A stretch of 64,000 bases of DNA from an uncultured Lachnospiraceae bacterium (GTDB lineage Bacteria > Bacillota > Clostridia > Lachnospirales > Lachnospiraceae): the NCBI GenBank assembly GCA_947588675.1, contig CANPYY010000004.1, positions 48,636 through 112,635 of the forward strand, read 5' to 3'. Positions 1-64,000 of the stretch are shown here, one piece after another. Position numbers and translations under genes: made by a program. The notes below the pieces were generated by a model that made no database searches, was not told the DNA's origin, and was given only the letters and a program-made list of their open reading frames with translations. Each line of letters begins with the position of its first letter. Position 1 is the first letter of the stretch.

Positions 1-1243
<1,243 letters not shown>

Positions 1244-1257
1244 TTATATCTAAATAA

Positions 1258-1887
1258 TTAATTAGCTACTTTAACCATACTGCATCTAACTACAGTATCT
1301 TTATACATATATCCCTTCTGAAATTCCTCGGCTACTATATTTTCGCCAAGCGACTCATCCTCCACATGCATTACCGCATTGTGTATGTTAGGGTCAAACT
1401 CTTTACCAACAGCCTCAATGGCTTTAACTCCAATCTCCTCTAAAGTAGTTACAAACTGCGTATATACTTTATCCATTCCCTGTACAAAAGGATTTTCTTT
1501 ATCGTCGTCGCTTATGCTGTCAAAGCCTCTCTCAAAATTATCTATAACAGGTATTATCTTTTCAGCCATGGTCCTTACTCCCATTTCATACATCGCTGAT
1601 TTCTCCCTGTCGGTCCTCTTTCTGTAATTATCGTATTCAGCCATAAGCCTCATAAGCCTGTCGTTAAGTTCGTCTATTTTAATGTCTTTCTTATCCTTTT
1701 TCTCTTTCTTTTCCTTTTTTGCGGCTTTCTTACCTTTAGGTAATGCTTCATCTGAAATTTCTTCGTGGGATGCGGTTTCTTCTTTCTCCTGTTTTTCCTC
1801 AGTAGATTCTTCTAAAACCGGTTCTTTTTCAACCGTTTCAGCAGCGTCCGTTTCCACATCAGTGCTTTTTTCTTTATTATCAGCCAA
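1258..1887 (-). CDS. grpE: Nucleotide exchange factor GrpE
   Basis: GrpE (209 residues) releases ADP from DnaK. The conserved part is the C-terminal two thirds, with the coiled-coil stretch LMAEYDNYRKRTDREK followed by VIDNFERGFD and the beta domain near FDPNIHNAVMHVED. The first about 70 residues are a low-complexity tail of alternating acidic and lysine-rich runs, as in many Firmicute GrpE proteins. It sits between hrcA (28-bp gap) and dnaK in the classical heat-shock order, so co-transcription and HrcA control are expected. Confidence 0.96.
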   Translation of the reverse strand: MADNKEKSTDVETDAAETVEKEPVLEESTEEKQEKEETASHEEISDEALPKGKKAAKKEKKEKKDKKDIKIDELNDRLMRLMAEYDNYRKRTDREKSAMYEMGVRTMAEKIIPVIDNFERGFDSISDDDKENPFVQGMDKVYTQFVTTLEEIGVKAIEAVGKEFDPNIHNAVMHVEDESLGENIVAEEFQKGYMYKDTVVRCSMVKVAN

Positions 1888-1915
1888 CTTGCCAACCTCC
1901 TATTCATTCTGTATT

Positions 1916-2941
1916 CTATTTTTTATTTTTAAATATATCGTCAAGCTGTTTCATAGTGTTCTCGAGCGTATTAACAACCTTCTGGTAATCCATACGTTTC
2001 GGCCCTACTATTCCAATCTTTCCATATACTCCTTCTTCTATCTTATAGGTTGCAGTAACTACCGAACAGTCCTTCATGGCTTCTACATTGGATTCTTCCC
2101 CAATATAAACCTGTATTCCATGTTCCTCATCATTATTCAGATTCATAAGACTGCCGATACCGGCCTTTTCTTCAAATGTTGTAAGCAGCTTGGTAGCCAT
2201 CTCCTTATCGCTAAGCTCCGGATATTTAAGTATATTAGTTGCTCCCGAAGTATACAGATAATCGTCTTCTTCGCTTACTGCCGCAGCTATTTCATCAAGT
2301 ATCATTCCTATAATCTCTGAATACTGTCCTGCCTGTTCTTTCATTTTGTGAATAAGCGCCATATTAATTTCAGTAAGGTCAAGTCCGTTAAGCGCTGTAT
2401 TTAAAAGGAAATTCATCTGTGGAAGTTCATCCTGTCCAATCGGTTCCGACAGATTTATAAATCTGTTCTTAACTATATTTCCGTCAATAACAACAACTAC
2501 AAGCATCTGTGTATCCGATACGAGCGTAAGTTGTATAAACTTGACCTTCTTATGGACATAACGCGGTTTCGATACCATGGTTGTATAATTAGTATTCTCT
2601 GCCAGAAGCTTCGCAACCTGTTTCAGCACCGTTTCCAGCCTGTCTGCCTTGTCAACCAGAAGTTCTTTCATCTCATCCACTTCACGGTCTTTCTTCTGAA
2701 GCATTGTATCAACATACAGCCTGTAACCTTTATCAGAAGGTATACGCCCTGCAGATGTATGAGGCTGGATAATATATCCCATGTCTTCCAAATCTGACAT
2801 TTCATTTCTTATTGTGGCGGAACTCAGATTCAAATCAGTGTATTTTGAAATGGTTCTTGAACCGACAGGTTCACCGGTTGCCATATAATTACTGATAATA
2901 GCCTGAAGAATCTTCAATTTCCTATCGTCCATTTCCACCAT
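1916..2941 (-). CDS. hrcA: Heat-inducible transcription repressor HrcA
   Basis: HrcA represses class I heat-shock genes by binding CIRCE. The N-terminal winged helix is clear (DDRKLKILQAII, then GEPVGSRTIS and SSATIRNEMSDLEDMGYI), and the GAF-like central domain and C-terminal region are complete. The start is ambiguous because GTG, ATG and ATG follow each other at 2947, 2944 and 2941. The ribosome site AAAGG lies 7 bases from the ATG at 2941, which is the start chosen here, giving 341 residues. It is the first gene of the dnaK operon and its promoter carries CIRCE, so it regulates itself. Confidence 0.96.
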   Translation of the reverse strand: MVEMDDRKLKILQAIISNYMATGEPVGSRTISKYTDLNLSSATIRNEMSDLEDMGYIIQPHTSAGRIPSDKGYRLYVDTMLQKKDREVDEMKELLVDKADRLETVLKQVAKLLAENTNYTTMVSKPRYVHKKVKFIQLTLVSDTQMLVVVVIDGNIVKNRFINLSEPIGQDELPQMNFLLNTALNGLDLTEINMALIHKMKEQAGQYSEIIGMILDEIAAAVSEEDDYLYTSGATNILKYPELSDKEMATKLLTTFEEKAGIGSLMNLNNDEEHGIQVYIGEESNVEAMKDCSVVTATYKIEEGVYGKIGIVGPKRMDYQKVVNTLENTMKQLDDIFKNKK

Positions 2942-2957
2942 CATCACACCTTTGTTG

Positions 2958-2984
2958 TTAGCACTCGCTTAGGTAGAGTGCTAA
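2958..2984 (-). promoter_or_regulatory. CIRCE operator (HrcA binding site)
   Basis: Perfect inverted repeat TTAGCACTC, 9-base spacer, GAGTGCTAA, identical to the CIRCE consensus. It ends about 17 bases upstream of the hrcA start and just downstream of the promoter -10, so HrcA bound here would block transcription of hrcA-grpE-dnaK. Confidence 0.97.
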
Positions 2985-2996
2985 TTGTTTATAGAT

Positions 2997-3025
2997 AAGA
3001 TATCACTATATGTATTATTTGTCAA
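2997..3025 (-). promoter_or_regulatory. Sigma-A promoter of the hrcA-grpE-dnaK operon
   Basis: On the minus strand, TTGACA at 3020-3025, a 17-base spacer and TATCTT at 2997-3002. The predicted start of transcription falls just before the CIRCE repeat. Confidence 0.8.
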
Positions 3026-3039
3026 GAGGTTATTTTATA

Positions 3040-3086
3040 TTTTTTTAAAGCTGCCCTTCTGCTTATACAGCATCCGGACAGCTTTT
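3040..3086 (-). terminator. Terminator-like hairpin after secDF
   Basis: Arms AAAGCTGCCC (3047-3056) and GGACAGCTTT (3076-3085) form a 10-bp stem with one G-T pair and a small inner GCT/AGC stem. It follows secDF, but the strand leaving the hairpin is A-rich rather than T-rich, so termination strength is uncertain. Confidence 0.5.
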
Positions 3087-3126
3087 ATAAAATCACTTTA
3101 ATTTTTACGTATTCCGGCTCGGCAGT

Positions 3127-5412
3127 TTATGCCTTTGCCATTTTATCTTCATCGTTTTTATATTCAACCTTTTTAAAGCGTGTTTTTAACTTATAATATA
3201 ACGTTCCCGCAATACATATTGAAGAATAACATCCAAATACTATACCTGCAAGAAGCGGTATTGCAAACTGTCTTACGGAATCCACGCCAAGTATTACAAG
3301 CATAAATACCATAAAGAAAGTTGTAAGCGAAGTATTAACGCTTCGGCTTATTGTCTGGTTGATACTCAAATCAATAACCTCTGCAAGCTGCGCTTTGCCG
3401 GGTTTCATACGCGCATTCTCCCTTACACGGTCAAACACAACGATTGTATTGTTAATCGAATAACCTACTATTGTAAGCATACATGCAATAAATGTATTTC
3501 CGACTGATATCCAGCTCTTGAATACCGCATATACCATAAGAACGACAATAACGTCATGTATGAGCGCAAGAACTGAACTTGCTCCAAATCCTATATCCTT
3601 GAAACGTATCCAGATATATATGAGCATACATATTGAAGCAATGATTACAGCGATAACCGCGTCCTTACGCATTTCATCACTGACCGTAGCGCTTATGGTC
3701 TGCGTCTGTATATTGCCTTCCTGTATTTTATATTCCGAATTAATCAAAGCGTCGGTAACAGCATCATTTTCTTCCAGCGAAAGTTCCTTTGTTTTAACAA
3801 GTATTGCGTTTTCGCCTTCCACGTCAGATATTTCAATTTCATTCGTCGATGTAGTCGATTTAAAAATATCATTGATATCATTCTTAATATCCTGGTCAAT
3901 AGCAACTCCCGAATCAAATGTTATCTGCGTTGATGTTCCGCCTACAAAATCAAGTCCGTAATTAAGAATCTGTCCCGTAGTGGCTTTATTTACAATAAGC
4001 GCAACTATACATATTATAAAGAGTATTCCCGAAAATGCAAAATACTTATATGTGTTCTTTACAAAACGTATCTTTGACGCCGGCTTCTGTACGCCGTAAA
4101 ATTTAACATCATTAAGGCCAAGATTGTAAAATGCTTTAAGCACAAGTTTTGATATAACCAGAGCAGTAAACATTGATATTACGATACCGATTGCAAGAGT
4201 CTGCGCAAAGCCCTTTACTGTACCGGAACCCAAAAACCAGAGTACCGCAGCCGCAATCAGCGTAGTTACGTTACCATCCACAATGGCAGATGTCGCTTTT
4301 TCAAAACCGATTTTTATCGCCGACTGCACAGTTTTACCTGTTGCAAGTTCTTCCCTGATACGTGTAAATATGATTACATTCGCATCAACCGCCATACCTA
4401 CCGACAGGATTACTCCGGCTATACCCGGAAGGGTAAGCGTTACATCCATTACGTTAATAGCAAGCATGACTGCACCTATATAAAATACAAGCGCTATTGA
4501 CGCTGCCAGTCCCGGAATCCTGTAGTATATAATCATGAAAAGTATGAGCAGTATAAATCCAATCAATGCGGCAATAAGACTAGTTTCAATTGCCTCTGCG
4601 CCAAGCTTTGCTCCCACTACATTGTACCTTAACACTTCGAGTTCAATAGGCAGCGCTCCGATACGTATTGTAGTCGCAAGATAATCAGCTTCCTCAAAAG
4701 TTTCAAATCCGCCGCTTATCTGGCAATGTCCTTCCGTAATAGGCGACTGTACATTTGGCGAAGATATAACCGTATTATCATATACTATATGAATGGGTTC
4801 TTTTCCATTATTAAATGCTGCCGTTGAAGCTTCTCCGAATTTGTTTGCGCCGGAACCGGTAAATTCTACATTAACAACATTTTCAGTAGCTCCCGTAGTC
4901 TGGTCCTGCTGGGTTGCAGCCTTGGCAGTATCAATATCAGAACCTTCGCATATTATCGAACTGAACTGCACGTCGTCAGGAAATACTACCTGTCCGTCTT
5001 CATTATACGTGGTTTCATATTTTTCAGAAGCTTCCTTATAAACATCATCTGATATAAAATACAATGAACCTGCCGTACCCATTTTTTCAAGAGCTTCACG
5101 TGGATTCTCCGCATTAGGAATATCTACGTTAATACGGTTTTCACCCTCTTTATAAACCTGGGATTCTGTATTGTAGCTTTCAGCACGTTTCTGAAGCTTG
5201 TACACCGTATCGCTGATTTCTTCAGGGGTACAATCATCCCTTACAGTTTCATAAGTAATACTTACTCCTCCCGCAAGGTCAAGACCCAAAAGAATGTTCT
5301 TTGCACTTCCCTTATGCTGTCTTCCGAGTCCGATAAAAATAGCCACGGTAAATAATGCTACCACCGCTAATATTATCGCTAAATGCAATAACCCTTTTTT
5401 AATGTTTTTCAT
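3127..5412 (-). CDS. secDF: Fused protein translocase subunit SecDF
   Basis: SecDF uses the proton gradient to assist SecYEG-dependent export from the outer face of the membrane. This 761-residue protein is a single-chain fusion. The SecD half starts with one membrane helix and the motif GLDLAGGVSITYE near residue 43, has a large P1-type periplasmic-side domain, and then helices with MAVDANVIIFTRIREE. The SecF half starts near residue 455 and repeats the pattern with NYGLDFVGGTSTQITF and later SINNTIVVFDRVREN. Twelve membrane segments are expected. It is transcribed alone, divergently from the polysaccharide deacetylase, and the start is preceded by GGAGATATAG. Confidence 0.95.
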   Translation of the reverse strand: MKNIKKGLLHLAIILAVVALFTVAIFIGLGRQHKGSAKNILLGLDLAGGVSITYETVRDDCTPEEISDTVYKLQKRAESYNTESQVYKEGENRINVDIPNAENPREALEKMGTAGSLYFISDDVYKEASEKYETTYNEDGQVVFPDDVQFSSIICEGSDIDTAKAATQQDQTTGATENVVNVEFTGSGANKFGEASTAAFNNGKEPIHIVYDNTVISSPNVQSPITEGHCQISGGFETFEEADYLATTIRIGALPIELEVLRYNVVGAKLGAEAIETSLIAALIGFILLILFMIIYYRIPGLAASIALVFYIGAVMLAINVMDVTLTLPGIAGVILSVGMAVDANVIIFTRIREELATGKTVQSAIKIGFEKATSAIVDGNVTTLIAAAVLWFLGSGTVKGFAQTLAIGIVISMFTALVISKLVLKAFYNLGLNDVKFYGVQKPASKIRFVKNTYKYFAFSGILFIICIVALIVNKATTGQILNYGLDFVGGTSTQITFDSGVAIDQDIKNDINDIFKSTTSTNEIEISDVEGENAILVKTKELSLEENDAVTDALINSEYKIQEGNIQTQTISATVSDEMRKDAVIAVIIASICMLIYIWIRFKDIGFGASSVLALIHDVIVVLMVYAVFKSWISVGNTFIACMLTIVGYSINNTIVVFDRVRENARMKPGKAQLAEVIDLSINQTISRSVNTSLTTFFMVFMLVILGVDSVRQFAIPLLAGIVFGCYSSICIAGTLYYKLKTRFKKVEYKNDEDKMAKA

Positions 5413-5457
5413 TACTCTATATCTCCTTTATAAAACTAAGTAAAATACCAATAATGA

Positions 5458-5487
5458 ATTATAGCACATAGCGTACCTCAATTGCAA
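5458..5487 (-). promoter_or_regulatory. Putative sigma-A promoter of secDF
   Basis: Minus strand: TTGCAA at 5482-5487, 18-base spacer, TATAAT at 5458-5463, about 45 bp before the secDF start. The rest of the divergent gap (5488-5609) is AT-rich and shows no other clear signal. Confidence 0.6.
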
Positions 5488-5609
5488 CATTTAACAAAAT
5501 TAAAATATTAATGTAAAATTATTATAACACTTATATTTTTGCATATGTTATTATATATTGTAGTTAAATATGTTTTTTATATAACTATACATGAACGGAG
5601 AAATGTAAA

Positions 5610-7067
5610 ATGAAAAGGCAAAAACGGACAGGATATGACTCACAATCTATAGCTTCATTACTGGTAAAACCTATTGTCGTACTGGCAATAATTATCCTTA
5701 TGGTAATAATAGCGAAGGCGCTTAAATACCATTCGCCGTTAAGCGTTTCATATGTAAACGATCATATTATAACTTCTGAAAATATGCTTCCTACCGACAC
5801 CAAACAGGCAGGAAGTCCTGAAATTCTCAAATCCGACGATGAAGACAGTATTTATTATAACGTCGCTTATCCCGTTATAAATAACGACGCTATCGACTAC
5901 GTCCTTAAAAGCGATGTACAGAATATAATTGATTCTTATATAAAGGACTACACGCCTGAAAAACCAAAAAAGAATTATCATGCAGATATGACTATGGATT
6001 ACGAGTCATATTTTGCCGGGAACGCCGTACTGTCCGTAATGTATTATATACAGTGCTATTCTACAGGCGATAAAAAGCCCGTCCAGAAAATACATACTCA
6101 TGTCTTTTCTCTTGCAAACGGCAGCCGGCTTACATATGAAAATATTTTTACAGGCGACTACACCGTTTTTTTCCAGTCTAAGATTTCTGATTATCTGTCA
6201 GAAAAATTTGGCATAAAAAATTATAAGCCCGATATAAATTCACTGGATTTTACGCTTTCCGACCGCGGAATTACCATATACATTGAACCGGGATTAGCCG
6301 CAAGCGAGAAAAACGGATGTATAAGCGTACCTGTATCCGCCGATGAAATACAGCCTTATATGTCATTTAACCCATATGCCAAACCTTCCCAGATTACGGA
6401 AGCCGACCCTTACTCCCAGTCAACGCCGGCTCCCGGCGAACCTGCCAAAATAATAGCATTTACATTTGACGACGGTCCCTCGCAGACGGCAACAGAAAAA
6501 ATACTCAACGTACTTGAACAATATAACTGCCATGCAACATTTTTCGTTGTAGGAAACAGGCTCAGGGGACGTGAAAGCACATTAAAACGCGCCTATTCAC
6601 TTGGCTGTGAAATAGGAAGCCACTCCTTTGACCATGCGTCGTTTAACGATAAAAAAGCAAAGGAAATAAAAGCTGAGTTTTCAAAAACCAACGATATACT
6701 TATGGATATTATCGGAATAAAGGCGGGAGTTGTAAGAACCCCTTACGGCGCACATTCCAAAAAGGTACTTAAACATGTCAATTATCCTGTAATATTATGG
6801 AGTATAGATACGCTTGACTGGAAAACAAGAACGGAAATATCAAACAAGAAAAAATCCGCCAGAAAAACTGCCAGAAAAATTCTGAACAGCGTTTCCGACG
6901 GAGATATAGTCCTTATGCACGATTTGTATGAGGAAACTGCCGCGGCTGTAGAAATAGCCGTACCCAAACTTATTAAACAGGGTTATCGCATTGTTTCGGT
7001 TTCTGAACTTATGCAGTATAAGGGAATCAAGCTAAAACCGCACAAAGCATATTATAACGCAAAATAA
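5610..7067 (+). CDS. Membrane-anchored polysaccharide (peptidoglycan) deacetylase, PdaC-like
   Basis: 485 residues. One N-terminal membrane helix (about residues 21-37) anchors the protein, with no cleavage site, so the rest should face outward. Residues about 75-250 resemble the DUF3298/DUF4163 region found before deacetylase domains in Bacillus PdaC. Residues about 280-470 are a NodB-type CE4 domain with all motifs: TFDDGPS (Asp287 metal and Asp286 base region), HSFDH (His338, His342), RTPYGAH, SIDTLDW and IVLMHD. The expected reaction is metal-dependent removal of N-acetyl groups from cell-wall glycan, often linked to lysozyme resistance. The gene is preceded by ACGGAG and stands alone, converging on mnmA with only 15 bp between stop codons. 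Confidence 0.9.
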   Translation: MKRQKRTGYDSQSIASLLVKPIVVLAIIILMVIIAKALKYHSPLSVSYVNDHIITSENMLPTDTKQAGSPEILKSDDEDSIYYNVAYPVINNDAIDYVLKSDVQNIIDSYIKDYTPEKPKKNYHADMTMDYESYFAGNAVLSVMYYIQCYSTGDKKPVQKIHTHVFSLANGSRLTYENIFTGDYTVFFQSKISDYLSEKFGIKNYKPDINSLDFTLSDRGITIYIEPGLAASEKNGCISVPVSADEIQPYMSFNPYAKPSQITEADPYSQSTPAPGEPAKIIAFTFDDGPSQTATEKILNVLEQYNCHATFFVVGNRLRGRESTLKRAYSLGCEIGSHSFDHASFNDKKAKEIKAEFSKTNDILMDIIGIKAGVVRTPYGAHSKKVLKHVNYPVILWSIDTLDWKTRTEISNKKKSARKTARKILNSVSDGDIVLMHDLYEETAAAVEIAVPKLIKQGYRIVSVSELMQYKGIKLKPHKAYYNAK

Positions 7068-7082
7068 TAAATATACAGGCAG

Positions 7083-8162
7083 TCATTCTATCACTCCGCC
7101 GCCCACAACTATATCGTCATCATATAATACCACTGCCTGTCCTTTTGTAATTGCCCTTACCGGTTCGTCAAATATTACCTCTACGCGCCCGTCTTCAAGC
7201 ACTTTTGCCTGCGCCGGTTTCTCATTTTGCGAATATCTGGTTTTTGCCGTCACCCTTATCTTTCCTTCCGGTTTTTCATAAGCAATCCAGTTAAAGTTAC
7301 CGGCAATAAGCGAACTGCTAAATAAATCTTCATTCTTTCCCAGTACCACTTCATTCGTATCAAGACGCTTTTCACATACATAGGCAGGCTCTTTGAGCGA
7401 AAGTCCAAGTCCCTTTCTCTGGCCTATCGTATAATATATAATCCCTTTATGCCCGCCAAGAACTACGCCTTTACGATTCACGAAGTTTCCTTCTTCATAA
7501 TTTTTACCTGTATACTTTTTTATAAATCCTGCGTAATCGCCATCCGGCACGAAACATATATCCTGGCTGTCACGCTTTTTTGCATTAATAAGCCCATAAT
7601 TTTCTGCGATATTACGTATTTCATCCTTAGTATACTCTCCCAGCGGGAATATGGTATGGGCAAGCTGTTTCTGCGTCATTGAATAAAGCACATAGCTCTG
7701 GTCCTTTGAAGAATCCAGACCTTTTTTCAGCAGATACCTCCCCGACCCGGCGTCATAATCAATCCTTGCATAATGGCCGGTTGCGACATAATCATAACCA
7801 AGGGTTTCCGCCCTCATATGAAGTCTTTCAAATTTCATATACCTGTTACAGTCTATACAGGGATTCGGCGTCATTCCATTCTCATATGCGTTTACAAACC
7901 TGTCAATTACCTGACTCTTAAAATCATCTTTATAATTAAACACATAATATGGAATGCCCAGACCTGTCGCTACGCTCCTTGCATCATACACATCATCTAT
8001 CTGACAGCAGGTTTTTACAGCAGGAGAATCATCCGTATCATTATCATATAATTTCATCGTAACTCCTGCGCACTCATATCCTTCTGATTTAAGTAAAGCA
8101 GCGGCAACTGAACTGTCCACACCGCCGCTCATAGCTATAATTACCTTCTTATTCTTTTCCAT
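7083..8162 (-). CDS. mnmA: tRNA-specific 2-thiouridylase MnmA
   Basis: MnmA adds sulfur to U34 of tRNAs for Lys, Glu and Gln, using ATP and a persulfide donor. The 359-residue protein has the PP-loop AMSGGVDSSVAA, the catalytic cysteine region PNPCIDCNRYMKF, and the downstream motif SQDICFVPDGDY. It overlaps the end of iscU by 14 bp and is the last gene of the metY-iscR-iscS-iscU-mnmA operon. This places the sulfur acceptor beside its likely donor, the cysteine desulfurase. Confidence 0.97.
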   Translation of the reverse strand: MEKNKKVIIAMSGGVDSSVAAALLKSEGYECAGVTMKLYDNDTDDSPAVKTCCQIDDVYDARSVATGLGIPYYVFNYKDDFKSQVIDRFVNAYENGMTPNPCIDCNRYMKFERLHMRAETLGYDYVATGHYARIDYDAGSGRYLLKKGLDSSKDQSYVLYSMTQKQLAHTIFPLGEYTKDEIRNIAENYGLINAKKRDSQDICFVPDGDYAGFIKKYTGKNYEEGNFVNRKGVVLGGHKGIIYYTIGQRKGLGLSLKEPAYVCEKRLDTNEVVLGKNEDLFSSSLIAGNFNWIAYEKPEGKIRVTAKTRYSQNEKPAQAKVLEDGRVEVIFDEPVRAITKGQAVVLYDDDIVVGGGVIE

Positions 8163-8526
8163 GTTTACTGTAATAATCCTCTATAGCCGCTTTAATAGCC
8201 TCCTCTGCAAGCACTGAACAGTGAACCTTATGCGCCGGCAGACCGTCAAGAGCTTCAACTACGGCTTTATTTGTAATTTCAAGCGCTTCCTCCAAAGGTT
8301 TCCCTTTAATCATCTCTGTTGCCATTGAACTTGAAGCAATAGCAGAACCGCAACCAAATGTATTGAATTTAACGTCTGTTATAATTCCGTCATTAACTTT
8401 TATATACATTTTCATTATATCCCCGCATTTGGCATTACCAACCTCACCAATACCATCTGCATCTTCCATTTTGCCGACATTTCTTGGATTCTGAAAATGA
8501 TCCATAACTTTTTCACTATATAACAT
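8149..8526 (-). CDS. iscU: Iron-sulfur cluster scaffold IscU/NifU N-terminal type
   Basis: Scaffold on which the cysteine desulfurase assembles Fe-S clusters. The 125-residue protein contains MDHFQNPRNVG, GDIMKMYI, TFGCGSAIASSS and HCSVLAEEAI, giving the three conserved cysteines of the IscU/NifU fold. The start at 8526 is chosen because AAAGGAG precedes it with good spacing. An upstream in-frame ATG exists but has no ribosome site and would add 12 residues not typical of the family. It follows iscS by 28 bp and overlaps mnmA. Confidence 0.95.
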   Translation of the reverse strand: MLYSEKVMDHFQNPRNVGKMEDADGIGEVGNAKCGDIMKMYIKVNDGIITDVKFNTFGCGSAIASSSMATEMIKGKPLEEALEITNKAVVEALDGLPAHKVHCSVLAEEAIKAAIEDYYSKHGKE

Positions 8527-8554
8527 ATTGCCATTCTCCTTTAACATCAATTTC

Positions 8555-9745
8555 TTATTCAAAATAAAATTCTTTTTTACCGGTTGTCAGGTCTTCCCAT
8601 ACCGGCGACATATTTCTAAGATACTCAACCACTTCAGACACTGACTTTATTATATATTCCATTTCTTCATCAGTATTAAACTCATTTATCGATAACCTGA
8701 GCGAACCGTGCGCAACTTCATGGGGAAGTCCAAGAGATAACAGCACATGGCTCGGGTCAAGCGAACCGGAAGTACATGCCGAACCTGAAGAAGCAGATAT
8801 ACCTTTTGCATCTAAAAGAAGCAGAAGCGACTCTCCCTCAATACCTTCAAAACAGAAATTAACCGTTCCCGGAAGCCTTATATACCTGTCGCCATTCAGC
8901 CTTGAGTGAGGTATCTTTTTAAGTCCTTCAATAAGCTTTTCGCGAAGCGCCGTTATCTTTTCCGCATTTGTTTCAATATTACCGCATGCTTCTTTAAGCG
9001 CCGCCGCCATTGACACTATAGCCGGAAGGTTTTCCGTACCTGCTCTCTTTCCTTTTTCCTGCGCACCCCCTTCAATAATATTGGTAAGAGGTACGCCTTT
9101 TCTTGCATATAATGCTCCTATTCCTTTCGGTCCATGGAATTTATGCGCAGATATTGAAAGCATATCTATATTCTGACCGGCAACATCAATATTTATATGT
9201 CCTGCTGCCTGAACTGCATCCGTATGGAACCACACGCCTCGTTCTCTGCATACGGCGCCTATTTCCTTTATTGGCTGTATTGTACCGATTTCATTATTTG
9301 CATACATTATAGTTACGAGAATAGTATCTTCCCTTATTGCAGCATTAACTTCGTCTGCAGTAACCACTCCGTTCTCATGAACATCAAGGTAGGTTACTTC
9401 AAATCCCTGCCTTTCAAGTTTCATAAGCGTATGCAGCACGGCATGATGTTCAAATGCCGTGGAAACAATATGTTTCTTATTCTTCTTGCGTCCAAATTCT
9501 GCTGCCGAAATAATCGCCTGATTATCTGCCTCACTTCCGCCCGATGTAAAGTATATTTCTTTAGGAGATGCATTTATACAGGCAGCAACTGTTTCCCTCG
9601 CAGCCGAAAGCCTTGCGGCAGCAAGCTGACCTATCGTATATAAACTTGACGGATTACCATAATACTCATCCATACAATTTATCATTGCATCCCTTGCGGT
9701 TTTACTCATTTTTGTTGTAGCGGCATTATCCGCATATATTTCCAT
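8555..9745 (-). CDS. iscS: Cysteine desulfurase IscS/NifS
   Basis: PLP enzyme that converts cysteine to alanine and leaves a persulfide for Fe-S clusters and tRNA thiolation. It has 396 residues from the ATG at 9745 (ribosome site AAGGAG, 8-base spacing). Motifs include YADNAATT at the start, the PLP lysine in [12 protein letters not shown], and the loop cysteine in [15 protein letters not shown]. It is flanked by the Rrf2 regulator and the scaffold, as in isc operons of Clostridia. Confidence 0.95.
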
Positions 9746-9779
9746 ACATACTCTCCTTATCAAATACCATTTGTTTTAA

Positions 9780-10196
9780 TCATTCATCTACTGCGCTCAT
9801 TTCAAGCAGGTCTTTAAGAGTAACACTTTCAAGATAATCATCTACTATACGGTCAAGATTACGCCATAACGGAAGCGATACACACTCTCCGGCTTTATCA
9901 CATCCGCCTTCATCAGAAAGACAGCTCACCGGGGCAAGGCTTCCTTCCGATATTTTGAGTATCGAGCCCACCGTGCATTTATCTGCCGCCATCGCCAGTC
10001 TGTAACCTCCGCTTTTACCTCTCTGGCTGCTTACAAAACCTGCTTTATTAAGTATTCCCACAATCGCCTCAAGATATTTGATTGAAATATCCTGACGTCC
10101 TGCAATCTCTTTCAAAGAAACATATTCCCCATCATCATGCTGCGCAAGGTCAATCATAATTTTAAGGGCATATCTTCCTTTTGTAGATATCCTCAT
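9780..10196 (-). CDS. iscR: Rrf2-family regulator, IscR/CymR-like
   Basis: 138 residues with an N-terminal winged helix (ISTKGRYALKIMIDLA, IAGRQDISIKYLEAIV, GFVSSQRGKSGGYRL) typical of Rrf2 proteins. Three cysteines, spaced C-x6-C-x5-C at CLSDEGGCDKAGEC, match the cluster-ligand region of IscR and argue for Fe-S sensing rather than a CymR lacking these cysteines. The ATG at 10196 is preferred over a GTG three codons earlier. It lies 12 bp after metY and before iscS. It probably controls this operon in response to cluster or cysteine status. An inverted repeat in front of metY (11562-11580) is a candidate site. Confidence 0.9.
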   Translation of the reverse strand: MRISTKGRYALKIMIDLAQHDDGEYVSLKEIAGRQDISIKYLEAIVGILNKAGFVSSQRGKSGGYRLAMAADKCTVGSILKISEGSLAPVSCLSDEGGCDKAGECVSLPLWRNLDRIVDDYLESVTLKDLLEMSAVDE

Positions 10197-10208
10197 ATTA
10201 TACACCCG

Positions 10209-11516
10209 CTATCCCAGAGCTTTAAACGCCTCTGAAAGATCCTCTATAATATCATCTATGTGTTCTGTTCCTATAGACAGTCTTATCGTATTGGGTCTGA
10301 TGCTCTGTTCTAAAAGCTCATCTTCATTAAGCTGCGCATGTGTTGTAGTCGCCGGATGTATAACAAGCGATTTAACATCAGCAACATTTGCCAGAAGCGA
10401 AAACAGTTCCAGGTTATCTATAAACCTTGTTGCCGTTTCCCCATCCCCCTTAATCTCGAACGTAAAGATTGAGCCTCCGCCATTAGGAAAATACTTTTTA
10501 TAAAGTTCCTGCTGGACAGGGTCTTCAGATACCGAAGGATGATTAACCCTTTCAACCATAGGATGGTTATTCAAATACTCTACAACTTTAAGCGCATTCT
10601 CCACATGCCTTTCTACCCTAAGCGACAGCGTTTCAAGCCCCTGCAGGAAGAAAAACGCATGAAACGGAGATATCGTAGCTCCCGTATCACGTAAAAGTAT
10701 CGCCCGTATCATGGTAATAAAAGCCACCGGACCAGCCGCCTTTGTAAAACTAAGTCCGTGATACGAAGGATTGGGTTCCGATATAGCAGGAAATTTTCCG
10801 CTTGCCTCCCAGTCAAATTTTCCGGAATCAACAATCACTCCTCCGATTGTCGTGCCATGCCCACCGATAAATTTAGTGGCCGAATGTATTACTATATCGG
10901 CTCCATACTCTATAGGTCTTACCAGATAAGGCGTCGCAAACGTATTATCTACAATAAGAGGTATATTGTGCCTATGGGCGATTTCCGCAAATTTTTCAAT
11001 ATCAACAACATCTGAGTTCGGATTACCCAGGGTTTCTATATAAAGCGCCTTGGTATTATCCCGTATTGCTTCTTCAACACTATCATAATCAAAAGGATTG
11101 ATAAACGTTGTATCAATTCCGTACTGCCTGAGCGTGTGTTCAAAAAGATTATAAGTACCTCCATATATATTCCCCGCAGAAACTATATGCCCTCCGCCGG
11201 CAGCAAGCGCCTGAACAGCGTATGTCACCGCGGCCGAACCGGAAGCGACAGCAAGCGCAGCCATTCCTCCTTCAAGTTTTGCAATCCTCTGTTCAAAAAT
11301 ATCCTGCGTAGGATTGGTAAGCCTTCCGTATATATTGCCTGCATCCGTAAGATTAAATCTTGCGGCAGCATGTTCGCAGTTTCTGAATACATATGATGAT
11401 GTCTGATATATCGGAACAGACCTTGCGTCCGTAACCGGGTCCGGCTGCTCCTGCCCCACATGAAGCTGTAAAGTTTCAAACCTGAGCTCTCTGTCAGCAT
11501 ATGTTTTTTTACTCAT
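10209..11516 (-). CDS. metY: O-acetylhomoserine sulfhydrylase
   Basis: PLP enzyme of the Cys/Met metabolism family that makes homocysteine from O-acetylhomoserine and sulfide. It has 435 residues, the length of MetY rather than the shorter MetB/MetC enzymes. It shows [15 protein letters not shown] at the start, the PLP lysine in [13 protein letters not shown], and a C-terminal [15 protein letters not shown]. It leads an operon with iscR-iscS-iscU-mnmA, joining sulfide assimilation to sulfur transfer. The leader is only about 50 nt long and holds no S-box or T-box fold. Confidence 0.95.
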
Positions 11517-11561
11517 AGTGAATCCTCCTGATTTTATATTAATTTATATCGGACAATTAAT

Positions 11562-11580
11562 TCCTATTATTTTTATAGGA
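11562..11580. promoter_or_regulatory. Inverted repeat in the metY leader, candidate Rrf2 operator
   Basis: Arms TCCTAT (11562-11567) and ATAGGA (11575-11580) around a 7-base AT spacer. On the minus strand a plausible promoter (TTTACA, 17 bases, TAGTAT) lies just upstream. Position and symmetry suit an operator for the Rrf2 protein encoded next in the operon, but there is no direct proof. Confidence 0.35.
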
Positions 11581-11645
11581 TTATATGTATACTATCACCA
11601 ATATATGGTTTTGTAAAGAGCATTTTAAAAACGTAAACATAAATC

Positions 11646-11688
11646 AAGCCGGCAGCACCTTTTTCTTATAGTGCATCCGGCTTTTTAA
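11646..11688. terminator. Hairpin between the blaR1 operon and metY
   Basis: AAGCCGG and CCGGCTT outer arms with inner GCAC/GTGC, followed by TTTTT on the plus strand. It lies downstream of the small secreted peptide gene (minus strand) and upstream of metY. The T run favours plus-strand termination, but its position fits the end of the blaI operon. Confidence 0.55.
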
Positions 11689-11726
11689 CTGTTTTCATTT
11701 AATATAAAATTAATCATATAACATAA

Positions 11727-11948
11727 TCAATAATACATCCAGTCAGTCATCCACTTTTCATATGTGATAGACCACAGTCTTCTCTGGCGTTTACCATTAT
11801 ACGTTCTGTAATACCACTGTGTTTTATTCACACACGGCTGTACCACCGCGCCGTCGTTAGAAGCCGCTCTTACAGGAGCTTCAGGCATACATACAACCAT
11901 AAGCGACAGAGCAAGCGCCACGCCGGCAAAACATCTTTTTAATTTCAT
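11727..11948 (-). CDS. Small secreted peptide of unknown function
   Basis: 73 residues. An N-terminal signal peptide (about residues 1-28, ending PVRAAS) leaves a mature peptide of about 45 residues, rich in aromatic and basic residues, with one cysteine (QPCVNKTQWYYRTYNGK, then RRLWSITYEKWMTDW). It overlaps the blaR1-like gene by ATGA and so is translationally coupled to a sensor-repressor pair. I do not recognise a named family. The composition and setting fit a secreted signal or bacteriocin-like peptide, but that is inference. Confidence 0.7.
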   Translation of the reverse strand: MKLKRCFAGVALALSLMVVCMPEAPVRAASNDGAVVQPCVNKTQWYYRTYNGKRQRRLWSITYEKWMTDWMYY

Positions 11949-13153
11949 TTCAATTCCTCCCTTTTATATATTTTTAACTTGGAAAACATTTTATCATTAT
12001 ACGGATCTTCTAAATAACCATAATAATGGTCATTTATATAAAGCGAATATACTCCGTCTGCTTCCTTCACCAAATATGAAGTGTCTATGTACTTATCAAT
12101 TGTATCCTCACAAAAATAACCGGACTTGCCTGATTCAATTTCTTCCGGACTGGCTCCCGGCGGATAACCAGCCGACTGTATTATAAAAACATATGACATA
12201 ATAAGCGTTATAAACATTGATGCAAAAAACGCTGCGATTCCAAAACGCCTGAAAAACTTGCTTTTCTCTGATTCAATTACATATTTGAACCTCTGCCGCA
12301 TCGGTCTGCCTTTTATCCTTTCAGTTGTAAATCCAAGCATAATTCGGTTATATTTATACTCCGGCTTTGTTTTTTGTATCTTTGACATAATCCTAACGAT
12401 ACAATTAAGATATGTATCTTTTTCAGTTTCATCAAAACGCTTTACTGCATTCAGGTCACTTTTTATTTCCAGAGTATTGTTAATATTATTCCTTATAAAA
12501 TATATAACCGGATTCCACCAATATAATGCGCATACAACCTCTATAACCGTCTTGAGCCAAAGGTCTTTATGTAAATAATGCTGCCATTCATGAAGAAGCG
12601 TATTATATAATTCATCATACGAAAATTCAATGTCAGGAAGACATATCACCGGCTTTATCAGACCTGTTATCAAAGGTACATTGATAGCGGATGTACATAT
12701 AATCCGTACCTTATCAGCCTTTCCTCCGCTAATCTCATTCATCATTTGAAGTATATCTTCATCATCTACTTCCTGTTCACTTAATATTAATCTTTTAAAA
12801 CGGAAATATCCATATACCAATACGCCTAAATAGATTAAGGTTCCTATTCCCCATACCATAAAAAATATATGTTTAATTCTTATATGGGATAGGGCGGACA
12901 CATTATGAAACGGAATCCAATCAAGAAAATCCCTGACAGCCGGTAATATTTTGTACGAGTTTATTATTACTGCACCCTCATATTCAAAACTGCATATCAT
13001 CCTGAGCGCACCGAATACTGCCAGACATAACACTGAATATATTGTTATATTTTTAAGTACAAAACTCTGTTTCCTCATTAGAAAATATGTTATAACAGCA
13101 ATAATATCGCACCATAACATCGCCATTATAAATGAAAATAAAGTTATATTCAT
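11945..13153 (-). CDS. BlaR1-type M56 membrane metallopeptidase
   Basis: 402 residues. Membrane helices occupy about residues 1-25, 35-55 and 95-115. A cytoplasmic M56 domain carries the zinc motif HEWQH at 188-192 with downstream NTLEIKSDLNAV, and a further helix lies near residue 310. In the BlaR1/MecR1 family, signal binding outside activates this protease and leads to loss of the BlaI repressor. Here the outer C-terminal part is only about 75 residues, far shorter than the 250-residue penicillin-binding sensor of BlaR1, so beta-lactam is unlikely to be the ligand. It overlaps blaI upstream and the small secreted peptide downstream by 4 bp each. Confidence 0.88.
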   Translation of the reverse strand: MNITLFSFIMAMLWCDIIAVITYFLMRKQSFVLKNITIYSVLCLAVFGALRMICSFEYEGAVIINSYKILPAVRDFLDWIPFHNVSALSHIRIKHIFFMVWGIGTLIYLGVLVYGYFRFKRLILSEQEVDDEDILQMMNEISGGKADKVRIICTSAINVPLITGLIKPVICLPDIEFSYDELYNTLLHEWQHYLHKDLWLKTVIEVVCALYWWNPVIYFIRNNINNTLEIKSDLNAVKRFDETEKDTYLNCIVRIMSKIQKTKPEYKYNRIMLGFTTERIKGRPMRQRFKYVIESEKSKFFRRFGIAAFFASMFITLIMSYVFIIQSAGYPPGASPEEIESGKSGYFCEDTIDKYIDTSYLVKEADGVYSLYINDHYYGYLEDPYNDKMFSKLKIYKREELK

Positions 13154-13554
13154 TTCCCCAACTGTTCTTTCCTTTCTTCAATCATCTGTTCAAGTTCACC
13201 AAGCAGCTCATCATCTATATCTTTATCACGAATCAGCGTTGAAAATATTGATGCAACAGCAGACTTCTTCGACTTTTTATAAAAATTATTCTGCTGCAAT
13301 GATAATACAATATGCTCCTCCGGAGTAATATTCGGGAAATAAGTTCTTCCGTAATTCTTTCCCGTCTTAACAAAACCTTTAACGCATATTGCATCTTTTT
13401 CCAAAAGTTTATTAAGCAGAATATGAATTGAGCTCGCCTTCCATGAACGTTCAGGCGACAATTCAATAATCTCTGATCTTGAAAGAGGTCTGTTCTCCTG
13501 CCATAACAATTCCATGATTTCTAATTCATTTTCTGTCAACGAAATATTATCCAC
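13150..13554 (-). CDS. BlaI/MecI-family transcriptional repressor
   Basis: 134 residues. The N-terminal winged helix (LTENELEIMELLWQENRPLS, SSIHILLNKLLEKDAI) is followed by a dimerisation tail, as in BlaI/MecI. Its start overlaps a promoter with a palindrome across the -10 box, which indicates autorepression. It forms a three-gene unit with the BlaR1-like protease and the small secreted peptide, and lies just downstream of the ABC cassette on the same strand. Confidence 0.92.
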   Translation of the reverse strand: MDNISLTENELEIMELLWQENRPLSRSEIIELSPERSWKASSIHILLNKLLEKDAICVKGFVKTGKNYGRTYFPNITPEEHIVLSLQQNNFYKKSKKSAVASIFSTLIRDKDIDDELLGELEQMIEERKEQLGK

Positions 13555-13576
13555 TCTTTTTCACCACCTAACGTCC

Positions 13577-13619
13577 GATTATATGACATATTATAATCCT
13601 GTCTATATAATAATGTCAA
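13577..13619 (-). promoter_or_regulatory. blaI promoter with overlapping operator
   Basis: Minus strand: TTGACA at 13614-13619, 18-base spacer, TATAAT at 13590-13595. The inverted repeat GATTATA (13577-13583) / TATAATC (13592-13598) covers the -10 box, so a bound dimer would block polymerase. BlaI itself is the natural candidate. Confidence 0.75.
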
Positions 13620-13637
13620 GCATGATTATATTAATTT

Positions 13638-14696
13638 TTAATATTTTTTGCTATTTTTCTGCAATCTTCTTTTTTCTATGGCATAACATGTAAAAAGTAT
13701 AACCGTACCGAAACCAATTGTCATTCCTAACGCCGTTATAATATCCCCCGCCGTTATAGCCATATTACTTATAATACCCATAATTGCAAACATTATTATA
13801 CTTCCCGCAACAAAACTGACGCCTGCCGTCATATAATATCTCTTTGCCATTTCAATATACTCTGCATATTTTTCATATCCGCATAATTTCCATGCAAACA
13901 TCATCTGCCTTCTGAATCTGAACCATATCAATGTTACAATAATTGTACTTAAAAGAAAGCTTATAAGTATCATTATCTGCATAGTATCCATAATGACTTC
14001 ACTGGATATGAGTTTTTCCATAAAGGATTCTTCAGGGCCTTTATCAAGTCCTATATACACTTCTGCCGGAGAAGCAAAATAAACTATTAAATCTCCTCCC
14101 ACATCATACAGGTCTGACTCCTTTTTAGTATCAAGCACATATTCTTTATTTATTCCTGCAATACCTACCGCTGACCTGAAATCTATTATTACCATATAAT
14201 TTATTCTGCTGTCTTCTTTCGTACCCATAATTCCAAGCACTTCATATTCTTTATTATTATATGAGTAATATCGTCTTCCATCCCTGACATATACATCCCG
14301 TTCAAATTCTCTGCCAAGCACTGCATACGGTTTATCTGACCACGATGTTGATTCATCAAAATATTTTCCCCGGACCATAGGCGGTATATCTGTTTTTCCT
14401 TTTATATACAGTCCCCTTACAATCTTTTCAGAATCCTCTAGTGGAGCATACACTGCAAAATTATTATATCCTTTCCCGCAAAGTTTAGGAATAACCTGCT
14501 CCCATTGTTTTTCATCTTCTGAATATTTAATTGAAAATTCTCTCTGGTGTCCGGTATACAACGCATTTTTACTCAGAGAATTTATACTTTCCTTACGCAT
14601 CGTGGATACTATAAGAATTATACATACGGATATAGTTGTAAAACTTAGGAAAAGAAGAAAATTGCCTCCCGGAATCTTTTTTCCAAAGATTTTCAT
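13638..14696 (-). CDS. FtsX-like ABC transporter permease
   Basis: 352 residues with the FtsX/MacB layout: one N-terminal helix (about residues 13-30), a large outer domain of about 200 residues, and three C-terminal helices separated by a short cytoplasmic loop (about residues 235-340). It follows its ATPase with a 4-bp overlap and belongs to a four-gene cassette with a second, larger permease. Such cassettes act in peptide efflux, peptide sensing or lipoprotein release. Substrate unknown. Confidence 0.8.
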   Translation of the reverse strand: MKIFGKKIPGGNFLLFLSFTTISVCIILIVSTMRKESINSLSKNALYTGHQREFSIKYSEDEKQWEQVIPKLCGKGYNNFAVYAPLEDSEKIVRGLYIKGKTDIPPMVRGKYFDESTSWSDKPYAVLGREFERDVYVRDGRRYYSYNNKEYEVLGIMGTKEDSRINYMVIIDFRSAVGIAGINKEYVLDTKKESDLYDVGGDLIVYFASPAEVYIGLDKGPEESFMEKLISSEVIMDTMQIMILISFLLSTIIVTLIWFRFRRQMMFAWKLCGYEKYAEYIEMAKRYYMTAGVSFVAGSIIMFAIMGIISNMAITAGDIITALGMTIGFGTVILFTCYAIEKRRLQKNSKKY

Positions 14697-15415
14697 ACGC
14701 TTTCTCCTTTATTATCACTTTCCTTTCCTGTTTCATATGTATCATCAACCACTCCGTCTTTTATCCTTATTATCCTGTCACATTTTTCTGCAACCTTTTC
14801 ATCATGCGTTACAATAATAACCGTCTTTCCTTTATTATTTAATTCCCTGAATATATCCTGCACCGATTCGCCCGTAGCTTCATCAAGTGCGCCTGTCGGT
14901 TCATCTGCAAGTATTAACTCAGGATTTTTTACAATAGCCCTCGCTATAGCTACTCTCTGCTGCTGACCTCCCGACAGTTCATTAGGATATGCCTTTGCCT
15001 TTTCTTTTATATCCAGTTCGGTAAGCGCCTCCATAACCCTTTTCTTTATATTTCTCCCCGATACTCCCATATATTTTAACGGAAGCGCCACATTTTGAAA
15101 AACATTAAGATCATCCACAAGCGCAAAATACTGCACGACAAACCCCACTTCTTTTCTTCTGAATTTTGTCAGTTCCGACTGGCTTTTAAAATTAACCTCT
15201 TTACCTTTATAAAGATATTCGCCGCTGTCAAACGACATCATTCCGCCTATTATATTTAAAAGCGTAGATTTGCCCGAACCGCTTTTACCCATAACAGCCG
15301 TCATTTCTCCTTCGCAAAATGCAATGTCAATTCCTCTTAACGCTTCTACCTTACCGTCTTTTTTACCAAATGTTTTATGTATATCTTTTATTTCAATTAT
15401 ATAATTATCTGCCAT
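14693..15415 (-). CDS. ABC transporter ATP-binding protein, MacB/LolD type
   Basis: 240 residues, complete ATPase: Walker A GKSGSGKST, Q loop FVVQYFALVDDLNVF, signature LSGGQQQRVAIARA, Walker B LILADEPTGALD and switch VIIVTHD. The sequence is of the MacB/LolD/BceA class that pairs with FtsX-like permeases, two of which flank it (overlap of 4 bp with one). Confidence 0.93.
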   Translation of the reverse strand: MADNYIIEIKDIHKTFGKKDGKVEALRGIDIAFCEGEMTAVMGKSGSGKSTLLNIIGGMMSFDSGEYLYKGKEVNFKSQSELTKFRRKEVGFVVQYFALVDDLNVFQNVALPLKYMGVSGRNIKKRVMEALTELDIKEKAKAYPNELSGGQQQRVAIARAIVKNPELILADEPTGALDEATGESVQDIFRELNNKGKTVIIVTHDEKVAEKCDRIIRIKDGVVDDTYETGKESDNKGESV

Positions 15416-15429
15416 TTTAATTTTCTCTC

Positions 15430-15888
15430 CTATTCTTCTTCACTATCCGAGCCAATTATATCCGGCGGTAAAAAATTACTTTCTTCTTCAGCTGTATATT
15501 CCTCTATTTCCCCATTTACATATTTAGCTTTCATTAATTCTTCATCGGTATCCTGTTTATAAAACTCCGCATATATTTCAACAACATCTCCATTACCGAT
15601 ATTTGTTTCCGTCTGTTCCTGCATCTGCAATTCATAATAATCCAAAACTTCCATCATATCCTGCTCTGTCATATCAGTAATTACATCTACCGATAACGAC
15701 AGCTTAACAAGGTAACTGTCATCTGAAGTTACACATGAGTATTGTGAAAACCTTTCATCCCATACCCCATTTTCTTTCATCAGGCTGGCCTTATGATTCC
15801 GTATTTCTTCACTTTCTTTTTTACTGCAGCCCGTAACCATAAATACCATAACTATTATAATTGCAATTACTTTAAAATAACCTTTCAT
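15430..15888 (-). CDS. Lipoprotein of unknown function in ABC cassette
   Basis: 152 residues. A hydrophobic signal sequence ends in a lipobox MVTGC with Cys21 as the lipidated residue. The mature part is acidic and has no motif I recognise. It ends in a run of acidic residues. It is encoded 14 bp upstream of the ABC ATPase and after the large permease, so it probably sits on the outer membrane face with the transporter, perhaps as a ligand-binding or assembly partner. Confidence 0.75.
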   Translation of the reverse strand: MKGYFKVIAIIIVMVFMVTGCSKKESEEIRNHKASLMKENGVWDERFSQYSCVTSDDSYLVKLSLSVDVITDMTEQDMMEVLDYYELQMQEQTETNIGNGDVVEIYAEFYKQDTDEELMKAKYVNGEIEEYTAEEESNFLPPDIIGSDSEEE

Positions 15889-15921
15889 AATTAAATCCCC
15901 CTATCTTTTTTAATATTTTCA

Positions 15922-17262
15922 TCATTCTTTTTGTCTTATCAAATGTTCGGTATCAATGCGTTTTAATAAAAATACTATATAAAATATTCCTATAATAAAC
16001 ATTCCCCCTATCATATAATATGCAAGCCTTAAAACCATTTCCGGGGAGCCTCCCCACAAATCTTCTTTTGTAAAAAGATAACTACTGCAAAGCACAGACG
16101 GCAACAGTACAATTGCTATCTCAATAAAATACGAAACAAGTATCATTCCCAACGAGCAGCCATTCATCATATATATGCCGTACGTCTTCATGTTATCCTG
16201 TATTTTGTCATAAAATATAACAAACGCGCCATACAATGTGTAACACATTAAAATAATTGTAAGAATTAATATGATTCTTACGCTGTCGGCTGATTCTTTT
16301 CTCAGCAGATACATTCCCAAAGATGTACCCGATATAGAAACTGCAGGCACTCCAAACTCCTTTGCAGCATCCTGTAATTCATACGTTACATCATGCAGGC
16401 TCTTATCTTTTGGAGCTTTCATATGGCTGAAAAGCATTTCAAACCAATTCCAGAAAACGTATTTTTCAATTTCTTTTAATTCAGTAACGTTCCCCGATAT
16501 ATTTATCCCAAACGGAAAAAGCATATAATAATCAAGTTTTCTATCCCCTGATTTGCTTTCAATATCAGGAAGTATCTCTCCTTTTTTCAAAATACCGATA
16601 ACCTTACACGGAAAAATATATTCAGAAGCAGCAATTTCAATTCTGTCACCTATATCAAAAATGCCCTTATATTCATTCCCTACTATAATGGGAATATCGT
16701 CAGAGGGACTTTTTATTGTAAGATTATCCTTCGTAAATCCTTCCCCTTCTTCTATTTTTAACCCAAACATATTATAAGCGTTTAAATTTACTTCACATGC
16801 CTTTAATTCCAATACAATACCGGTTTCATCAGCGCCAAAATACCCCGGAATAGGTTCTGGGTTATTTTTATCCAGAAAATTTTTATAATCTTTACTGCCG
16901 AAATATTTCTCAGCATCTGCTTCTCTTACAACATTGGGTTGATCAATATCCATAGCAACGACATCATATTCCTCATTTTCCTGGATTTCTCTGCAATAGT
17001 TAATTACATTCATACAACCATTTACAGTATTGCAATGATTAAAAATTTCTGCAGCATCATCCGAATATGACAAATTGTAATATTGACTATTATCAATATA
17101 CATATCATTTCCATAACGTTCGTGTAAATCCAAATAGTAAGAACACATAATCGCAGTCATTATGAAGCTTATGGTAAACATAACCATAATAAGAAGATTT
17201 TTAAACAGACTTTTTCTAAAACTTCGCAAAAATTCTTCAATAATAAATTTTATTTTTTTCAT
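15922..17262 (-). CDS. FtsX-like ABC permease, large subunit
   Basis: 446 residues. A basic N-terminus precedes helix 1 (about residues 20-45), followed by a 270-residue outer domain and C-terminal helices at about 330-355, 375-395 and 410-435, as in MacB-type permeases. It is the first gene of the cassette permease-lipoprotein-ATPase-permease and is preceded by a long AT-rich leader. The two permeases differ in length and are likely to form a heterodimer with the shared ATPase. Confidence 0.8.
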   Translation of the reverse strand: MKKIKFIIEEFLRSFRKSLFKNLLIMVMFTISFIMTAIMCSYYLDLHERYGNDMYIDNSQYYNLSYSDDAAEIFNHCNTVNGCMNVINYCREIQENEEYDVVAMDIDQPNVVREADAEKYFGSKDYKNFLDKNNPEPIPGYFGADETGIVLELKACEVNLNAYNMFGLKIEEGEGFTKDNLTIKSPSDDIPIIVGNEYKGIFDIGDRIEIAASEYIFPCKVIGILKKGEILPDIESKSGDRKLDYYMLFPFGINISGNVTELKEIEKYVFWNWFEMLFSHMKAPKDKSLHDVTYELQDAAKEFGVPAVSISGTSLGMYLLRKESADSVRIILILTIILMCYTLYGAFVIFYDKIQDNMKTYGIYMMNGCSLGMILVSYFIEIAIVLLPSVLCSSYLFTKEDLWGGSPEMVLRLAYYMIGGMFIIGIFYIVFLLKRIDTEHLIRQKE

Positions 17263-17429
17263 CTTCCCTCCCCCGCCTTTTACATTCTAAACATACAATG
17301 TACGCATATTTTATCTGTTTTCCGGCATACCTTATATACCTTAATTCAATAAGTCTTATTATGTCGGGATGATATGATATAATATTATTATTTATTGAAA
17401 TTTATATATTATATTATTTTATTATAATA

Positions 17430-17457
17430 ATTATACCATTTATTGCATTATTGTCAA
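17430..17457 (-). promoter_or_regulatory. Putative promoter of the ABC cassette
   Basis: Minus strand: TTGACA at 17452-17457, 16-base spacer, TATAAT at 17430-17435. It lies about 170 bp before the first permease, leaving a very AT-rich leader (17263-17425) in which no clear riboswitch or gene was found. Confidence 0.6.
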
Positions 17458-17525
17458 GTTATATATATTATTATATCACTGTATTTATATACTTAAAATG
17501 TTATGGTTAATTAATTTGTATGCTT

Positions 17526-17570
17526 GTCGGGCTTCATCCCTTGCCATCCCATGAATGGTATCATGTATGG
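17526..17570 (-). pseudogene. Rubrerythrin gene relic
   Basis: This stretch matches 19056-19100 inside the rubrerythrin gene at about 41 of 45 bases, in the same orientation. On the minus strand it reads AIHDTIHGMARDEARQAY, close to the [18 protein letters not shown] of the intact protein. Similarity stops on both sides, so it is a fragment, not a gene. The intact copy lies 1.5 kb away with the AAA ATPase gene between them. Confidence 0.75.
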
Positions 17571-17687
17571 CAGCGTAGGCAAGCACAAATTTTATCAGTT
17601 ATATCGTATAAAATTTGATTATCTCATTGATTTTTCATTATATCTGACGTATACTGAAATTAATCAGAAGAAAGGAGCCGAATATCT

Positions 17688-18902
17688 ATGATTAAAAGAG
17701 AAGCCTATATGAGCCGTATCCGCCCGTTTATCGGCAATGACCTCATCAAAGTAATTACCGGCATACGGCGAAGCGGAAAATCCGTCATGCTTGAACTTAT
17801 AAAAACAGAACTTACAGAATCAGGCGTTTCGGATGAACAGTTTATAGCTTTCAATTTCGAGGATATGAAAAACTCCCATCTTCTTACTGCAGATGCACTT
17901 CATCAAAAAATCTTTAACATGGCAGAAAATATTGACGGAAAAGCGTACCTGTTTTTCGATGAAATTCAGGAAGTTGCAGATTGGGAAAAGTGCATAAATT
18001 CTCTCCGCATATCTCTTGACTGTGATATATATATCACAGGGTCAAACGCAAAGCTTTTGTCCGGCGAACTTGCAACATACCTTGGCGGGCGGTATGTGGA
18101 ATTTGTAATATACCCGTTCTCTTTCTCTGAATTTTTGAAACTTTATCATACAGTTGAACCGAACGCCACAATTCAGCAATGCTTTCAAAAATATCTTGTG
18201 TCCGGCGGGATGCCATACCTCGCAAACCTCAATTATGCTGAAGAACCGTCCCGACAATACCTTACTGACCTTTTCAACTCCGTTCAGCTTAAAGATATTG
18301 TCAGCAGAAACAAAGTGCGCGATGTGGATTTACTGGAACGAATCATTACTTATGCAATGTCAAATGCAGGGACTACCTTCTCCGCAAACTCTCTTGTAAA
18401 GTTCTTAAAAAGCGAACACCGCTCTGCTTCCGTGGAAACCGTGCTCAACTATATAAAATACTGCTGCGACGCCTACCTTCTTTATCAAGTCAAAAGGGAG
18501 GATTTACAAGGCAAACAGCTCCTTGCATCTAATGAAAAATACTATATTGCAGACCACGGTATACGTGAAGCTGTGTTTGGCGGAAATATGCAGGACATCA
18601 ACCTTATCCTTGAGAACATAGTTCACATGGAACTTCTCAGGCGCGGATACACAGTTACCGTCGGCAGAGTCGGAGAGCTTGAAATTGATTTTGTCTGCCA
18701 CCGCCGCAGGGAAAAACTATACGTTCAGGTTGCCTATCTGCTGGCCACTGAAGAAACAGTCAGGCGGGAATTTGGCGCTTATGAGCTCATACGGGATAAT
18801 TACCCTAAGTACGTCGTTACAATGGATGAGATTGACATGAGCCAAAACGGTATCAAGCATAAAAATATCCGTGATTTTCTGACTGCAAAAGAATGGAACT
18901 GA
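17688..18902 (+). CDS. AAA-family ATPase with DUF4143 (AAA_14 type)
   Basis: 404 residues. An N-terminal ATPase has Walker A GIRRSGKSVML (about residues 25-35) and Walker B AYLFFDEIQEV (about 85-95), followed by ITGSNAKLLSGELATYLGGR. The C-terminal half is DUF4143, which carries a nuclease-like fold (EIDFVCHR). The family is widespread in gut Clostridia and its role is unknown. It has a good AAAGGAG ribosome site, its own terminator, opposite orientation to its neighbours, and codon use with more C/G endings, which fits later acquisition. It separates a rubrerythrin relic from the intact rubrerythrin gene. Confidence 0.9.
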   Translation: MIKREAYMSRIRPFIGNDLIKVITGIRRSGKSVMLELIKTELTESGVSDEQFIAFNFEDMKNSHLLTADALHQKIFNMAENIDGKAYLFFDEIQEVADWEKCINSLRISLDCDIYITGSNAKLLSGELATYLGGRYVEFVIYPFSFSEFLKLYHTVEPNATIQQCFQKYLVSGGMPYLANLNYAEEPSRQYLTDLFNSVQLKDIVSRNKVRDVDLLERIITYAMSNAGTTFSANSLVKFLKSEHRSASVETVLNYIKYCCDAYLLYQVKREDLQGKQLLASNEKYYIADHGIREAVFGGNMQDINLILENIVHMELLRRGYTVTVGRVGELEIDFVCHRRREKLYVQVAYLLATEETVRREFGAYELIRDNYPKYVVTMDEIDMSQNGIKHKNIRDFLTAKEWN

Positions 18903-18943
18903 TACGGCTGCCGGTCAGAACCTATTCCGGTATTCCGGCAATT

Positions 18944-18981
18944 AAAAGAGGGATAACCCGGCTACGGATTATCCCTTTTTA
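18944..18981 (+). terminator. Rho-independent terminator, probably bidirectional
   Basis: GGGATAA (18950-18956) pairs with TTATCCC (18969-18975), followed by TTTTT on the plus strand and TCTTTT on the minus strand. It lies between the convergent ATPase and rubrerythrin genes. Confidence 0.85.
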
Positions 18982-19011
18982 ATTCAATACATATTTAATC
19001 CACAAATTTTC

Positions 19012-19554
19012 TTAACCGAAATATCTCTCAAGAAGTCCCTTAAACGCCTTACCGTGACGGGCTTCATCCCTTGCCATCTCATGAACGGTATCATGTATTG
19101 CGTCAAGGTTCAGAGCTTTAGCGCGTTTAGCAAGATCTGTCTTTCCTGCCGTAGCTCCGTTTTCAGCTTCAACACGCATCTCAAGATTCTTCTTGGTGCT
19201 GTCGGTTACAACTTCTCCGAGAAGCTCTGCAAATTTGGCAGCATGTTCTGCTTCTTCATAAGCTGCTTTCTCCCAGTACATACCAATCTCAGGATATCCT
19301 TCTCTATGCGCTACTCTTGCCATTGCAAGATACATTCCGACTTCTGAACATTCTCCATTGAAATTTGCACGCAGATCTTCAATAATATCCTCAGGTACTC
19401 CCTGTGCAACTCCCACAACATGCTCTGATGCCCATGTCATATCTCCGCTCTGCTCTGTGAATTTGCTTGCAGGCGCGTTGCACTGCGGACATTTTTCAGG
19501 AGCTGAATCTCCTTCATGTACATAACCACATACTGAACATACATATTTTGCCAT
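19012..19554 (-). CDS. rbr: Reverse rubrerythrin (N-terminal rubredoxin domain)
   Basis: Non-heme iron peroxidase that protects anaerobes from peroxide and oxygen. The 180-residue protein has the rubredoxin-like centre first (VCSVCGY at residues 4-10, CPQCNAP at 22-28) and the ferritin-like di-iron domain second, with its [21 protein letters not shown] and [12 protein letters not shown] helices. This order is the reverse rubrerythrin arrangement known from Clostridium. The gene stands alone with a sigma-A promoter and a PerR-like operator. Confidence 0.95.
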
Positions 19555-19592
19555 AATGTAATCTCTCCTTTTATTTGAATTTTTTAATAATA

Positions 19593-19609
19593 ATAGTAAT
19601 TATTACTAT
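19593..19609. promoter_or_regulatory. PerR-like operator upstream of rubrerythrin
   Basis: Perfect dyad ATAGTAAT-T-ATTACTAT, the 7-1-7 symmetry of Fur-family boxes, with 5 of 7 bases per half matching the PerR consensus TTATAAT-n-ATTATAA. It lies immediately downstream of the -10 box, a position suited to repression that is lifted by peroxide. Confidence 0.6.
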
Positions 19610-19612
19610 CTA

Positions 19613-19642
19613 ATAATATCTTATTTGCACTCAGGCTGTCAA
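19613..19642 (-). promoter_or_regulatory. Sigma-A promoter of the rubrerythrin gene
   Basis: Minus strand: TTGACA at 19637-19642, 18-base spacer, TATTAT at 19613-19618. Confidence 0.7.
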
Positions 19643-19667
19643 CAATATTCTGCTCTGTTTTATATTA

Positions 19668-21614
19668 CTATTTTACTATTCCTTCCACCTTTTTTAAACC
19701 TGATTTTCTAATTAGTTTTCTATATGCCGTAAGCTTCTTTGCAGGTACTTTAATTTTAAGTTTTGCACTCGTTCCCATAAATGTATTCTTGCCTATGCTT
19801 TTTATATAAGTTGATTTTATGACTATTTTTTTAAGTTTTTTTGCTTTCGCAAACGCTTTCTTCGCAATACCAATTACTTTGTACTTATTATTTCCTATTT
19901 TAACTGTTCCGGGTATTGTTACAGACTTTTTATTTTTATTTACAGGTCCTGTTACAACAACCTCATTTTCACCGCCCGATGTGACAATTCTGTATTTTAA
20001 TCCGCCTGATTTATAAACGTTTCCTACAAGCGAAGGTATAATGTCTGTAGTTATCGGTTCAGTTACCGGTCCGGTTGAAGCCGGCCTGTCAACATTTCCC
20101 ATGCCTGTCTGAATCTTTACAAGCCCTGCAAGCGCTCTGTCAATATCAGATGCCGCCTTTGCAGCTTCGGCTTCTGTTGCCGATGGATTTGCATATACTT
20201 TCTTTGCAGCCGCAACAGCATTTTTAAGCGTGTTCATACCGCCGGTTTCATATTCTGCAGGATTGATAAGCTCAGCTTTTTTTATTTTATCCCCCAGAGC
20301 CATAAGGTGCTCCGGAAGCTGCGCAAATTCAGCCGTAACGGTAATTTCCTCTGCTCTCATTTTAAATGTATCGTTGTCAATCTTTATACTGCCCTCGTTA
20401 CCTGTCACCTTAAACGAACCCGGAACAAGATAGTACCCGTCTTCCGCCTGCGCAGTAAGTTTAATATTTTCTCCTGCATAATACGAGTTCCCGCATTGAT
20501 TAATGGTTCCGTGTACAACATCTGCATCTGCAGTAATCCGGTATTTCGTAAAAAGTTTATCCATAATTACGTCAGCCCATCGTTTTCCATGCTCAATGAG
20601 CCCTTTTTCACTAAGGTGAAGATTGTCAGTATATCTGTAATCTCCAAGGAGGTCATCAGTAGTCGGTCCTATAAATATATCATAATTATTGCAGACTGAC
20701 CTCTGCGTACTTTTTATCGCTTCCATCTTTTCAGCATTATTATAATTAGACCAAGCATACGATACCTGAGCGATTATCCATACAAGGTCGTATCCTGCAT
20801 CTTTTCTTGTCATTTCAATCAGTTTTTTAAGCGACGCACTATATTCATCCATTGGGGTAGCGTCGGTATCCGCCTCACCCTGATGTATAAGGAACGCCCT
20901 GTATCCATATTGACTAAGACCCGTTATAGCCTGCCTGATAGTTTCATAATGCTCAGTGCAAAGCCCTTCCATTGTAGTACCACCATATCCCGTAGAGCAG
21001 AATCCTATCGGTACTCCCAGCCTGTCCGACAACTCATCACCAAGGGTAGGCCATGGTGAACCGCCTCCGTTTCCTGTGGCAAATCCGCTGCTGTTTGGCT
21101 GACTGTCTTCACAATGCTGCCACGTCCCTTTTGCCGCATCATACGCCGATACCGTATCATATGCCGAACTTGTCTTTGCTCCTCCAAAATTGCACGAGTT
21201 GGACTGGCCTCCGGTAATAAACACCTCTCCGACGCCGATATGTTCAACTGCTTCATATGCCGTTTCCATCCCTGAAGCATCAAATGCAGATACCTCAAGC
21301 TGATACCAGCCTCCCGCAGGTACATCAGGAATCACTCCACTATACTTTGCTTCTTCTTTATCAAGTACCACCCAGTCGCTTACCGCCGTGTTTCCATCGA
21401 CTATTCTTGCCTTTACCTGCCCTTCTCCTTCATAACTTACATCTACAGACACCTCTGAAACATTATCATAATTTCTCTGAAATATTCCTCTATCTGTTGG
21501 AAAATTAATTGTTATTGCATCTTCTGCATATATCCTCTGTGACGCATAAAACATTCCCGCAAGCGCTGTCACAAAGGCAAAACATGCTACAATCCCCCTT
21601 AATTTAAATTTCAT
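19668..21614 (-). CDS. Secreted SGNH-type carbohydrate esterase (sialate O-acetylesterase-like) with BspA-type C-terminus
   Basis: 648 residues from the ATG at 21614, which follows AAAGGGG with 8-base spacing. A signal peptide (about residues 1-30) is followed by a beta-sandwich region and an SGNH hydrolase of the DUF303/SASA kind: nucleophile serine in GGQSNS, IHQGEADT, and the Asp/His pair in DNLHLSEKG. It probably removes acetyl groups from plant or host glycans outside the cell. A FIVAR-like helix segment (YANPSATEAEAAKAASDI) and an LRR_5/BspA segment follow, ending in KIKVPAKKLTAYRKLIRKSG. This C-terminal module recurs in two other secreted proteins of the window. Confidence 0.85.
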   Translation of the reverse strand: MKFKLRGIVACFAFVTALAGMFYASQRIYAEDAITINFPTDRGIFQRNYDNVSEVSVDVSYEGEGQVKARIVDGNTAVSDWVVLDKEEAKYSGVIPDVPAGGWYQLEVSAFDASGMETAYEAVEHIGVGEVFITGGQSNSCNFGGAKTSSAYDTVSAYDAAKGTWQHCEDSQPNSSGFATGNGGGSPWPTLGDELSDRLGVPIGFCSTGYGGTTMEGLCTEHYETIRQAITGLSQYGYRAFLIHQGEADTDATPMDEYSASLKKLIEMTRKDAGYDLVWIIAQVSYAWSNYNNAEKMEAIKSTQRSVCNNYDIFIGPTTDDLLGDYRYTDNLHLSEKGLIEHGKRWADVIMDKLFTKYRITADADVVHGTINQCGNSYYAGENIKLTAQAEDGYYLVPGSFKVTGNEGSIKIDNDTFKMRAEEITVTAEFAQLPEHLMALGDKIKKAELINPAEYETGGMNTLKNAVAAAKKVYANPSATEAEAAKAASDIDRALAGLVKIQTGMGNVDRPASTGPVTEPITTDIIPSLVGNVYKSGGLKYRIVTSGGENEVVVTGPVNKNKKSVTIPGTVKIGNNKYKVIGIAKKAFAKAKKLKKIVIKSTYIKSIGKNTFMGTSAKLKIKVPAKKLTAYRKLIRKSGLKKVEGIVK

Positions 21615-21689
21615 ATACATTTCCCCTTTACACAATATATTTATATATTATTATCAATGCCCCCTATAACTTTGTCAAGAATATAAACC

Positions 21690-21697
21690 CATATAAT
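21690..21697 (+). promoter_or_regulatory. Possible sigma-E type -10 box before cotJA
   Basis: CATATAAT fits the sigma-E -10 consensus CATAyAaT, 66 bp before cotJA. No convincing -35 lies at the right distance, so only the -10 is supported. cotJ operons of other spore formers are sigma-E dependent. Confidence 0.3.
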
Positions 21698-21762
21698 TCT
21701 GTAACTTTTTACAATAAAAGACATAAATTGATATAAAACATTATTGCAAAAAGGAGTTTTTT

Positions 21763-21978
21763 ATGGAATGTAACAAGCTTAACGACAAGTTCAGTTACGA
21801 CCGTCTTGAAGGTATGCCTCTCGGAAGCGCATATGTACCATGGCAGCAATTCTGCCAGGTAATGGACGCCGGCAAAGGATTAAGTTATGGCACAATTTTT
21901 GCTGAACTGGTTTTACCTTTCTATGGTGCAGCCGCTGCCTGCAGTGATAAAAGGAGGGGTTTGTATGAACAATGCTAA
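21763..21978 (+). CDS. cotJA: Spore coat-associated protein CotJA
   Basis: Small protein (71 residues) of the CotJA family, with the typical segments PLGSAYVPWQQF and GKGLSYGTIFAEL. It is the first gene of cotJABC, a mother-cell operon whose products join the inner spore coat. AAAAAGGAG precedes the start. It overlaps cotJB by 14 bp. Confidence 0.9.
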   Translation: MECNKLNDKFSYDRLEGMPLGSAYVPWQQFCQVMDAGKGLSYGTIFAELVLPFYGAAAACSDKRRGLYEQC

Positions 21979-22216
21979 GAAGAATCTTATGCAGTTTATT
22001 AACGAAGTAAGTTTTGCACTTGACGACGTTTCCCTGTATCTTGATACCCATCCCGACGATAAAGAAGCGCTTGATTATTACAAAAAATATATGGTTCAGC
22101 GCAAACAATCTATAAAAGAATATGAAAAATGTTATGGTCCTATTACACGCTACGGCGTAGAATCAGATGATAAATGGACATGGATAGACGAGCCATGGCC
22201 ATGGGAAGGAGTGTGA
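21965..22216 (+). CDS. cotJB: Spore coat protein CotJB
   Basis: 83 residues from the ATG at 21965, which follows AAAAGGAGGGG. Family features are LMQFINEVSFALDDVSLYLDTHP, then EALDYYKKY, and the C-terminal YGPITRYGV with WTWIDEPWPWE. It overlaps cotJA and is followed 4 bp later by cotJC, the usual order. Confidence 0.92.
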   Translation: MNNAKKNLMQFINEVSFALDDVSLYLDTHPDDKEALDYYKKYMVQRKQSIKEYEKCYGPITRYGVESDDKWTWIDEPWPWEGV

Positions 22217-22220
22217 TTGT

Positions 22221-22526
22221 ATGTGGACTTATGAACGAAGACTTCAATACCCTGTAAAAATAACAAGATGCAATCCTAAAATAGCACAGGTAATTATAAG
22301 CCAGTACGGAGGACCCGACGGTGAGATGAGCGCTTCCATGCGTTACCTGTCACAGCGTTATTCCATGACTGACAAATCTGTAGCAGGATTACTTACGGAT
22401 ATAGGTGCAGAAGCACCGCAAATGTTCCTAAGTATCTTTTTTACATGCAGTATATGTCCATTTTACCGAACAGTTTTTCAGATACACATCAATACTGTCA
22501 TTATCATTTACCACAATTCTGTCTAA
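22221..22526 (+). CDS. cotJC: CotJC, N-terminal part of an interrupted gene (reads through into the element)
   Basis: CotJC is a spore-coat protein of the manganese catalase (ferritin-like) family. The first 62 codons are normal (MWTYERRLQYPVKI, YGGPDGEMSASMRYLSQRY, GLLTDIG). After 22405 the reading frame leaves CotJC and continues for about 40 codons of element DNA, antisense to the end of the recombinase gene. The missing part resumes in the same frame at 30488. Joining 22221-22405 to 30488-30911 gives 203 codons (202 residues), near the 189 residues of Bacillus CotJC. In the chromosome as sequenced the protein would be non-functional. Confidence 0.93.
   Translation: MWTYERRLQYPVKITRCNPKIAQVIISQYGGPDGEMSASMRYLSQRYSMTDKSVAGLLTDIGAEAPQMFLSIFFTCSICPFYRTVFQIHINTVIIIYHNSV
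22383..22428 (+). mobile_element. attL of the cotJC intervening element
   Basis: Left junction. The core TAGGT-g-CAGAAG occupies 22402-22413 and matches TAGGT-a-CAGAAG at the right end. Bases outside are cotJC; bases inside (22406-22427) are the element's P-prime arm. The likely crossover is the GG at 22404-22405, the centre of the reconstructed attP dyad. Confidence 0.8.
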
Positions 22527-23828
22527 TATATATCTGTAAAATTCATCTTCATATTCCATTCCGCCAACAATCTCATCAACAGCATCAGAAATACTTTGCA
22601 GATTTTTTATATCTAAGGTAACGGCAGATTTTATAACCGTAATAAGATTATTTCTGATTTTTACCATTTCATTTTCAAGGCTTTTTACAACAAGGCACAT
22701 AATATGTACTATATCTTCATTACGTATGTTCCTGCCCGAACAGCCTTCCGTATTCCCATACCGGTCAGTATGGGGTCTGCCATACTGAACAGCATTATTA
22801 CAACGCCATGCTTTATACGTGCTTCCATCTTTACGTTTCTTATACCGCGCCACGTAACTTGAACCGCAGCAGCCGCATTTGATTTTTCCCGAAAATATAT
22901 AACGGTTACTGTATTTTGCCCGACCTTTTTGAGATGCGGAACGTTCATCCAGAATACGGTTTGCTTCTTCAAACATTTCACGAGAAATAATAGGTTCATG
23001 ATGTTCCTTTATAACAATAAATTCTTCCTGCCCCTTATTGTATTTCTTTTCATGCGACAAAAAATCCGGCGTGTAAGTCTTTTTCTGTACCAAATCTCCA
23101 CAGTATTTTTCATTCCTTATAATTCTCAAAATAACAGTATTATGCCATTTATTTACTCGTACAGGCCGTATGCCTTCCTCCTGAAGCTCCCGCGCAATCA
23201 CGTGAGTACCCTTTCTTTCATTAACAAATTTCTGAAAAATGCGCCGCACAACAGCAGCGCCTTCCTCATTAATATACATTTTACCGCCACGCACATCATA
23301 GCCAAGCATACTTCTCCCAAATACCACCCCCTGTTCCATCTGACGCTTCTGTCCCCATTTTACACGTTCAGAAGTCTTACGGCTTTCTTCCTGGGCAATT
23401 GAAGACATTATCGCCAGACGAAGCTCCGCATCGCTATCCATGGTATTAATATTGTCATTCATGAATACAACGGCCACCCCGTGTTTTTTCAGAATACGCG
23501 TATAATATATACTGTCCAGGGTATTTCTCGCAAAACGCGATATTTCCTTAGTAATAATTAAATCAAACTCGCCATTCATGGCACATTCTATCATGTTATT
23601 AAACTCTTTACGTTTCTTTGTATTGGTCCCCGATATTCCTTCATCTGCGAATATCCTGTATAATTTCCAGCCGTCATTACCATCTATATATTGTCTGAAA
23701 AATCTGCATTGACTTTCAAAAGAGTTTGCCTGGTCCCTGCTGTCCGTTGAAACACGACAGTATGCCGCTACTCTTTTTTTTACTTCAGAATTTCCTTCTT
23801 TCTGATTTAAAAGTTCATATTTATTCAT
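22428..23828 (-). CDS. Serine site-specific recombinase (large serine recombinase)
   Basis: 466 residues. The resolvase-type catalytic domain has the nucleophile Ser27 in AAYCRVSTD and downstream IITKEISRFARN and SSIAQEESRKTSERVKWG. A recombinase domain follows, then a zinc ribbon (CGCCGSSY near residue 325 and the later CNN...C cysteines), then a C-terminal helical stretch with coiled-coil character. The stop codon is 15 bp from the attL core, the usual position for an integrase. It is the best candidate to excise and integrate the element at cotJC. The upstream small gene overlaps its start by 8 bp, and the shared promoter resembles sigma-E sites. Confidence 0.95.
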   Translation of the reverse strand: MNKYELLNQKEGNSEVKKRVAAYCRVSTDSRDQANSFESQCRFFRQYIDGNDGWKLYRIFADEGISGTNTKKRKEFNNMIECAMNGEFDLIITKEISRFARNTLDSIYYTRILKKHGVAVVFMNDNINTMDSDAELRLAIMSSIAQEESRKTSERVKWGQKRQMEQGVVFGRSMLGYDVRGGKMYINEEGAAVVRRIFQKFVNERKGTHVIARELQEEGIRPVRVNKWHNTVILRIIRNEKYCGDLVQKKTYTPDFLSHEKKYNKGQEEFIVIKEHHEPIISREMFEEANRILDERSASQKGRAKYSNRYIFSGKIKCGCCGSSYVARYKKRKDGSTYKAWRCNNAVQYGRPHTDRYGNTEGCSGRNIRNEDIVHIMCLVVKSLENEMVKIRNNLITVIKSAVTLDIKNLQSISDAVDEIVGGMEYEDEFYRYILDRIVVNDNDSIDVYLKNCSVKWTYTACKKDT

Positions 23829-24027
23829 TCCAATTATTCTCCGGATTATTTTTATTATGTAAAGACAGTTTGTCCATGCAGCGTTCTCTTTGAAATGTTG
23901 TCAATAACTTTCTTTTTTCCAATGAAATAAGTATTGCCGTCCGGATACCCGTTACCAGCTCCTTACATTCCAATACATTTAATTCTTCGGCAGGACCGCC
24001 GGTGTATACATATTTGTGATAATTCAT
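23821..24027 (-). CDS. Small protein upstream of the recombinase, candidate directionality factor
   Basis: 68 residues from the ATG at 24027 (ribosome site AGAGGA, 9-base spacing). An earlier in-frame ATG at 24048 lies at or before the predicted transcription start and is not used here. The sequence is charged and helical (ECKELVTGIRTAILISLEKR, then LLTTFQRERCMDKLS), with no family I recognise. It overlaps the recombinase gene by 8 bp, so the two are co-expressed. Serine integrases need a small partner to excise, and position makes this the natural candidate, but function is inferred. Confidence 0.6.
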   Translation of the reverse strand: MNYHKYVYTGGPAEELNVLECKELVTGIRTAILISLEKRKLLTTFQRERCMDKLSLHNKNNPENNWNE

Positions 24028-24054
24028 TTCTGTTTTTCCTCTTTTCATACTATC

Positions 24055-24084
24055 AATATATGATACAGAGATTGTCCTATATGC
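24055..24084 (-). promoter_or_regulatory. Sigma-E-like sporulation promoter of the recombinase operon
   Basis: Minus strand: -35 GCATATA at 24078-24084 (6 of 7 to kmATATT), 15-base spacer, -10 CATATATT at 24055-24062 (7 of 8 to CATACAAT). The predicted start falls near 24048, giving a short leader with AGAGGA before the small gene. Mother-cell expression of the recombinase would follow. Confidence 0.55.
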
Positions 24085-24121
24085 CGTATCGGAATCAGGT
24101 TCCGGTATCCTGTAATTTTTG

Positions 24122-24165
24122 CAAAAAAACAGAAGTCCTAAATTGTTTTAATAATTTAGGACTTC
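24122..24165 (-). terminator. Rho-independent terminator of the surface-protein gene
   Basis: GAAGTCCTAAATT (24132-24144) pairs perfectly with AATTTAGGACTTC (24153-24165); on the minus strand a run of seven T follows (24123-24129). It ends the 24188-28441 gene and insulates the recombinase promoter. Confidence 0.9.
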
Positions 24166-24187
24166 CGCTATTGATTACTTTATTTTA

Positions 24188-27100
24188 TTACTTTATTACT
24201 ACTCCGGAACTTACTCCCGCTTTCTTTAACAGTTTCTTATACACAGCGGTTTTCTTTTTAGGTACTTTTATTTTAGCTTTATCATTTATACCATAGAAAG
24301 CTTTGCTTCCTATACCCTTTTTAGTAATTTTAGCTGATTTTATCTTAATGTTCTTTACTGTACTGCATCCATAAAAAGCTTTTTTACCAATCTTTTTAAC
24401 ACTTGCCGGTATAGTTACCTTTGTAAGTTTATTGCATTTATAGAATGCTTTATTTCCTATTGAAGTAACATTACTTCCGATGTTTACCGTCTGAAGTTTT
24501 TTATCTCCTTTAAATGCTCCGTCGGCAATAGAAGTAACTTTATACGAAACTCCGTCTATCAATACTTCATCCGGTATAACTACCTTTTTCTTAGAAGTAT
24601 CAACGCCGCTAAATTCTACTGTCTCCGACTGCAAAGCCGCTCCTGTTACCATATACTTAACACCTTCAACAGGAACCATATCTCCCTCCTGATGGGCAGA
24701 TGTCTGGCCTGCAGGCTGAACTTCCGAAGTACCCGGAACTGTATTCTGACTATTACCTGTATTATTATCTGACGGTGTCTCTTTACCGGATGGGGTTTCC
24801 GTACCCTGTGGTTCTCCGGTTGCTTTTGGTTCTTCCGTTGCCCCGGGTTCCTCTGTTGCTTTCGGTTCTTCCGTTACCTCAGGCGCATCTGTTGCTTTTG
24901 GTTCTTCTGTTGCCTTAGGCGCATCTGTTGCTTTTGGTTCTTCTGTTGCCTTAGGCGCATCTGTTGCTTTTGGTTCTTCTGTCGCCTTAGGCGCATCTGT
25001 TGCTTTCGGTTCTTCTGTTGCCTTAGGTTCCTCTGTTGCCTGTACTTCTGCATCCCTTGTTTCCTGCTTTCCACATAACGTACATGTGTGGGATTCAGTT
25101 TTTCCATCATCTGATAATTTCCATGCACCAAATGTATGTTCATCTGTAACTGCCGTTATCTCGCTTTCAGAATATTCACATACGTTACATACACGTTGCT
25201 TAATTCCCGTATCCCTGCAGTTTGCATGTTTTATATCTTCCCATTCTCCAAAACTGTGGCCTTCTGCCGCATCTTCTACAGTACTGCGTGACAGCTCAGC
25301 CTCGCATATTGTACAGTATACCACTTCTTCATGAGAACCTGCTTTTACACAGCTTGGCAATATTTCATCTTCCTTTACCGGATTACCGGCAACATGCTCA
25401 TGGTTCTTTTCAGTGACGTTTACAGTACATTTAGCGCTTGCAACAGCGTTTGTGGTGCCTGTAAATGTCGTTACCTTTAAAGTATATTCTCCGGCATCTG
25501 ACTGTTTTACATTATCTATAACAAGATTCTTATCAACCTGGTTAGTAAGCTGTTCCTCGCCATGATACCACTGATAAGTATGCTCTCCTGCTGAAATTTC
25601 AGGAGATACCACAAGTTCTGAACCTTCTGTAACGGTTACTTTATTTTTCAAAGTAATCTTAGCCGGCTCCGCTACAGGTAACACAACCGTTTCATTAGCT
25701 TCTTTCTCTTTTTCAGCAACTTTCTCTGAAATAAATCTGGCATCAACAATACTTCCATCCTGTATATCTGCATAATTCAGGTCAATCTGCATATCTCTGC
25801 TGATGCTTTCAACATCTTTGTATTCACCTGCTACATTAACCGAATCAATTACATAGCCTTCTGAAGCTTTTACCGTAACAGTTTTGCTTTCACCTTCATG
25901 CAGCGTAAGCAGACCTATCGAAGAATCATCCGCAGTAATTGTACCTCCCTCATCATGTGACAGGATAACTGTCTTTTCAGTATTCTGCGGAATCTCTACA
26001 TGTGAATCCACAGCCGCAATTGTAAACGGACTGAAAGACTGAACTGTAATAATAAGTCCGTAAGGCGTTACCGTAATAGGAATTTCCTCAACTCCGGTAA
26101 TCTGTCCGGTATTATCATCTGTTATATAATGATAAGCTTTAAACGTTACTCCGTTAAGGCTTGAATCATAATTAAAGCCTTTCGGGAATCCTACAGATAC
26201 CCTTACTCCCTGACCTGTCCTTACAATCTGTTTTTTACACAATGTAAGTTTGATATTGTACGTATTGCTTGAAAGAATATCCTCTTTTGCAACATCAATA
26301 TTATCATCCTCAAGCAGTGTCGTTTCCATTTGCTTGCTCTGTAAAGGTGTCGTTTCAGTTGTTACAAGAGTAAGCCTGTGGGAAATTTTACTGCTGATAT
26401 CTACATCTTCCAGTTCTCCGCTTTCCGTATTCTTACCAATCCATTCGCCTGTAGCCACATCAGACGTATCAATAAGCTGTGGCTGACCAAATACGTTCCA
26501 GTCATATCCCTGTGATTTATAGACATATGCTGCACACCTGAAGCCAGCAAGATACGTTATATTAACCAAATCACGTCCTGTTTCTTTACTTGCAATACCT
26601 TCAAAATGAAGACTATAGAAAACGCCGTCGTCTGCAAACTGGGCACTTGGTGTAAAGTCAAATTCTATTGTTCTGTCCCCGTCAAATGTAAGATGTTTAA
26701 TTGTACAATATTCGCCGGCCGTTACATTATCCCTGTTATTTGAAGTAGAATTTTCAAGGACAATCTTAAAATCTTCTTTTGAACCCGTATATGCAAGTTC
26801 CTGATCATATACGGCTTTTATATGATGGCTTTCTCCTATATATAACGTTCCGCTCATAGCCGGTGTAACCTTTTGAGGATAAGGCGGCGCAACATATCCG
26901 TCATAATAAGTATTCTGATATGTTTGCGTCATAGCTGCAAACAGCGCAGGGTTGGTACCATAATAGCTGCAGTAAAGACTTCCTTTTCGTACGGCTTCTA
27001 CCGAAATATCCGGAGCCACATTCGTAACAGCAAACTGCGCCAACTGAAGATGCGGCATATAGAATTTCAGATAACTTTCTCCCATGCTGCTGTCATATCC

Positions 27101-28441
27101 CTTATCGCCTTTCTGCATCTCCAAATCCAAACTATACATCTCAGGGCATACATATCCCCAGTCACTGTATTCCAGACTATTTTCATCATTGGATATTGCA
27201 AACCTTGCAACAATATATTCACCATTTTTTGCATTATCAGTGTAATTCAGCCCTTTATAACTTACAAGCATTGTTCCTGACTTAACCACACCATCTTTTG
27301 CCTCAATATAGGAATCTTCACAAAGCTTTACCTTAAAATCACCGTCATTGTAAAACTCTACTCCTCTCAATGCTTCCTGACTAAGTGTTGGATATGAAAA
27401 TTCATAATTTGCTGCAGACATAACTCCCTGCGGAATGTGGTGCGCTGCTAAATCATTTTCTCCTACAAGCAGGTACTGTTCTGTTTCGGCGCCGCTTTTT
27501 TTCTCGTTACTATATTCTCCCATTCTGTCCTTAACCCTTGGGTCGTCATGCGTAACGTCAACGCCATACCATATTCCGTCAATCTCAACATAATTCCATA
27601 TATGTTCACCGACTTCAGTCTGTGATGCACGGTAAACTCCATATACGCAGACACAAGGAATCTCAAGTCTGTCTAAAACAGCTTTAAACGCCCTTGTATA
27701 GGCTTCACATACACCTTCTCCATATATAAGGCTGTCATATGCTGTTCTGGAATTGCAGTTTTCATTCGTAACCTCATCTTCATATTTATATATCATATTA
27801 TCTACGATATACGTATGAACTGCTTCAGTCATAGTCTTGGCAGGTGATTCATTTTCCCTTCCCGAAGCGGGTTTTGCTTCTTTTGCAATATCAACAACCT
27901 TATTTACTGCTTCTTCGTACTTTACAATAGCTTCTTCAATATTACCCGGTTCAAATCCCGGCATAAAGTAGTTATCTCTCTTGCCTGCGCCAAGATATCC
28001 GTGGAAACCTGCGCTGTCCCTCTTAACCCTTATGGATATTGCAGAAAAATCAACATAAAACACATCAGGGAAATCATTCTCAAACGCATCTCTAGCCGCT
28101 CCCATATCGTTTAACAACTGCTGGTTTCCTTCCAACGCATAACTGGTAACCTGTTCTTCTGTCACATAACCTTTTTCAAGCAAATCGCAATCCTCGCCGC
28201 GCTTAAATGAACCGTCTTTATACATATTGTACATTGCGTCATACAGTTTTTTTGCTTCCGGAGTCAATTGATAGTAAAAATACCTGTACTCATTTTCCCC
28301 GTTCTCCTCCGCGGCAACTGATATGCCTGAATCTGTTGTTTCCTTTGCTGACACATTTACTACAGCCGAAATATTATATGGAATACACATAACGACTGCT
28401 AATGATGTAGCTAAAATTCTTTTTAAAGCTTTCATTTTCAT
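24188..28441 (-). CDS. Giant secreted transglutaminase-like surface protein with Ig-like, Cys-rich, Pro-repeat and LRR modules
   Basis: 1,417 residues. Signal peptide (about 1-32). A transglutaminase-like domain has Cys245 (GEGVCEAYT), His280 (GEHIWNYV) and Asp295 (GVDVTHDD) in the canonical order, so a thiol cross-linking or protease activity is plausible. Later modules are beta-rich segments and an immunoglobulin-like domain (YQWYHGEEQL...SDAGEYTLKV), then CxxC-containing repeats (CTICEAELSR, CNVCEYSESE, CTLCGKQETR). A Thr/Pro/Glu/Lys tandem-repeat linker and BspA-type leucine-rich repeats follow, ending in KIKVPKKKTAVYKKLLKKAG. It is cargo of the cotJC element and is preceded by a c-di-GMP-I riboswitch. 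It is probably a surface adhesin or cross-linker. No LPXTG motif is seen. Confidence 0.85.
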   Translation of the reverse strand: MKMKALKRILATSLAVVMCIPYNISAVVNVSAKETTDSGISVAAEENGENEYRYFYYQLTPEAKKLYDAMYNMYKDGSFKRGEDCDLLEKGYVTEEQVTSYALEGNQQLLNDMGAARDAFENDFPDVFYVDFSAISIRVKRDSAGFHGYLGAGKRDNYFMPGFEPGNIEEAIVKYEEAVNKVVDIAKEAKPASGRENESPAKTMTEAVHTYIVDNMIYKYEDEVTNENCNSRTAYDSLIYGEGVCEAYTRAFKAVLDRLEIPCVCVYGVYRASQTEVGEHIWNYVEIDGIWYGVDVTHDDPRVKDRMGEYSNEKKSGAETEQYLLVGENDLAAHHIPQGVMSAANYEFSYPTLSQEALRGVEFYNDGDFKVKLCEDSYIEAKDGVVKSGTMLVSYKGLNYTDNAKNGEYIVARFAISNDENSLEYSDWGYVCPEMYSLDLEMQKGDKGYDSSMGESYLKFYMPHLQLAQFAVTNVAPDISVEAVRKGSLYCSYYGTNPALFAAMTQTYQNTYYDGYVAPPYPQKVTPAMSGTLYIGESHHIKAVYDQELAYTGSKEDFKIVLENSTSNNRDNVTAGEYCTIKHLTFDGDRTIEFDFTPSAQFADDGVFYSLHFEGIASKETGRDLVNITYLAGFRCAAYVYKSQGYDWNVFGQPQLIDTSDVATGEWIGKNTESGELEDVDISSKISHRLTLVTTETTPLQSKQMETTLLEDDNIDVAKEDILSSNTYNIKLTLCKKQIVRTGQGVRVSVGFPKGFNYDSSLNGVTFKAYHYITDDNTGQITGVEEIPITVTPYGLIITVQSFSPFTIAAVDSHVEIPQNTEKTVILSHDEGGTITADDSSIGLLTLHEGESKTVTVKASEGYVIDSVNVAGEYKDVESISRDMQIDLNYADIQDGSIVDARFISEKVAEKEKEANETVVLPVAEPAKITLKNKVTVTEGSELVVSPEISAGEHTYQWYHGEEQLTNQVDKNLVIDNVKQSDAGEYTLKVTTFTGTTNAVASAKCTVNVTEKNHEHVAGNPVKEDEILPSCVKAGSHEEVVYCTICEAELSRSTVEDAAEGHSFGEWEDIKHANCRDTGIKQRVCNVCEYSESEITAVTDEHTFGAWKLSDDGKTESHTCTLCGKQETRDAEVQATEEPKATEEPKATDAPKATEEPKATDAPKATEEPKATDAPKATEEPKATDAPEVTEEPKATEEPGATEEPKATGEPQGTETPSGKETPSDNNTGNSQNTVPGTSEVQPAGQTSAHQEGDMVPVEGVKYMVTGAALQSETVEFSGVDTSKKKVVIPDEVLIDGVSYKVTSIADGAFKGDKKLQTVNIGSNVTSIGNKAFYKCNKLTKVTIPASVKKIGKKAFYGCSTVKNIKIKSAKITKKGIGSKAFYGINDKAKIKVPKKKTAVYKKLLKKAGVSSGVVIK
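24872..25027 (-). repeat. Tandem 36-bp coding repeat (12-residue Pro/Thr/Glu/Lys units)
   Basis: About four near-identical 36-bp units encode EEPKATDAPKAT, with diverged units on both sides. Near identity at the DNA level suggests recent expansion. The repeat forms a stalk-like linker between the Cys-rich region and the LRR module of the surface protein. It is not a CRISPR because there are no unique spacers. Confidence 0.9.
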
Positions 28442-28557
28442 GTCCTCCTATTTTTTATTCAGGAAAATAACTTAATTCCGAATCTTAGCCCATTTATTCC
28501 CCATATGGTATACAAAATAAAAATCGCCCACACCAAAAGCAGACGACTTTAAGCGTC

Positions 28558-28640
28558 TAATTCGGCAACCGGCTGTCATAGTCCTAAGACCTTAGACCCT
28601 TGGCTTTGCGTCCCTGCTTTTCAACAAGTTTGCTATTATC
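28558..28640 (-). ncRNA. Cyclic di-GMP-I (GEMM) riboswitch
   Basis: Minus strand carries the class I hallmarks in order: AGCAAACTTG, GGGACGCAAAGCC, GGGTCTAAGG, CTATGACAGCCGGTTGCCG. The aptamer lies about 115 nt before the start of the giant surface protein. Downstream sequence includes a small hairpin (AGACG/CGTCT) and a T run near 28515, which may be the expression platform, but ON or OFF behaviour cannot be decided from sequence. Confidence 0.9.
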
Positions 28641-28671
28641 GTTAAACTTATTTTGTTAATTTCCTGATATC

Positions 28672-28700
28672 ATTTTATGAAGTACATATATCAATGTCAA
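28672..28700 (-). promoter_or_regulatory. Sigma-A promoter of the riboswitch transcript
   Basis: Minus strand: TTGACA at 28695-28700, 17-base spacer, TAAAAT at 28672-28677. Transcription would start about 25 nt before the aptamer, leaving a leader of about 225 nt. Confidence 0.75.
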
Positions 28701-28805
28701 GCGCTTTTTCAAAAATTTCCCATTGTTTATTTTTATTTTAACTATATATATATAATCATGCTTTGGTGGTGAACTTTCCTTCTTTAAAGTTTATATAGTT
28801 TTCAT

Positions 28806-29702
28806 TTAAGTCCACATTGCTTTCATGCAAGTCCATATTTTATGCCATTCATCCTTATTCACTATCGCATCAAATACAGGTTCAAGAAAAGTCTGAATTT
28901 CCTTAATCACGGCAGAAAATTCAAGCGTGTTGTCCTTAATGTTCTTCAAAAAATATCTCCACCGCTTCTGCATATCTACGTCCTCAGCAAGTGCTACAAT
29001 TCGTTTAAAGCTATCTATACCGTAGGGTGTGCCACGATGCTGCAAGGTTTCAAAGATTGCTTTTTGCAGCCTTTCGCCATCGAAATCAAAAAACCTTGCC
29101 AGATAATAAATATCGTAAAAGTCTTTCATGCGCCCTGTCAGTTCAAAGCGTTGCAGTATAGCATCAAACTTTTCGGCTATGGTGCTTTCAAGAGAATAAG
29201 TTTTGATCACAGGCGCTTCAAATTCGGGAAGCTGCGTATGGATTGTGCGTTGTTCCGCTCTGGGTACAATCACATCGCCCACACCGATGTCCACATTAAA
29301 AGGCACGCGTACATTTTTAATCTGCCCAATAATCTGTGCACTGATACCGTGGTATTTCCTCTGCGGAGAAATTTCTTCAAACCCTTTGGCCGTCATTAAA
29401 ATATAGTCGTTACCGGTTGGAGTGGCAATAATATTTCCAATCAATTCCTTCACATCTTCTACGGAATTTGAAAAGCCACGTAAAAGGAAGTCCACATCAA
29501 TCGTTGCCCGACTTTCAAAGTTTGTCAGCGTATAAATAAACAAACCGCCTTTCAGTACCAGAAACTCATCATATCCGGATTTCGATAATTTCCTTAAAAA
29601 TTCCTCCTGCACAAAAAGCTGCAAGCATTGCTGATAGCTAATGCCGGATGCTTTAGCTTTGTTCCGAAGCTTTGCAAGAACCGATGCCGCCTGATCTGCC
29701 AT
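28806..29702 (-). CDS. AbiEii-type nucleotidyltransferase toxin
   Basis: 298 residues from the ATG at 29702, which overlaps the antitoxin stop as TAATG. Motifs of the AbiEii/AbiGii nucleotidyltransferase family: LVLKGGLFIYTLTNF followed by TIDVDFLLRG (Asp-x-Asp), then PFNVDIGVGD and an ESTIAEKFDAIL and DFYDIYYLARF region. In AbiE systems this protein is the toxin, acts on cellular nucleic acid targets such as tRNA, and can give abortive infection. It is paired with an AbiEi-like antitoxin and probably stabilises the cotJC element or defends the host. Confidence 0.88.
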   Translation of the reverse strand: MADQAASVLAKLRNKAKASGISYQQCLQLFVQEEFLRKLSKSGYDEFLVLKGGLFIYTLTNFESRATIDVDFLLRGFSNSVEDVKELIGNIIATPTGNDYILMTAKGFEEISPQRKYHGISAQIIGQIKNVRVPFNVDIGVGDVIVPRAEQRTIHTQLPEFEAPVIKTYSLESTIAEKFDAILQRFELTGRMKDFYDIYYLARFFDFDGERLQKAIFETLQHRGTPYGIDSFKRIVALAEDVDMQKRWRYFLKNIKDNTLEFSAVIKEIQTFLEPVFDAIVNKDEWHKIWTCMKAMWT

Positions 29703-30310
29703 TACAACCACACTCCAATCAATTCCCTTACTCTTTTCTGCACACGAAGTTCCTTTGCATATCGCATGAGATTTGGAATGTTTTTCTTTGTATCATTCAC
29801 ATATCCTTGAATTGCCTTATTAAATACTTCTTTGTCCATCTTGTTCATATTCCGCAACACATCGCAAATGGTACGGTCACGGTCATAAATTCGGACTTTG
29901 GTAAAATCTATTTCGCCGGTTGTCTCTCCGAGCGGAAGTAAAGAAGGTTCCATTCGATAGACTCTTATAAAAGGATAATCCATTTTTGTTCGCTCTTTGG
30001 AAACATTCTTATTCAGTGCGAGATTCCACTGGGCAGGGTTACGGTCACTGTATCTGTAATAAAACAATGCGGTTTCCATACACAAAACAGCATCGGGGAA
30101 AAGGCGGTTGATAATCAGAACTTCGCTGCCTATCGTATCTTCCACCCAATGGTAGTACCCTCTTTTGATCTTCTCGATCAAGCCTTCCTTCAACATGAGC
30201 TGAATATCCGCATAATACAGCTTTTCCGCCTGTAGCTCGGCGGTCGTCATGATATATTGATAATCCGAGAAAATATTTCTAAGCGCACTGATCGCATTCA
30301 AATCCAACAT
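29702..30310 (-). CDS. AbiEi-type antitoxin/transcriptional regulator
   Basis: 202 residues. An N-terminal winged-helix region (YIMTTAELQAEKLYYADIQL, LIEKIKRGYYHW) precedes the AbiEi family C-terminal domain (MDYPFIRVYRMEPS, IDFTKVRIYDRDRTICDVLR). It is translated first, from GAGGTGAGCAG-ATG, and overlaps the toxin. AbiEi proteins repress their own promoter; repeated sequences at 30331-30451 are likely sites. Confidence 0.87.
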   Translation of the reverse strand: MLDLNAISALRNIFSDYQYIMTTAELQAEKLYYADIQLMLKEGLIEKIKRGYYHWVEDTIGSEVLIINRLFPDAVLCMETALFYYRYSDRNPAQWNLALNKNVSKERTKMDYPFIRVYRMEPSLLPLGETTGEIDFTKVRIYDRDRTICDVLRNMNKMDKEVFNKAIQGYVNDTKKNIPNLMRYAKELRVQKRVRELIGVWL

Positions 30311-30330
30311 CTGCTCACCTCTATACTAAT

Positions 30331-30451
30331 CCAACCGAAAGCAAATCCATCGGTTGGGTAGTTTCATATAAGATATCACATTTACAAGGAAAAATCAACC
30401 GTAGTTAATCACCCAACTTAAAATCCACCAATAGGGTGGTTTCATATAAGA
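30331..30451. promoter_or_regulatory. abiE promoter with repeated operator elements
   Basis: Minus-strand promoter TTGATT (30393-30398), 17 bases, TATCTT (30370-30375). An 18-base direct repeat GGGTrGTTTCATATAAGA occurs at 30356-30373, over the -10, and at 30434-30451 (17 of 18 identical). Inverted repeat CCAACCG (30331-30337) / CGGTTGG (30351-30357) lies just downstream. The pattern fits autoregulation by the AbiEi-like protein. Confidence 0.6.
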
Positions 30452-30463
30452 AAATGGCAATCA

Positions 30464-30509
30464 GAACATTTCCGATACTTCAGTAGGTACAGAAGAACTG
30501 GCTCACCTT
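30464..30509 (+). mobile_element. attR of the cotJC intervening element
   Basis: Right junction with core TAGGT-a-CAGAAG at 30484-30495. Element arm 30464-30483 is the inverted partner of 22408-22427 (16 of 20 bases complementary). Bases after 30487 encode CotJC (GTEELAHLE). Confidence 0.8.
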
Positions 30510-30911
30510 GAAATTGTTGCTTCAATTATTCATCAGCTTACAAAAGACCTCACTCCTGACCAGATAGCAGCTTCAGGGTTTGATAAATATTATGTGGACC
30601 ACACTCTTGGCATATGGCCGCAGGCTGCGGGCGGTATTCCTTTTAACGCATGTGAATTTCAGTGTAAAGGCGACCCTCTTACCGACCTATATGAAGATAT
30701 GGCGGCAGAACAGAAAGCGCGAAGTACCTATGACAATATTTTAAGACTTGTAAAGGATCCTGAAGTTGCCGACCCTATACGCTTCCTGCGTGAACGTGAG
30801 ATTGTGCATTTCCAGCGTTTCGGTGAAGCCCTCAGAAGGGTTCAGGATACTCTTAATCCTAAAAACTTTTATGCCTACAATCCTTCTATTGATAAAAACA
30901 GTTGCAAATAG
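30488..30911 (+). CDS. cotJC: CotJC, C-terminal part of an interrupted gene
   Basis: Codons from 30489 read TEELAHLEIVASIIHQLTKD, then YYVDHTLGIWPQAAGG and MAAEQKARSTYDNILR, up to PKNFYAYNPS and a stop at 30911. These are the C-terminal two thirds of CotJC, including di-metal ligand regions of the manganese catalase fold. There is no start codon or ribosome site at the junction. A GTG at 30594 could open a shorter frame, but it has no ribosome site and begins mid-domain. The frame matches the upstream half across the 8,082-bp element. Confidence 0.93.
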
Positions 30912-30953
30912 CAACTGTTTACACAAAAACGGAGCCGGAAAATCCGGCTCCGG
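30896..30953. terminator. Double hairpin between cotJC and the GH43 gene
   Basis: AAACAGTTGC/GCAACTGTTT (30896-30905, 30911-30920), which contains the cotJC stop, and CGGAGCCGG/CCGGCTCCG (30930-30938, 30944-30952). On the minus strand the second hairpin is followed by TTTTT, so it terminates the GH43 gene; the first may end cotJ transcription. Confidence 0.8.
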
Positions 30954-30991
30954 TCTACCCGAAAATATTATTGCTGATAATTATCCTGCAA

Positions 30992-32452
30992 TCAGCCTAA
31001 GCTCCACGATTCCAAAATAAGTTCTGCATCAATATCAGAGGATTCATATATTATAAATAAATCTGAAATTCCGTCCGCTACTTTATTTGTACATTCTTCA
31101 AGCGCCACAGGCGAATCCGTTGCCGGTATATTAACAGCCGCAATAAGGCGGCCACCCTCAGGTTCTCCTGCAAACAGCGACAACTTCCCGCATGAACTGC
31201 TTTTTACAACTTTTGCGGTAAACTTAGATGTTTTTTCAGTATACAGCATTACGCTGTCCAAACCGATAAAGCTTTTATTCCCTCCGAATACAAGCAGATT
31301 TGATGTTTCCCCGGCAGTTTTTACGCCATTACCCCAGGCAAACGCCCTGTTTTCTTTATATGGGTCATAGTTTTTCAGAGGGGCTTTTATTCCCTTCCTC
31401 GTCATTTTTTCCACAACAATACTTCCGTCTTCTTTTAACGTAACCATATCAATATAAGTTGTCCTATATGCGCAGCCTTCCTCAGAATTAAACTTTAACC
31501 CAAGGTCAATCTCATACTGCGGGGTATGGTAAAACATATATATTTTATCTTTAATCTGAAGCATACAATGATGATTGTTGCCCCATGCGCCTGTAGAAAA
31601 ACATTCACTCTGCCCCGGATTCTTCATAACTATTCCCGCATACTCAAAAGGTCCCATCGGACTATCGCTGACCATATAGGCAATCTGGGCTTTTCCGTCT
31701 GCATCCTGGGCAGCTTCCGACCAGTTAGTACAATAGCTGTAATAATATTTACCGTTAATTTTGTTAATACCTGAATCTTCAAAAAGATACGGTGCATCAA
31801 TAATTACCGGTTCACCCTCTATCCCGGTCATATCAGCATTGAGTTTTGCAACCCGCGCCGTTTTAGGATGTACTTCTTGATTTTCCGGAACTCCGCCTCC
31901 AAAATATATGTAAGCCGTTCCATCTTCTTCTACCAATACTGCCGGGTCAAACAACCACAATATATCGCTGCACCCGGGCATGTCATGCGTAATCATAGGT
32001 TTACCCAGAGGATCTGTCCATGGTCCTGTAGGCGAATCAGAAGTAAGCACTCCTATACTGGAAGCCGAATTAGCAAAATATATAAAAAATTTAGTAACCA
32101 TTTCTCCTGTATTCTTATCAGGCACTTTATTGTAGCATACAGCCGGAGCCCATGAATTTGCCGCCCATTTTGCTATACCTGTTTTATTCTTTTTATCATC
32201 ATCCGCAACCTGTATTTCCCCTTCATCTGTCCAATTCAGCATATCCTCAGAGGAAATACAATTTATACTTTTTATATTACCGTATTCGTTTTTAGGATAA
32301 ACGTTTCCGTCAGCAATAAGGCTGTCCGAATCATTACTGCCATACACATATACCCTGCCTTCATAATATATCGCATATGGGTCAGCCATAAATCTCTGGG
32401 CGATAATTGGATTATTATCACCTGTCTTCTTCTTAATATTTATAGAATGCAT
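30992..32452 (-). CDS. Intracellular glycoside hydrolase family 43 enzyme
   Basis: 486 residues without signal peptide, so cytoplasmic. The five-bladed propeller shows the GH43 residues: Asp24 in FMADPYAIYY (base), Asp in LFDPAVLVEEDGTAYIYFGG (pKa modulator) and Glu in YLFEDSGINKINGKYYYSYC (acid). The last about 110 residues form a separate beta-rich domain, probably a carbohydrate-binding module. Expected substrates are arabinose- or xylose-containing oligosaccharides brought in by the nearby ABC importer. It is the last gene of the locus. Confidence 0.88.
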   Translation of the reverse strand: MHSINIKKKTGDNNPIIAQRFMADPYAIYYEGRVYVYGSNDSDSLIADGNVYPKNEYGNIKSINCISSEDMLNWTDEGEIQVADDDKKNKTGIAKWAANSWAPAVCYNKVPDKNTGEMVTKFFIYFANSASSIGVLTSDSPTGPWTDPLGKPMITHDMPGCSDILWLFDPAVLVEEDGTAYIYFGGGVPENQEVHPKTARVAKLNADMTGIEGEPVIIDAPYLFEDSGINKINGKYYYSYCTNWSEAAQDADGKAQIAYMVSDSPMGPFEYAGIVMKNPGQSECFSTGAWGNNHHCMLQIKDKIYMFYHTPQYEIDLGLKFNSEEGCAYRTTYIDMVTLKEDGSIVVEKMTRKGIKAPLKNYDPYKENRAFAWGNGVKTAGETSNLLVFGGNKSFIGLDSVMLYTEKTSKFTAKVVKSSSCGKLSLFAGEPEGGRLIAAVNIPATDSPVALEECTNKVADGISDLFIIYESSDIDAELILESWSLG

Positions 32453-32483
32453 TTACTTTCTCCCTAAATATATTTTAATAACA

Positions 32484-32513
32484 GCAGGTGTAAGCTCTCA
32501 TACTTACACCTGC
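32484..32513 (-). terminator. Hairpin between the two GH43 genes
   Basis: Perfect 11-bp stem GCAGGTGTAAG/CTTACACCTGC with 8-base loop, located downstream of the secreted GH43 gene. The following strand is TGTTATTAAAA, a weak T tract, so partial termination or mRNA end protection is likely. Confidence 0.6.
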
Positions 32514-32551
32514 CCTGACAATTGTATTATTTTGTATCTAAGATATATTAA

Positions 32552-34741
32552 TTACTGATATATTTTGTAATAATCAAAATCAACATATCCACCGGCTTCA
32601 GATGTAGCATAATTAGTAAGCCAGGTTCTTGTTCCCATGAATGTAGTACTTGTCGAGAAACTTATGTTCAGTTCTTTTCCTATCTTAGTCCAGTTTTCAC
32701 CATCAAGACTATAATAGAAATTAGCTGTATCTGCTCTTTTGTTTCCGTTATTGAATTTATATTCAACTTTCAGGTATACCTCAGTATCACCTTCTACCTT
32801 ATCAGCTACAGCATTTTCAGTAATTTCAGCTACATTTGCAGGTCTGCTGTTATTACATGAACCGCTTCCCTGGAATATGTATCTGTCACCATTTTCATCA
32901 CATTTGACTCCTACCATTCCATAGTCGCTGCCCACTGCAACAAGTCCTGCATAATCTCCCGGTTTCATTCCGTTTGTAAGGATTGCTGTTTCAGATGTAC
33001 ATTCAGGTCCAATCGTTCTCTGTGTAAGAGAATTTCTTGCAAACCATACATTATTACATGTACGTCCATTTGTAATTCTGTAATAACCCGGATTATCACT
33101 TACTGACCAGTTATCGTTATCAGGATTATGATTCCACTGCCATACAAGTTTAAGTTTATCGCCCTCAGCATATGTGAAATCATCATAGCCTGCTATATAA
33201 TTCTCTTTACCGCTGTCATTAAGCCTTATTTTAAGCGGTTTAAGCACTTTATCCGATGTACTCTGACAGGATACAAATTCATCATTATCGTTATAGTAAC
33301 CCATCATCGGCCAGTCTGTATAATCATGCTTATCTCCGTTTTCGTCAGTATAAGAATAATCCCATTTTACTGCAAGTATTGAAGGTATACGTCCTATAGC
33401 GTCATGGTCCTGGAAAAGTATTCCATACCAGTCGCCATAAATCGTATCTACAATTCCTCCCTGCGCAATTCCTGTCCCATACTCATATGTTGAACCCTGG
33501 AATACAATCTGTTCTTCCCAGTCTGAAGGCTCGCTGTCCAGAAGCTTTTTACTCCTGTAGCATACCTCAGTACGGAACCATCCTGTTGCAGGAGATGCAA
33601 TAATCATAAGATAATAGTAATCGCCTATCTTGTATGCGTGTACGCCTTCCCAAAGTCCCCACGCAGAAGACTTTTGGAAAAGTGTTTTCTCTTTACCGAC
33701 TTTTTCTATAGTTCCAATATCCCCTGACGGACCGTCTGCATATTCCTCGCTAAGCTGTATTTCCTGAAGCGTCGAACCTGCATATATTACATACATATGT
33801 CCGTCATCAAACAGCAACGCCGGATCATGAAAGCTACTTTTAATGAAATATCCCTGCCATTTTCCGTTTTCAATATCATCCGTAGTAAACAGGAAGAATC
33901 CATAATTATTACTGTTAAATATTACATAAAATTTACCTTCATAATACCTGATTGCCGCTGCCCAGGAACCATTGCCGTATACCTGTTTTCCATTCTCCAG
34001 ATTATTGGCGTCATCATCAAACAACGTATCATATACATAATTAACAATTTCCCAATGAACTAGGTCTGTAGACTTCATAATCGGAGCTCCCGGACACATA
34101 TTCATCGTTGTACTTACCATGTAATAATTGCCGCCAACACGGATAAAATCACAATCCGGTACATCTGAAAACACTGTAGGATACTCTGCTACTGCAAGAT
34201 TATTCTCATCAAGTACAGGCACCGGGGTTTCCGTAGGTTCGCTTGTCGGTCCCGGCTGCGTAGGTTCCGGCGTAGGATTGTTTACCGTAACCGCATCTGT
34301 AGGCACAGGCACAGCCTGATTATTATTATTATTATTGTTGTTATTACCTGACTGATTGTTATTATTACCCTCAGACTTCTTTTCTTCGGCAGCCGTTACC
34401 TTAACCTTACATTTCAAAACCTTTTTACCTGCACTGCCCGCCGTAACCGTAGCCTTAACGACAGCGCTTCCTTTCTTTTTAGCTGTTATAACTGCCTTAT
34501 TGCCTTTCTTTTTCTTAACGGCAGCTATTTTTGCATTAGACGATTTCCATTTAATGCTCTTAATCTTCTTCCCAACTACCTTAATAGTTTTTTTGCTTCC
34601 TGCAGATATACTGAGTTTCGTTTTATTAAGTTTTATCTTACCTGCCGCTTCTGCAGGAGAGGCTGTGGCTACAAGAGATACTGCCATAGCAAAAACTGCC
34701 GCGCACGCAACAACGCTTTGCAATCTCTTTTTAATTTTCAT
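32552..34741 (-). CDS. Secreted GH43 (subfamily 12-like) xylosidase/arabinofuranosidase with N-terminal Big2-like domain
   Basis: 729 residues. Signal peptide ends near ASPAEAAG (residue 33). Residues about 35-115 form a lysine-rich bacterial Ig (Big2-like) domain, followed by an Asn/Pro/Thr linker to about 185. The GH43 propeller starts with YPTVFSDVPDCDFIRVGGNYYMVST and includes SSFHDPALLFDDGHMYVIYAG and WEGVHAYKIGDYYYLMI. The C-terminal about 200 residues match the concanavalin-like partner domain usual in GH43_12 enzymes. It likely trims xylan or arabinan side chains at the cell surface. Next to the CBM protein upstream. Confidence 0.87.
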   Translation of the reverse strand: MKIKKRLQSVVACAAVFAMAVSLVATASPAEAAGKIKLNKTKLSISAGSKKTIKVVGKKIKSIKWKSSNAKIAAVKKKKGNKAVITAKKKGSAVVKATVTAGSAGKKVLKCKVKVTAAEEKKSEGNNNNQSGNNNNNNNNNQAVPVPTDAVTVNNPTPEPTQPGPTSEPTETPVPVLDENNLAVAEYPTVFSDVPDCDFIRVGGNYYMVSTTMNMCPGAPIMKSTDLVHWEIVNYVYDTLFDDDANNLENGKQVYGNGSWAAAIRYYEGKFYVIFNSNNYGFFLFTTDDIENGKWQGYFIKSSFHDPALLFDDGHMYVIYAGSTLQEIQLSEEYADGPSGDIGTIEKVGKEKTLFQKSSAWGLWEGVHAYKIGDYYYLMIIASPATGWFRTEVCYRSKKLLDSEPSDWEEQIVFQGSTYEYGTGIAQGGIVDTIYGDWYGILFQDHDAIGRIPSILAVKWDYSYTDENGDKHDYTDWPMMGYYNDNDEFVSCQSTSDKVLKPLKIRLNDSGKENYIAGYDDFTYAEGDKLKLVWQWNHNPDNDNWSVSDNPGYYRITNGRTCNNVWFARNSLTQRTIGPECTSETAILTNGMKPGDYAGLVAVGSDYGMVGVKCDENGDRYIFQGSGSCNNSRPANVAEITENAVADKVEGDTEVYLKVEYKFNNGNKRADTANFYYSLDGENWTKIGKELNISFSTSTTFMGTRTWLTNYATSEAGGYVDFDYYKIYQ

Positions 34742-34771
34742 AAGCTGTCATACCTCCGATTAGCAATACAA

Positions 34772-36034
34772 TTATTTAACCTTTGCCTTCTTAGGAAGTC
34801 CTGCTTTCTTGAGAAGCTTACTATATGCTTTCTTGTTTGCCTTTGGAACTTTCACGGCAGCTTTCTTATTTATGCCGCTGAAAGCTTTCTTTCCAATGCT
34901 CTTTATAGCAGTTGATTTAATCGTAATCTTCTTCAGTGAGCTGCACTTTGCAAATGCACTCTTTCCAATAGTTGTTACATTTGCGCCAATCGTTACGCTC
35001 TTAATTTTACTTTTCTGGAATGCTGCTTTTTCAATAGTTGTTACTTTGCATTCCTGACCCTTAATTGAAACTGTTGCAGGAATATTAACTTTTTTGCCTG
35101 TTCCGCCGATGACAGCTACAGAAGCGCTGTCTATAACTTTGTAAGTAATATTTCCAACTGTTTCTTCATAACCTGCTTCAAGAGCTGCCGTGCCCTCTGT
35201 CGGAGTTGTGCCGGTCTGCGGTGGTGTAACGCCGTTTGACGGTGTACCCCCGTTATTGTCGTTACCCGGTGCCGGTACTTCCGCTGTCGGAGACGGTTCT
35301 GCTGTAGCTGTCGGCGATGGTGCTTCCGTAGCGTCAACATGCTCTTTTACCGTGAAGTTATCCATGTAATAATCTTCTTTATTTTCAATCTTGAAGGCTC
35401 CGCCGTTCTTCTGCGTTTCTTCATTGTATCCCATGAATACGCGAACGAGATAATCCTTGCCTCTTGTGTCTTCCTTAATGGTAACTGTTCCCTCTATATG
35501 TTCCCATTTCTCGCCGCTAAATATTCCTACAATATCGCCTATCTGATAATACATCGGAGTAACTTCTGCCTTTTCTTCTGATGAAAGGTCATTATAGTTT
35601 ACATCACCGTTATATCCTTCGCTAAAATAGGTTGCCAGCTTAAACTGTCTTGCCTCATCCTCATTCTCGTCCGGACCGTTATCATGCCATACGTCAACTC
35701 CTATGTCATACTTTTTGCCCGGTTCAAGATCCTTCATATTAAATGTGAAGCATCTGTTTTCCCACCAGCCGCTGCCTGTACGATTGGTAACCTTCAGGCA
35801 TTTGCTTCCTGTACCGTCAAACGCATTACTGCTAACTCCGTCAACAATCTCGAACTTGCAGCCTTCTGCTGTTATATGTTCGTCACTTGGAATCTGACCA
35901 TCTTCAAAATCAAGATTGATGACATAATTGTCCTCGGCTACAGCATCGTTAGCATTGCCGCCGACAATCATTGCACCTGCTACCAGGCAAACTGCCGCAC
36001 AGCCTGCTACTGCTTTAAATAAATTTTTCTTCAT
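34772..36034 (-). CDS. Secreted carbohydrate-binding protein (CBM4/9/22-like) with BspA-type C-terminus
   Basis: 420 residues from the ATG at 36034 (GGAGGT, 7-base spacing). Signal peptide about 1-32. Residues about 40-240 are a jelly-roll binding module of the CBM4_9/CBM22 kind (LKVTNRTGSGWWENRCFTFN, YYMDNFTVKEH). A Pro/Thr linker leads to LRR_5-type repeats (TIGANVTTIGKSAFAKCSSL) and a terminal AVKVPKANKKAYSKLLKKAG. No catalytic domain is visible. It is probably a surface glycan-binding protein of the GH43 locus. Its C-terminal module is shared with the esterase at 19668 and the giant protein at 24188. Confidence 0.83.
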   Translation of the reverse strand: MKKNLFKAVAGCAAVCLVAGAMIVGGNANDAVAEDNYVINLDFEDGQIPSDEHITAEGCKFEIVDGVSSNAFDGTGSKCLKVTNRTGSGWWENRCFTFNMKDLEPGKKYDIGVDVWHDNGPDENEDEARQFKLATYFSEGYNGDVNYNDLSSEEKAEVTPMYYQIGDIVGIFSGEKWEHIEGTVTIKEDTRGKDYLVRVFMGYNEETQKNGGAFKIENKEDYYMDNFTVKEHVDATEAPSPTATAEPSPTAEVPAPGNDNNGGTPSNGVTPPQTGTTPTEGTAALEAGYEETVGNITYKVIDSASVAVIGGTGKKVNIPATVSIKGQECKVTTIEKAAFQKSKIKSVTIGANVTTIGKSAFAKCSSLKKITIKSTAIKSIGKKAFSGINKKAAVKVPKANKKAYSKLLKKAGLPKKAKVK

Positions 36035-36212
36035 TATGCTTACCTCCATAAATTTTATATTATAGTATCAAATAAATACTAATAATTAATTATAACATAA
36101 TCCCTATAAGGTGAATATGTACATAATTCGTGCTTATATAGACAATATTCTTGTAGTGTTTTCATGTGTTTTCTACATTTTTACTTACATGGATATGTCT
36201 GTAAATATACGG

Positions 36213-37304
36213 TTAATACGCTCTTTCCATCAATATATCCCACGTAACCGTAATCATATCTGCCATGCGTCCGTCACGCATAATGCTTTTTACATTATCT
36301 TCATACTGGAAGCAGGATTCATCTATATAGTTAATCTTATTAACTATCTGTTCTCCTCTGTCAATCTTCCTTATTGCATCCGCCACATACGGCGCCGAAA
36401 GCGGATTACATTCAAAATCTGCATTGATTTTTCCCTCAAGCACATCCGACAGGCCGTCATAAACCGCATCAAATGAAATTATAATAATTCCGCTTTTTCC
36501 AAAACTGATGCCTGCATCCTCAAGCGCCTCTATAGCTCCCCACGCCTCATTATCATTCTGGCATACTACAACATCAATATCCTTATATTTTTCCAGATAT
36601 TCGTTCATCACGCGTTTTCCGCCATTCCTGGTAAACTCTCCGTCTCTTTCATCAAGCTTATTCCAATTAGGTTTCATCCTTGTGTATCCGTCAAACCCCT
36701 CGCTTCTTCCAATCTGTGCGGATGAGCCTTCTGTTCCGGCAATAATCGCTATATTAATGTCCTCATCGCCTCTGCCCTTATCATCCAGATAAGCATCCAG
36801 CCATGCACCTGCGGCTTCGCCCTCCGCAGTAAAATCAGAACCAAACCAGGCTACATACAAATCTTCATCACAGTCTATCATTCTGTCTATTACAAACACC
36901 GGAATACCTGCGTCACGCGCCTCCTCCATAACGGGAGTCCAGCCCGTTGTCACTATCGGGTCTATAACGATATAATCTACTTTCTGCTCAATAAAACCCC
37001 TGACTGCATCAATCTGCATATCCGGATTATTATCAGAATCAACATATGAAAGGTTAAAGCCGTTTTTTTCGGAAAAAGTATCCATTGCAGATTCTGTAGC
37101 AGCCATACGCCAGTCAGATTCATGACCAACCTGCGCAAATCCTACCGTTATTAAATTATCACTGTCCTTATCTTCACCTGTATCCGTTGCAGGCGTGGCA
37201 GACGCCGACGGGTTTTCAACCGGATTTTCAATATTTTGACAACCGCCCAGTATAGTCGCTATAAGTAATAATATCATGCCTGTTTTAAGAAAACCGGACC
37301 TCAT
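36213..37304 (-). CDS. Sugar ABC transporter substrate-binding lipoprotein (YtfQ-like), second copy
   Basis: 363 residues from the ATG at 37304 (GGGGG, 8-base spacing). Lipobox ILGGC with Cys22. The fold is that of periplasmic-binding protein family 1 sugar receptors (VGFAQVGHESDWRMAATESAM, VDYIVIDPIVTTGWTPVM, IAIIAGTEGSSAQIGRSEGF), closest in style to galactofuranose/arabinose receptor YtfQ. It has its own strong promoter, lies downstream of the permeases, and is the second receptor of the locus, probably for a different sugar. Confidence 0.88.
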   Translation of the reverse strand: MRSGFLKTGMILLLIATILGGCQNIENPVENPSASATPATDTGEDKDSDNLITVGFAQVGHESDWRMAATESAMDTFSEKNGFNLSYVDSDNNPDMQIDAVRGFIEQKVDYIVIDPIVTTGWTPVMEEARDAGIPVFVIDRMIDCDEDLYVAWFGSDFTAEGEAAGAWLDAYLDDKGRGDEDINIAIIAGTEGSSAQIGRSEGFDGYTRMKPNWNKLDERDGEFTRNGGKRVMNEYLEKYKDIDVVVCQNDNEAWGAIEALEDAGISFGKSGIIIISFDAVYDGLSDVLEGKINADFECNPLSAPYVADAIRKIDRGEQIVNKINYIDESCFQYEDNVKSIMRDGRMADMITVTWDILMERAY

Positions 37305-37362
37305 TTCATGCACCCCCTGAAATGATTCAGAAATGTTTCACGATATGTTATTTCATCGAAAA

Positions 37363-37391
37363 ATTATATCAGATTTATATTTTTTTTGCAA
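37363..37391 (-). promoter_or_regulatory. Promoter of the second sugar-binding protein
   Basis: Minus strand: TTGCAA at 37386-37391, 17-base spacer, TATAAT at 37363-37368. Confidence 0.7.
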
Positions 37392-37451
37392 GGTATATGG
37401 CAGTTCTGCATAGTGCGGGCAAATATGCCGCGCTGAATTTTACATAATAAC

Positions 37452-37488
37452 AGGGCCGCCGCATAAACGAAAGTTTTGCAGCAGCCCT
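37452..37488 (-). terminator. Terminator after the ABC permease genes
   Basis: AGGGCCGCCGCA (37452-37463) pairs with TGCAGCAGCCCT (37477-37488) using two G-T pairs, extended by outer AATAACAG/CTGTTATT. It separates the transporter operon from the second binding protein. Confidence 0.75.
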
Positions 37489-37522
37489 TAAACATTCTGT
37501 TATTAACTTATATTTTACATTG

Positions 37523-38572
37523 TTACATTCTTCTCTTACGTGCAATAATCACACTCTGCAAAATAAGGAAGATACAAAGCATACTTCCAACTGTTATATT
37601 AGTCCACCATGCATCCGTAAAACCTGCAGAACCAACAATGTTTTTAATAGTACCAAGCGAAAGCACACCAAACAATGTACCTATGATATTACCAACGCCG
37701 CCGGTAAGCATTGTTCCTCCTATGATTGAAGACGCTATTGCATTCATTTCCATCTCGCTCGCATGTGACGGCGAACCGGAAGCAACGAACATAAAGTACA
37801 CATAGCCTCCAATGCCCGCCATAAGACCGCAAAGCACATGGGCAATGAACTTGGTTCTTTTTACATTGATACCAAGCATAAGCGCGCTTTGGTTATTACC
37901 GCCAACCGCATAGAATGAACGTCCCAGTTTTGTCCATTTAAGCATACAGAACAGAAGAATTACAATTATAATCGCAACTATCGTTCCAATAAGGACATAT
38001 GCCGGTACAAAAGTACCATTCTTGTTATATGAACCGATTCCAAATACTTTAATATGCGTATCTTTCATTTTCATAAATGCTTCATTTGCCACATTGAACT
38101 GCTGGCTATGTACTATAGTCGTCATTCCACGCGCAAAGAACATACCTGCCAATGTAACTATAAACGGCTGAATATCCAGATATGCAACAATGAATCCCTG
38201 TACAATACCAAATGCAAGACCTATTCCTATGGCAATAAGTATCGAAGTAAAAATATTACCGCCCTGATAGTCAAGGTTTACTGCACAGCTCATACTTACA
38301 AGAGCTACGACACCACCGACTGAAATATCGATTCCACCGGTAATCATTACAATACTCATTCCGCATGATACAATAATAAGCGCCGCATCGCTGTTCAGCA
38401 TATTAAAGAATGTCTGAGGTTTCAAAAATCCGCCTTTAAATACCGTAATCGCTATAACATACATAATAACGAAAATAGCAATCGTTATTACAAGCAGTAT
38501 ATTGGTATCTGATATATTCTTTAATTTATTTTTAAATCCACCACTTTGTGATGCTTTACTTACATCTGACAT
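37523..38572 (-). CDS. Sugar ABC transporter permease (RbsC/YjfF family)
   Basis: 349 residues, about eight to ten membrane helices, with family segments GGIDISVGGVVALVSMSCAV, DIQPFIVTLAGMFFARG and MLTGGVGNIIGTLFGVLSLG. Second permease of a YtfQRT-YjfF type importer, 1 bp after the first permease. Acts in the cytoplasmic membrane with the double ATPase. Confidence 0.93.
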   Translation of the reverse strand: MSDVSKASQSGGFKNKLKNISDTNILLVITIAIFVIMYVIAITVFKGGFLKPQTFFNMLNSDAALIIVSCGMSIVMITGGIDISVGGVVALVSMSCAVNLDYQGGNIFTSILIAIGIGLAFGIVQGFIVAYLDIQPFIVTLAGMFFARGMTTIVHSQQFNVANEAFMKMKDTHIKVFGIGSYNKNGTFVPAYVLIGTIVAIIIVILLFCMLKWTKLGRSFYAVGGNNQSALMLGINVKRTKFIAHVLCGLMAGIGGYVYFMFVASGSPSHASEMEMNAIASSIIGGTMLTGGVGNIIGTLFGVLSLGTIKNIVGSAGFTDAWWTNITVGSMLCIFLILQSVIIARKRRM

Positions 38573-38573
38573 A

Positions 38574-39626
38574 TCAGCACACCTCCTTCTTAGGTACTCT
38601 TAACTTTTTCGTAAGAGAAGAAATTTTATCCCTAACAGTAGGGGCACTAATAACAACCAGTATGATTACGACAACTGCTTTATATGCAGGAAGCGCTTCA
38701 GGATTAACGCCGCGCGCATACAATGTGATTGTCAGGAACTGAATAACATAAGCGCCTATAATAGATGCCGCCATATTGAATTTACCTCCGCCAAGAGGAT
38801 TACCTCCAAGCGCTACGGCAAGGATTGCATCCATTTCTATGTATTTTGCAAAACCGCCATAACTTATAGTACCTTCCTGCCTGCTCGCTTTTATAAGTCC
38901 TGCTACAGCTACGCAGACGCCGAGTATAATAAAGCTGACAAACTTCATTAATGTCGGATTGATACCATTAAGTCTTGAAGAATTTTCATTAATACCAACC
39001 GCCTGGGTATATAAACCAAGCGTTGTAAATTTAAGCAGTAACGCCATAATTATAATACATATTATCGCTATAATAAACGGCGTAGGTATTGGTATTTTGG
39101 GAAGATAATATCCAAAATACTTAAATTTTTCATCTTTAATAATAATATTCTGGTTATTATTAACCCATGAAGCAATTGAACGTCCCGCCGTAAACAGAAT
39201 AAGCGTGGCAACCATCGGCTGTATTTTGAAAAATGCAACCAACGCTCCGTTAAACGCTCCGCAAAGTATTGCAACTAAGCATCCAACCAAAAATGCAACT
39301 ATAATTGACTGATGAAGCGTAACAGGCGATGTTTCAGAACCGCGGAGAACCTTAACAATAACCGAACCTGCAAGCGTCATAGTAGCGCCAACACTGATAT
39401 CCTGACCGCCTGAAGCTGCCGTAACCAGCGTCATGCCAATTGCCAGTATTGCAAGTTCCGAACCGTTATCTATTATCGAAATAAGGTTACCTGTAAGAAT
39501 CGAATCGCCATCATATACTCCCTTTGACAATGCAAAGAACGCCGGATCAACAATCAGATTAAACAGTACCAGCAGCAACAATGCAGCTATAGGAATAAAT
39601 AATTGATTTTTAAATATTTTTGACAT
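38574..39626 (-). CDS. Sugar ABC transporter permease (RbsC/YtfT family)
   Basis: 350 residues with the same permease fold: ASGGQDISVGATMTLAGSVI, FKIQPMVATLILFTAGRSIA and LAVALGGNPLGGGKFNMAAS. Its start overlaps the ATPase stop as TAATG, which indicates translational coupling. Confidence 0.93.
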   Translation of the reverse strand: MSKIFKNQLFIPIAALLLLVLFNLIVDPAFFALSKGVYDGDSILTGNLISIIDNGSELAILAIGMTLVTAASGGQDISVGATMTLAGSVIVKVLRGSETSPVTLHQSIIVAFLVGCLVAILCGAFNGALVAFFKIQPMVATLILFTAGRSIASWVNNNQNIIIKDEKFKYFGYYLPKIPIPTPFIIAIICIIIMALLLKFTTLGLYTQAVGINENSSRLNGINPTLMKFVSFIILGVCVAVAGLIKASRQEGTISYGGFAKYIEMDAILAVALGGNPLGGGKFNMAASIIGAYVIQFLTITLYARGVNPEALPAYKAVVVIILVVISAPTVRDKISSLTKKLRVPKKEVC

Positions 39627-41155
39627 TATTCTTCTCCACCTCCTGCAATCGTGCTCATAATCTTATTCTGCGTCAAATCCTCGCCTGAAAGTTCGCCAAC
39701 CACTTTACGGTCACGCATAACCACAAGACGCGAACATGTACGTATCATCTCATCGGTTTCTGATGAAATGAAGGTTATACTCTTGCCCTCTGACGCAAGT
39801 TTAAGAACCAATTTCTGTATTTCAACTTTTGTACCGACATCAATACCTCTGGTCGGTTCGTCCAGAATCAGGTATTCCGGATTAGCAAGAAGCCAACGCG
39901 CAAGTATAACTTTCTGCTGATTTCCTCCCGAAAGAGATTTTATAGGCGTATCATTTGAAGCCGTTTTTATTTCAAGAAGCTTAACATATTCATCAGCAAA
40001 TTTATTTGCTTCAGCCTTGGAAAATGGTCTGAAAGCACCTTTAAGAACCTGAAGTGCAAGAATAATATTATCCCTTACTGACAGCTCTCCTATAATACCA
40101 TCTATCTTTCTGTCTTCCGGAAGATATGCTATACCATTCTTCATGGCGTGTATCGGCTTGGAAATCTTAACTTTTTTACCATTCATGCTAACAGTTCCGC
40201 TTGTCACCCTGTCAGCTCCAAATATGGCGCGCACACATTCGCTTCTTCCCGAACCGAGAAGTCCGGTAAATCCATTAACCTCGCCTTTTTTAATATAGAA
40301 ATCAAATGGTTTGATTCCCTGATTGCTGCAAAGATTCTCTGCCGACAGTACAACTTTATCAGCATCTTCACCTTTATAGCAGGCGCCTTCATCTTTAATG
40401 TCTGCAACGTCGTCAAAATCCTTTCCAAGCATCTTAGCTACAAGTTTAACTCTCGGAAGGTCTTTTATTTCATATTCACCTACAAGTTTTCCATCACGTA
40501 AAACTGTAATCTTATCACACACCTCATATACCTGATCAAGGAAGTGCGTAACAAAGATGATGCCAACTCCACGCTTCTTCAAATCCCTCATGAGGGTAAA
40601 GAGTTTTTCTACTTCATGTTCATCAAGTGATGATGTCGGCTCATCCAAAATCAATACTTTACAATCCATATCCACAGCACGCGCAATTGCAACCATCTGC
40701 TGCACTGCTATTGAACAGGTTGAAAGCTGCTGCTTTGCCTGTGCAGGTATGTCTAAAGTTTTTAACATCCTGTCGGCGTCTGCATTAATCTTTTTCCAGT
40801 TCTGATATATCTTATTTTCACGTCCTATATACATATTTTCAGCAACTGAAAGATTAGGACATAATGTAATTTCCTGATACACTGTACTTATACCAAGCTT
40901 TTGTGCATCCTGCGGAGAATGTATAACCGCTGCTTTCTCCATGCCTTTAAGGAAAATTTCACCTTCATCTTTTCCATAAACACCGGTCAACACTTTTATC
41001 AGAGTTGATTTTCCTGCGCCGTTCTCCCCCATCAGCGCATGAATCTCGCCTTCACATAGAGTGAAATCCACATTTTGCAAAGCACGTACTCCAGGAAAGC
41101 TCTTAGAAATATTTCTCATTTCCAATATAGATTTATCTTTCACTAGTGCATTCAC
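39626..41155 (-). CDS. Sugar ABC transporter ATP-binding protein with two ATPase domains (MglA/YtfR type)
   Basis: 509 residues. Domain 1 has Walker A GENGAGKST, CSIAVQQMVAIARA and LILDEPTSSLD. Domain 2 has the modified loop GLLGSGRSE, signature LSGGNQQKVILARW and LILDEPTRGIDVG, as in all sugar CUT2 ATPases. The GTG start overlaps the ribosome site closely; a GTG four codons later is an alternative. It lies downstream of the first binding protein beyond a hairpin that may lower expression. Confidence 0.94.
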   Translation of the reverse strand: MNALVKDKSILEMRNISKSFPGVRALQNVDFTLCEGEIHALMGENGAGKSTLIKVLTGVYGKDEGEIFLKGMEKAAVIHSPQDAQKLGISTVYQEITLCPNLSVAENMYIGRENKIYQNWKKINADADRMLKTLDIPAQAKQQLSTCSIAVQQMVAIARAVDMDCKVLILDEPTSSLDEHEVEKLFTLMRDLKKRGVGIIFVTHFLDQVYEVCDKITVLRDGKLVGEYEIKDLPRVKLVAKMLGKDFDDVADIKDEGACYKGEDADKVVLSAENLCSNQGIKPFDFYIKKGEVNGFTGLLGSGRSECVRAIFGADRVTSGTVSMNGKKVKISKPIHAMKNGIAYLPEDRKIDGIIGELSVRDNIILALQVLKGAFRPFSKAEANKFADEYVKLLEIKTASNDTPIKSLSGGNQQKVILARWLLANPEYLILDEPTRGIDVGTKVEIQKLVLKLASEGKSITFISSETDEMIRTCSRLVVMRDRKVVGELSGEDLTQNKIMSTIAGGGEE

Positions 41156-41171
41156 CCCTTAAACTTTTTTT

Positions 41172-41220
41172 ATAAAAAGCGTGGCGAGCATACTGATATT
41201 CAATAACGCTCCACCACGCT
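41172..41220 (-). terminator. Intercistronic hairpin between the binding protein and ATPase genes
   Basis: AGCGTGGCGAGC (41178-41189) pairs with GCTCCACCACGCT (41208-41220), followed on the minus strand by TTTTTATA. Probably a partial terminator or mRNA stabiliser that makes the binding protein more abundant than the transporter. Confidence 0.75.
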
Positions 41221-41259
41221 CTTTAAACATTTACATAATATGCTATCTACATTAGGATA

Positions 41260-42315
41260 TTAGATACCGTAGGTGTCAACATCTTCCTGTGTGATAGTTT
41301 CGCAGTCGAATCCTTTCTCATCCATGATAACGACTTTCGGATCAACTTCTTCTCCAGCTTCAAGAGTCTTGATAACATCATCAAGAAGTTCTGCCTGGAA
41401 TGGATTACACTGTCCGTCATAATTCCACTCTCCTGCAAGTACAGACTCTAATGCCCACTTGTTGCAGTCGAAACCGATAACGATTACGTCGCCGTCTTTA
41501 CCATGTGTGATACCTGCTTTATCAAGCGCTGCTACAGCACCTTTAGCCATGTTGTCGTTCTCTGCATAGATTACATTGAAGTCATCACCTTTGTTGATAA
41601 CAGCTTCTACCTGCTGCTGAGCTTTTCCTTCATCCCAATCAGCTGTCTGCTGTGCAACAATGTTCCATGAATCTTCTGCATCAACCTTCTCCTGAAGTGC
41701 TTCTGTACGTCCAACCTGTGCTGCTGAACCCATTTCACCCTGGATATGGATGATGTTGTACTCATCTTTGCCCTGCTCTGCTAACCAATCAACTGCTTTC
41801 TGTCCTTCAGCTTTCATGTCTGATACGATAGAACCTTCATAAAGGCTTTCGTCAGCATCGATTGTACGGTCAAACAAGATAACCTTGATTCCTGCGTCCT
41901 GAGCTTCTTTAAGAACTGAATCCCAGCCTGCTGTACCTGCTGCTGAAAGAAGGAGATAATCTACACCGTCCTGAATGAACTTCTGAGCAAATTTTATCTG
42001 TTCATCATTCTTCAAGCTGTACTCAAAAGATGCGTCATATCCTTTTTCCTCTGTAAACCAGTTCTGAAGGTCGTTAACGTTAGCTGTACGATATCCTGAC
42101 TCACTTGGGTCATTGTTAATGATACCAACCTTAATCAGTTTTCCTGATGCTGCACTGTCATCAGGTGTTTCTGCATCGTCCCCAGCAGCGTCGTCTGCAG
42201 GAGCTTCTGTAGCTGTTGCGTCATCTGCAGGAGCTTCTTCTTTTTTGCCACATCCTGCAAGAAGTGTTGCAACCATAGCTACACTAAGTACTACACCTAA
42301 AAACTTCTTCTTCAT
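41260..42315 (-). CDS. Sugar ABC transporter substrate-binding lipoprotein (YtfQ-like)
   Basis: 351 residues. Lipobox LLAGC with Cys22, then an Ala/Asp/Glu-rich linker of about 35 residues, then a family 1 sugar-binding fold (VGIINNDPSESGYRTANVND, YLLLSAAGTAGWDSVLKEA, IIHIQGEMGSAAQVGRTEAL). It heads the transporter operon, has a strong GGAGG site, and its codon use is more biased than its neighbours, as expected of an abundant protein. It lies beside YesN/YesM, which likely induce it. Confidence 0.93.
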   Translation of the reverse strand: MKKKFLGVVLSVAMVATLLAGCGKKEEAPADDATATEAPADDAAGDDAETPDDSAASGKLIKVGIINNDPSESGYRTANVNDLQNWFTEEKGYDASFEYSLKNDEQIKFAQKFIQDGVDYLLLSAAGTAGWDSVLKEAQDAGIKVILFDRTIDADESLYEGSIVSDMKAEGQKAVDWLAEQGKDEYNIIHIQGEMGSAAQVGRTEALQEKVDAEDSWNIVAQQTADWDEGKAQQQVEAVINKGDDFNVIYAENDNMAKGAVAALDKAGITHGKDGDVIVIGFDCNKWALESVLAGEWNYDGQCNPFQAELLDDVIKTLEAGEEVDPKVVIMDEKGFDCETITQEDVDTYGI

Positions 42316-42394
42316 TTTTTGTCCTCCTCTAAAATAGTATGCCCTTTCGGTGCATTATGTTTTACAGAATCCTAATACAGATTCCATATGCTTA

Positions 42395-42424
42395 ATTATA
42401 ATTTTATATTGATAAAAATGTCAG
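42395..42424 (-). promoter_or_regulatory. Putative promoter of the sugar transporter operon
   Basis: Minus strand: CTGACA at 42419-42424, 18-base spacer, TATAAT at 42395-42400. A small GAATC/GATTC repeat lies between promoter and gene. Confidence 0.55.
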
Positions 42425-42475
42425 AATAAAAATCTAATGCCGGGTGCAAATATCTAATGTATATTTTTGTCACCA

Positions 42476-44002
42476 TCATTTTTGGGTTTTTCTGTATTCA
42501 TCCGGTTTCTGCCCGGTAACCTGCCTGAATACCCTGCTGAAATACTTGGGGTCCGAATATCCCACCTCCGCAGCAATCTCATATACTTTCATACTGCTTC
42601 CTATAAGCATAAGTTTTGCTTTTCCTATGCGGTAGTTCCTTATATAAGCGCTGAAATTAAGTCCCATCTCTTTCTGAAACTGCGTGCTTAAATATTCCGG
42701 GGTAATTCCCAGTTTGCCTGCAATCTCGTCAAGCGTTATTCCATCTTTGTAAAACTCATGTATCATATTGATTGTCCTTTTAACCGTAAGTCCTAAATTT
42801 TCTTTTTCCTTCCGGTTTTCAAAAAGGCTTCCAAATACCATGTCAAGTATATCGCGCATCTCCACGGCGCTTTTTGCCGCATCAATTTTTTCTATTAACT
42901 GTTTCTGTTCAAAAACAACATGTTCAAATTCATTTATTTCTTTTAATATGCCAAAAGCCGCCCATATGAATCTCGTATATGCTTCCTTTATCTCTTTCGG
43001 ATTATACAGCGTCCCGTCAAAGAAATAATCTTCAAACTGTTTTACTGAATTTAAGGTGGCCGCCCTGTCCATCGAGTAAAGAGATTTTTTCATTGAATTT
43101 TCTATATCTGTCGGATAATCGCACTTTTTCACATTGATTTCCGTAATCTGCGGAAATGTTATTATCACTCCATCGCCAAATATCATATTCCAGTGCAGGC
43201 AGCTTTCAATAATCCTGTAACTGCTCTGTATATTTTCAAGGCCTTCCGCCTTTATCATTCCCATACACACCCCCTGCATTGACACCGGATTTCTCTGTAC
43301 GCTCATCTGAATACCTTTTTCCAAATCTTTAGAATCGTCATAACTGTATATCACGGCAAGAAGCGACATTGTGCGCGGAAATTCGAGTATTATATATTTT
43401 ACTCCTTTTATCTTATCAAGCATACTCTCCAGGTTCTTTTTTACTGCAGACACTTTTTCCTCATAATAATATCCAAGATACGCTGCAAGCTCTGCAAATA
43501 CTGTTTCATTCTTTATCCCATGACGGTTATCTAAGTACTGTTTAAGCTTTTCATCCGTGTCTATTATACCGTTTATTATCCCCTGAAAAATATTATTAAG
43601 CGAACTTAATGTTTCAGGTACTGCCATGTTTCCCGATACTTCGTCTGCCAGACTTTTCAGCGACTGGGTAAGCTCGCCTATTGTAATCGGCTTTGTAAGG
43701 TACTCTCTTACTCCAAGCCGCATTGCCTCCTGCGCATACGAAAATTCAGAATACGCACTTATAACTATTACTTTTGGCATTCTGTCCTTTTTTTTAAGCT
43801 CTGTAAGCATTTCAAGGCCGTTCATTACAGGCATCATAATATCGGTAATAACTATATCAGGCGAAAGTTCCAGAATAAGCCGCAAGCCATCCTCTCCGTT
43901 ATCTGCTTTTGCAACGACTTCATAATCATCGCTTATTTTCTCTATCAGCCTGCATATTCCCTCGCATATTCTTATTTCATCTTCTACAATAATTATTTTC
44001 AT
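42476..44002 (-). CDS. Response regulator with AraC-type DNA-binding domain (YesN family)
   Basis: 508 residues. N-terminal receiver with phosphoacceptor Asp54 (IVITDIMMPVMNG) and acidic Glu7/Asp8, a middle region of about 270 residues, and a C-terminal AraC domain with two helix-turn-helix units (LDEIAGKLGITPEYLSTQF; VYEIAAEVGYSDPKYFSRVF). It overlaps the kinase gene by 4 bp and probably activates the adjacent sugar transporter. Confidence 0.93.
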   Translation of the reverse strand: MKIIIVEDEIRICEGICRLIEKISDDYEVVAKADNGEDGLRLILELSPDIVITDIMMPVMNGLEMLTELKKKDRMPKVIVISAYSEFSYAQEAMRLGVREYLTKPITIGELTQSLKSLADEVSGNMAVPETLSSLNNIFQGIINGIIDTDEKLKQYLDNRHGIKNETVFAELAAYLGYYYEEKVSAVKKNLESMLDKIKGVKYIILEFPRTMSLLAVIYSYDDSKDLEKGIQMSVQRNPVSMQGVCMGMIKAEGLENIQSSYRIIESCLHWNMIFGDGVIITFPQITEINVKKCDYPTDIENSMKKSLYSMDRAATLNSVKQFEDYFFDGTLYNPKEIKEAYTRFIWAAFGILKEINEFEHVVFEQKQLIEKIDAAKSAVEMRDILDMVFGSLFENRKEKENLGLTVKRTINMIHEFYKDGITLDEIAGKLGITPEYLSTQFQKEMGLNFSAYIRNYRIGKAKLMLIGSSMKVYEIAAEVGYSDPKYFSRVFRQVTGQKPDEYRKTQK

Positions 44003-45780
44003 TTTTCTTCCTCGTCTTTCGGCAACCTGATATAAACTATCGTTCCCTTACCGGGTTCGCTTTCAATGTGCACGTCCGCATTTTCGCCATAATACATTTT
44101 AAGCCTTTGGAATGCGTTTTCCATGCCCACATGATATTTCTCATTATTATACTGAAAATGTCCCGCATTAATTGATTCAACCTGCACCCTGCTCATTCCC
44201 ACTCCATTATCTTCTATAATGATATTAAGTGTTTCGTCCGCTTTTATGGTTATTTTAAGCATATGAAGTTCCTGCTTATTTTTAAATCCATGTATTATGG
44301 AATTTTCAACAAACGGCTGCAGCAGAAGCTTATGTATATTGTATTGCATTACCTGCGGTTCTATATCAAGTTCAAATTTAAAAGTTTCTTTAAGTCTTGT
44401 CTGTTGAAGATATATATACTGTTTAAGCCATTCCATCTCCGTTGCAATGCTTACTATTCCATTGCTGTTATTTATTCCATAACGGAGTATCTTGCCAAGC
44501 GCGCTTATTGCATTGCTTATTTCTATTTCATCGTTATCAATCGCCATCCAGTTAATCGTATCAAGTGTATTATAAAGAAAATGCGGATTAATGCGCGCCT
44601 CAAGAGCGGCAATCTCTGCAACCTTCTCCCTTTCAATAAGCATTTTTTCTTTTTCCATGGATATTTCAAGCTGATCAAGCATATTATTCAGATGGTCGGC
44701 TATGGTTGCAAGCTCCGTAGGCATTCTTGACGTAGTCTCTATCCGCACACTCATATCTCCGTTTTCAATAAGGTTCATTTTACGCGCTATCCTGTCTACA
44801 TGCGACATAAGGTATCTCGTAGTAATCAGAACTATGATTATAACAAGCACGGCAGAACCTATAGCCATTGAAATAACCATCTGCTGTATTTGTGAAATCT
44901 CTGCATCATATTTATTGGCAAGCGATACATTTACAATATCCCATCCCAGTTTTTTGTCATTCTTAACTTCCGAAAACAGATTTTCTTCTTTCAGCGTCCC
45001 TGCACTTTTTACAAAATCTGTATATGACTGTGCAGATGTGCCTATATAATCGGACAAATACTGTGATTCTTCATATGATATTACATGTCCTTCTCCATCA
45101 ACAATAAAAGTAACGGAGTCTTTCCGTTTATATCCGCTCGGATTGCATATTTTTTCCAGAAGCTGCTCGTCTATGCTTACTATTACCACAGCTTTTTCTT
45201 CTTGATATTCCGTCTTATACGTCACTGCATGGGCCATATGGAACAGGTAATATTTTTTATTCGGACCGCTTTTTGCATATTCTGTTGAAAAATATGTATC
45301 ACCGTCATTTTGCGCTGCAATATCATACATCTCATGCAGCGTCATGGAATATTCATGAAGCCAGAACGGGTTATAGGAAAAAGGAGTAACCCTGTCATAG
45401 AAAAAGACATCATTTTCTTCGGATACCAGCGTGATAGACATAACATACTCTTTTGTCTGTAAAAAATCACGCAGTTTCTGGCGTATATCATTTTTTAACA
45501 TGCTATTCTGCATGTTTTTATCATATCTTGCCAGCATATTTTTAATATCCCCGTCGGAATCTATCTGCCGCATAATATCACTGTATGAATCAATCCAGGT
45601 ATCAAGGGACGTTTCTATATGCGAAAGGTTGGCCTGAGTAAGTTCTTTTGTATTATTTTGTATTATCGCCAGGTATCTGTTATACATTATAAGGTCAATA
45701 ACAAGTATTGGTATCAATGCGGCAAAAAGCATTGATATCAACAGCCTTACTCTTAAACTGCCCAGTTTCCTCTCCGGCAT
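43999..45780 (-). CDS. Sensor histidine kinase (YesM/LytS family)
   Basis: 593 residues from the ATG at 45780 (GGAGG, 7-base spacing). Helices near residues 10-32 and 300-320 flank an outer sensor domain of about 260 residues. A HAMP segment and a His-kinase domain follow, with the phosphoacceptor His in INPHFLYNTLDTINW and the ATPase motifs LVENSIIHGF and IIEDNGVGMS. It pairs with the overlapping response regulator to sense an extracellular carbohydrate signal. Confidence 0.92.
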   Translation of the reverse strand: MPERKLGSLRVRLLISMLFAALIPILVIDLIMYNRYLAIIQNNTKELTQANLSHIETSLDTWIDSYSDIMRQIDSDGDIKNMLARYDKNMQNSMLKNDIRQKLRDFLQTKEYVMSITLVSEENDVFFYDRVTPFSYNPFWLHEYSMTLHEMYDIAAQNDGDTYFSTEYAKSGPNKKYYLFHMAHAVTYKTEYQEEKAVVIVSIDEQLLEKICNPSGYKRKDSVTFIVDGEGHVISYEESQYLSDYIGTSAQSYTDFVKSAGTLKEENLFSEVKNDKKLGWDIVNVSLANKYDAEISQIQQMVISMAIGSAVLVIIIVLITTRYLMSHVDRIARKMNLIENGDMSVRIETTSRMPTELATIADHLNNMLDQLEISMEKEKMLIEREKVAEIAALEARINPHFLYNTLDTINWMAIDNDEIEISNAISALGKILRYGINNSNGIVSIATEMEWLKQYIYLQQTRLKETFKFELDIEPQVMQYNIHKLLLQPFVENSIIHGFKNKQELHMLKITIKADETLNIIIEDNGVGMSRVQVESINAGHFQYNNEKYHVGMENAFQRLKMYYGENADVHIESEPGKGTIVYIRLPKDEEEK

Positions 45781-45903
45781 AAAGATACCTCCTATAAGTC
45801 CTCGTAAATACAATTATAGTCTATTGACCTGCATATAAATATGTATTATAATCGTATTTATATAGATAATTTTCTTATAAATGCTGTTAGGTGTGATTAT
45901 TGT

Positions 45904-46728
45904 ATGAATGAATTACTTCTCAACAACCAGTTGCTTCCAATCGTGTTAGACGCCGGTTTTTCAGAAAAACTTCCTGACGGAATACAGCCTGTCGAATCGG
46001 CGGATTACCACATTATGCTTTATGTTACCGGCGGAAAACTTGCAATAACCGAAGACGGAATTAATTACAATCTGAAAAACGGCGACGTTATCTTCCTCAG
46101 GCAAAATTCCGGACGGACAATAAGTGTGTCCGGCAAATCCGGAATACATCTTTATTATTTTTTCTTTTATATGGAACAGGAACGTGAAACAATCCATGAA
46201 CTTTCAAAAGTTTATACCGTTCCGAAAATGCTTTCCGAAATATCAGGTTCGATATTAGATATAAAAATCCGTGATTATGCAGGATATTTTCAGAACCCCG
46301 GAGAATTATCCGTAATCAATATAAATACGGCGTTTTATGATATTTTAGCCGAATGTATTAAAATGAACAGGGAATACCATCCTTTCCAGAACAATCTCAC
46401 CGACGAAATAATAAGTTATCTTAAAGAGTATGTAAACCAGCCCCTTAATACAAGAGATATGGAAAAACGGTTTTACCTTACTTACAAATATATGGGAACA
46501 GCGTTTAAGAAAAGCACCGGTTCGACAATACTTGAGTATCATACCGGTTTAAGAATGAAACAGGCACGCAGGCTGCTTACGACAACCTTTTACAGTATAG
46601 ACGAGATAAGCAGGCAGCTTGGTTATTCCGATGCGCTGTATTTCAGCCGGGTATTTAAGAAGCACTACAAAAAATCCCCGCAAATATACCGTAAAGATTA
46701 TAAAAAATCCCAGACGCAGTCTCAATAA
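45904..46728 (+). CDS. AraC-family transcriptional regulator
   Basis: 274 residues from the ATG at 45904, preceded by AGGTGTG. An N-terminal cupin-like effector domain (GKLAITEDGINYNLKNGDVI) is followed by the AraC DNA-binding domain (DMEKRFYLTYKYMGTAFKKS; IDEISRQLGYSDALYFSRVF). It is divergent from the kinase gene, so it probably also regulates the sugar locus. Confidence 0.9.
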   Translation: MNELLLNNQLLPIVLDAGFSEKLPDGIQPVESADYHIMLYVTGGKLAITEDGINYNLKNGDVIFLRQNSGRTISVSGKSGIHLYYFFFYMEQERETIHELSKVYTVPKMLSEISGSILDIKIRDYAGYFQNPGELSVININTAFYDILAECIKMNREYHPFQNNLTDEIISYLKEYVNQPLNTRDMEKRFYLTYKYMGTAFKKSTGSTILEYHTGLRMKQARRLLTTTFYSIDEISRQLGYSDALYFSRVFKKHYKKSPQIYRKDYKKSQTQSQ

Positions 46729-46730
46729 AC

Positions 46731-47666
46731 TTATCCCAGACAGAGCCATATAACAAGAGGTATTGTAATAATTGCGGCGAGCGTCGTAAGAAATATTACT
46801 TTTGCCGCCGTCTTTTCATCTCTCTTATATTCTGTTGCAAACAAAACGGCTGTATTGGCAACCGGCATGGCAACAAGTATAAGTGTAATTGCCGCCACAG
46901 TGCCATCACTTACAAACCTTTCAATAACAGGCCATGCGGCAAGCGGCAGCGCAAGCTGTCTTATAATTGTATATATATACGCCCTTATATCGCCAAACAT
47001 TTCACGTATATCCATCATGGCAAGACTTGCTCCCACAAGCATCATGGCAAGAGGCGAAGTAAGGCCGCCAACTGAATCAAGCGCCTCCATAATCACTCCC
47101 GGCACCGGAACTTCAAAAAGAAATATTATAACTGCAATAAAACAACAGAGTATACCCGGATTAAGAAGTTTTTTCGCATTTAGCACATGCCGCTTATCAT
47201 TACTGTCCTTAGGATAATTTACCAGAACCACTCCCATGGTAAACACGCATATATTGAAAACACAGTTAAATACAGCCGCATAAAATACCCCTTCCGTACC
47301 GTATAATGCGTCGCATACCGGGAATCCCATAAATCCCACATTTGAAAAAACTGTCATAAACATGTATAAACCCTGATGCTGTCTTTTTACCCGCAAAACA
47401 AATGTTATTATAAGCCCCGCAACCGGCAGGAGTATGTACATGGCTGCTGCAATCACAAACAGTCCCGGAAGCATCTCTTTCTTCTCCGCGCCTGCATTTT
47501 CTATAAACGAATGTATAATAAGCGCAGGGGTAGTTACATAAAGAAGTATTTTCGTAAGATGCACCCTTGTATGGTCATCCAGAAGTTTTATCTTATATAA
47601 CAGATACCCCACGCACATTATTATAAAAAGTTTTATCATCTGCAGCAGCACTACCGTAATACTCAT
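46731..47666 (-). CDS. AEC-family transporter (auxin efflux carrier type)
   Basis: 311 residues with about ten membrane helices in two halves, as in AEC/BART carriers. Family cues are GYLLYKIKLLDDHTRVHLTK, FSNVGFMGFPVCDALYG and MPVANTAVLFATEYKRDEKT. Bacterial members carry organic acids such as malate, but the substrate cannot be read from sequence. It converges on the AraC gene with a 2-bp gap. Confidence 0.88.
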   Translation of the reverse strand: MSITVVLLQMIKLFIIMCVGYLLYKIKLLDDHTRVHLTKILLYVTTPALIIHSFIENAGAEKKEMLPGLFVIAAAMYILLPVAGLIITFVLRVKRQHQGLYMFMTVFSNVGFMGFPVCDALYGTEGVFYAAVFNCVFNICVFTMGVVLVNYPKDSNDKRHVLNAKKLLNPGILCCFIAVIIFLFEVPVPGVIMEALDSVGGLTSPLAMMLVGASLAMMDIREMFGDIRAYIYTIIRQLALPLAAWPVIERFVSDGTVAAITLILVAMPVANTAVLFATEYKRDEKTAAKVIFLTTLAAIITIPLVIWLCLG

Positions 47667-47687
47667 GTTATATTCTCCGTATCTTAG

Positions 47688-50270
47688 TTATTCACCCGCT
47701 CTTATACCTATTCCGTCAGGCGTTCTGTCTAAGTATACCACACTTTCAGTATTTATGTCGCCCGAAAGTATTGCTTTTGCAAGAACTGTTTCAACATTCT
47801 TCTGTATATACCTTTTAAGCGGCCTTGCTCCATATGCGGGGTCATACGCTCTGCTTACGATATAATCTTTAGCCGCATCCGATACTTCAAGTACAATTTC
47901 CTTATCGGAAATCCTTTTATTAATATCTTTTATTATAAGGTTAATTATATCAGATATATTTTCCTTAGTAAGCGGTTTAAACATAATGATTTCATCAAGT
48001 CTGTTAATAAATTCAGGCCTGAAGGAACTTCTAAGGAGATTATTAACCGCTTCTTCACACTCTTTGTTAATGTTACCGTCAGCATCTATTCCATTCAGAA
48101 GATATTCGGAGCCAAGGTTTGACGTCATAATAAGTATCGTATTTTTAAAGTCTACCGTCCTTCCCTGGGAATCAGTTACCCTTCCGTCGTCAAGTATCTG
48201 CAACATTATATTAAATACGTCCGGATGCGCTTTTTCAACCTCGTCAAATAATATAACCGAATAAGGTTTTCTCCGCACTGCCTCGGTAAGCTGTCCTCCC
48301 TCATCATAACCCACATATCCCGGAGGCGCTCCAATAAGCCTGGATACTGAAAATTTCTCCATATATTCGCTCATGTCAATCCTTATCATGCTCTGTTCAT
48401 TATCAAAAAGACATTCGGCAAGGCTCCTTGCCAATTCAGTTTTACCAACTCCCGTAGGTCCTAAAAACAGAAATGAACCGATAGGTTTCCCCGGATCTTT
48501 TATTCCCGCCTTTGAACGAAGTATTGCCTCCGATACTCTTATTACCGCATCATCCTGTCCGATTACCCTTTTATGAAGTTCCTTGTCAAGATTAAGAGTT
48601 TTACTTCTTTCGCTTTCAGTCAGTTTTTTTACCGGAATCTGCGTCCATCTTGAAACTATTTCCGCTATTTCTTCCTCGGTCACGCTCTCCTTTATAAGTT
48701 CCGAGACTGATTCTCCGCCATTTTCCGTCGCATTAAGCTGTTTCTCCAGTTCAGGAATGACACCATACTGAAGTCTGGCCGCTTCATTATAATCAGAATT
48801 TCTCTTTGCGATTTCCAGCTCCTTCTTCATCTTTTCAAGTTCTTCTTTTACTTTGCTTGTACGCTCTACCATGCCTTTTTCAACATCCCATTTTGCCTTC
48901 ATACCCGCAAAGTTTTCTCTCACTTCTGAAAGTTCTTTCCGTATGGCTTCAAGTCTTTCCTTACTTAAATTATCTTCCTCTTTCTGCAATGCGGTTTCCT
49001 CTATCTCAAGCTGTATTATCCTTCTTTGAAGATCTTCAAGCTCGTCGGGCATTGAATCAAGCTGTGTCTTAATAAGGGCGCACGCCTCGTCCACCAGGTC
49101 AATAGCCTTATCCGGAAGAAATCTGTCCGTAATATACCTGTCCGACAATACTGCCGCTGATACTATCGCCGAATCAGATATTTTTACCCCGTGGAATACT
49201 TCATACCTTTCTTTAAGCCCGCGCAATATGGATATTGCTTCCTCCACAGTCGGCTCGTCTACCATGACCGGCTGAAAACGTCTTTCAAGAGCCGCATCTT
49301 TTTCAATATACTGCCTGTATTCGTTAAGCGTTGTAGCTCCAATACAATGAAGCTCTCCCCTTGCAAGCATAGGTTTAAGCATGTTGCCCGCGTCCATGGC
49401 TCCGTCAGTTTTCCCCGCGCCGACTATCGTATGAAGTTCATCAATAAAAAGAATAATTTCACCGGCGCTGTCTTTAACTTCGTTAAGAACCGCTTTTAGC
49501 CTTTCTTCAAATTCGCCTCTGTATTTTGCCCCTGCTACAAGCGAACCCATATCCAGCGCAAACAGTTTTTTATTTTTCAGCCCTTCCGGAATATCACCTC
49601 TGACAATACGCTGCGCCAGTCCTTCTACCACTGCCGTCTTTCCTACGCCGGGCTCTCCGATAAGCACAGGATTGTTTTTAGTCTTACGCGACAATATCCT
49701 GATTATATTCCTTATCTCGTCATCTCTGCCTATTACCGGGTCAAGCTTCTGTTTCTTCGCCTGTTCAACAAGGTCATAGCCATATTTGGTAAGTACATCA
49801 TACGTATCTTCCGGATTATCCGTATTCACAGACTTGTTCCCCCTTACATGGGAAAGCGCCAGCAGGAAAGAATCACGGGTAATATTAAATTCCTCAAGCA
49901 GCGACTTAACTTCTTCGTCCGAATATTTCATCAGGCTTAAAAATATATGCTCTACAGATACATAACTGTCTTTCATGGCATTCGCTTCATCTTCTGCATG
50001 GGTAAGAACTTCATTAAGCTTTTTTCCTACAAACGGTTCTCCGCCGGATACTTTAGGACGCTTTCTTATAAACCCCTCTACCTGCGCCTCAAACACCTCC
50101 GTCTGTATATCCATTTTTTTAAGAAGGTCCTTTATAAGGCTCTCGGAAGCGGCTACAAGCGAATACAGAAGATGCACGGGAGCAATCTCCTGATTACCAT
50201 ACTCGTCAGCCGTGGAAACAGCCATATTGACCGCTTCCATTGATTTCTGTGTAAATTTTTTTATATTCAT
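47688..50270 (-). CDS. clpB: Chaperone ClpB (AAA+ disaggregase)
   Basis: 860 residues from the ATG at 50270, which follows AAAGGAGGGAG. The upstream in-frame ATG would place the ribosome site inside the gene. Clp N-domain repeats are at about 1-145. NBD1 carries [13 protein letters not shown], the coiled-coil M domain lies at about 400-520 ([14 protein letters not shown]), and NBD2 carries [13 protein letters not shown]. The M domain and the absence of an IGF/LGF ClpP loop support ClpB over ClpC/ClpA. It resolves protein aggregates together with DnaK. No CIRCE precedes it. Confidence 0.94.
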
Positions 50271-50310
50271 AAATCTCCCTCCTTTAATTTGTTTTATCTG
50301 TTCTATTCCA

Positions 50311-50339
50311 ACTATAACACTATGTTTAAAAAAATGCAA
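50311..50339 (-). promoter_or_regulatory. clpB promoter, embedded in the leuS terminator
   Basis: Minus strand: TTGCAT at 50334-50339, 17-base spacer, TATAGT at 50311-50316. The -35 box is the distal arm of the leuS terminator hairpin. Confidence 0.55.
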
Positions 50340-50360
50340 CCCTTTTTATTATGGCTGCAT
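50327..50360 (-). terminator. Rho-independent terminator of leuS
   Basis: ATGCAACC (50334-50342 region) pairs with GGCTGCAT (50353-50360) with one G-T pair, followed on the minus strand by six T. Confidence 0.85.
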
Positions 50361-50376
50361 TTTTTACTTTTATTAA

Positions 50377-52788
50377 TTACTTCTGAACTATATTTACTAT
50401 CCTTCCGGGAACGTATATTTCTTTTACAATTGTTCCCATAAGTTTTCCTGCAACTGCTTCTTTTGCAATATTTATTGCTTCCTCCTTAGATGCAGAAGCA
50501 GAAATCTCCACTGTATTTTTAGTCTTTCCATTAATCTGTACTGCAATCTCAATCGTATCTTCTACCATTTTGGACTCATCATATTCCGGCCACGATTCAT
50601 CAAATATACTGCCTCCATGTCCGTACTGTTCCCAGATTTCCGATGCCACATGAGGCGTAAACGGCGCAAGAAGTATAGTCATTGTTTCTATAAGTTCTCT
50701 GTCAATTCCTCCCTGTTTCTTTGCAACCTCATACATTTTATTGTTATATTCCATAAAACCGCTGACAACAGTATTAAGACTAAACGCCTCAAGTCTTGTC
50801 GTTATGTCTTTTACAAGTCTGTGACGTAATTTTACCGTTTCATCAGTAGGAGCAATATTCTTATCTTTATTATCCATTGCAAGCTTCCAGAAACGGTTAA
50901 TGAATCTGTATACCCCGTCTATTCCCCTGTCGTCCCATTCAGAATCAAGTTCAGGCGGTCCGACAAACAATTCATACAGGCGGAGTGAGTCGCAGCCATA
51001 ATCATTTACCAGTTCATCCGGCGATACTACATTGCCTTTGGACTTGCTCATTTTGGCTCCGTCTTTTCCAATCATTCCCTGGTTAAACAGTCTGGTAAAC
51101 GGCTCTTTAAAGTCAATCACTCCTATATCATACAAAAACTTTGTATAAAATCTCGAATACAGGAGATGAAGCACAGCATGTTCAACGCCTCCGATATACA
51201 TATCAACAGGCAGATACTTCGCTGCTTTTTCCTTAGATACAAGTTCCTTATCATTTTTATTGTCAACATAACGCAGGAAATACCATGATGAACCTGCCCA
51301 CTGCGGCATTGTATTGGTTTCACGTTTTGCCGGCGCGCCACAGCACGGACATGTGGTATTTACCCACTCATCTATGTCTGCAAGAGGTGATTCCCCTGTT
51401 CCCGTAGGCTGATAGCTTTCAACCTCCGGAAGGAGAAGCGGAAGTTCTTCCTCAGGCACAGGTACTGCTCCACACTTTGGACAGTGGACTATCGGAATCG
51501 GTTCTCCCCAGTAACGCTGTCTTGAAAATACCCAGTCACGAAGTTTATAATTTACCGTTTTTCTTCCGAAGCCTTTTTTCTCAATCATTTCAGGTGCTTC
51601 TCTTTTAAGCACTGATGATTCCATTCCATTCCATTCGCCGGAATTAATCATCGTTCCCGAAGCCTCCGTATAAGCCTCCGTCATATTTTCTATCTCTTTA
51701 CCGTCCTTTGCTATTACCTGTATAATCGGTATGCCGAATTTGGTTGCAAACTCAAAATCCCTGTCATCATGTGCCGGAACACACATGATAGCTCCGGTAC
51801 CATAATCTGCAAGAACATAATCCGAAAGCCAGATAGGAATCTTTTCATTATTAAGCGGGTTAATCGCATAACTTCCCGTAAACACGCCTGTCTTTTCCTT
51901 ATCCTGAAGCCTGTCAACCGATGATTTCATTGACGATTTATATATATAGTCTTCCACAATCTCTCTGTTTTCTTCTGTCGCAAGACTGCGCGCAAGCTCA
52001 TGTTCAGGCGCAAGTACCATAAACGTAGCTCCATACAACGTATCGGGACGCGTTGTATATACCGTAATAACGTCGCTTCTCTGGTCTACTTTAAAATCAA
52101 CTTCGGCGCCATAACTCTTTCCTATCCAGTCTGTCTGCATTTTTTTAACCTTTTCAGGCCAGTCAAGCTCTTTAAGGTCTTCTAACAGCCTGTCTGCATA
52201 TTTGGTGATTTTAAGCATCCACTGTTTAAGATTCTTTTTAGTCACCTGGGCTCCGCATCTTTCACAGCATCCGTTTACAACTTCTTCATTGGCAAGACCG
52301 GTTTTACATGAAGGGCACCAGTTAATAGGCATTTCTTTCTCATATGCAAGCCCTTCTTTAAACATCTTTACAAATATCCACTGCGTCCATTTATAAAATT
52401 CAGGGTCTGTAGTATTTACTTCCATATCCCAGTCATATATAGCGGAAATCTCATTAATCTGTCTTTTTATATTACTCACGTTTTCCGCCGTGGATTTTTT
52501 CGGATGCACTCCCATCTTAATAGCATAATTTTCTGCAGGAAGTCCAAAGGCATCCCAGCCCATCGGATGAATCAGATAATATCCCTGCAGCATCTTATAC
52601 CTGCTCCATACATCGGATATAACATATCCTCTCCAATGACCTACATGAAGACCGCTTCCCGATGGGTATGGAAACATATCCAGACAGTAATATTTCGGCT
52701 TTTTACCATCATTAACATTAACCGGATTTTTCTCCCAACTGCTACGCCATTTCCGTTCTATCTCCTTATGATTGTAGGGTGTTGCCAT
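50377..52788 (-). CDS. leuS: Leucyl-tRNA synthetase
   Basis: 803 residues, full length for bacterial LeuRS. Class I signatures: HVGH at 48-51 within YPSGSGLHVGHWRGY and KMSKSKG in the second half. The zinc-binding cysteines (CPSCKTGLANEEVV, CCERCGAQ) and the editing domain with TRPDTLYGATFMV are present. No T-box leader is visible, since it follows the L,D-transpeptidase gene by 26 bp and may be transcribed with it. Confidence 0.97.
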   Translation of the reverse strand: MATPYNHKEIERKWRSSWEKNPVNVNDGKKPKYYCLDMFPYPSGSGLHVGHWRGYVISDVWSRYKMLQGYYLIHPMGWDAFGLPAENYAIKMGVHPKKSTAENVSNIKRQINEISAIYDWDMEVNTTDPEFYKWTQWIFVKMFKEGLAYEKEMPINWCPSCKTGLANEEVVNGCCERCGAQVTKKNLKQWMLKITKYADRLLEDLKELDWPEKVKKMQTDWIGKSYGAEVDFKVDQRSDVITVYTTRPDTLYGATFMVLAPEHELARSLATEENREIVEDYIYKSSMKSSVDRLQDKEKTGVFTGSYAINPLNNEKIPIWLSDYVLADYGTGAIMCVPAHDDRDFEFATKFGIPIIQVIAKDGKEIENMTEAYTEASGTMINSGEWNGMESSVLKREAPEMIEKKGFGRKTVNYKLRDWVFSRQRYWGEPIPIVHCPKCGAVPVPEEELPLLLPEVESYQPTGTGESPLADIDEWVNTTCPCCGAPAKRETNTMPQWAGSSWYFLRYVDNKNDKELVSKEKAAKYLPVDMYIGGVEHAVLHLLYSRFYTKFLYDIGVIDFKEPFTRLFNQGMIGKDGAKMSKSKGNVVSPDELVNDYGCDSLRLYELFVGPPELDSEWDDRGIDGVYRFINRFWKLAMDNKDKNIAPTDETVKLRHRLVKDITTRLEAFSLNTVVSGFMEYNNKMYEVAKKQGGIDRELIETMTILLAPFTPHVASEIWEQYGHGGSIFDESWPEYDESKMVEDTIEIAVQINGKTKNTVEISASASKEEAINIAKEAVAGKLMGTIVKEIYVPGRIVNIVQK

Positions 52789-52814
52789 TTTTTCATTCCT
52801 CCATAAGATATTTA

Positions 52815-54275
52815 TTATTGTACAGTAAGCGCTCCGGGTGAAACTTCACTCTGCATCGTATCATCCACCGTAACCGTAACCTGCGATGTAAGCGCTGCGC
52901 CGTCTGCTGCCGCATCATATGCCGTTACTGTAATAACCGCCGTTCCTTTTGCGATTCCGGTAACATTACCTGCCGCATCTACCGATGCCACGCCTGCGTC
53001 AGATGATACATAAGTATATCTTAGCGAATCTTTACCTGTAGCGCCCGCAGGCAGTAAGGTACACAGTATTCTTGTTACTTCGCCTTTATTAATGGTACCT
53101 TTCTCCACAGCCGCCGTCATAGCGTCCGCATACTTCCTTACATGTATCTGACATTCTGCTTTTACTCCCGAACCGTCCTTAGACATCGCAGTTATAACTG
53201 CATCCCCGGGAGCTACCGCTTTAACTTTTCCTTTACTGTTTACAGTTGCGACCGCAGGATTTGATGACATAAATGTAAGTTCTTTAATTGAAGCTTTTTT
53301 CGGTTTATATGAAGCAAGTTTAAGCTTGCAGCTTTCCTTATGGTCCATATACATATATACATTATCTTTATTAAGACTTATTGATTTAAGGTTAATCTTA
53401 TTAAGTACGGTATACTTCACGGTAAGCGACGCTTTTCTTCCGATTTCGTCAACAAGTTTAAAATTTACTTTATATATACCCTTTTTTAAAGTGTTAATCT
53501 TCTTTACTTTAATATATTTTCCCTTGCCCGCTTTATATTTTACAGTATAGGTCACTTTATCATTTACGTCAAATCCCGTCGTGTTCTTTGCCGTGATTGT
53601 TTTCAGAAGGTCAAAAGAAGAATTGTATTTTATATACGTACTTCCTTTCTTACCTTTAGCCATTGTAATTGACGGTTTTTTCTTATTATATGGATTGGAC
53701 GGATTAGTCACATCCGTAGGGTCCCATCCGCTTCCTGCCGGAAGTTTTATTGAATCAGGTTTTCCAAGAGGTCCCGGGTCTTTTGAAGCGTATATTTCTA
53801 CAGGCGTTCCCGACGGACAGTTATCATATATCCATTTTGCATCTCTTACATTCAGTCTTACGCACCCGTGCGAAGCCATGCTGCCCAGCTTATTATACTG
53901 CGTATTTGATAATGTTGCGGGATTTCCGTTCTGATAATACCATACGGAATGAAACAATATATGTCCCGTAATCCTTGTACAATACTGTCCATATACAGGT
54001 CCTTCAAGTTCATGCCAGCGTATTTTTTCTTTCAGTCCAAAAGTTCCATAAGGAGTCGCAGAGCCTACCGAGCATATCATTGCCTTAAAAGGTTCATACT
54101 GTCCTTTTGAATTTAACTTGTAAACCGTAACGCAGTTCTGTTGTTTATTTATTCTTATTTTATATGTAGATGCAGCTTCTGAATCTGCAGTATTTACAAT
54201 CAGGCATGAAAGCATGACAAAGACTGCCAGAGCAAAAGCTATTCCACAATTTATTAATTTTCTTTTTTTCATCAT
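52815..54275 (-). CDS. Secreted L,D-transpeptidase (YkuD) with bacterial Ig-like domains
   Basis: 486 residues. Signal peptide or anchor at about 10-32. The YkuD domain is at about 35-165 with the catalytic motif MASHGCVRLNVRDAKW (Cys nucleophile) and an upstream ILFHSVWY histidine. After a linker there are two Big2-like Ig domains (SNPAVATVNSKGKVKAVAPG; SSDAGVASVDAAGNVTGIAKG). It makes or edits 3-3 cross-links in peptidoglycan, or attaches proteins, outside the membrane. Strong sigma-A promoter upstream. Confidence 0.92.
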   Translation of the reverse strand: MMKKRKLINCGIAFALAVFVMLSCLIVNTADSEAASTYKIRINKQQNCVTVYKLNSKGQYEPFKAMICSVGSATPYGTFGLKEKIRWHELEGPVYGQYCTRITGHILFHSVWYYQNGNPATLSNTQYNKLGSMASHGCVRLNVRDAKWIYDNCPSGTPVEIYASKDPGPLGKPDSIKLPAGSGWDPTDVTNPSNPYNKKKPSITMAKGKKGSTYIKYNSSFDLLKTITAKNTTGFDVNDKVTYTVKYKAGKGKYIKVKKINTLKKGIYKVNFKLVDEIGRKASLTVKYTVLNKINLKSISLNKDNVYMYMDHKESCKLKLASYKPKKASIKELTFMSSNPAVATVNSKGKVKAVAPGDAVITAMSKDGSGVKAECQIHVRKYADAMTAAVEKGTINKGEVTRILCTLLPAGATGKDSLRYTYVSSDAGVASVDAAGNVTGIAKGTAVITVTAYDAAADGAALTSQVTVTVDDTMQSEVSPGALTVQ

Positions 54276-54323
54276 TACAGACCTCTCCTGATACTATTTT
54301 ATATATACGCCTTTTAAACAATT

Positions 54324-54352
54324 ACTATATCAATATGTTATTTTTATGTCAA
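54324..54352 (-). promoter_or_regulatory. Promoter of the L,D-transpeptidase gene
   Basis: Minus strand: TTGACA at 54347-54352, 17-base spacer, TATAGT at 54324-54329. Confidence 0.75.
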
Positions 54353-54426
54353 GTTTTCCAATAATATTTCTAACACATCATGAATAGAAATATAGCAATA
54401 GCGGATTTACCAACGGAGGCGTGCAG

Positions 54427-57012
54427 ATGCACAGCTATAATATAAATAAAATCATAAACCGGTTTTCTTCTTCAACCGAAACCGGGCTTTCGGAAACACA
54501 GGCGAAAAAACTTTTGCAGAAATACGGAAAAAATGAACTTCCCGGTTCAAAGCCGGTCAGTATGCTTAAAATGTTTTTTATGCAATTTAAAGATTTTATG
54601 ATATATACGCTCTTTTGCGCCGCCGGAATATCTTTTGCTGTTTCATGGTTAAACGGAGAGCCTGATTTTATTGAGCCCTCCATTATCCTTATTATCATAA
54701 TAGTAAATGCCGTTATCGGAGTATTTCAGGAAAAAAAAGCTGAACATTCGCTCGCGGCGCTAAAAAAAATGACTGCTCCTTCCGCTACCGTCCTTCGAGA
54801 TTCATCATGGAGAAAAATCCCGGCTTCCCATATTGTGCCGGGCGACATTATCATGCTTGAAACGGGATATCTCATACCTGCAGATGCAAGAATAATAACA
54901 TCACATAACCTTATGGTTGACGAATCATCTTTTACAGGCGAGTCACAGGCGGTCTGCAAACAGCCCGACACACTTCCTGCGGATACTCCGTTAAGCGACA
55001 GACATAATATGGTATATTCCGGCTGCATGGTATGTTATGGTCATGGTCTGGGTATCGTATGCGCAACCGGAACCAATACCGAACTTGGCGCAATAGCAGA
55101 TATGCTCACATATGAAGACGCCCCGGAAACTCCTCTGCAAAAACGGCTTGCAGTCACCGGAAAAATATTAAGCATTACCGCTCTTATAATATGCGTTATC
55201 ATATTTGCGGCCGGCGTTATAATGAAACGTCCGATAATAGATATGTTTATGACTTCGGTAAGCCTTGCAGTAGCCGCCATACCGGAAGGTCTTCCCGCAA
55301 TTGTTACAATAATGTTATCCCTCGGCGTAACTAAAATGGCAGAAAACAATGCAATTATAAGAAAACTTCCCGCCGTTGAAACACTTGGCAGCACCACAGT
55401 AATATGTTCGGACAAAACAGGTACTCTTACGCAGAATAAAATGCACGTTGCTAAAGTATATGATTTTGCGGGAGAAATTCCGGAAACATCCGATTACGGA
55501 AAACGGCTTTTATGTATGTGCTCATTATGCTGCAATTCAATAATGCAAAACGGCGACGCTATCGGTGAACCTACGGAAAACGCACTTCTTAACGCTTCCT
55601 ACAGTTCAGGCACAGATATAGATTCCCTGAAAAGAAGTTACAGGCGTATAAACGAAATTCCTTTTGACTCTGCAAGAAAACTCATGACAACCCTGCATAC
55701 AGGAAATAACCATACATTTTCAATTACAAAAGGCGCTCCGGAAATGCTTATACCTCTTTGCTCCCACTATGAAGCTGATAACGGAAAAATACTGCCCCTT
55801 AATTCTTCTGCACGAAGAATTATACTGTCCAAAAACAACAATTATGCTTCCTGCGGACTTAGAATCCTTGCCGTAGCTTATAAAAATGACGTAAATGCGC
55901 ATGATATCAGAAATTGTGAAAACAACCTTACCTTTGCCGGTTTTGTTGCGCTTATTGATCCGCCAAGAAAAGAAGCGTATCACGCCGTAAAAGAATGTGC
56001 GGATTCCGGCATAAGGCCTGTCATGATTACCGGCGATAATGCCGCTACAGCCGCAAAAATAGCCTCAGACCTTGGAATAACAGGCAGCACGCCTGAAGTT
56101 ATAACAGGAAGCATGTTATCTGAAATGTCTGATGAAACGCTTGATAAAAACATCGGCAGATACCGTGTGTTTGCCAGGGTACTTCCCGAGCACAAATTAA
56201 GGATTGTACGCTCGCTGCAACGAAACAAAGAGATTGTCGCAATGACCGGAGACGGCATAAATGACGCCCCTGCGCTAAAAGCTGCCGATATAGGCTGCGC
56301 TATGGGAATTACCGGAACAGACGTTGCCAAAAATGCGTCTGACATGATTCTTGAAGATGATAATTTTTCTACGATTACACTCGCCGTACGAGAAGGACGG
56401 CGTATATACGATAATATTAAAAAATCAATACATTTTCTCATTTCCTGTAATATAGGTGAAATAATTACAATATTTTTTGCTATACTATTTGGACTTACTG
56501 CCCCGTTATGCGCCGTACAGCTTTTGTGGATTAATCTTATAACAGATTCCTTTCCCGCCCTCTCTCTCGGAATGGAACCGCCTGATAAAAATATAATGAA
56601 ACGGCCTCCCGTATCTCCTGATGCAGGTATATTTTCCGGCGGTCTGGGTCTTAAAACGGCTCTTGAAGGAGCCTTTATCGGAAGCCTTGCGCTTACAGCC
56701 TACGCAATAGGCCTTAATACAAGTCCAGCAAGCGCAAATACAATGTGTTTTGCCGTGCTTGGACTCACGCAATTATTCCACGCATTTAACGCCAGAAGCG
56801 AAAAGTCACTTTTTGAAATCGGATTTTTCAAAAACCATAAGCTTGTTGTATCCGCTATAATATGCGCCTTCCTGCAGGCTGTCACTATATGTGTTCCCGC
56901 GCTAAATCCGGTATTTAATACTGTTATGTTAAGCGCATGGGAATGGATTGTGGTTATTGGATTGTCATTTATGCCAATTCCTGTAATAGAGTTGCAGAAA
57001 AAGATATGCTGA
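54427..57012 (+). CDS. Calcium-type cation-transporting P-type ATPase
   Basis: 861 residues from the ATG at 54427 (GGAGG, 7-base spacing). All P-type motifs are present: TGES in DESSFTGESQAVC, the phosphorylated Asp in CSDKTGTLTQNKM, KGAPEM, and MTGDGINDAPALKAADIG. The membrane motif PEGLPAIVTIMLSLG (helix 4) and a C-terminal cation ATPase domain place it in the IIA (SERCA/PMCA-like) group, so Ca2+ export is likely. Transcribed alone. Confidence 0.93.
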   Translation: MHSYNINKIINRFSSSTETGLSETQAKKLLQKYGKNELPGSKPVSMLKMFFMQFKDFMIYTLFCAAGISFAVSWLNGEPDFIEPSIILIIIIVNAVIGVFQEKKAEHSLAALKKMTAPSATVLRDSSWRKIPASHIVPGDIIMLETGYLIPADARIITSHNLMVDESSFTGESQAVCKQPDTLPADTPLSDRHNMVYSGCMVCYGHGLGIVCATGTNTELGAIADMLTYEDAPETPLQKRLAVTGKILSITALIICVIIFAAGVIMKRPIIDMFMTSVSLAVAAIPEGLPAIVTIMLSLGVTKMAENNAIIRKLPAVETLGSTTVICSDKTGTLTQNKMHVAKVYDFAGEIPETSDYGKRLLCMCSLCCNSIMQNGDAIGEPTENALLNASYSSGTDIDSLKRSYRRINEIPFDSARKLMTTLHTGNNHTFSITKGAPEMLIPLCSHYEADNGKILPLNSSARRIILSKNNNYASCGLRILAVAYKNDVNAHDIRNCENNLTFAGFVALIDPPRKEAYHAVKECADSGIRPVMITGDNAATAAKIASDLGITGSTPEVITGSMLSEMSDETLDKNIGRYRVFARVLPEHKLRIVRSLQRNKEIVAMTGDGINDAPALKAADIGCAMGITGTDVAKNASDMILEDDNFSTITLAVREGRRIYDNIKKSIHFLISCNIGEIITIFFAILFGLTAPLCAVQLLWINLITDSFPALSLGMEPPDKNIMKRPPVSPDAGIFSGGLGLKTALEGAFIGSLALTAYAIGLNTSPASANTMCFAVLGLTQLFHAFNARSEKSLFEIGFFKNHKLVVSAIICAFLQAVTICVPALNPVFNTVMLSAWEWIVVIGLSFMPIPVIELQKKIC

Positions 57013-57032
57013 TTTTGTTATATAAGGTAAAA

Positions 57033-57176
57033 CATCCGGCAGGGCATGGGCTCTCTGTTATAAGACACGTTTTCACTTGTCTCGCCACGCAACGGTGCAT
57101 AAAACAGCAGAAAACGCTGTTTAAGCACCGGCGGCCTCAAACAGTCTTATAACAGAGAGCCATGCCCGTCCGGATG
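57033..57176. repeat. Long structured inverted repeat of about 144 bp
   Basis: Outer arms CATCCGG (57033-57039)/CCGGATG (57170-57176) and inner arms 57042-57066/57144-57167, identical over 24 bases except one extra G. The loop holds a second stem: GGTGC/GCACC (57094-57098, 57125-57129) and ACAGC/GCTGT (57104-57108, 57116-57120). The fold is too large for a simple terminator. It could be a non-coding RNA, a small transposon-derived (MITE-like) unit, or a bidirectional terminator between the ATPase and GNAT genes. No gene is seen in it. Confidence 0.75.
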
Positions 57177-57231
57177 CTCCTTACTCTATAAAATATTATA
57201 ATTTATGTATTGCAGAATATGTGTTGACATT

Positions 57232-57813
57232 TTATTTATTGTATAATAGCTTATTCCTAAAATAATCCTCTTTCAATATGCCACGTTCAACAATGTCTAC
57301 CCGTTCGCCCGTCAGTAGCAGCCGATATGCTTTTCTGCGAGTCCCCTCATACTTTAAGCCACATTTTTCCATGACGCGCGACGAGCCGATGTTTTCCGCT
57401 GCATGGCTGCCGCTTATGCGATAGAATCCGACTTCCTCAAAGCAGTAACGTAAAACCTCTGTGAGAGCTTCGGTCATAATTCCTTCGCCCCACCATGCTT
57501 TTCCCATGCAGTAACCGAGCCCACCCGTCTCCTGATACTCGTCAACGTTTCCCGCCTCAATATCGCCGATGAGAATGTTCCCGTTCTTCAATACAATAGC
57601 CCAATGGTAACAGTCCGGACGTTTGCATTCCTCCTCGCGCGCTTTCAAAAGGGCACGGGTGAGTGAAATATCGCCGTGTGGCATCCATGTCAGATATTTG
57701 GTCACATCCGGGTCGTTCATCCAGTTGGCGAAGGCTTCCTCAGCGTCACTTTCCCGCCACGGGCGCAAAATAAGACGCTCTGTTTGCAGTTCCTTTGTAC
57801 CTTTATGTTCCAT
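57232..57813 (-). CDS. GNAT-family N-acetyltransferase (RimJ/RimL-like)
   Basis: 193 residues: ELQTERLILRPWRESDAEEA at the start, the acetyl-CoA loop in GYCMGKAWWGEGIMTEAL, and AENIGSSRVMEKCGLKYEG near the end, as in ribosomal-protein or small-molecule acetyltransferases. The ribosome site AAGGGGG is 7 bases upstream. The DNA is richer in G and C, particularly at third positions, than its neighbours, which suggests acquisition. Substrate unknown. Confidence 0.9.
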   Translation of the reverse strand: MEHKGTKELQTERLILRPWRESDAEEAFANWMNDPDVTKYLTWMPHGDISLTRALLKAREEECKRPDCYHWAIVLKNGNILIGDIEAGNVDEYQETGGLGYCMGKAWWGEGIMTEALTEVLRYCFEEVGFYRISGSHAAENIGSSRVMEKCGLKYEGTRRKAYRLLLTGERVDIVERGILKEDYFRNKLLYNK

Positions 57814-57934
57814 TTTCAGTCCCCCTTATATCAGTTCCTTTTTTAGATGCAGCTGTCTGTTTTAAGTCATCGACCACCATGTGCCCATTCGGCGAATATC
57901 CCGCCCAATAGTGTCGGCAATGTTGCCATTTCAT
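57803..57934 (-). CDS. Possible 43-residue ORF overlapping the acetyltransferase start
   Basis: Small frame (MKWQHCRHYWAGYSPNGH, then VVDDLKQTAASKKGTDIRG). Its stop overlaps the start of the GNAT gene by 11 bp, so it could couple translation. It lacks a clear ribosome site and an in-frame stop lies just upstream. It may be the tail of a gene carried in with the acetyltransferase. No family recognised. Confidence 0.3.
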   Translation of the reverse strand: MKWQHCRHYWAGYSPNGHMVVDDLKQTAASKKGTDIRGTENGT

Positions 57935-57949
57935 TATCTTTTTCTTGCA

Positions 57950-60094
57950 CTACATAATCATACTAAGCTGAATCCTTCCTCTTGCAATATCCACAGACAA
58001 TACTTTTACGTCTACTACGTCGCCTATACTTACCACTTCAAGAGGGTGCTTTACAAATTTCTTATCTGTAAGCTGTGATATATGTACAAGTCCGTCCTGA
58101 TGTACGCCAATATCTACAAATGCCCCAAAGTCGATAACATTACGCACCGTTCCTTTAAGAATCATTCCTTCTTTCAGGTCTGATATTTCAAGCACGTCCG
58201 TACGGAGTACCGGTTTCGGCATCTCTTTTCTCGGATCACGTCCGGGTTTTTCAAGTTCTGTTATTATATCAATGAGCGTAGCTTCTCCTATTTTAAGTTC
58301 ATCTGCCAGCTTCTTTGTATTGTTTTTACCGATAAGTTTTCTGATTCCTGTAATTCCGTATCTTACATCGTTTATATCAAATCCAAGTTTTTTAATGAGT
58401 TCTTCCGCCGCATCATACGCTTCAGGATGCACGCTTGTTGCGTCAAGAGGATTAATGCCGTCATTTATTCTCAAAAATCCTGCACACTGCTCATAAGCTT
58501 TAGTTCCAAGCTTATTTACTTTAAGTATCTGCTTTCTATCTGTGAATTTACCATTCTGTTCCCTGTATGCAACAATATTTTTAGCAACATTTCCTGTTAT
58601 TCCTGATACATACTCAAGAAGCGGAGCAGAAGCAGTATTAATATCCACGCCTACTTTATTTACACAGTCCTCCACTACTCCCAAAAGAGCCTCTCCAAGT
58701 TTTTTCTGGTTCATATCATGCTGATACTGCCCTACCCCTATGGACTTTGGCTCAATTTTTACAAGTTCCGCCAAAGGGTCCTGTATACGTCTTGCAATAG
58801 ATACAGCGCTTCTTGCCCCTACATCGAGATTCGGAAATTCCTCGCACGCAAGCTGACTTGCTGAATAAACGGACGCTCCTGCCTCATTTACTATTACATA
58901 TTCAACCCCCGGACATTCTTTAAGGATATCCGCCACTATTTTTTCGGATTCTCTCGATGCCGTTCCGTTACCAATGGATATCAATGTAATTCCATACTTT
59001 TTTATAAGAGCTTTTACTGTCTTTTTAGATTCTTCCACTTTATTCTGCGGCATTGTAGGATATATCACACGTGTATCAAGCACTTTCCCGGTACTGTCTG
59101 TCACCGCAAGCTTACAACCCGTTCTGAACGCAGGGTCCCAGCCCAGCACCACTTTATCCTGTACCGGAGGCTGCATGAGAAGCTGTGCAAGATTTTTCCC
59201 AAATACACCAATGGCATTATCTTCCGCCATATCCGTAAGTTCATTTCTTATTTCCCTTTCTATTGAAGGCAAAATAAGACGTTCATAACTATCGTTTACC
59301 GCCTCTTTTAATATAGGCGTTGTATATGGGTTGTCTTTTAATATAACCTTTTTTTCCAGATATCTTATAATCCTTTCAGACGGAGCATTTATTTTTACAT
59401 TAAGATATTTCTCTTTCTCTCCCCTGTTAATAGCAAGAATCCTGTATCCGGCAATCTTTTTAACAGGTTCGGAAAATTCGTAATAATTTTCATATACGCT
59501 TTTTACCGAAGCATCCTTAGCGGCCGATACCAATATTCCTTCATCACGCGTCATATTTCTTATGTCCAGTCTGTAATCAGCATTGTCCGATATACCCTCG
59601 GCTATAATATCACATGCTCCGCACACGGCTTCCTCTGCTGACTTTACGCCCTTTTCATCAGATATATAATTACATGCCGTCGAATATATATCTTCTTCCG
59701 TCAACTGAAGTCTTATTATATCTGCAAGAGGCTCAAGGCCTTTTTCTTTTGCAATTCCTGCCCTTGTACGCCTTTTTGGCCGAAACGGCCTGTATAAATC
59801 ATCAACGACTGCCTGTGTATCTGCTGCCAGAATACGGTTACGCAGTTCGTCTGTCAGCACTCCCTGTTCTTCAATAAGCGCAATTACCTGTTCTTTCTTC
59901 TCTTTAAGATTACGCAGATATGTAAGCCTGTTATTAAGATTACGCAATACGGTATCATCTAACGAACCATGTTTTTCTTTTCTGTATCTGGCTATAAAGG
60001 GAATGGTATTTCCGTCGTCTATCAAATCCGCAACAGCTTTTACCTGCCAGGTTTCAATATTCAGCTCCTGCGCTATCTTGTTTAATATATCCAT
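57950..60094 (-). CDS. tex: Tex-family RNA-binding transcription accessory protein
   Basis: 714 residues: helical N-terminal region, YqgF-type RNase H-like domain (VLGWDPAFRTGCKLAVTDSTG, TLISIGNGTASRESE), helix-hairpin-helix repeats (NTASAPLLEYVSGITGNVAK), and a C-terminal S1 domain (DLKEGMILKGTVRNVIDFGA, GLVHISQLTDK). Tex binds nucleic acid and influences transcription and ribosome function. It is complete and transcribed alone. Confidence 0.95.
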   Translation of the reverse strand: MDILNKIAQELNIETWQVKAVADLIDDGNTIPFIARYRKEKHGSLDDTVLRNLNNRLTYLRNLKEKKEQVIALIEEQGVLTDELRNRILAADTQAVVDDLYRPFRPKRRTRAGIAKEKGLEPLADIIRLQLTEEDIYSTACNYISDEKGVKSAEEAVCGACDIIAEGISDNADYRLDIRNMTRDEGILVSAAKDASVKSVYENYYEFSEPVKKIAGYRILAINRGEKEKYLNVKINAPSERIIRYLEKKVILKDNPYTTPILKEAVNDSYERLILPSIEREIRNELTDMAEDNAIGVFGKNLAQLLMQPPVQDKVVLGWDPAFRTGCKLAVTDSTGKVLDTRVIYPTMPQNKVEESKKTVKALIKKYGITLISIGNGTASRESEKIVADILKECPGVEYVIVNEAGASVYSASQLACEEFPNLDVGARSAVSIARRIQDPLAELVKIEPKSIGVGQYQHDMNQKKLGEALLGVVEDCVNKVGVDINTASAPLLEYVSGITGNVAKNIVAYREQNGKFTDRKQILKVNKLGTKAYEQCAGFLRINDGINPLDATSVHPEAYDAAEELIKKLGFDINDVRYGITGIRKLIGKNNTKKLADELKIGEATLIDIITELEKPGRDPRKEMPKPVLRTDVLEISDLKEGMILKGTVRNVIDFGAFVDIGVHQDGLVHISQLTDKKFVKHPLEVVSIGDVVDVKVLSVDIARGRIQLSMIM

Positions 60095-60239
60095 TATCTA
60101 CTGCTCCTGTTAATAATTTTGCTATTTTTTATATGCCTCGCAATCACATTACATGAAAGTATAAATATTGTCAATGCACAACATCCAAAATCATGTTATA
60201 CTGTTTAAAAATACAAAATAAAAAGATATGGAGAAAGAT

Positions 60240-62399
60240 ATGGAAAAAAATTATAATGAACTTATTTCACAGATGACAATAGAAGAAAAAGTAAATCTTT
60301 TACATGGAACGGCGCTTTTCCATAATGGAGGTATTCCGCGGCTTAGCGTACCTCCGCTTATTATGTCAGACGGGCCTTTAGGCGTGCGCTTTGATTTTGA
60401 AGACAACATGTGGCAGCGTAAAAATGAAGACATATGCCCCTGTTCATGGCTTATATCAGGTACGGCTCTTGCTTCTACATGGAATACCGGACTTGCATAT
60501 GAGATAGGAAATATACTCGGCATGGAAGCACGCGGACGCGGAAAAGATATTATACTTGCGCCGGGCATTAATATACACCGTACACCGCTGTGCGGACGTA
60601 ACTTTGAATACATGAGCGAAGACCCTTATCTGACCGGCATGATGGCTGTAAAAGAAATACAGGGTATACAAAAAAATGATGTTGCCGCCTGCGTAAAACA
60701 TTTTGCGCTTAACAATCAGGAAACCGACCGCATGGAGGTAGACGTACGCGTAGACGAGCGGGCATTATATGAAATATACCTTCCCGCATTTGAAGCCGCT
60801 TTAACCGCCGGCAATTCATATTCGGTAATGTGCTCCTACAATCGTTTCCGCGGCGATTACGCAAGTGAAAGCAAATATCTCCTTACCGACGTTCTGCGCA
60901 AAAAATGGAACTATGACGGCGTCGTAATATCCGACTGGAGCGCCGTACACAGTACCGAAGAAAGCTTTAATGCAGGCGTGGATATTGAAATGGGCGTAAG
61001 CTGTGATTTTGATAACTACTTTTTTGCAGCGCCGCTTTTAAAAGCAATAAAAGAAAATAAAATATCCGGTGAAGTTCTTGACTCCAAAGTTCTCCGCATT
61101 CTGAAACTTCTTGATAAAATAAAGAAAACCGGCGGAGAAGACAGAAAAACCGGCTCATATAATTTACTTTCATCACACAAAACCCTGCTTGACGCTGCAA
61201 GGGAATCTGTTGTTCTTTTGAAGAACGACAATAATTTCCTGCCTCTTGACGCCTCAAAACTCAAAAATATCGCAATAATAGGCGACGGCGCGGCACGTAA
61301 GCTTGCACCCGGCGGAGGAAGTTCTGAAATAGACGCGTTGTTTGAAATAACGCCGCTTCTCGGAATATCAATGCTTGCAGGAGATTCATGTAAAATACAT
61401 TATGCAAAAGGATATTATGTAGATAACGAAGAAAATACTGAAGGCGACGTAAATTGGCAGGCTGACAGTCTTGATGCAAAAGAAAACATAACAAACCATT
61501 CCTGTGAAAGCGATACCGTCCGCAAAAGACAGGAGCTTTTAAACGAGGCTGTATCCCTTGCAAAAACATGTGACGTTGTAATATATGTAGGAGGATTAAA
61601 CCGTTCGCACGATACTGAAGGGTTTGACCGCACATCTTATGACCTTCCTTACAATCAAAGCCATGTTATATCTGAAATAATAAGCGCAAATCCAAACACA
61701 GTAGTATGTATAAATGCAGGGTCTGCAATAAATATGTTGGAATTTGCACACAAAGCGCCTTCAATATGTTACAGTTCAATGAATGGAATGATGGGCGGAC
61801 TTGCACTTGCTGAAATATTGTTTGGTCACACTAATCCATCGGGCAGGCTTCCTGTATCTTTCCCAAAAAGTTTTGAAGACTGTCCTGCAAAAAATATGGA
61901 TGGCAGATACAGCGAAGGCATCTATGTCGGCTACCGATATTATGAAACGCGAAAAGTAAAACCTCTGTTCTGTTTCGGACACGGTCTTTCATATACTACA
62001 TTTGAATATTCTGACATAAAGGCGGAATATATCGGTACAGACGCAAACGATACTCCAGATAACACTTCTTTATATAAGGTTACGTGCACCGTTAAAAACA
62101 CAGGCAAACTTGAAGGTAAAGAAACCGTACAGCTTTATATCACACCTCTTAATAACACGCCTGAAAGACCTGTTTTGGAACTTAAAGGATTTACAAAAAT
62201 AAATCTCCTGCCGGGTGAAGAAAAAAATATAACATTTACGCTGAAAATACCGGCATTTGCATATTACAGCCCCAAGGATTCCTGCTACCGTGCCGACGCA
62301 GGCATTTACAGAATTAATATAGGTCATTCCTGTGAAGACATAAGGTTAAAAACTGACGCAGACCTTACAAAAGATTACTTCTCGCTGCGTTCACAGTAA
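60240..62399 (+). CDS. Glycoside hydrolase family 3 (beta-glucosidase/xylosidase type)
   Basis: 719 residues from the ATG at 60240, which has GGAG at 6-base spacing; an ATG 12 bases earlier overlaps that site. There is no signal peptide, so it is cytoplasmic. The TIM-barrel domain has MSDGPLGVRFD, KHFALNNQETDR and the nucleophile Asp in VVISDWSAVHS. The alpha/beta domain has NAGSAINMLEFA and ILFGHTNPSGRLPVSFP, and a C-terminal FnIII-like domain ends the protein. It likely hydrolyses imported oligosaccharides. An insertion rich in acidic residues lies near residues 395-430. Confidence 0.93.
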   Translation: MEKNYNELISQMTIEEKVNLLHGTALFHNGGIPRLSVPPLIMSDGPLGVRFDFEDNMWQRKNEDICPCSWLISGTALASTWNTGLAYEIGNILGMEARGRGKDIILAPGINIHRTPLCGRNFEYMSEDPYLTGMMAVKEIQGIQKNDVAACVKHFALNNQETDRMEVDVRVDERALYEIYLPAFEAALTAGNSYSVMCSYNRFRGDYASESKYLLTDVLRKKWNYDGVVISDWSAVHSTEESFNAGVDIEMGVSCDFDNYFFAAPLLKAIKENKISGEVLDSKVLRILKLLDKIKKTGGEDRKTGSYNLLSSHKTLLDAARESVVLLKNDNNFLPLDASKLKNIAIIGDGAARKLAPGGGSSEIDALFEITPLLGISMLAGDSCKIHYAKGYYVDNEENTEGDVNWQADSLDAKENITNHSCESDTVRKRQELLNEAVSLAKTCDVVIYVGGLNRSHDTEGFDRTSYDLPYNQSHVISEIISANPNTVVCINAGSAINMLEFAHKAPSICYSSMNGMMGGLALAEILFGHTNPSGRLPVSFPKSFEDCPAKNMDGRYSEGIYVGYRYYETRKVKPLFCFGHGLSYTTFEYSDIKAEYIGTDANDTPDNTSLYKVTCTVKNTGKLEGKETVQLYITPLNNTPERPVLELKGFTKINLLPGEEKNITFTLKIPAFAYYSPKDSCYRADAGIYRINIGHSCEDIRLKTDADLTKDYFSLRSQ

Positions 62400-62488
62400 A
62401 CCTTTATTATAGTTGACTTTTGAGCATTTCAGTGATAGCATATCTTTGAAAATGCCGGACGTTAATGTCTGCGGAAGGAGGAACTGCC

Positions 62489-63592
62489 GTGTCTTTAAAC
62501 ATCGGTTTTGTTGGTCTTGGATTAATAGGCGGAGCTATTGCAAAGGCAATAAGAAAATCTCATAAGGATTATGTTATTTACGCATATAACAGATATTTTC
62601 CAAAAGAAAATCCTATGATAAATGAAGCGATAAATGACGGCGTTGTTAATTATGCTGCAGACAACCTTGCCGGTTTAAACTGCTGCGATATTATATTTTT
62701 ATGCGCACCCGTCCTGTATAATATCCCTTACCTTGAAAGGCTTAAAGATGTAATAAAGAAAGATTGTATCATAACCGATGTTGGAAGCGTAAAAGGCAAT
62801 ATACACAGGGAAGCAGAACGTCTTGGTTTATCAGCTAATTTTATAGGCGGACATCCTATGACCGGTTCCGAACGTATGGGATATACAAACTCCTCGGCAC
62901 AGCTTATGGAAAACGCATATTACCTTTTGACGCCATCAGCCGATACGCCTAAACGTGTCATAGACACAATGTACCATCTTGTTCAGGATATGGGTTCAAT
63001 TCCTTTTATATTGGAAAACGACCTGCACGATGATATTACGGCTGCAATCAGCCATATTCCTCACATAATCGCAGCTTCTCTTGTAAATATGGTTCGCGAA
63101 AACGACAATGATGAAGAATACATGAAAACCTTTGCCGCAGGCGGATTTAAAGACATTACCCGTATTGCATCATCCTCGCCCGAAATGTGGCAGAACATAT
63201 GCCTGTGCAATACAAGCAGCATCCGTAAATTTCTTGATATATACAGGGATTCCCTGAATCGTGTGGAAGAAGCTCTTATTTCAAAGGACAAAGAGTTTTT
63301 ATATAATATATTTGAAACTGCAAGAAATTACCGTAACAGCATACCAAATTCCACGTCAGGCACCCTTCCAAAGGTATATGACATATATGTTGACATACCT
63401 GATGTACCTGGTATTATCGCTATTATTGCCACTATATTGTCAAGTAATTCCGTCAGCATTAAAAATATAGGCATCGTCCACAACAGAGAATACGAAGACG
63501 GCGTACTGAGAATCGAGTTTTATGATGAAGATTCAATGAACGCCGCACGTGAGGCCCTTGACAAATATCCTTATCCCGTATACGACAGGTAA
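62489..63592 (+). CDS. tyrA: Prephenate dehydrogenase with ACT domain
   Basis: 367 residues from a GTG at 62489, chosen for GGAGG at 7-base spacing and because the Rossmann motif IGFVGLGLIGGAIAKA then begins at residue 4. Prephenate dehydrogenase signatures are IITDVGSVKGNI, GGHPMTGSERMGY and ISHIPHIIAASLV. An ACT domain occupies the last 75 residues (DIPDVPGIIAIIATILSSNS), so feedback by tyrosine or phenylalanine is likely. It catalyses the NAD-dependent step to hydroxyphenylpyruvate in tyrosine synthesis. Stands alone here. Confidence 0.93.
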   Translation: MSLNIGFVGLGLIGGAIAKAIRKSHKDYVIYAYNRYFPKENPMINEAINDGVVNYAADNLAGLNCCDIIFLCAPVLYNIPYLERLKDVIKKDCIITDVGSVKGNIHREAERLGLSANFIGGHPMTGSERMGYTNSSAQLMENAYYLLTPSADTPKRVIDTMYHLVQDMGSIPFILENDLHDDITAAISHIPHIIAASLVNMVRENDNDEEYMKTFAAGGFKDITRIASSSPEMWQNICLCNTSSIRKFLDIYRDSLNRVEEALISKDKEFLYNIFETARNYRNSIPNSTSGTLPKVYDIYVDIPDVPGIIAIIATILSSNSVSIKNIGIVHNREYEDGVLRIEFYDEDSMNAAREALDKYPYPVYDR

Positions 63593-63736
63593 AAGATATA
63601 CAAAATAGATTTTCATATTATATATTCGTATAACAAAAGATTCCCCTGCTTATAAATACAAGATTCCGACCGATATGGTCAGTTACACTACCAAGAATAA
63701 AACTGATAAACTTCGATATACAGATTCATCAGAAAA

Positions 63737-64000
63737 CTAATCTTCAAGTCCCTTTTCAAAATCATCAATAGTTTTTGCCTTTGCTGCAAGCCTCAACATC
63801 CGGCTTAATCTGTCTGCATCACTCTCAGCTTCAAGCCGGTTCTTAATAACCTCAGGCACAGTGCCAAGCTCTGATAAAATGGCAAAGATATCACTCTGCT
63901 GGCGCAAAACCCCCTGCGAATAACCAACAGATATTCCTTCGGTATATCTGTCCTTCAACATCTCCTCAAGCAGCATAAACTGCGCCTCCTTTTCACGGCT
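63737..64000 (-). CDS. C-terminal end of an Rpn-family PD-(D/E)XK nuclease/transposase-like protein, partial
   Basis: The frame is open to the right edge, so the start is outside the window. The visible about 87 residues (MLLEEMLKDRYTEGISVGYS, LAAKAKTIDDFEKGLED) resemble the charged, Gly-rich tail of Rpn/PDDEXK family proteins common in gut Clostridia. The nuclease core cannot be seen, so identity rests on the tail alone. The gap before it (63593-63736) shows no gene or clear signal. Confidence 0.55.
   Translation of the reverse strand, partial: SREKEAQFMLLEEMLKDRYTEGISVGYSQGVLRQQSDIFAILSELGTVPEVIKNRLEAESDADRLSRMLRLAAKAKTIDDFEKGLED

Follow-up and report, generated by a model that had tools for sequence, protein, structure and literature searches.

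A serine-recombinase element within the spore-coat gene cotJC of a Lachnospiraceae bacterium, a candidate sporulation intervening element

The cotJ operon and the element that splits cotJC

The window, i.e. the whole stretch of 64,000 nucleotides that was analysed, belongs to a 95%-complete metagenome-assembled genome (MAG) in 92 contigs. It contains a cotJ operon in which cotJC lies in two parts, separated by an element of 8,082 bp (30488 − 22406) with five genes. The features are given below with the basis of each assignment.

21763..21978, + strand: cotJA (Pfam CotJA, 1.5e-14)
21965..22216, + strand: cotJB, with an ATG start (Pfam CotJB, 5.1e-33)
22221..22405, + strand: 5′ part of cotJC, codons 1–61 and two bases of codon 62 (Pfam, joined frame)
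22386..22429: attL, consisting of a cotJC-derived left arm, the core and an element-derived arm CAGAAGCACCGCAAATGTTCC (22408–22428) (sequence; similar arms in relatives)
22428..23828, − strand: large serine recombinase (LSR), 466 aa (Pfam Resolvase, Recombinase and zinc ribbon)
23821..24027, − strand: small protein, 68 aa from the second ATG, candidate recombination directionality factor (RDF) (conserved position, alignment)
24055..24084, − strand: predicted sigma-E-like promoter GCATATA-N15-CATATATT, its spacer starting with a SpoIIID-like box GGACAA (sequence)
24188..28441, − strand: cargo protein of 1,417 aa with transglutaminase-like, Ig-like and BspA-type leucine-rich-repeat domains (Pfam)
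28806..29711, − strand: cargo, AbiEii-type nucleotidyltransferase toxin (Pfam 5.5e-45; PADLOC 1.1e-89)
29702..30310, − strand: cargo, AbiEi-type antitoxin (PADLOC 2.2e-69)
30463..30500: attR, consisting of an element-derived arm AGAACATTTCCGATACTTCAG (30463–30483), the core and a cotJC-derived right arm (sequence; similar arms in relatives)
30488..30911, + strand: 3′ part of cotJC, from the last base of codon 62 to the stop (Pfam, joined frame)

The Mn_catalase profile of Pfam was matched at positions 1–62 by the 5′ part of cotJC (185 nt, E = 1.1e-18) and at positions 64–197 by the 3′ part (424 nt, E = 4.6e-26). The gene starts at 22221 and codon 62 (GGT) occupies 22404–22406. A preliminary description of this DNA had let codons 1–62 end at 22405; the endpoint stands, while the coding content up to it is codons 1–61 plus two bases of codon 62. 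Its statement that the gene resumes in frame at 30488 after 8,082 bp agrees with the coordinates and with the flanks joined in silico, which give 202 residues and a stop in one open frame containing LLTDIGTEELAHLE. The core that it had noticed at both joints is present as TAGGT-[G/A]-CAGAAG, with the G variant at attL.

The inner arms of attL and attR are identical at 16 of 21 positions, as expected of two attP halves, and attP-like inner arms were found again in the genomes G001, G003 and G009 (both joints) and G089 (one joint visible). The search of relatives for an intact cotJC at the same site, which the preliminary description had proposed, led to a genome of the same genus (G006, locus L028) whose sequence is unbroken at codon 62. 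Since this relative is uninterrupted there and the recombinase family recurs at codon 62, the shared core is regarded as above chance.

No phage structural or lysis domain was found by Pfam among the five element genes. Proteins related to the 1,417-aa cargo protein are present in the elements of G001 and G003. The toxin–antitoxin cargo would be expected to punish loss of the element in growing cells. Between two species, dS is 0.24–0.28 for the element and 0.99 for the neighbouring cotJB; the element, being less diverged, moved recently, so that the low dN of the cotJC halves (given below) partly predates it.

In other species cotJ is expressed in the mother cell. The host genome carries sigE and spoIIID. 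Its sigK-like gene was considered as a second interrupted gene and rejected, being an unsplit, open frame of 220 codons. A spare cotJC paralogue was likewise sought, and no other manganese-catalase gene was detected in the 95%-complete MAG.

The recombinase family and the small gene upstream

The preliminary description had placed a serine recombinase at the start of the element, and this was borne out by the Pfam domains of the LSR (Resolvase, 9.5e-32; Recombinase, 8.1e-25; zinc ribbon, 6.5e-11). The end of its gene lies about 25 nt or less from the att core. PF07508 has a single match in the MAG, which is this LSR. The frame is open, and the motif YCRVST, whose serine we take to be the catalytic one, is unchanged in an alignment of four relatives of the same family (family A1).

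Relatives of the LSR were collected by a scan of named genomes, from which the best 80 of 551 were kept. Among these 80, a cotJC piece was present on the locus in 76. The LSR lies at most 400 nt from the codon-62 break in 70 of them and farther from the cotJC piece in six, and no cotJC piece was found at the remaining four (L122, L135, L148 and L150). Carriers with titles not marked as MAG include Dorea sp. 5-2, Parablautia muri D42-62, Roseburia sp. 1XD42-69 and Hespellia stercorisuis DSM 15480. Phage records and IMG/VR yielded 17 further loci with LSR relatives, 10 of them with a cotJC piece (tblastn). Most relatives are related sequences, and the family counts given here are not independent trials. 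Because 70 of the 80 best relatives sit at the same break and the inner arms are attP-like, the view, already put forward in the preliminary description, that a serine-recombinase element uses cotJC for its attachment is well supported.

For the upstream regions, five family loci without the LSR N-terminus were removed (84 to 79 regions). L092, L002 and L153, which duplicate the window or L037, were left out. The half counts omit L001, the 900 nt motif comparison omits L193, L210, L215 and L217, and L199, L201 and L203 were dropped where relevant.

In the window the start of the LSR gene shares 8 nt with the small gene, and a member of the small-protein family precedes the LSR in 73 of the 79 family regions. 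Judged by position alone, the small protein is a likely directionality factor. Three homologues (81–100% identity) were found in the protein database and none among the PDB sequences. An AlphaFold model gave a two-helix hairpin with a mean pLDDT of 83, for which a fold search returned no match at E 0.001. Between the small gene and the LSR, sigma-A-like promoters were found in 44/56 cases, only a moderate excess over the 24 expected, and a strict hairpin in 25/56.

The promoter at 24055..24084 was named from what we take to be the sigma-E and SpoIIID consensus letters. In family A1 the motif with its box occurs upstream in 44/79 regions in the strict form and in 58/79 in the relaxed form, 13 of the 79 regions being shorter than 900 nt; the relaxed form was found in 0/79 on the opposite strand and in 18/1,580 shuffles. 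Even the relaxed motif is absent from 21 regions, including those of G003, G039 and G093 (L037, L045 and L081). At the equivalent place in G003 there is a sigma-E-like GCATATT-N15-CATATACT whose spacer lacks the box. Families and controls were compared over 900 nt upstream with copies of the same locus removed: the motif was found in 1/21 control LSRs, in 0/11 and 0/15 regions of families A2 and B, and in 3/6 of family C (L081 among these only 29% identical). The strict motif occurs 8 times in the host genome and 9 times in the reversed control and is thus not rare by itself, so that the argument rests on its position and its conservation among related, non-independent sequences. With a general sigma-E score that ignores the box, 28/79 family A1 regions reached at least 12 against 4% of shuffles; families A2, B and C and the controls were not separable from shuffles.

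Split cotJC genes in related genomes

cotJC was searched for in 116 genomes, the host included, drawn from the same family and order. Any match was found in 85, and the gene is in pieces in 28, with up to four pieces, the latter in one genome. Two or three breaks are present in L158, G087 and G068. G025 and G106 were not counted among the 28 because both of their pieces reach contig ends and an intact gene may have been cut by the assembly. There are four break positions, and a separate LSR family lies beside each. The small protein of family C differs from that of A1 and is not matched by the family A1 profile. No report of a split cotJC was found in the literature searched.

The state of the halves was examined at site A. 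Among the halves found, a start codon is present and a stop absent in all 79 5′ halves, and 34 of the 35 3′ halves are free of stops; the search behind both counts would tend to miss decayed halves. Between the window and G001 the two halves have dN of 0.007 and 0.003 and dS of 0.53 and 0.81, the differences being mostly synonymous. Decay of both halves in relatives, named in the preliminary description as what would refute its reading, was largely not seen; the exceptions are L232, where a 5′ half adjoining a family member is short by about 30 codons, and L159, where the 3′ half has a stop.

Proposed excision and comparison with known systems

The recurrence of the sigma-E-like motif and the small protein, the nearly always open halves and the mostly synonymous changes strongly suggest, from sequence, a sporulation intervening element. 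We consider it likely that the element, which occupies a fixed position in cotJC (codon 62) beside its own LSR, is excised seamlessly in the sporulating mother cell, where alone an intact CotJC would be made. Judging from the joints and the relatives, the LSR would integrate attP into attB at the codons for DIGTEELAHLE. Growing cells and the forespore would retain the element, which would so be inherited through the spore. In the mother cell, sigma-E with SpoIIID is predicted to activate the promoter at 24084–24055, giving the small protein, here together with the LSR; the two would then recombine attL with attR, releasing a circle of 8,082 bp and restoring codon 62. Loss of the element would be cost-free, since the mother cell dies.

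The closest comparison is skinCd of Clostridioides difficile, which lies in sigK; its recombinase CD1231 is constitutive and its 72-aa RDF CD1234, controlled by sigma-E and SpoIIID, triggers excision according to the available text (PMC5025042). Both systems have an LSR in a split mother-cell gene and encode a small protein of about 70 aa, preceded in skinCd by a sigma-E promoter with a SpoIIID motif and here by a predicted promoter of that kind; in many family members, as in skinCd, the LSR may have a sigma-A-like promoter of its own. The target here is a coat catalase gene and not a sigma factor, and the small gene in the window overlaps the recombinase gene. SP-beta of B. subtilis (SprA/SprB) is also a serine-recombinase element inside a spore-surface gene, spsM, excised in sporulation with an RDF that the element encodes and the mother cell expresses (PMC4191935, PMC5025042); it is a full inducible phage, unlike the present 8 kb element. 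The non-prophage element gin of Bacillus cereus ATCC 10987 interrupts gerE (PMC5595907), another gene in another organism. The elements vfbin (spoVFB), vrin (spoVR) and yin (yabG) lie in different sporulation genes, and cotJC is not named in the available text of their reports (PMC10747680, PMC4191935, PMC5025042). The prophage phi027 of C. difficile R20291 adjoins a cotJC-family gene, CDR20291_1465, a 678 bp ORF downstream of attR, which the available text does not describe as split or rejoined in sporulation (PMC11222575).

This prophage is one of several observations that would also fit an ordinary site-specific mobile element at a conserved gene, with cotJC knocked out and excision rare and unlinked to sporulation. 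The element moves between species and carries addiction-type cargo, and families A2 and B occupy the same gene without the sigma-E-like motif. The attP circle patterns had no match in IMG/VR viral contigs or in ten genomes of the genus, and none of the 17 phage-record and IMG/VR loci has a terminal repeat, which is informative only for the whole contigs L220, L221, L222 and L232. We nevertheless hold this explanation to be unlikely: cotJC halves kept open in nearly all copies found, a motif and small protein recurring across the family, a distinct small protein behind a similar motif in half of the family C loci and a host without a spare cotJC all argue against it. Decay of cotJC to a pseudogene, with the element a stranded remnant, would account for the defects in L232 and L159, yet the LSR is open with YCRVST invariant, the arms of attL and attR match and the halves combine open frames with low dN/dS, which makes it highly improbable. 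The fragmentation of the MAG might point to an assembly artefact; with a cotJC piece at 76 of the 80 best LSR relatives, some in records not marked as MAG, and with a split cotJC in a single-contig genome (G096), this explanation is almost certainly wrong.

On balance we lean, with some reserve, towards the view that cotJC serves the Lachnospirales as a hub of developmental recombination, entered separately by four LSR families at four sites, of which at least A1 and C would use different small proteins behind sigma-E-like promoters; some genomes would need two or three excisions per mother cell for one CotJC. The sigma-E wiring would then apparently have arisen more than once.

Previously known targets of mother-cell excision, as far as the available text of the reports goes, are sigK, spsM, spoVFB, spoVR, gerE and yabG; here a single coat gene is fragmented in 28 of 116 genomes, with four break points beside four LSR families. 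If excision takes place as predicted, common gut bacteria would routinely rearrange the genomes of their dying mother cells when they form spores, and a terminal cell type would be a safe place for mobile elements in general. Nature would also supply a collection of recombinases and candidate directionality factors whose attachment sites are known. The host family is common in animal guts.

The interrupted cotJC gene and its joints

In the window, cotJA and cotJB are followed by cotJC, whose reading frame departs from the family at 22405 and resumes at 30488, with an insert of 8,082 bp (the element) in between. Joining both flanks in silico gave 202 residues in one frame, bearing out the seamless split described preliminarily; the end of the 5' part at 22405 was likewise correct, and 'codons 1-62' was amended, the break falling after two bases of codon 62. 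The core reported for the two joints (attL and attR) was found at each as TAGGT-[G/A]-CAGAAG. On the element side, attR has the arm AGAACATTTCCGATACTTCAG and attL the reverse complement of CAGAAGCACCGCAAATGTTCC; these agree at 16 of 21 positions, as two attP halves would. Both gene-side arms are ordinary cotJC sequence. Arms like those of the window also border the codon-62 break in the related genomes G001, G003 (of the window's genus; L153, from an uncultured Lachnospiraceae, belongs to it, with 7,900 compared bases identical) and G009, and one arm was observed in G089. The search for an intact site in relatives, proposed in the preliminary description, yielded G006, of the same genus as the window, which is uninterrupted at this place.

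The element contains five genes, all on the minus strand, and the serine recombinase reported at its start was recovered.

Genes of the element
22428-23828, minus strand, recombinase with Resolvase, Recombinase and zinc-ribbon domains
Overlapping the recombinase gene, minus strand, small protein of 68 aa (A1 small-protein family)
Cargo, minus strand, 1,417 aa transglutaminase/Ig/leucine-rich-repeat protein (from domains)
Cargo, minus strand, AbiEii/AbiEi pair (from family matches)

The top NCBIfam match of the recombinase was XisF (fdxN-element excision recombinase), far under the cut-off. An EEPKATDAP-type repeat stretch occurs in the 1,417 aa protein (window 24800-25060). The genome itself has a single match to PF07508 (Recombinase domain), the element's recombinase, and a single PF05067 (manganese catalase) gene, cotJC. 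It has genes for SpoIIID and sigma-E and a sigma-K-like gene, the last as one open frame scoring 291.2 bits, just below the model cut-off of 298.65.

Split cotJC and recombinase families in relatives

A PF05067 profile search was performed on 116 genomes from the genus, family and order of the window, its own genome among them. Matches were obtained in 85, and cotJC lay in at least two pieces in 28 (own genome included), with the break near profile position 60-70 in 16, 28-33 in seven and 147-152 in three, and several breaks in two (G068, three pieces; G087, four). Junction sequences were read in 27 of the 28, G100 being taken from the match table only; G020, whose 3' piece ends at a contig edge, was counted, and G025 and G106, each with two pieces running off contig ends, were left out. 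Four further genomes (G007, G057, G066 and G089) have one half only. The junctions point to four crossover places: codon 62 (A1), codons 65-67 (A2; a few codons past A1, clearest in G002, G008 and G056), about codon 30 (B) and about codon 135 (C).

The recombinases adjoining the breaks form four families, counted as distinct loci with a long recombinase match at most 1.5 kb from the break: 70 A1 loci at site A (plus three whose alignment overruns the break), 11 A2 loci at site A, 15 B loci at site B (plus L138) and three C loci at site C (L070, L086 and L147). L158 and L071, the latter a partial one, are further C-type loci, and the recombinase of L088 lies 1.9 kb off. The association of A2, B and C with cotJC is by selection, because those loci entered through holding cotJC. 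That of A1 is not produced by selection; named genomes were scanned with the recombinase alignment alone as query. Among the best 80 of the 551 relatives listed (59-77% identity), a piece of cotJC is present at 76 loci. In 70 the recombinase ORF is no more than 400 nt from the codon-62 break, in six the piece and the recombinase are 2.2-7 kb apart, and L122, L135, L148 and L150 have no piece on the locus. A second break is present in nine of these 80, accompanied in eight by a recombinase of type B or C; L158 has all three break sites on a single contig.

In 48 of the 70 adjacent loci (L093-L172) the break lies inside the recombinase stop-to-stop frame, directly seen in L094, so integrated and excised forms may have different C-terminal tails. 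The L094 element (8675-11680), at 3.0 kb the smallest measured, holds a recombinase, a small protein and, by eye, an apparent RelB/RelE-type toxin-antitoxin pair. The three or four cotJC pieces of L158, G087 (L088-L091) and G068 (L085-L087) share their loci with site-typical recombinase families. L048 (G069) has two alike 3' halves about 3.5 kb apart, each beginning after the site-A break. G003 has an apparent tandem pair of elements in cotJC: there is a middle att-like site where L037 starts, and L036 contains the C-terminus of a second recombinase.

State of the cotJC halves

Of the 5' halves found at site A, all 79 retain a start codon and lack any stop; 34 of 35 3' halves are stop-free. 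Median dN/dS of the two halves was in turn 0.18 (226 pairs) and 0.14 (20 pairs); the corresponding parts of intact genes gave 0.23 (26 pairs) and 0.25 (11 pairs). When the window was compared with G001, the halves gave dN of 0.007 and 0.003 and dS of 0.53 and 0.81. In this comparison the element genes (dS 0.24-0.28) are less diverged than cotJB (dS 0.99); the element has therefore moved between species, and constraint on the halves therefore partly predates insertion. Decayed halves, named beforehand as evidence against an excisable element, are mostly absent from relatives. L232 (IMG/VR), with a 5' half beside an A1-type recombinase and about 30 codons missing in frame (by eye), shows that decay does occur.

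The small protein and its upstream motif

Mother-cell excision best explains the anatomy together with two further features: one codon is used repeatedly, and a sigma-E-like motif stands ahead of the small protein adjoining the recombinase; we infer excision, its timing and the role of the small protein, a candidate recombination directionality factor (RDF). An attP pattern search of IMG/VR and 10 genomes of the genus gave no attP circle. The accessible parts of the literature on such elements name sigK, spsM, spoVFB, spoVR, gerE and yabG as interrupted sporulation genes (PMC5025042, PMC10747680, PMC4191935, PMC10083194, PMC11222575); no report of a split cotJC was found there. In C. difficile skin the RDF, CD1234, is a 72 aa protein whose gene has a sigma-E promoter together with a SpoIIID motif, and the recombinase is constitutive (PMC5025042). 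Many A1 members resemble this layout, with the small gene and then a hairpin or sigma-A-like promoter ahead of the recombinase; the window differs in that the two genes overlap. Among the 56 A1 members with a gap of at least 150 nt after the small gene, 25 have a strict hairpin following it and 44 have a sigma-A-like promoter, against 24 expected.

Upstream of the small gene the window has GCATATA-N15-CATATATT, read against the consensus letters of sigma-E and of SpoIIID from B. subtilis. The only match to WTANNGKACA-N10-CATR in the whole window lies within it (0.14 expected). This pattern was not enriched across the own genome (eight matches versus nine for the reversed control), and the weight of the motif rests on position, not on genome-wide frequency. 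CATACAAT stands upstream of the genome's own spoIIID gene. The small gene was detected in 73 of 79 A1-family regions. The strict motif (sigma-E-like motif plus SpoIIID-like box) was present in 44 of the 79 and the relaxed form in 58, with 0/79 on the opposite strand; the strict motif mostly lies 24-31 nt ahead of the small protein's conserved start, L159 being an exception. After removal of copies, and under the same 900 nt upstream limit, the relaxed form preceded 0/11 A2, 0/15 B and 3/6 C recombinases, and 1/21 control recombinases without cotJC nearby. All five family C members with upstream sequence have, by eye, a 44-48 aa protein after a CATA-type -10 element; the A1 small-protein profile did not match it (best E 0.24). 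Searched against 200 family genomes, this profile found four, the own genome included. The other three each lie beside an A1-type recombinase (apparently broken in G150) with the relaxed motif upstream; two have the cotJC 5' half and are apparently the contigs of L095 and L133.

Upstream of cotJA (window 21620-21762; also L028, L033, L034 and L038) an AC-N16-CATAAANTGATA-like sequence that resembles a sigma-K promoter was seen by eye. With such a promoter, cotJ would be transcribed later than the sigma-E-driven excision proposed here.
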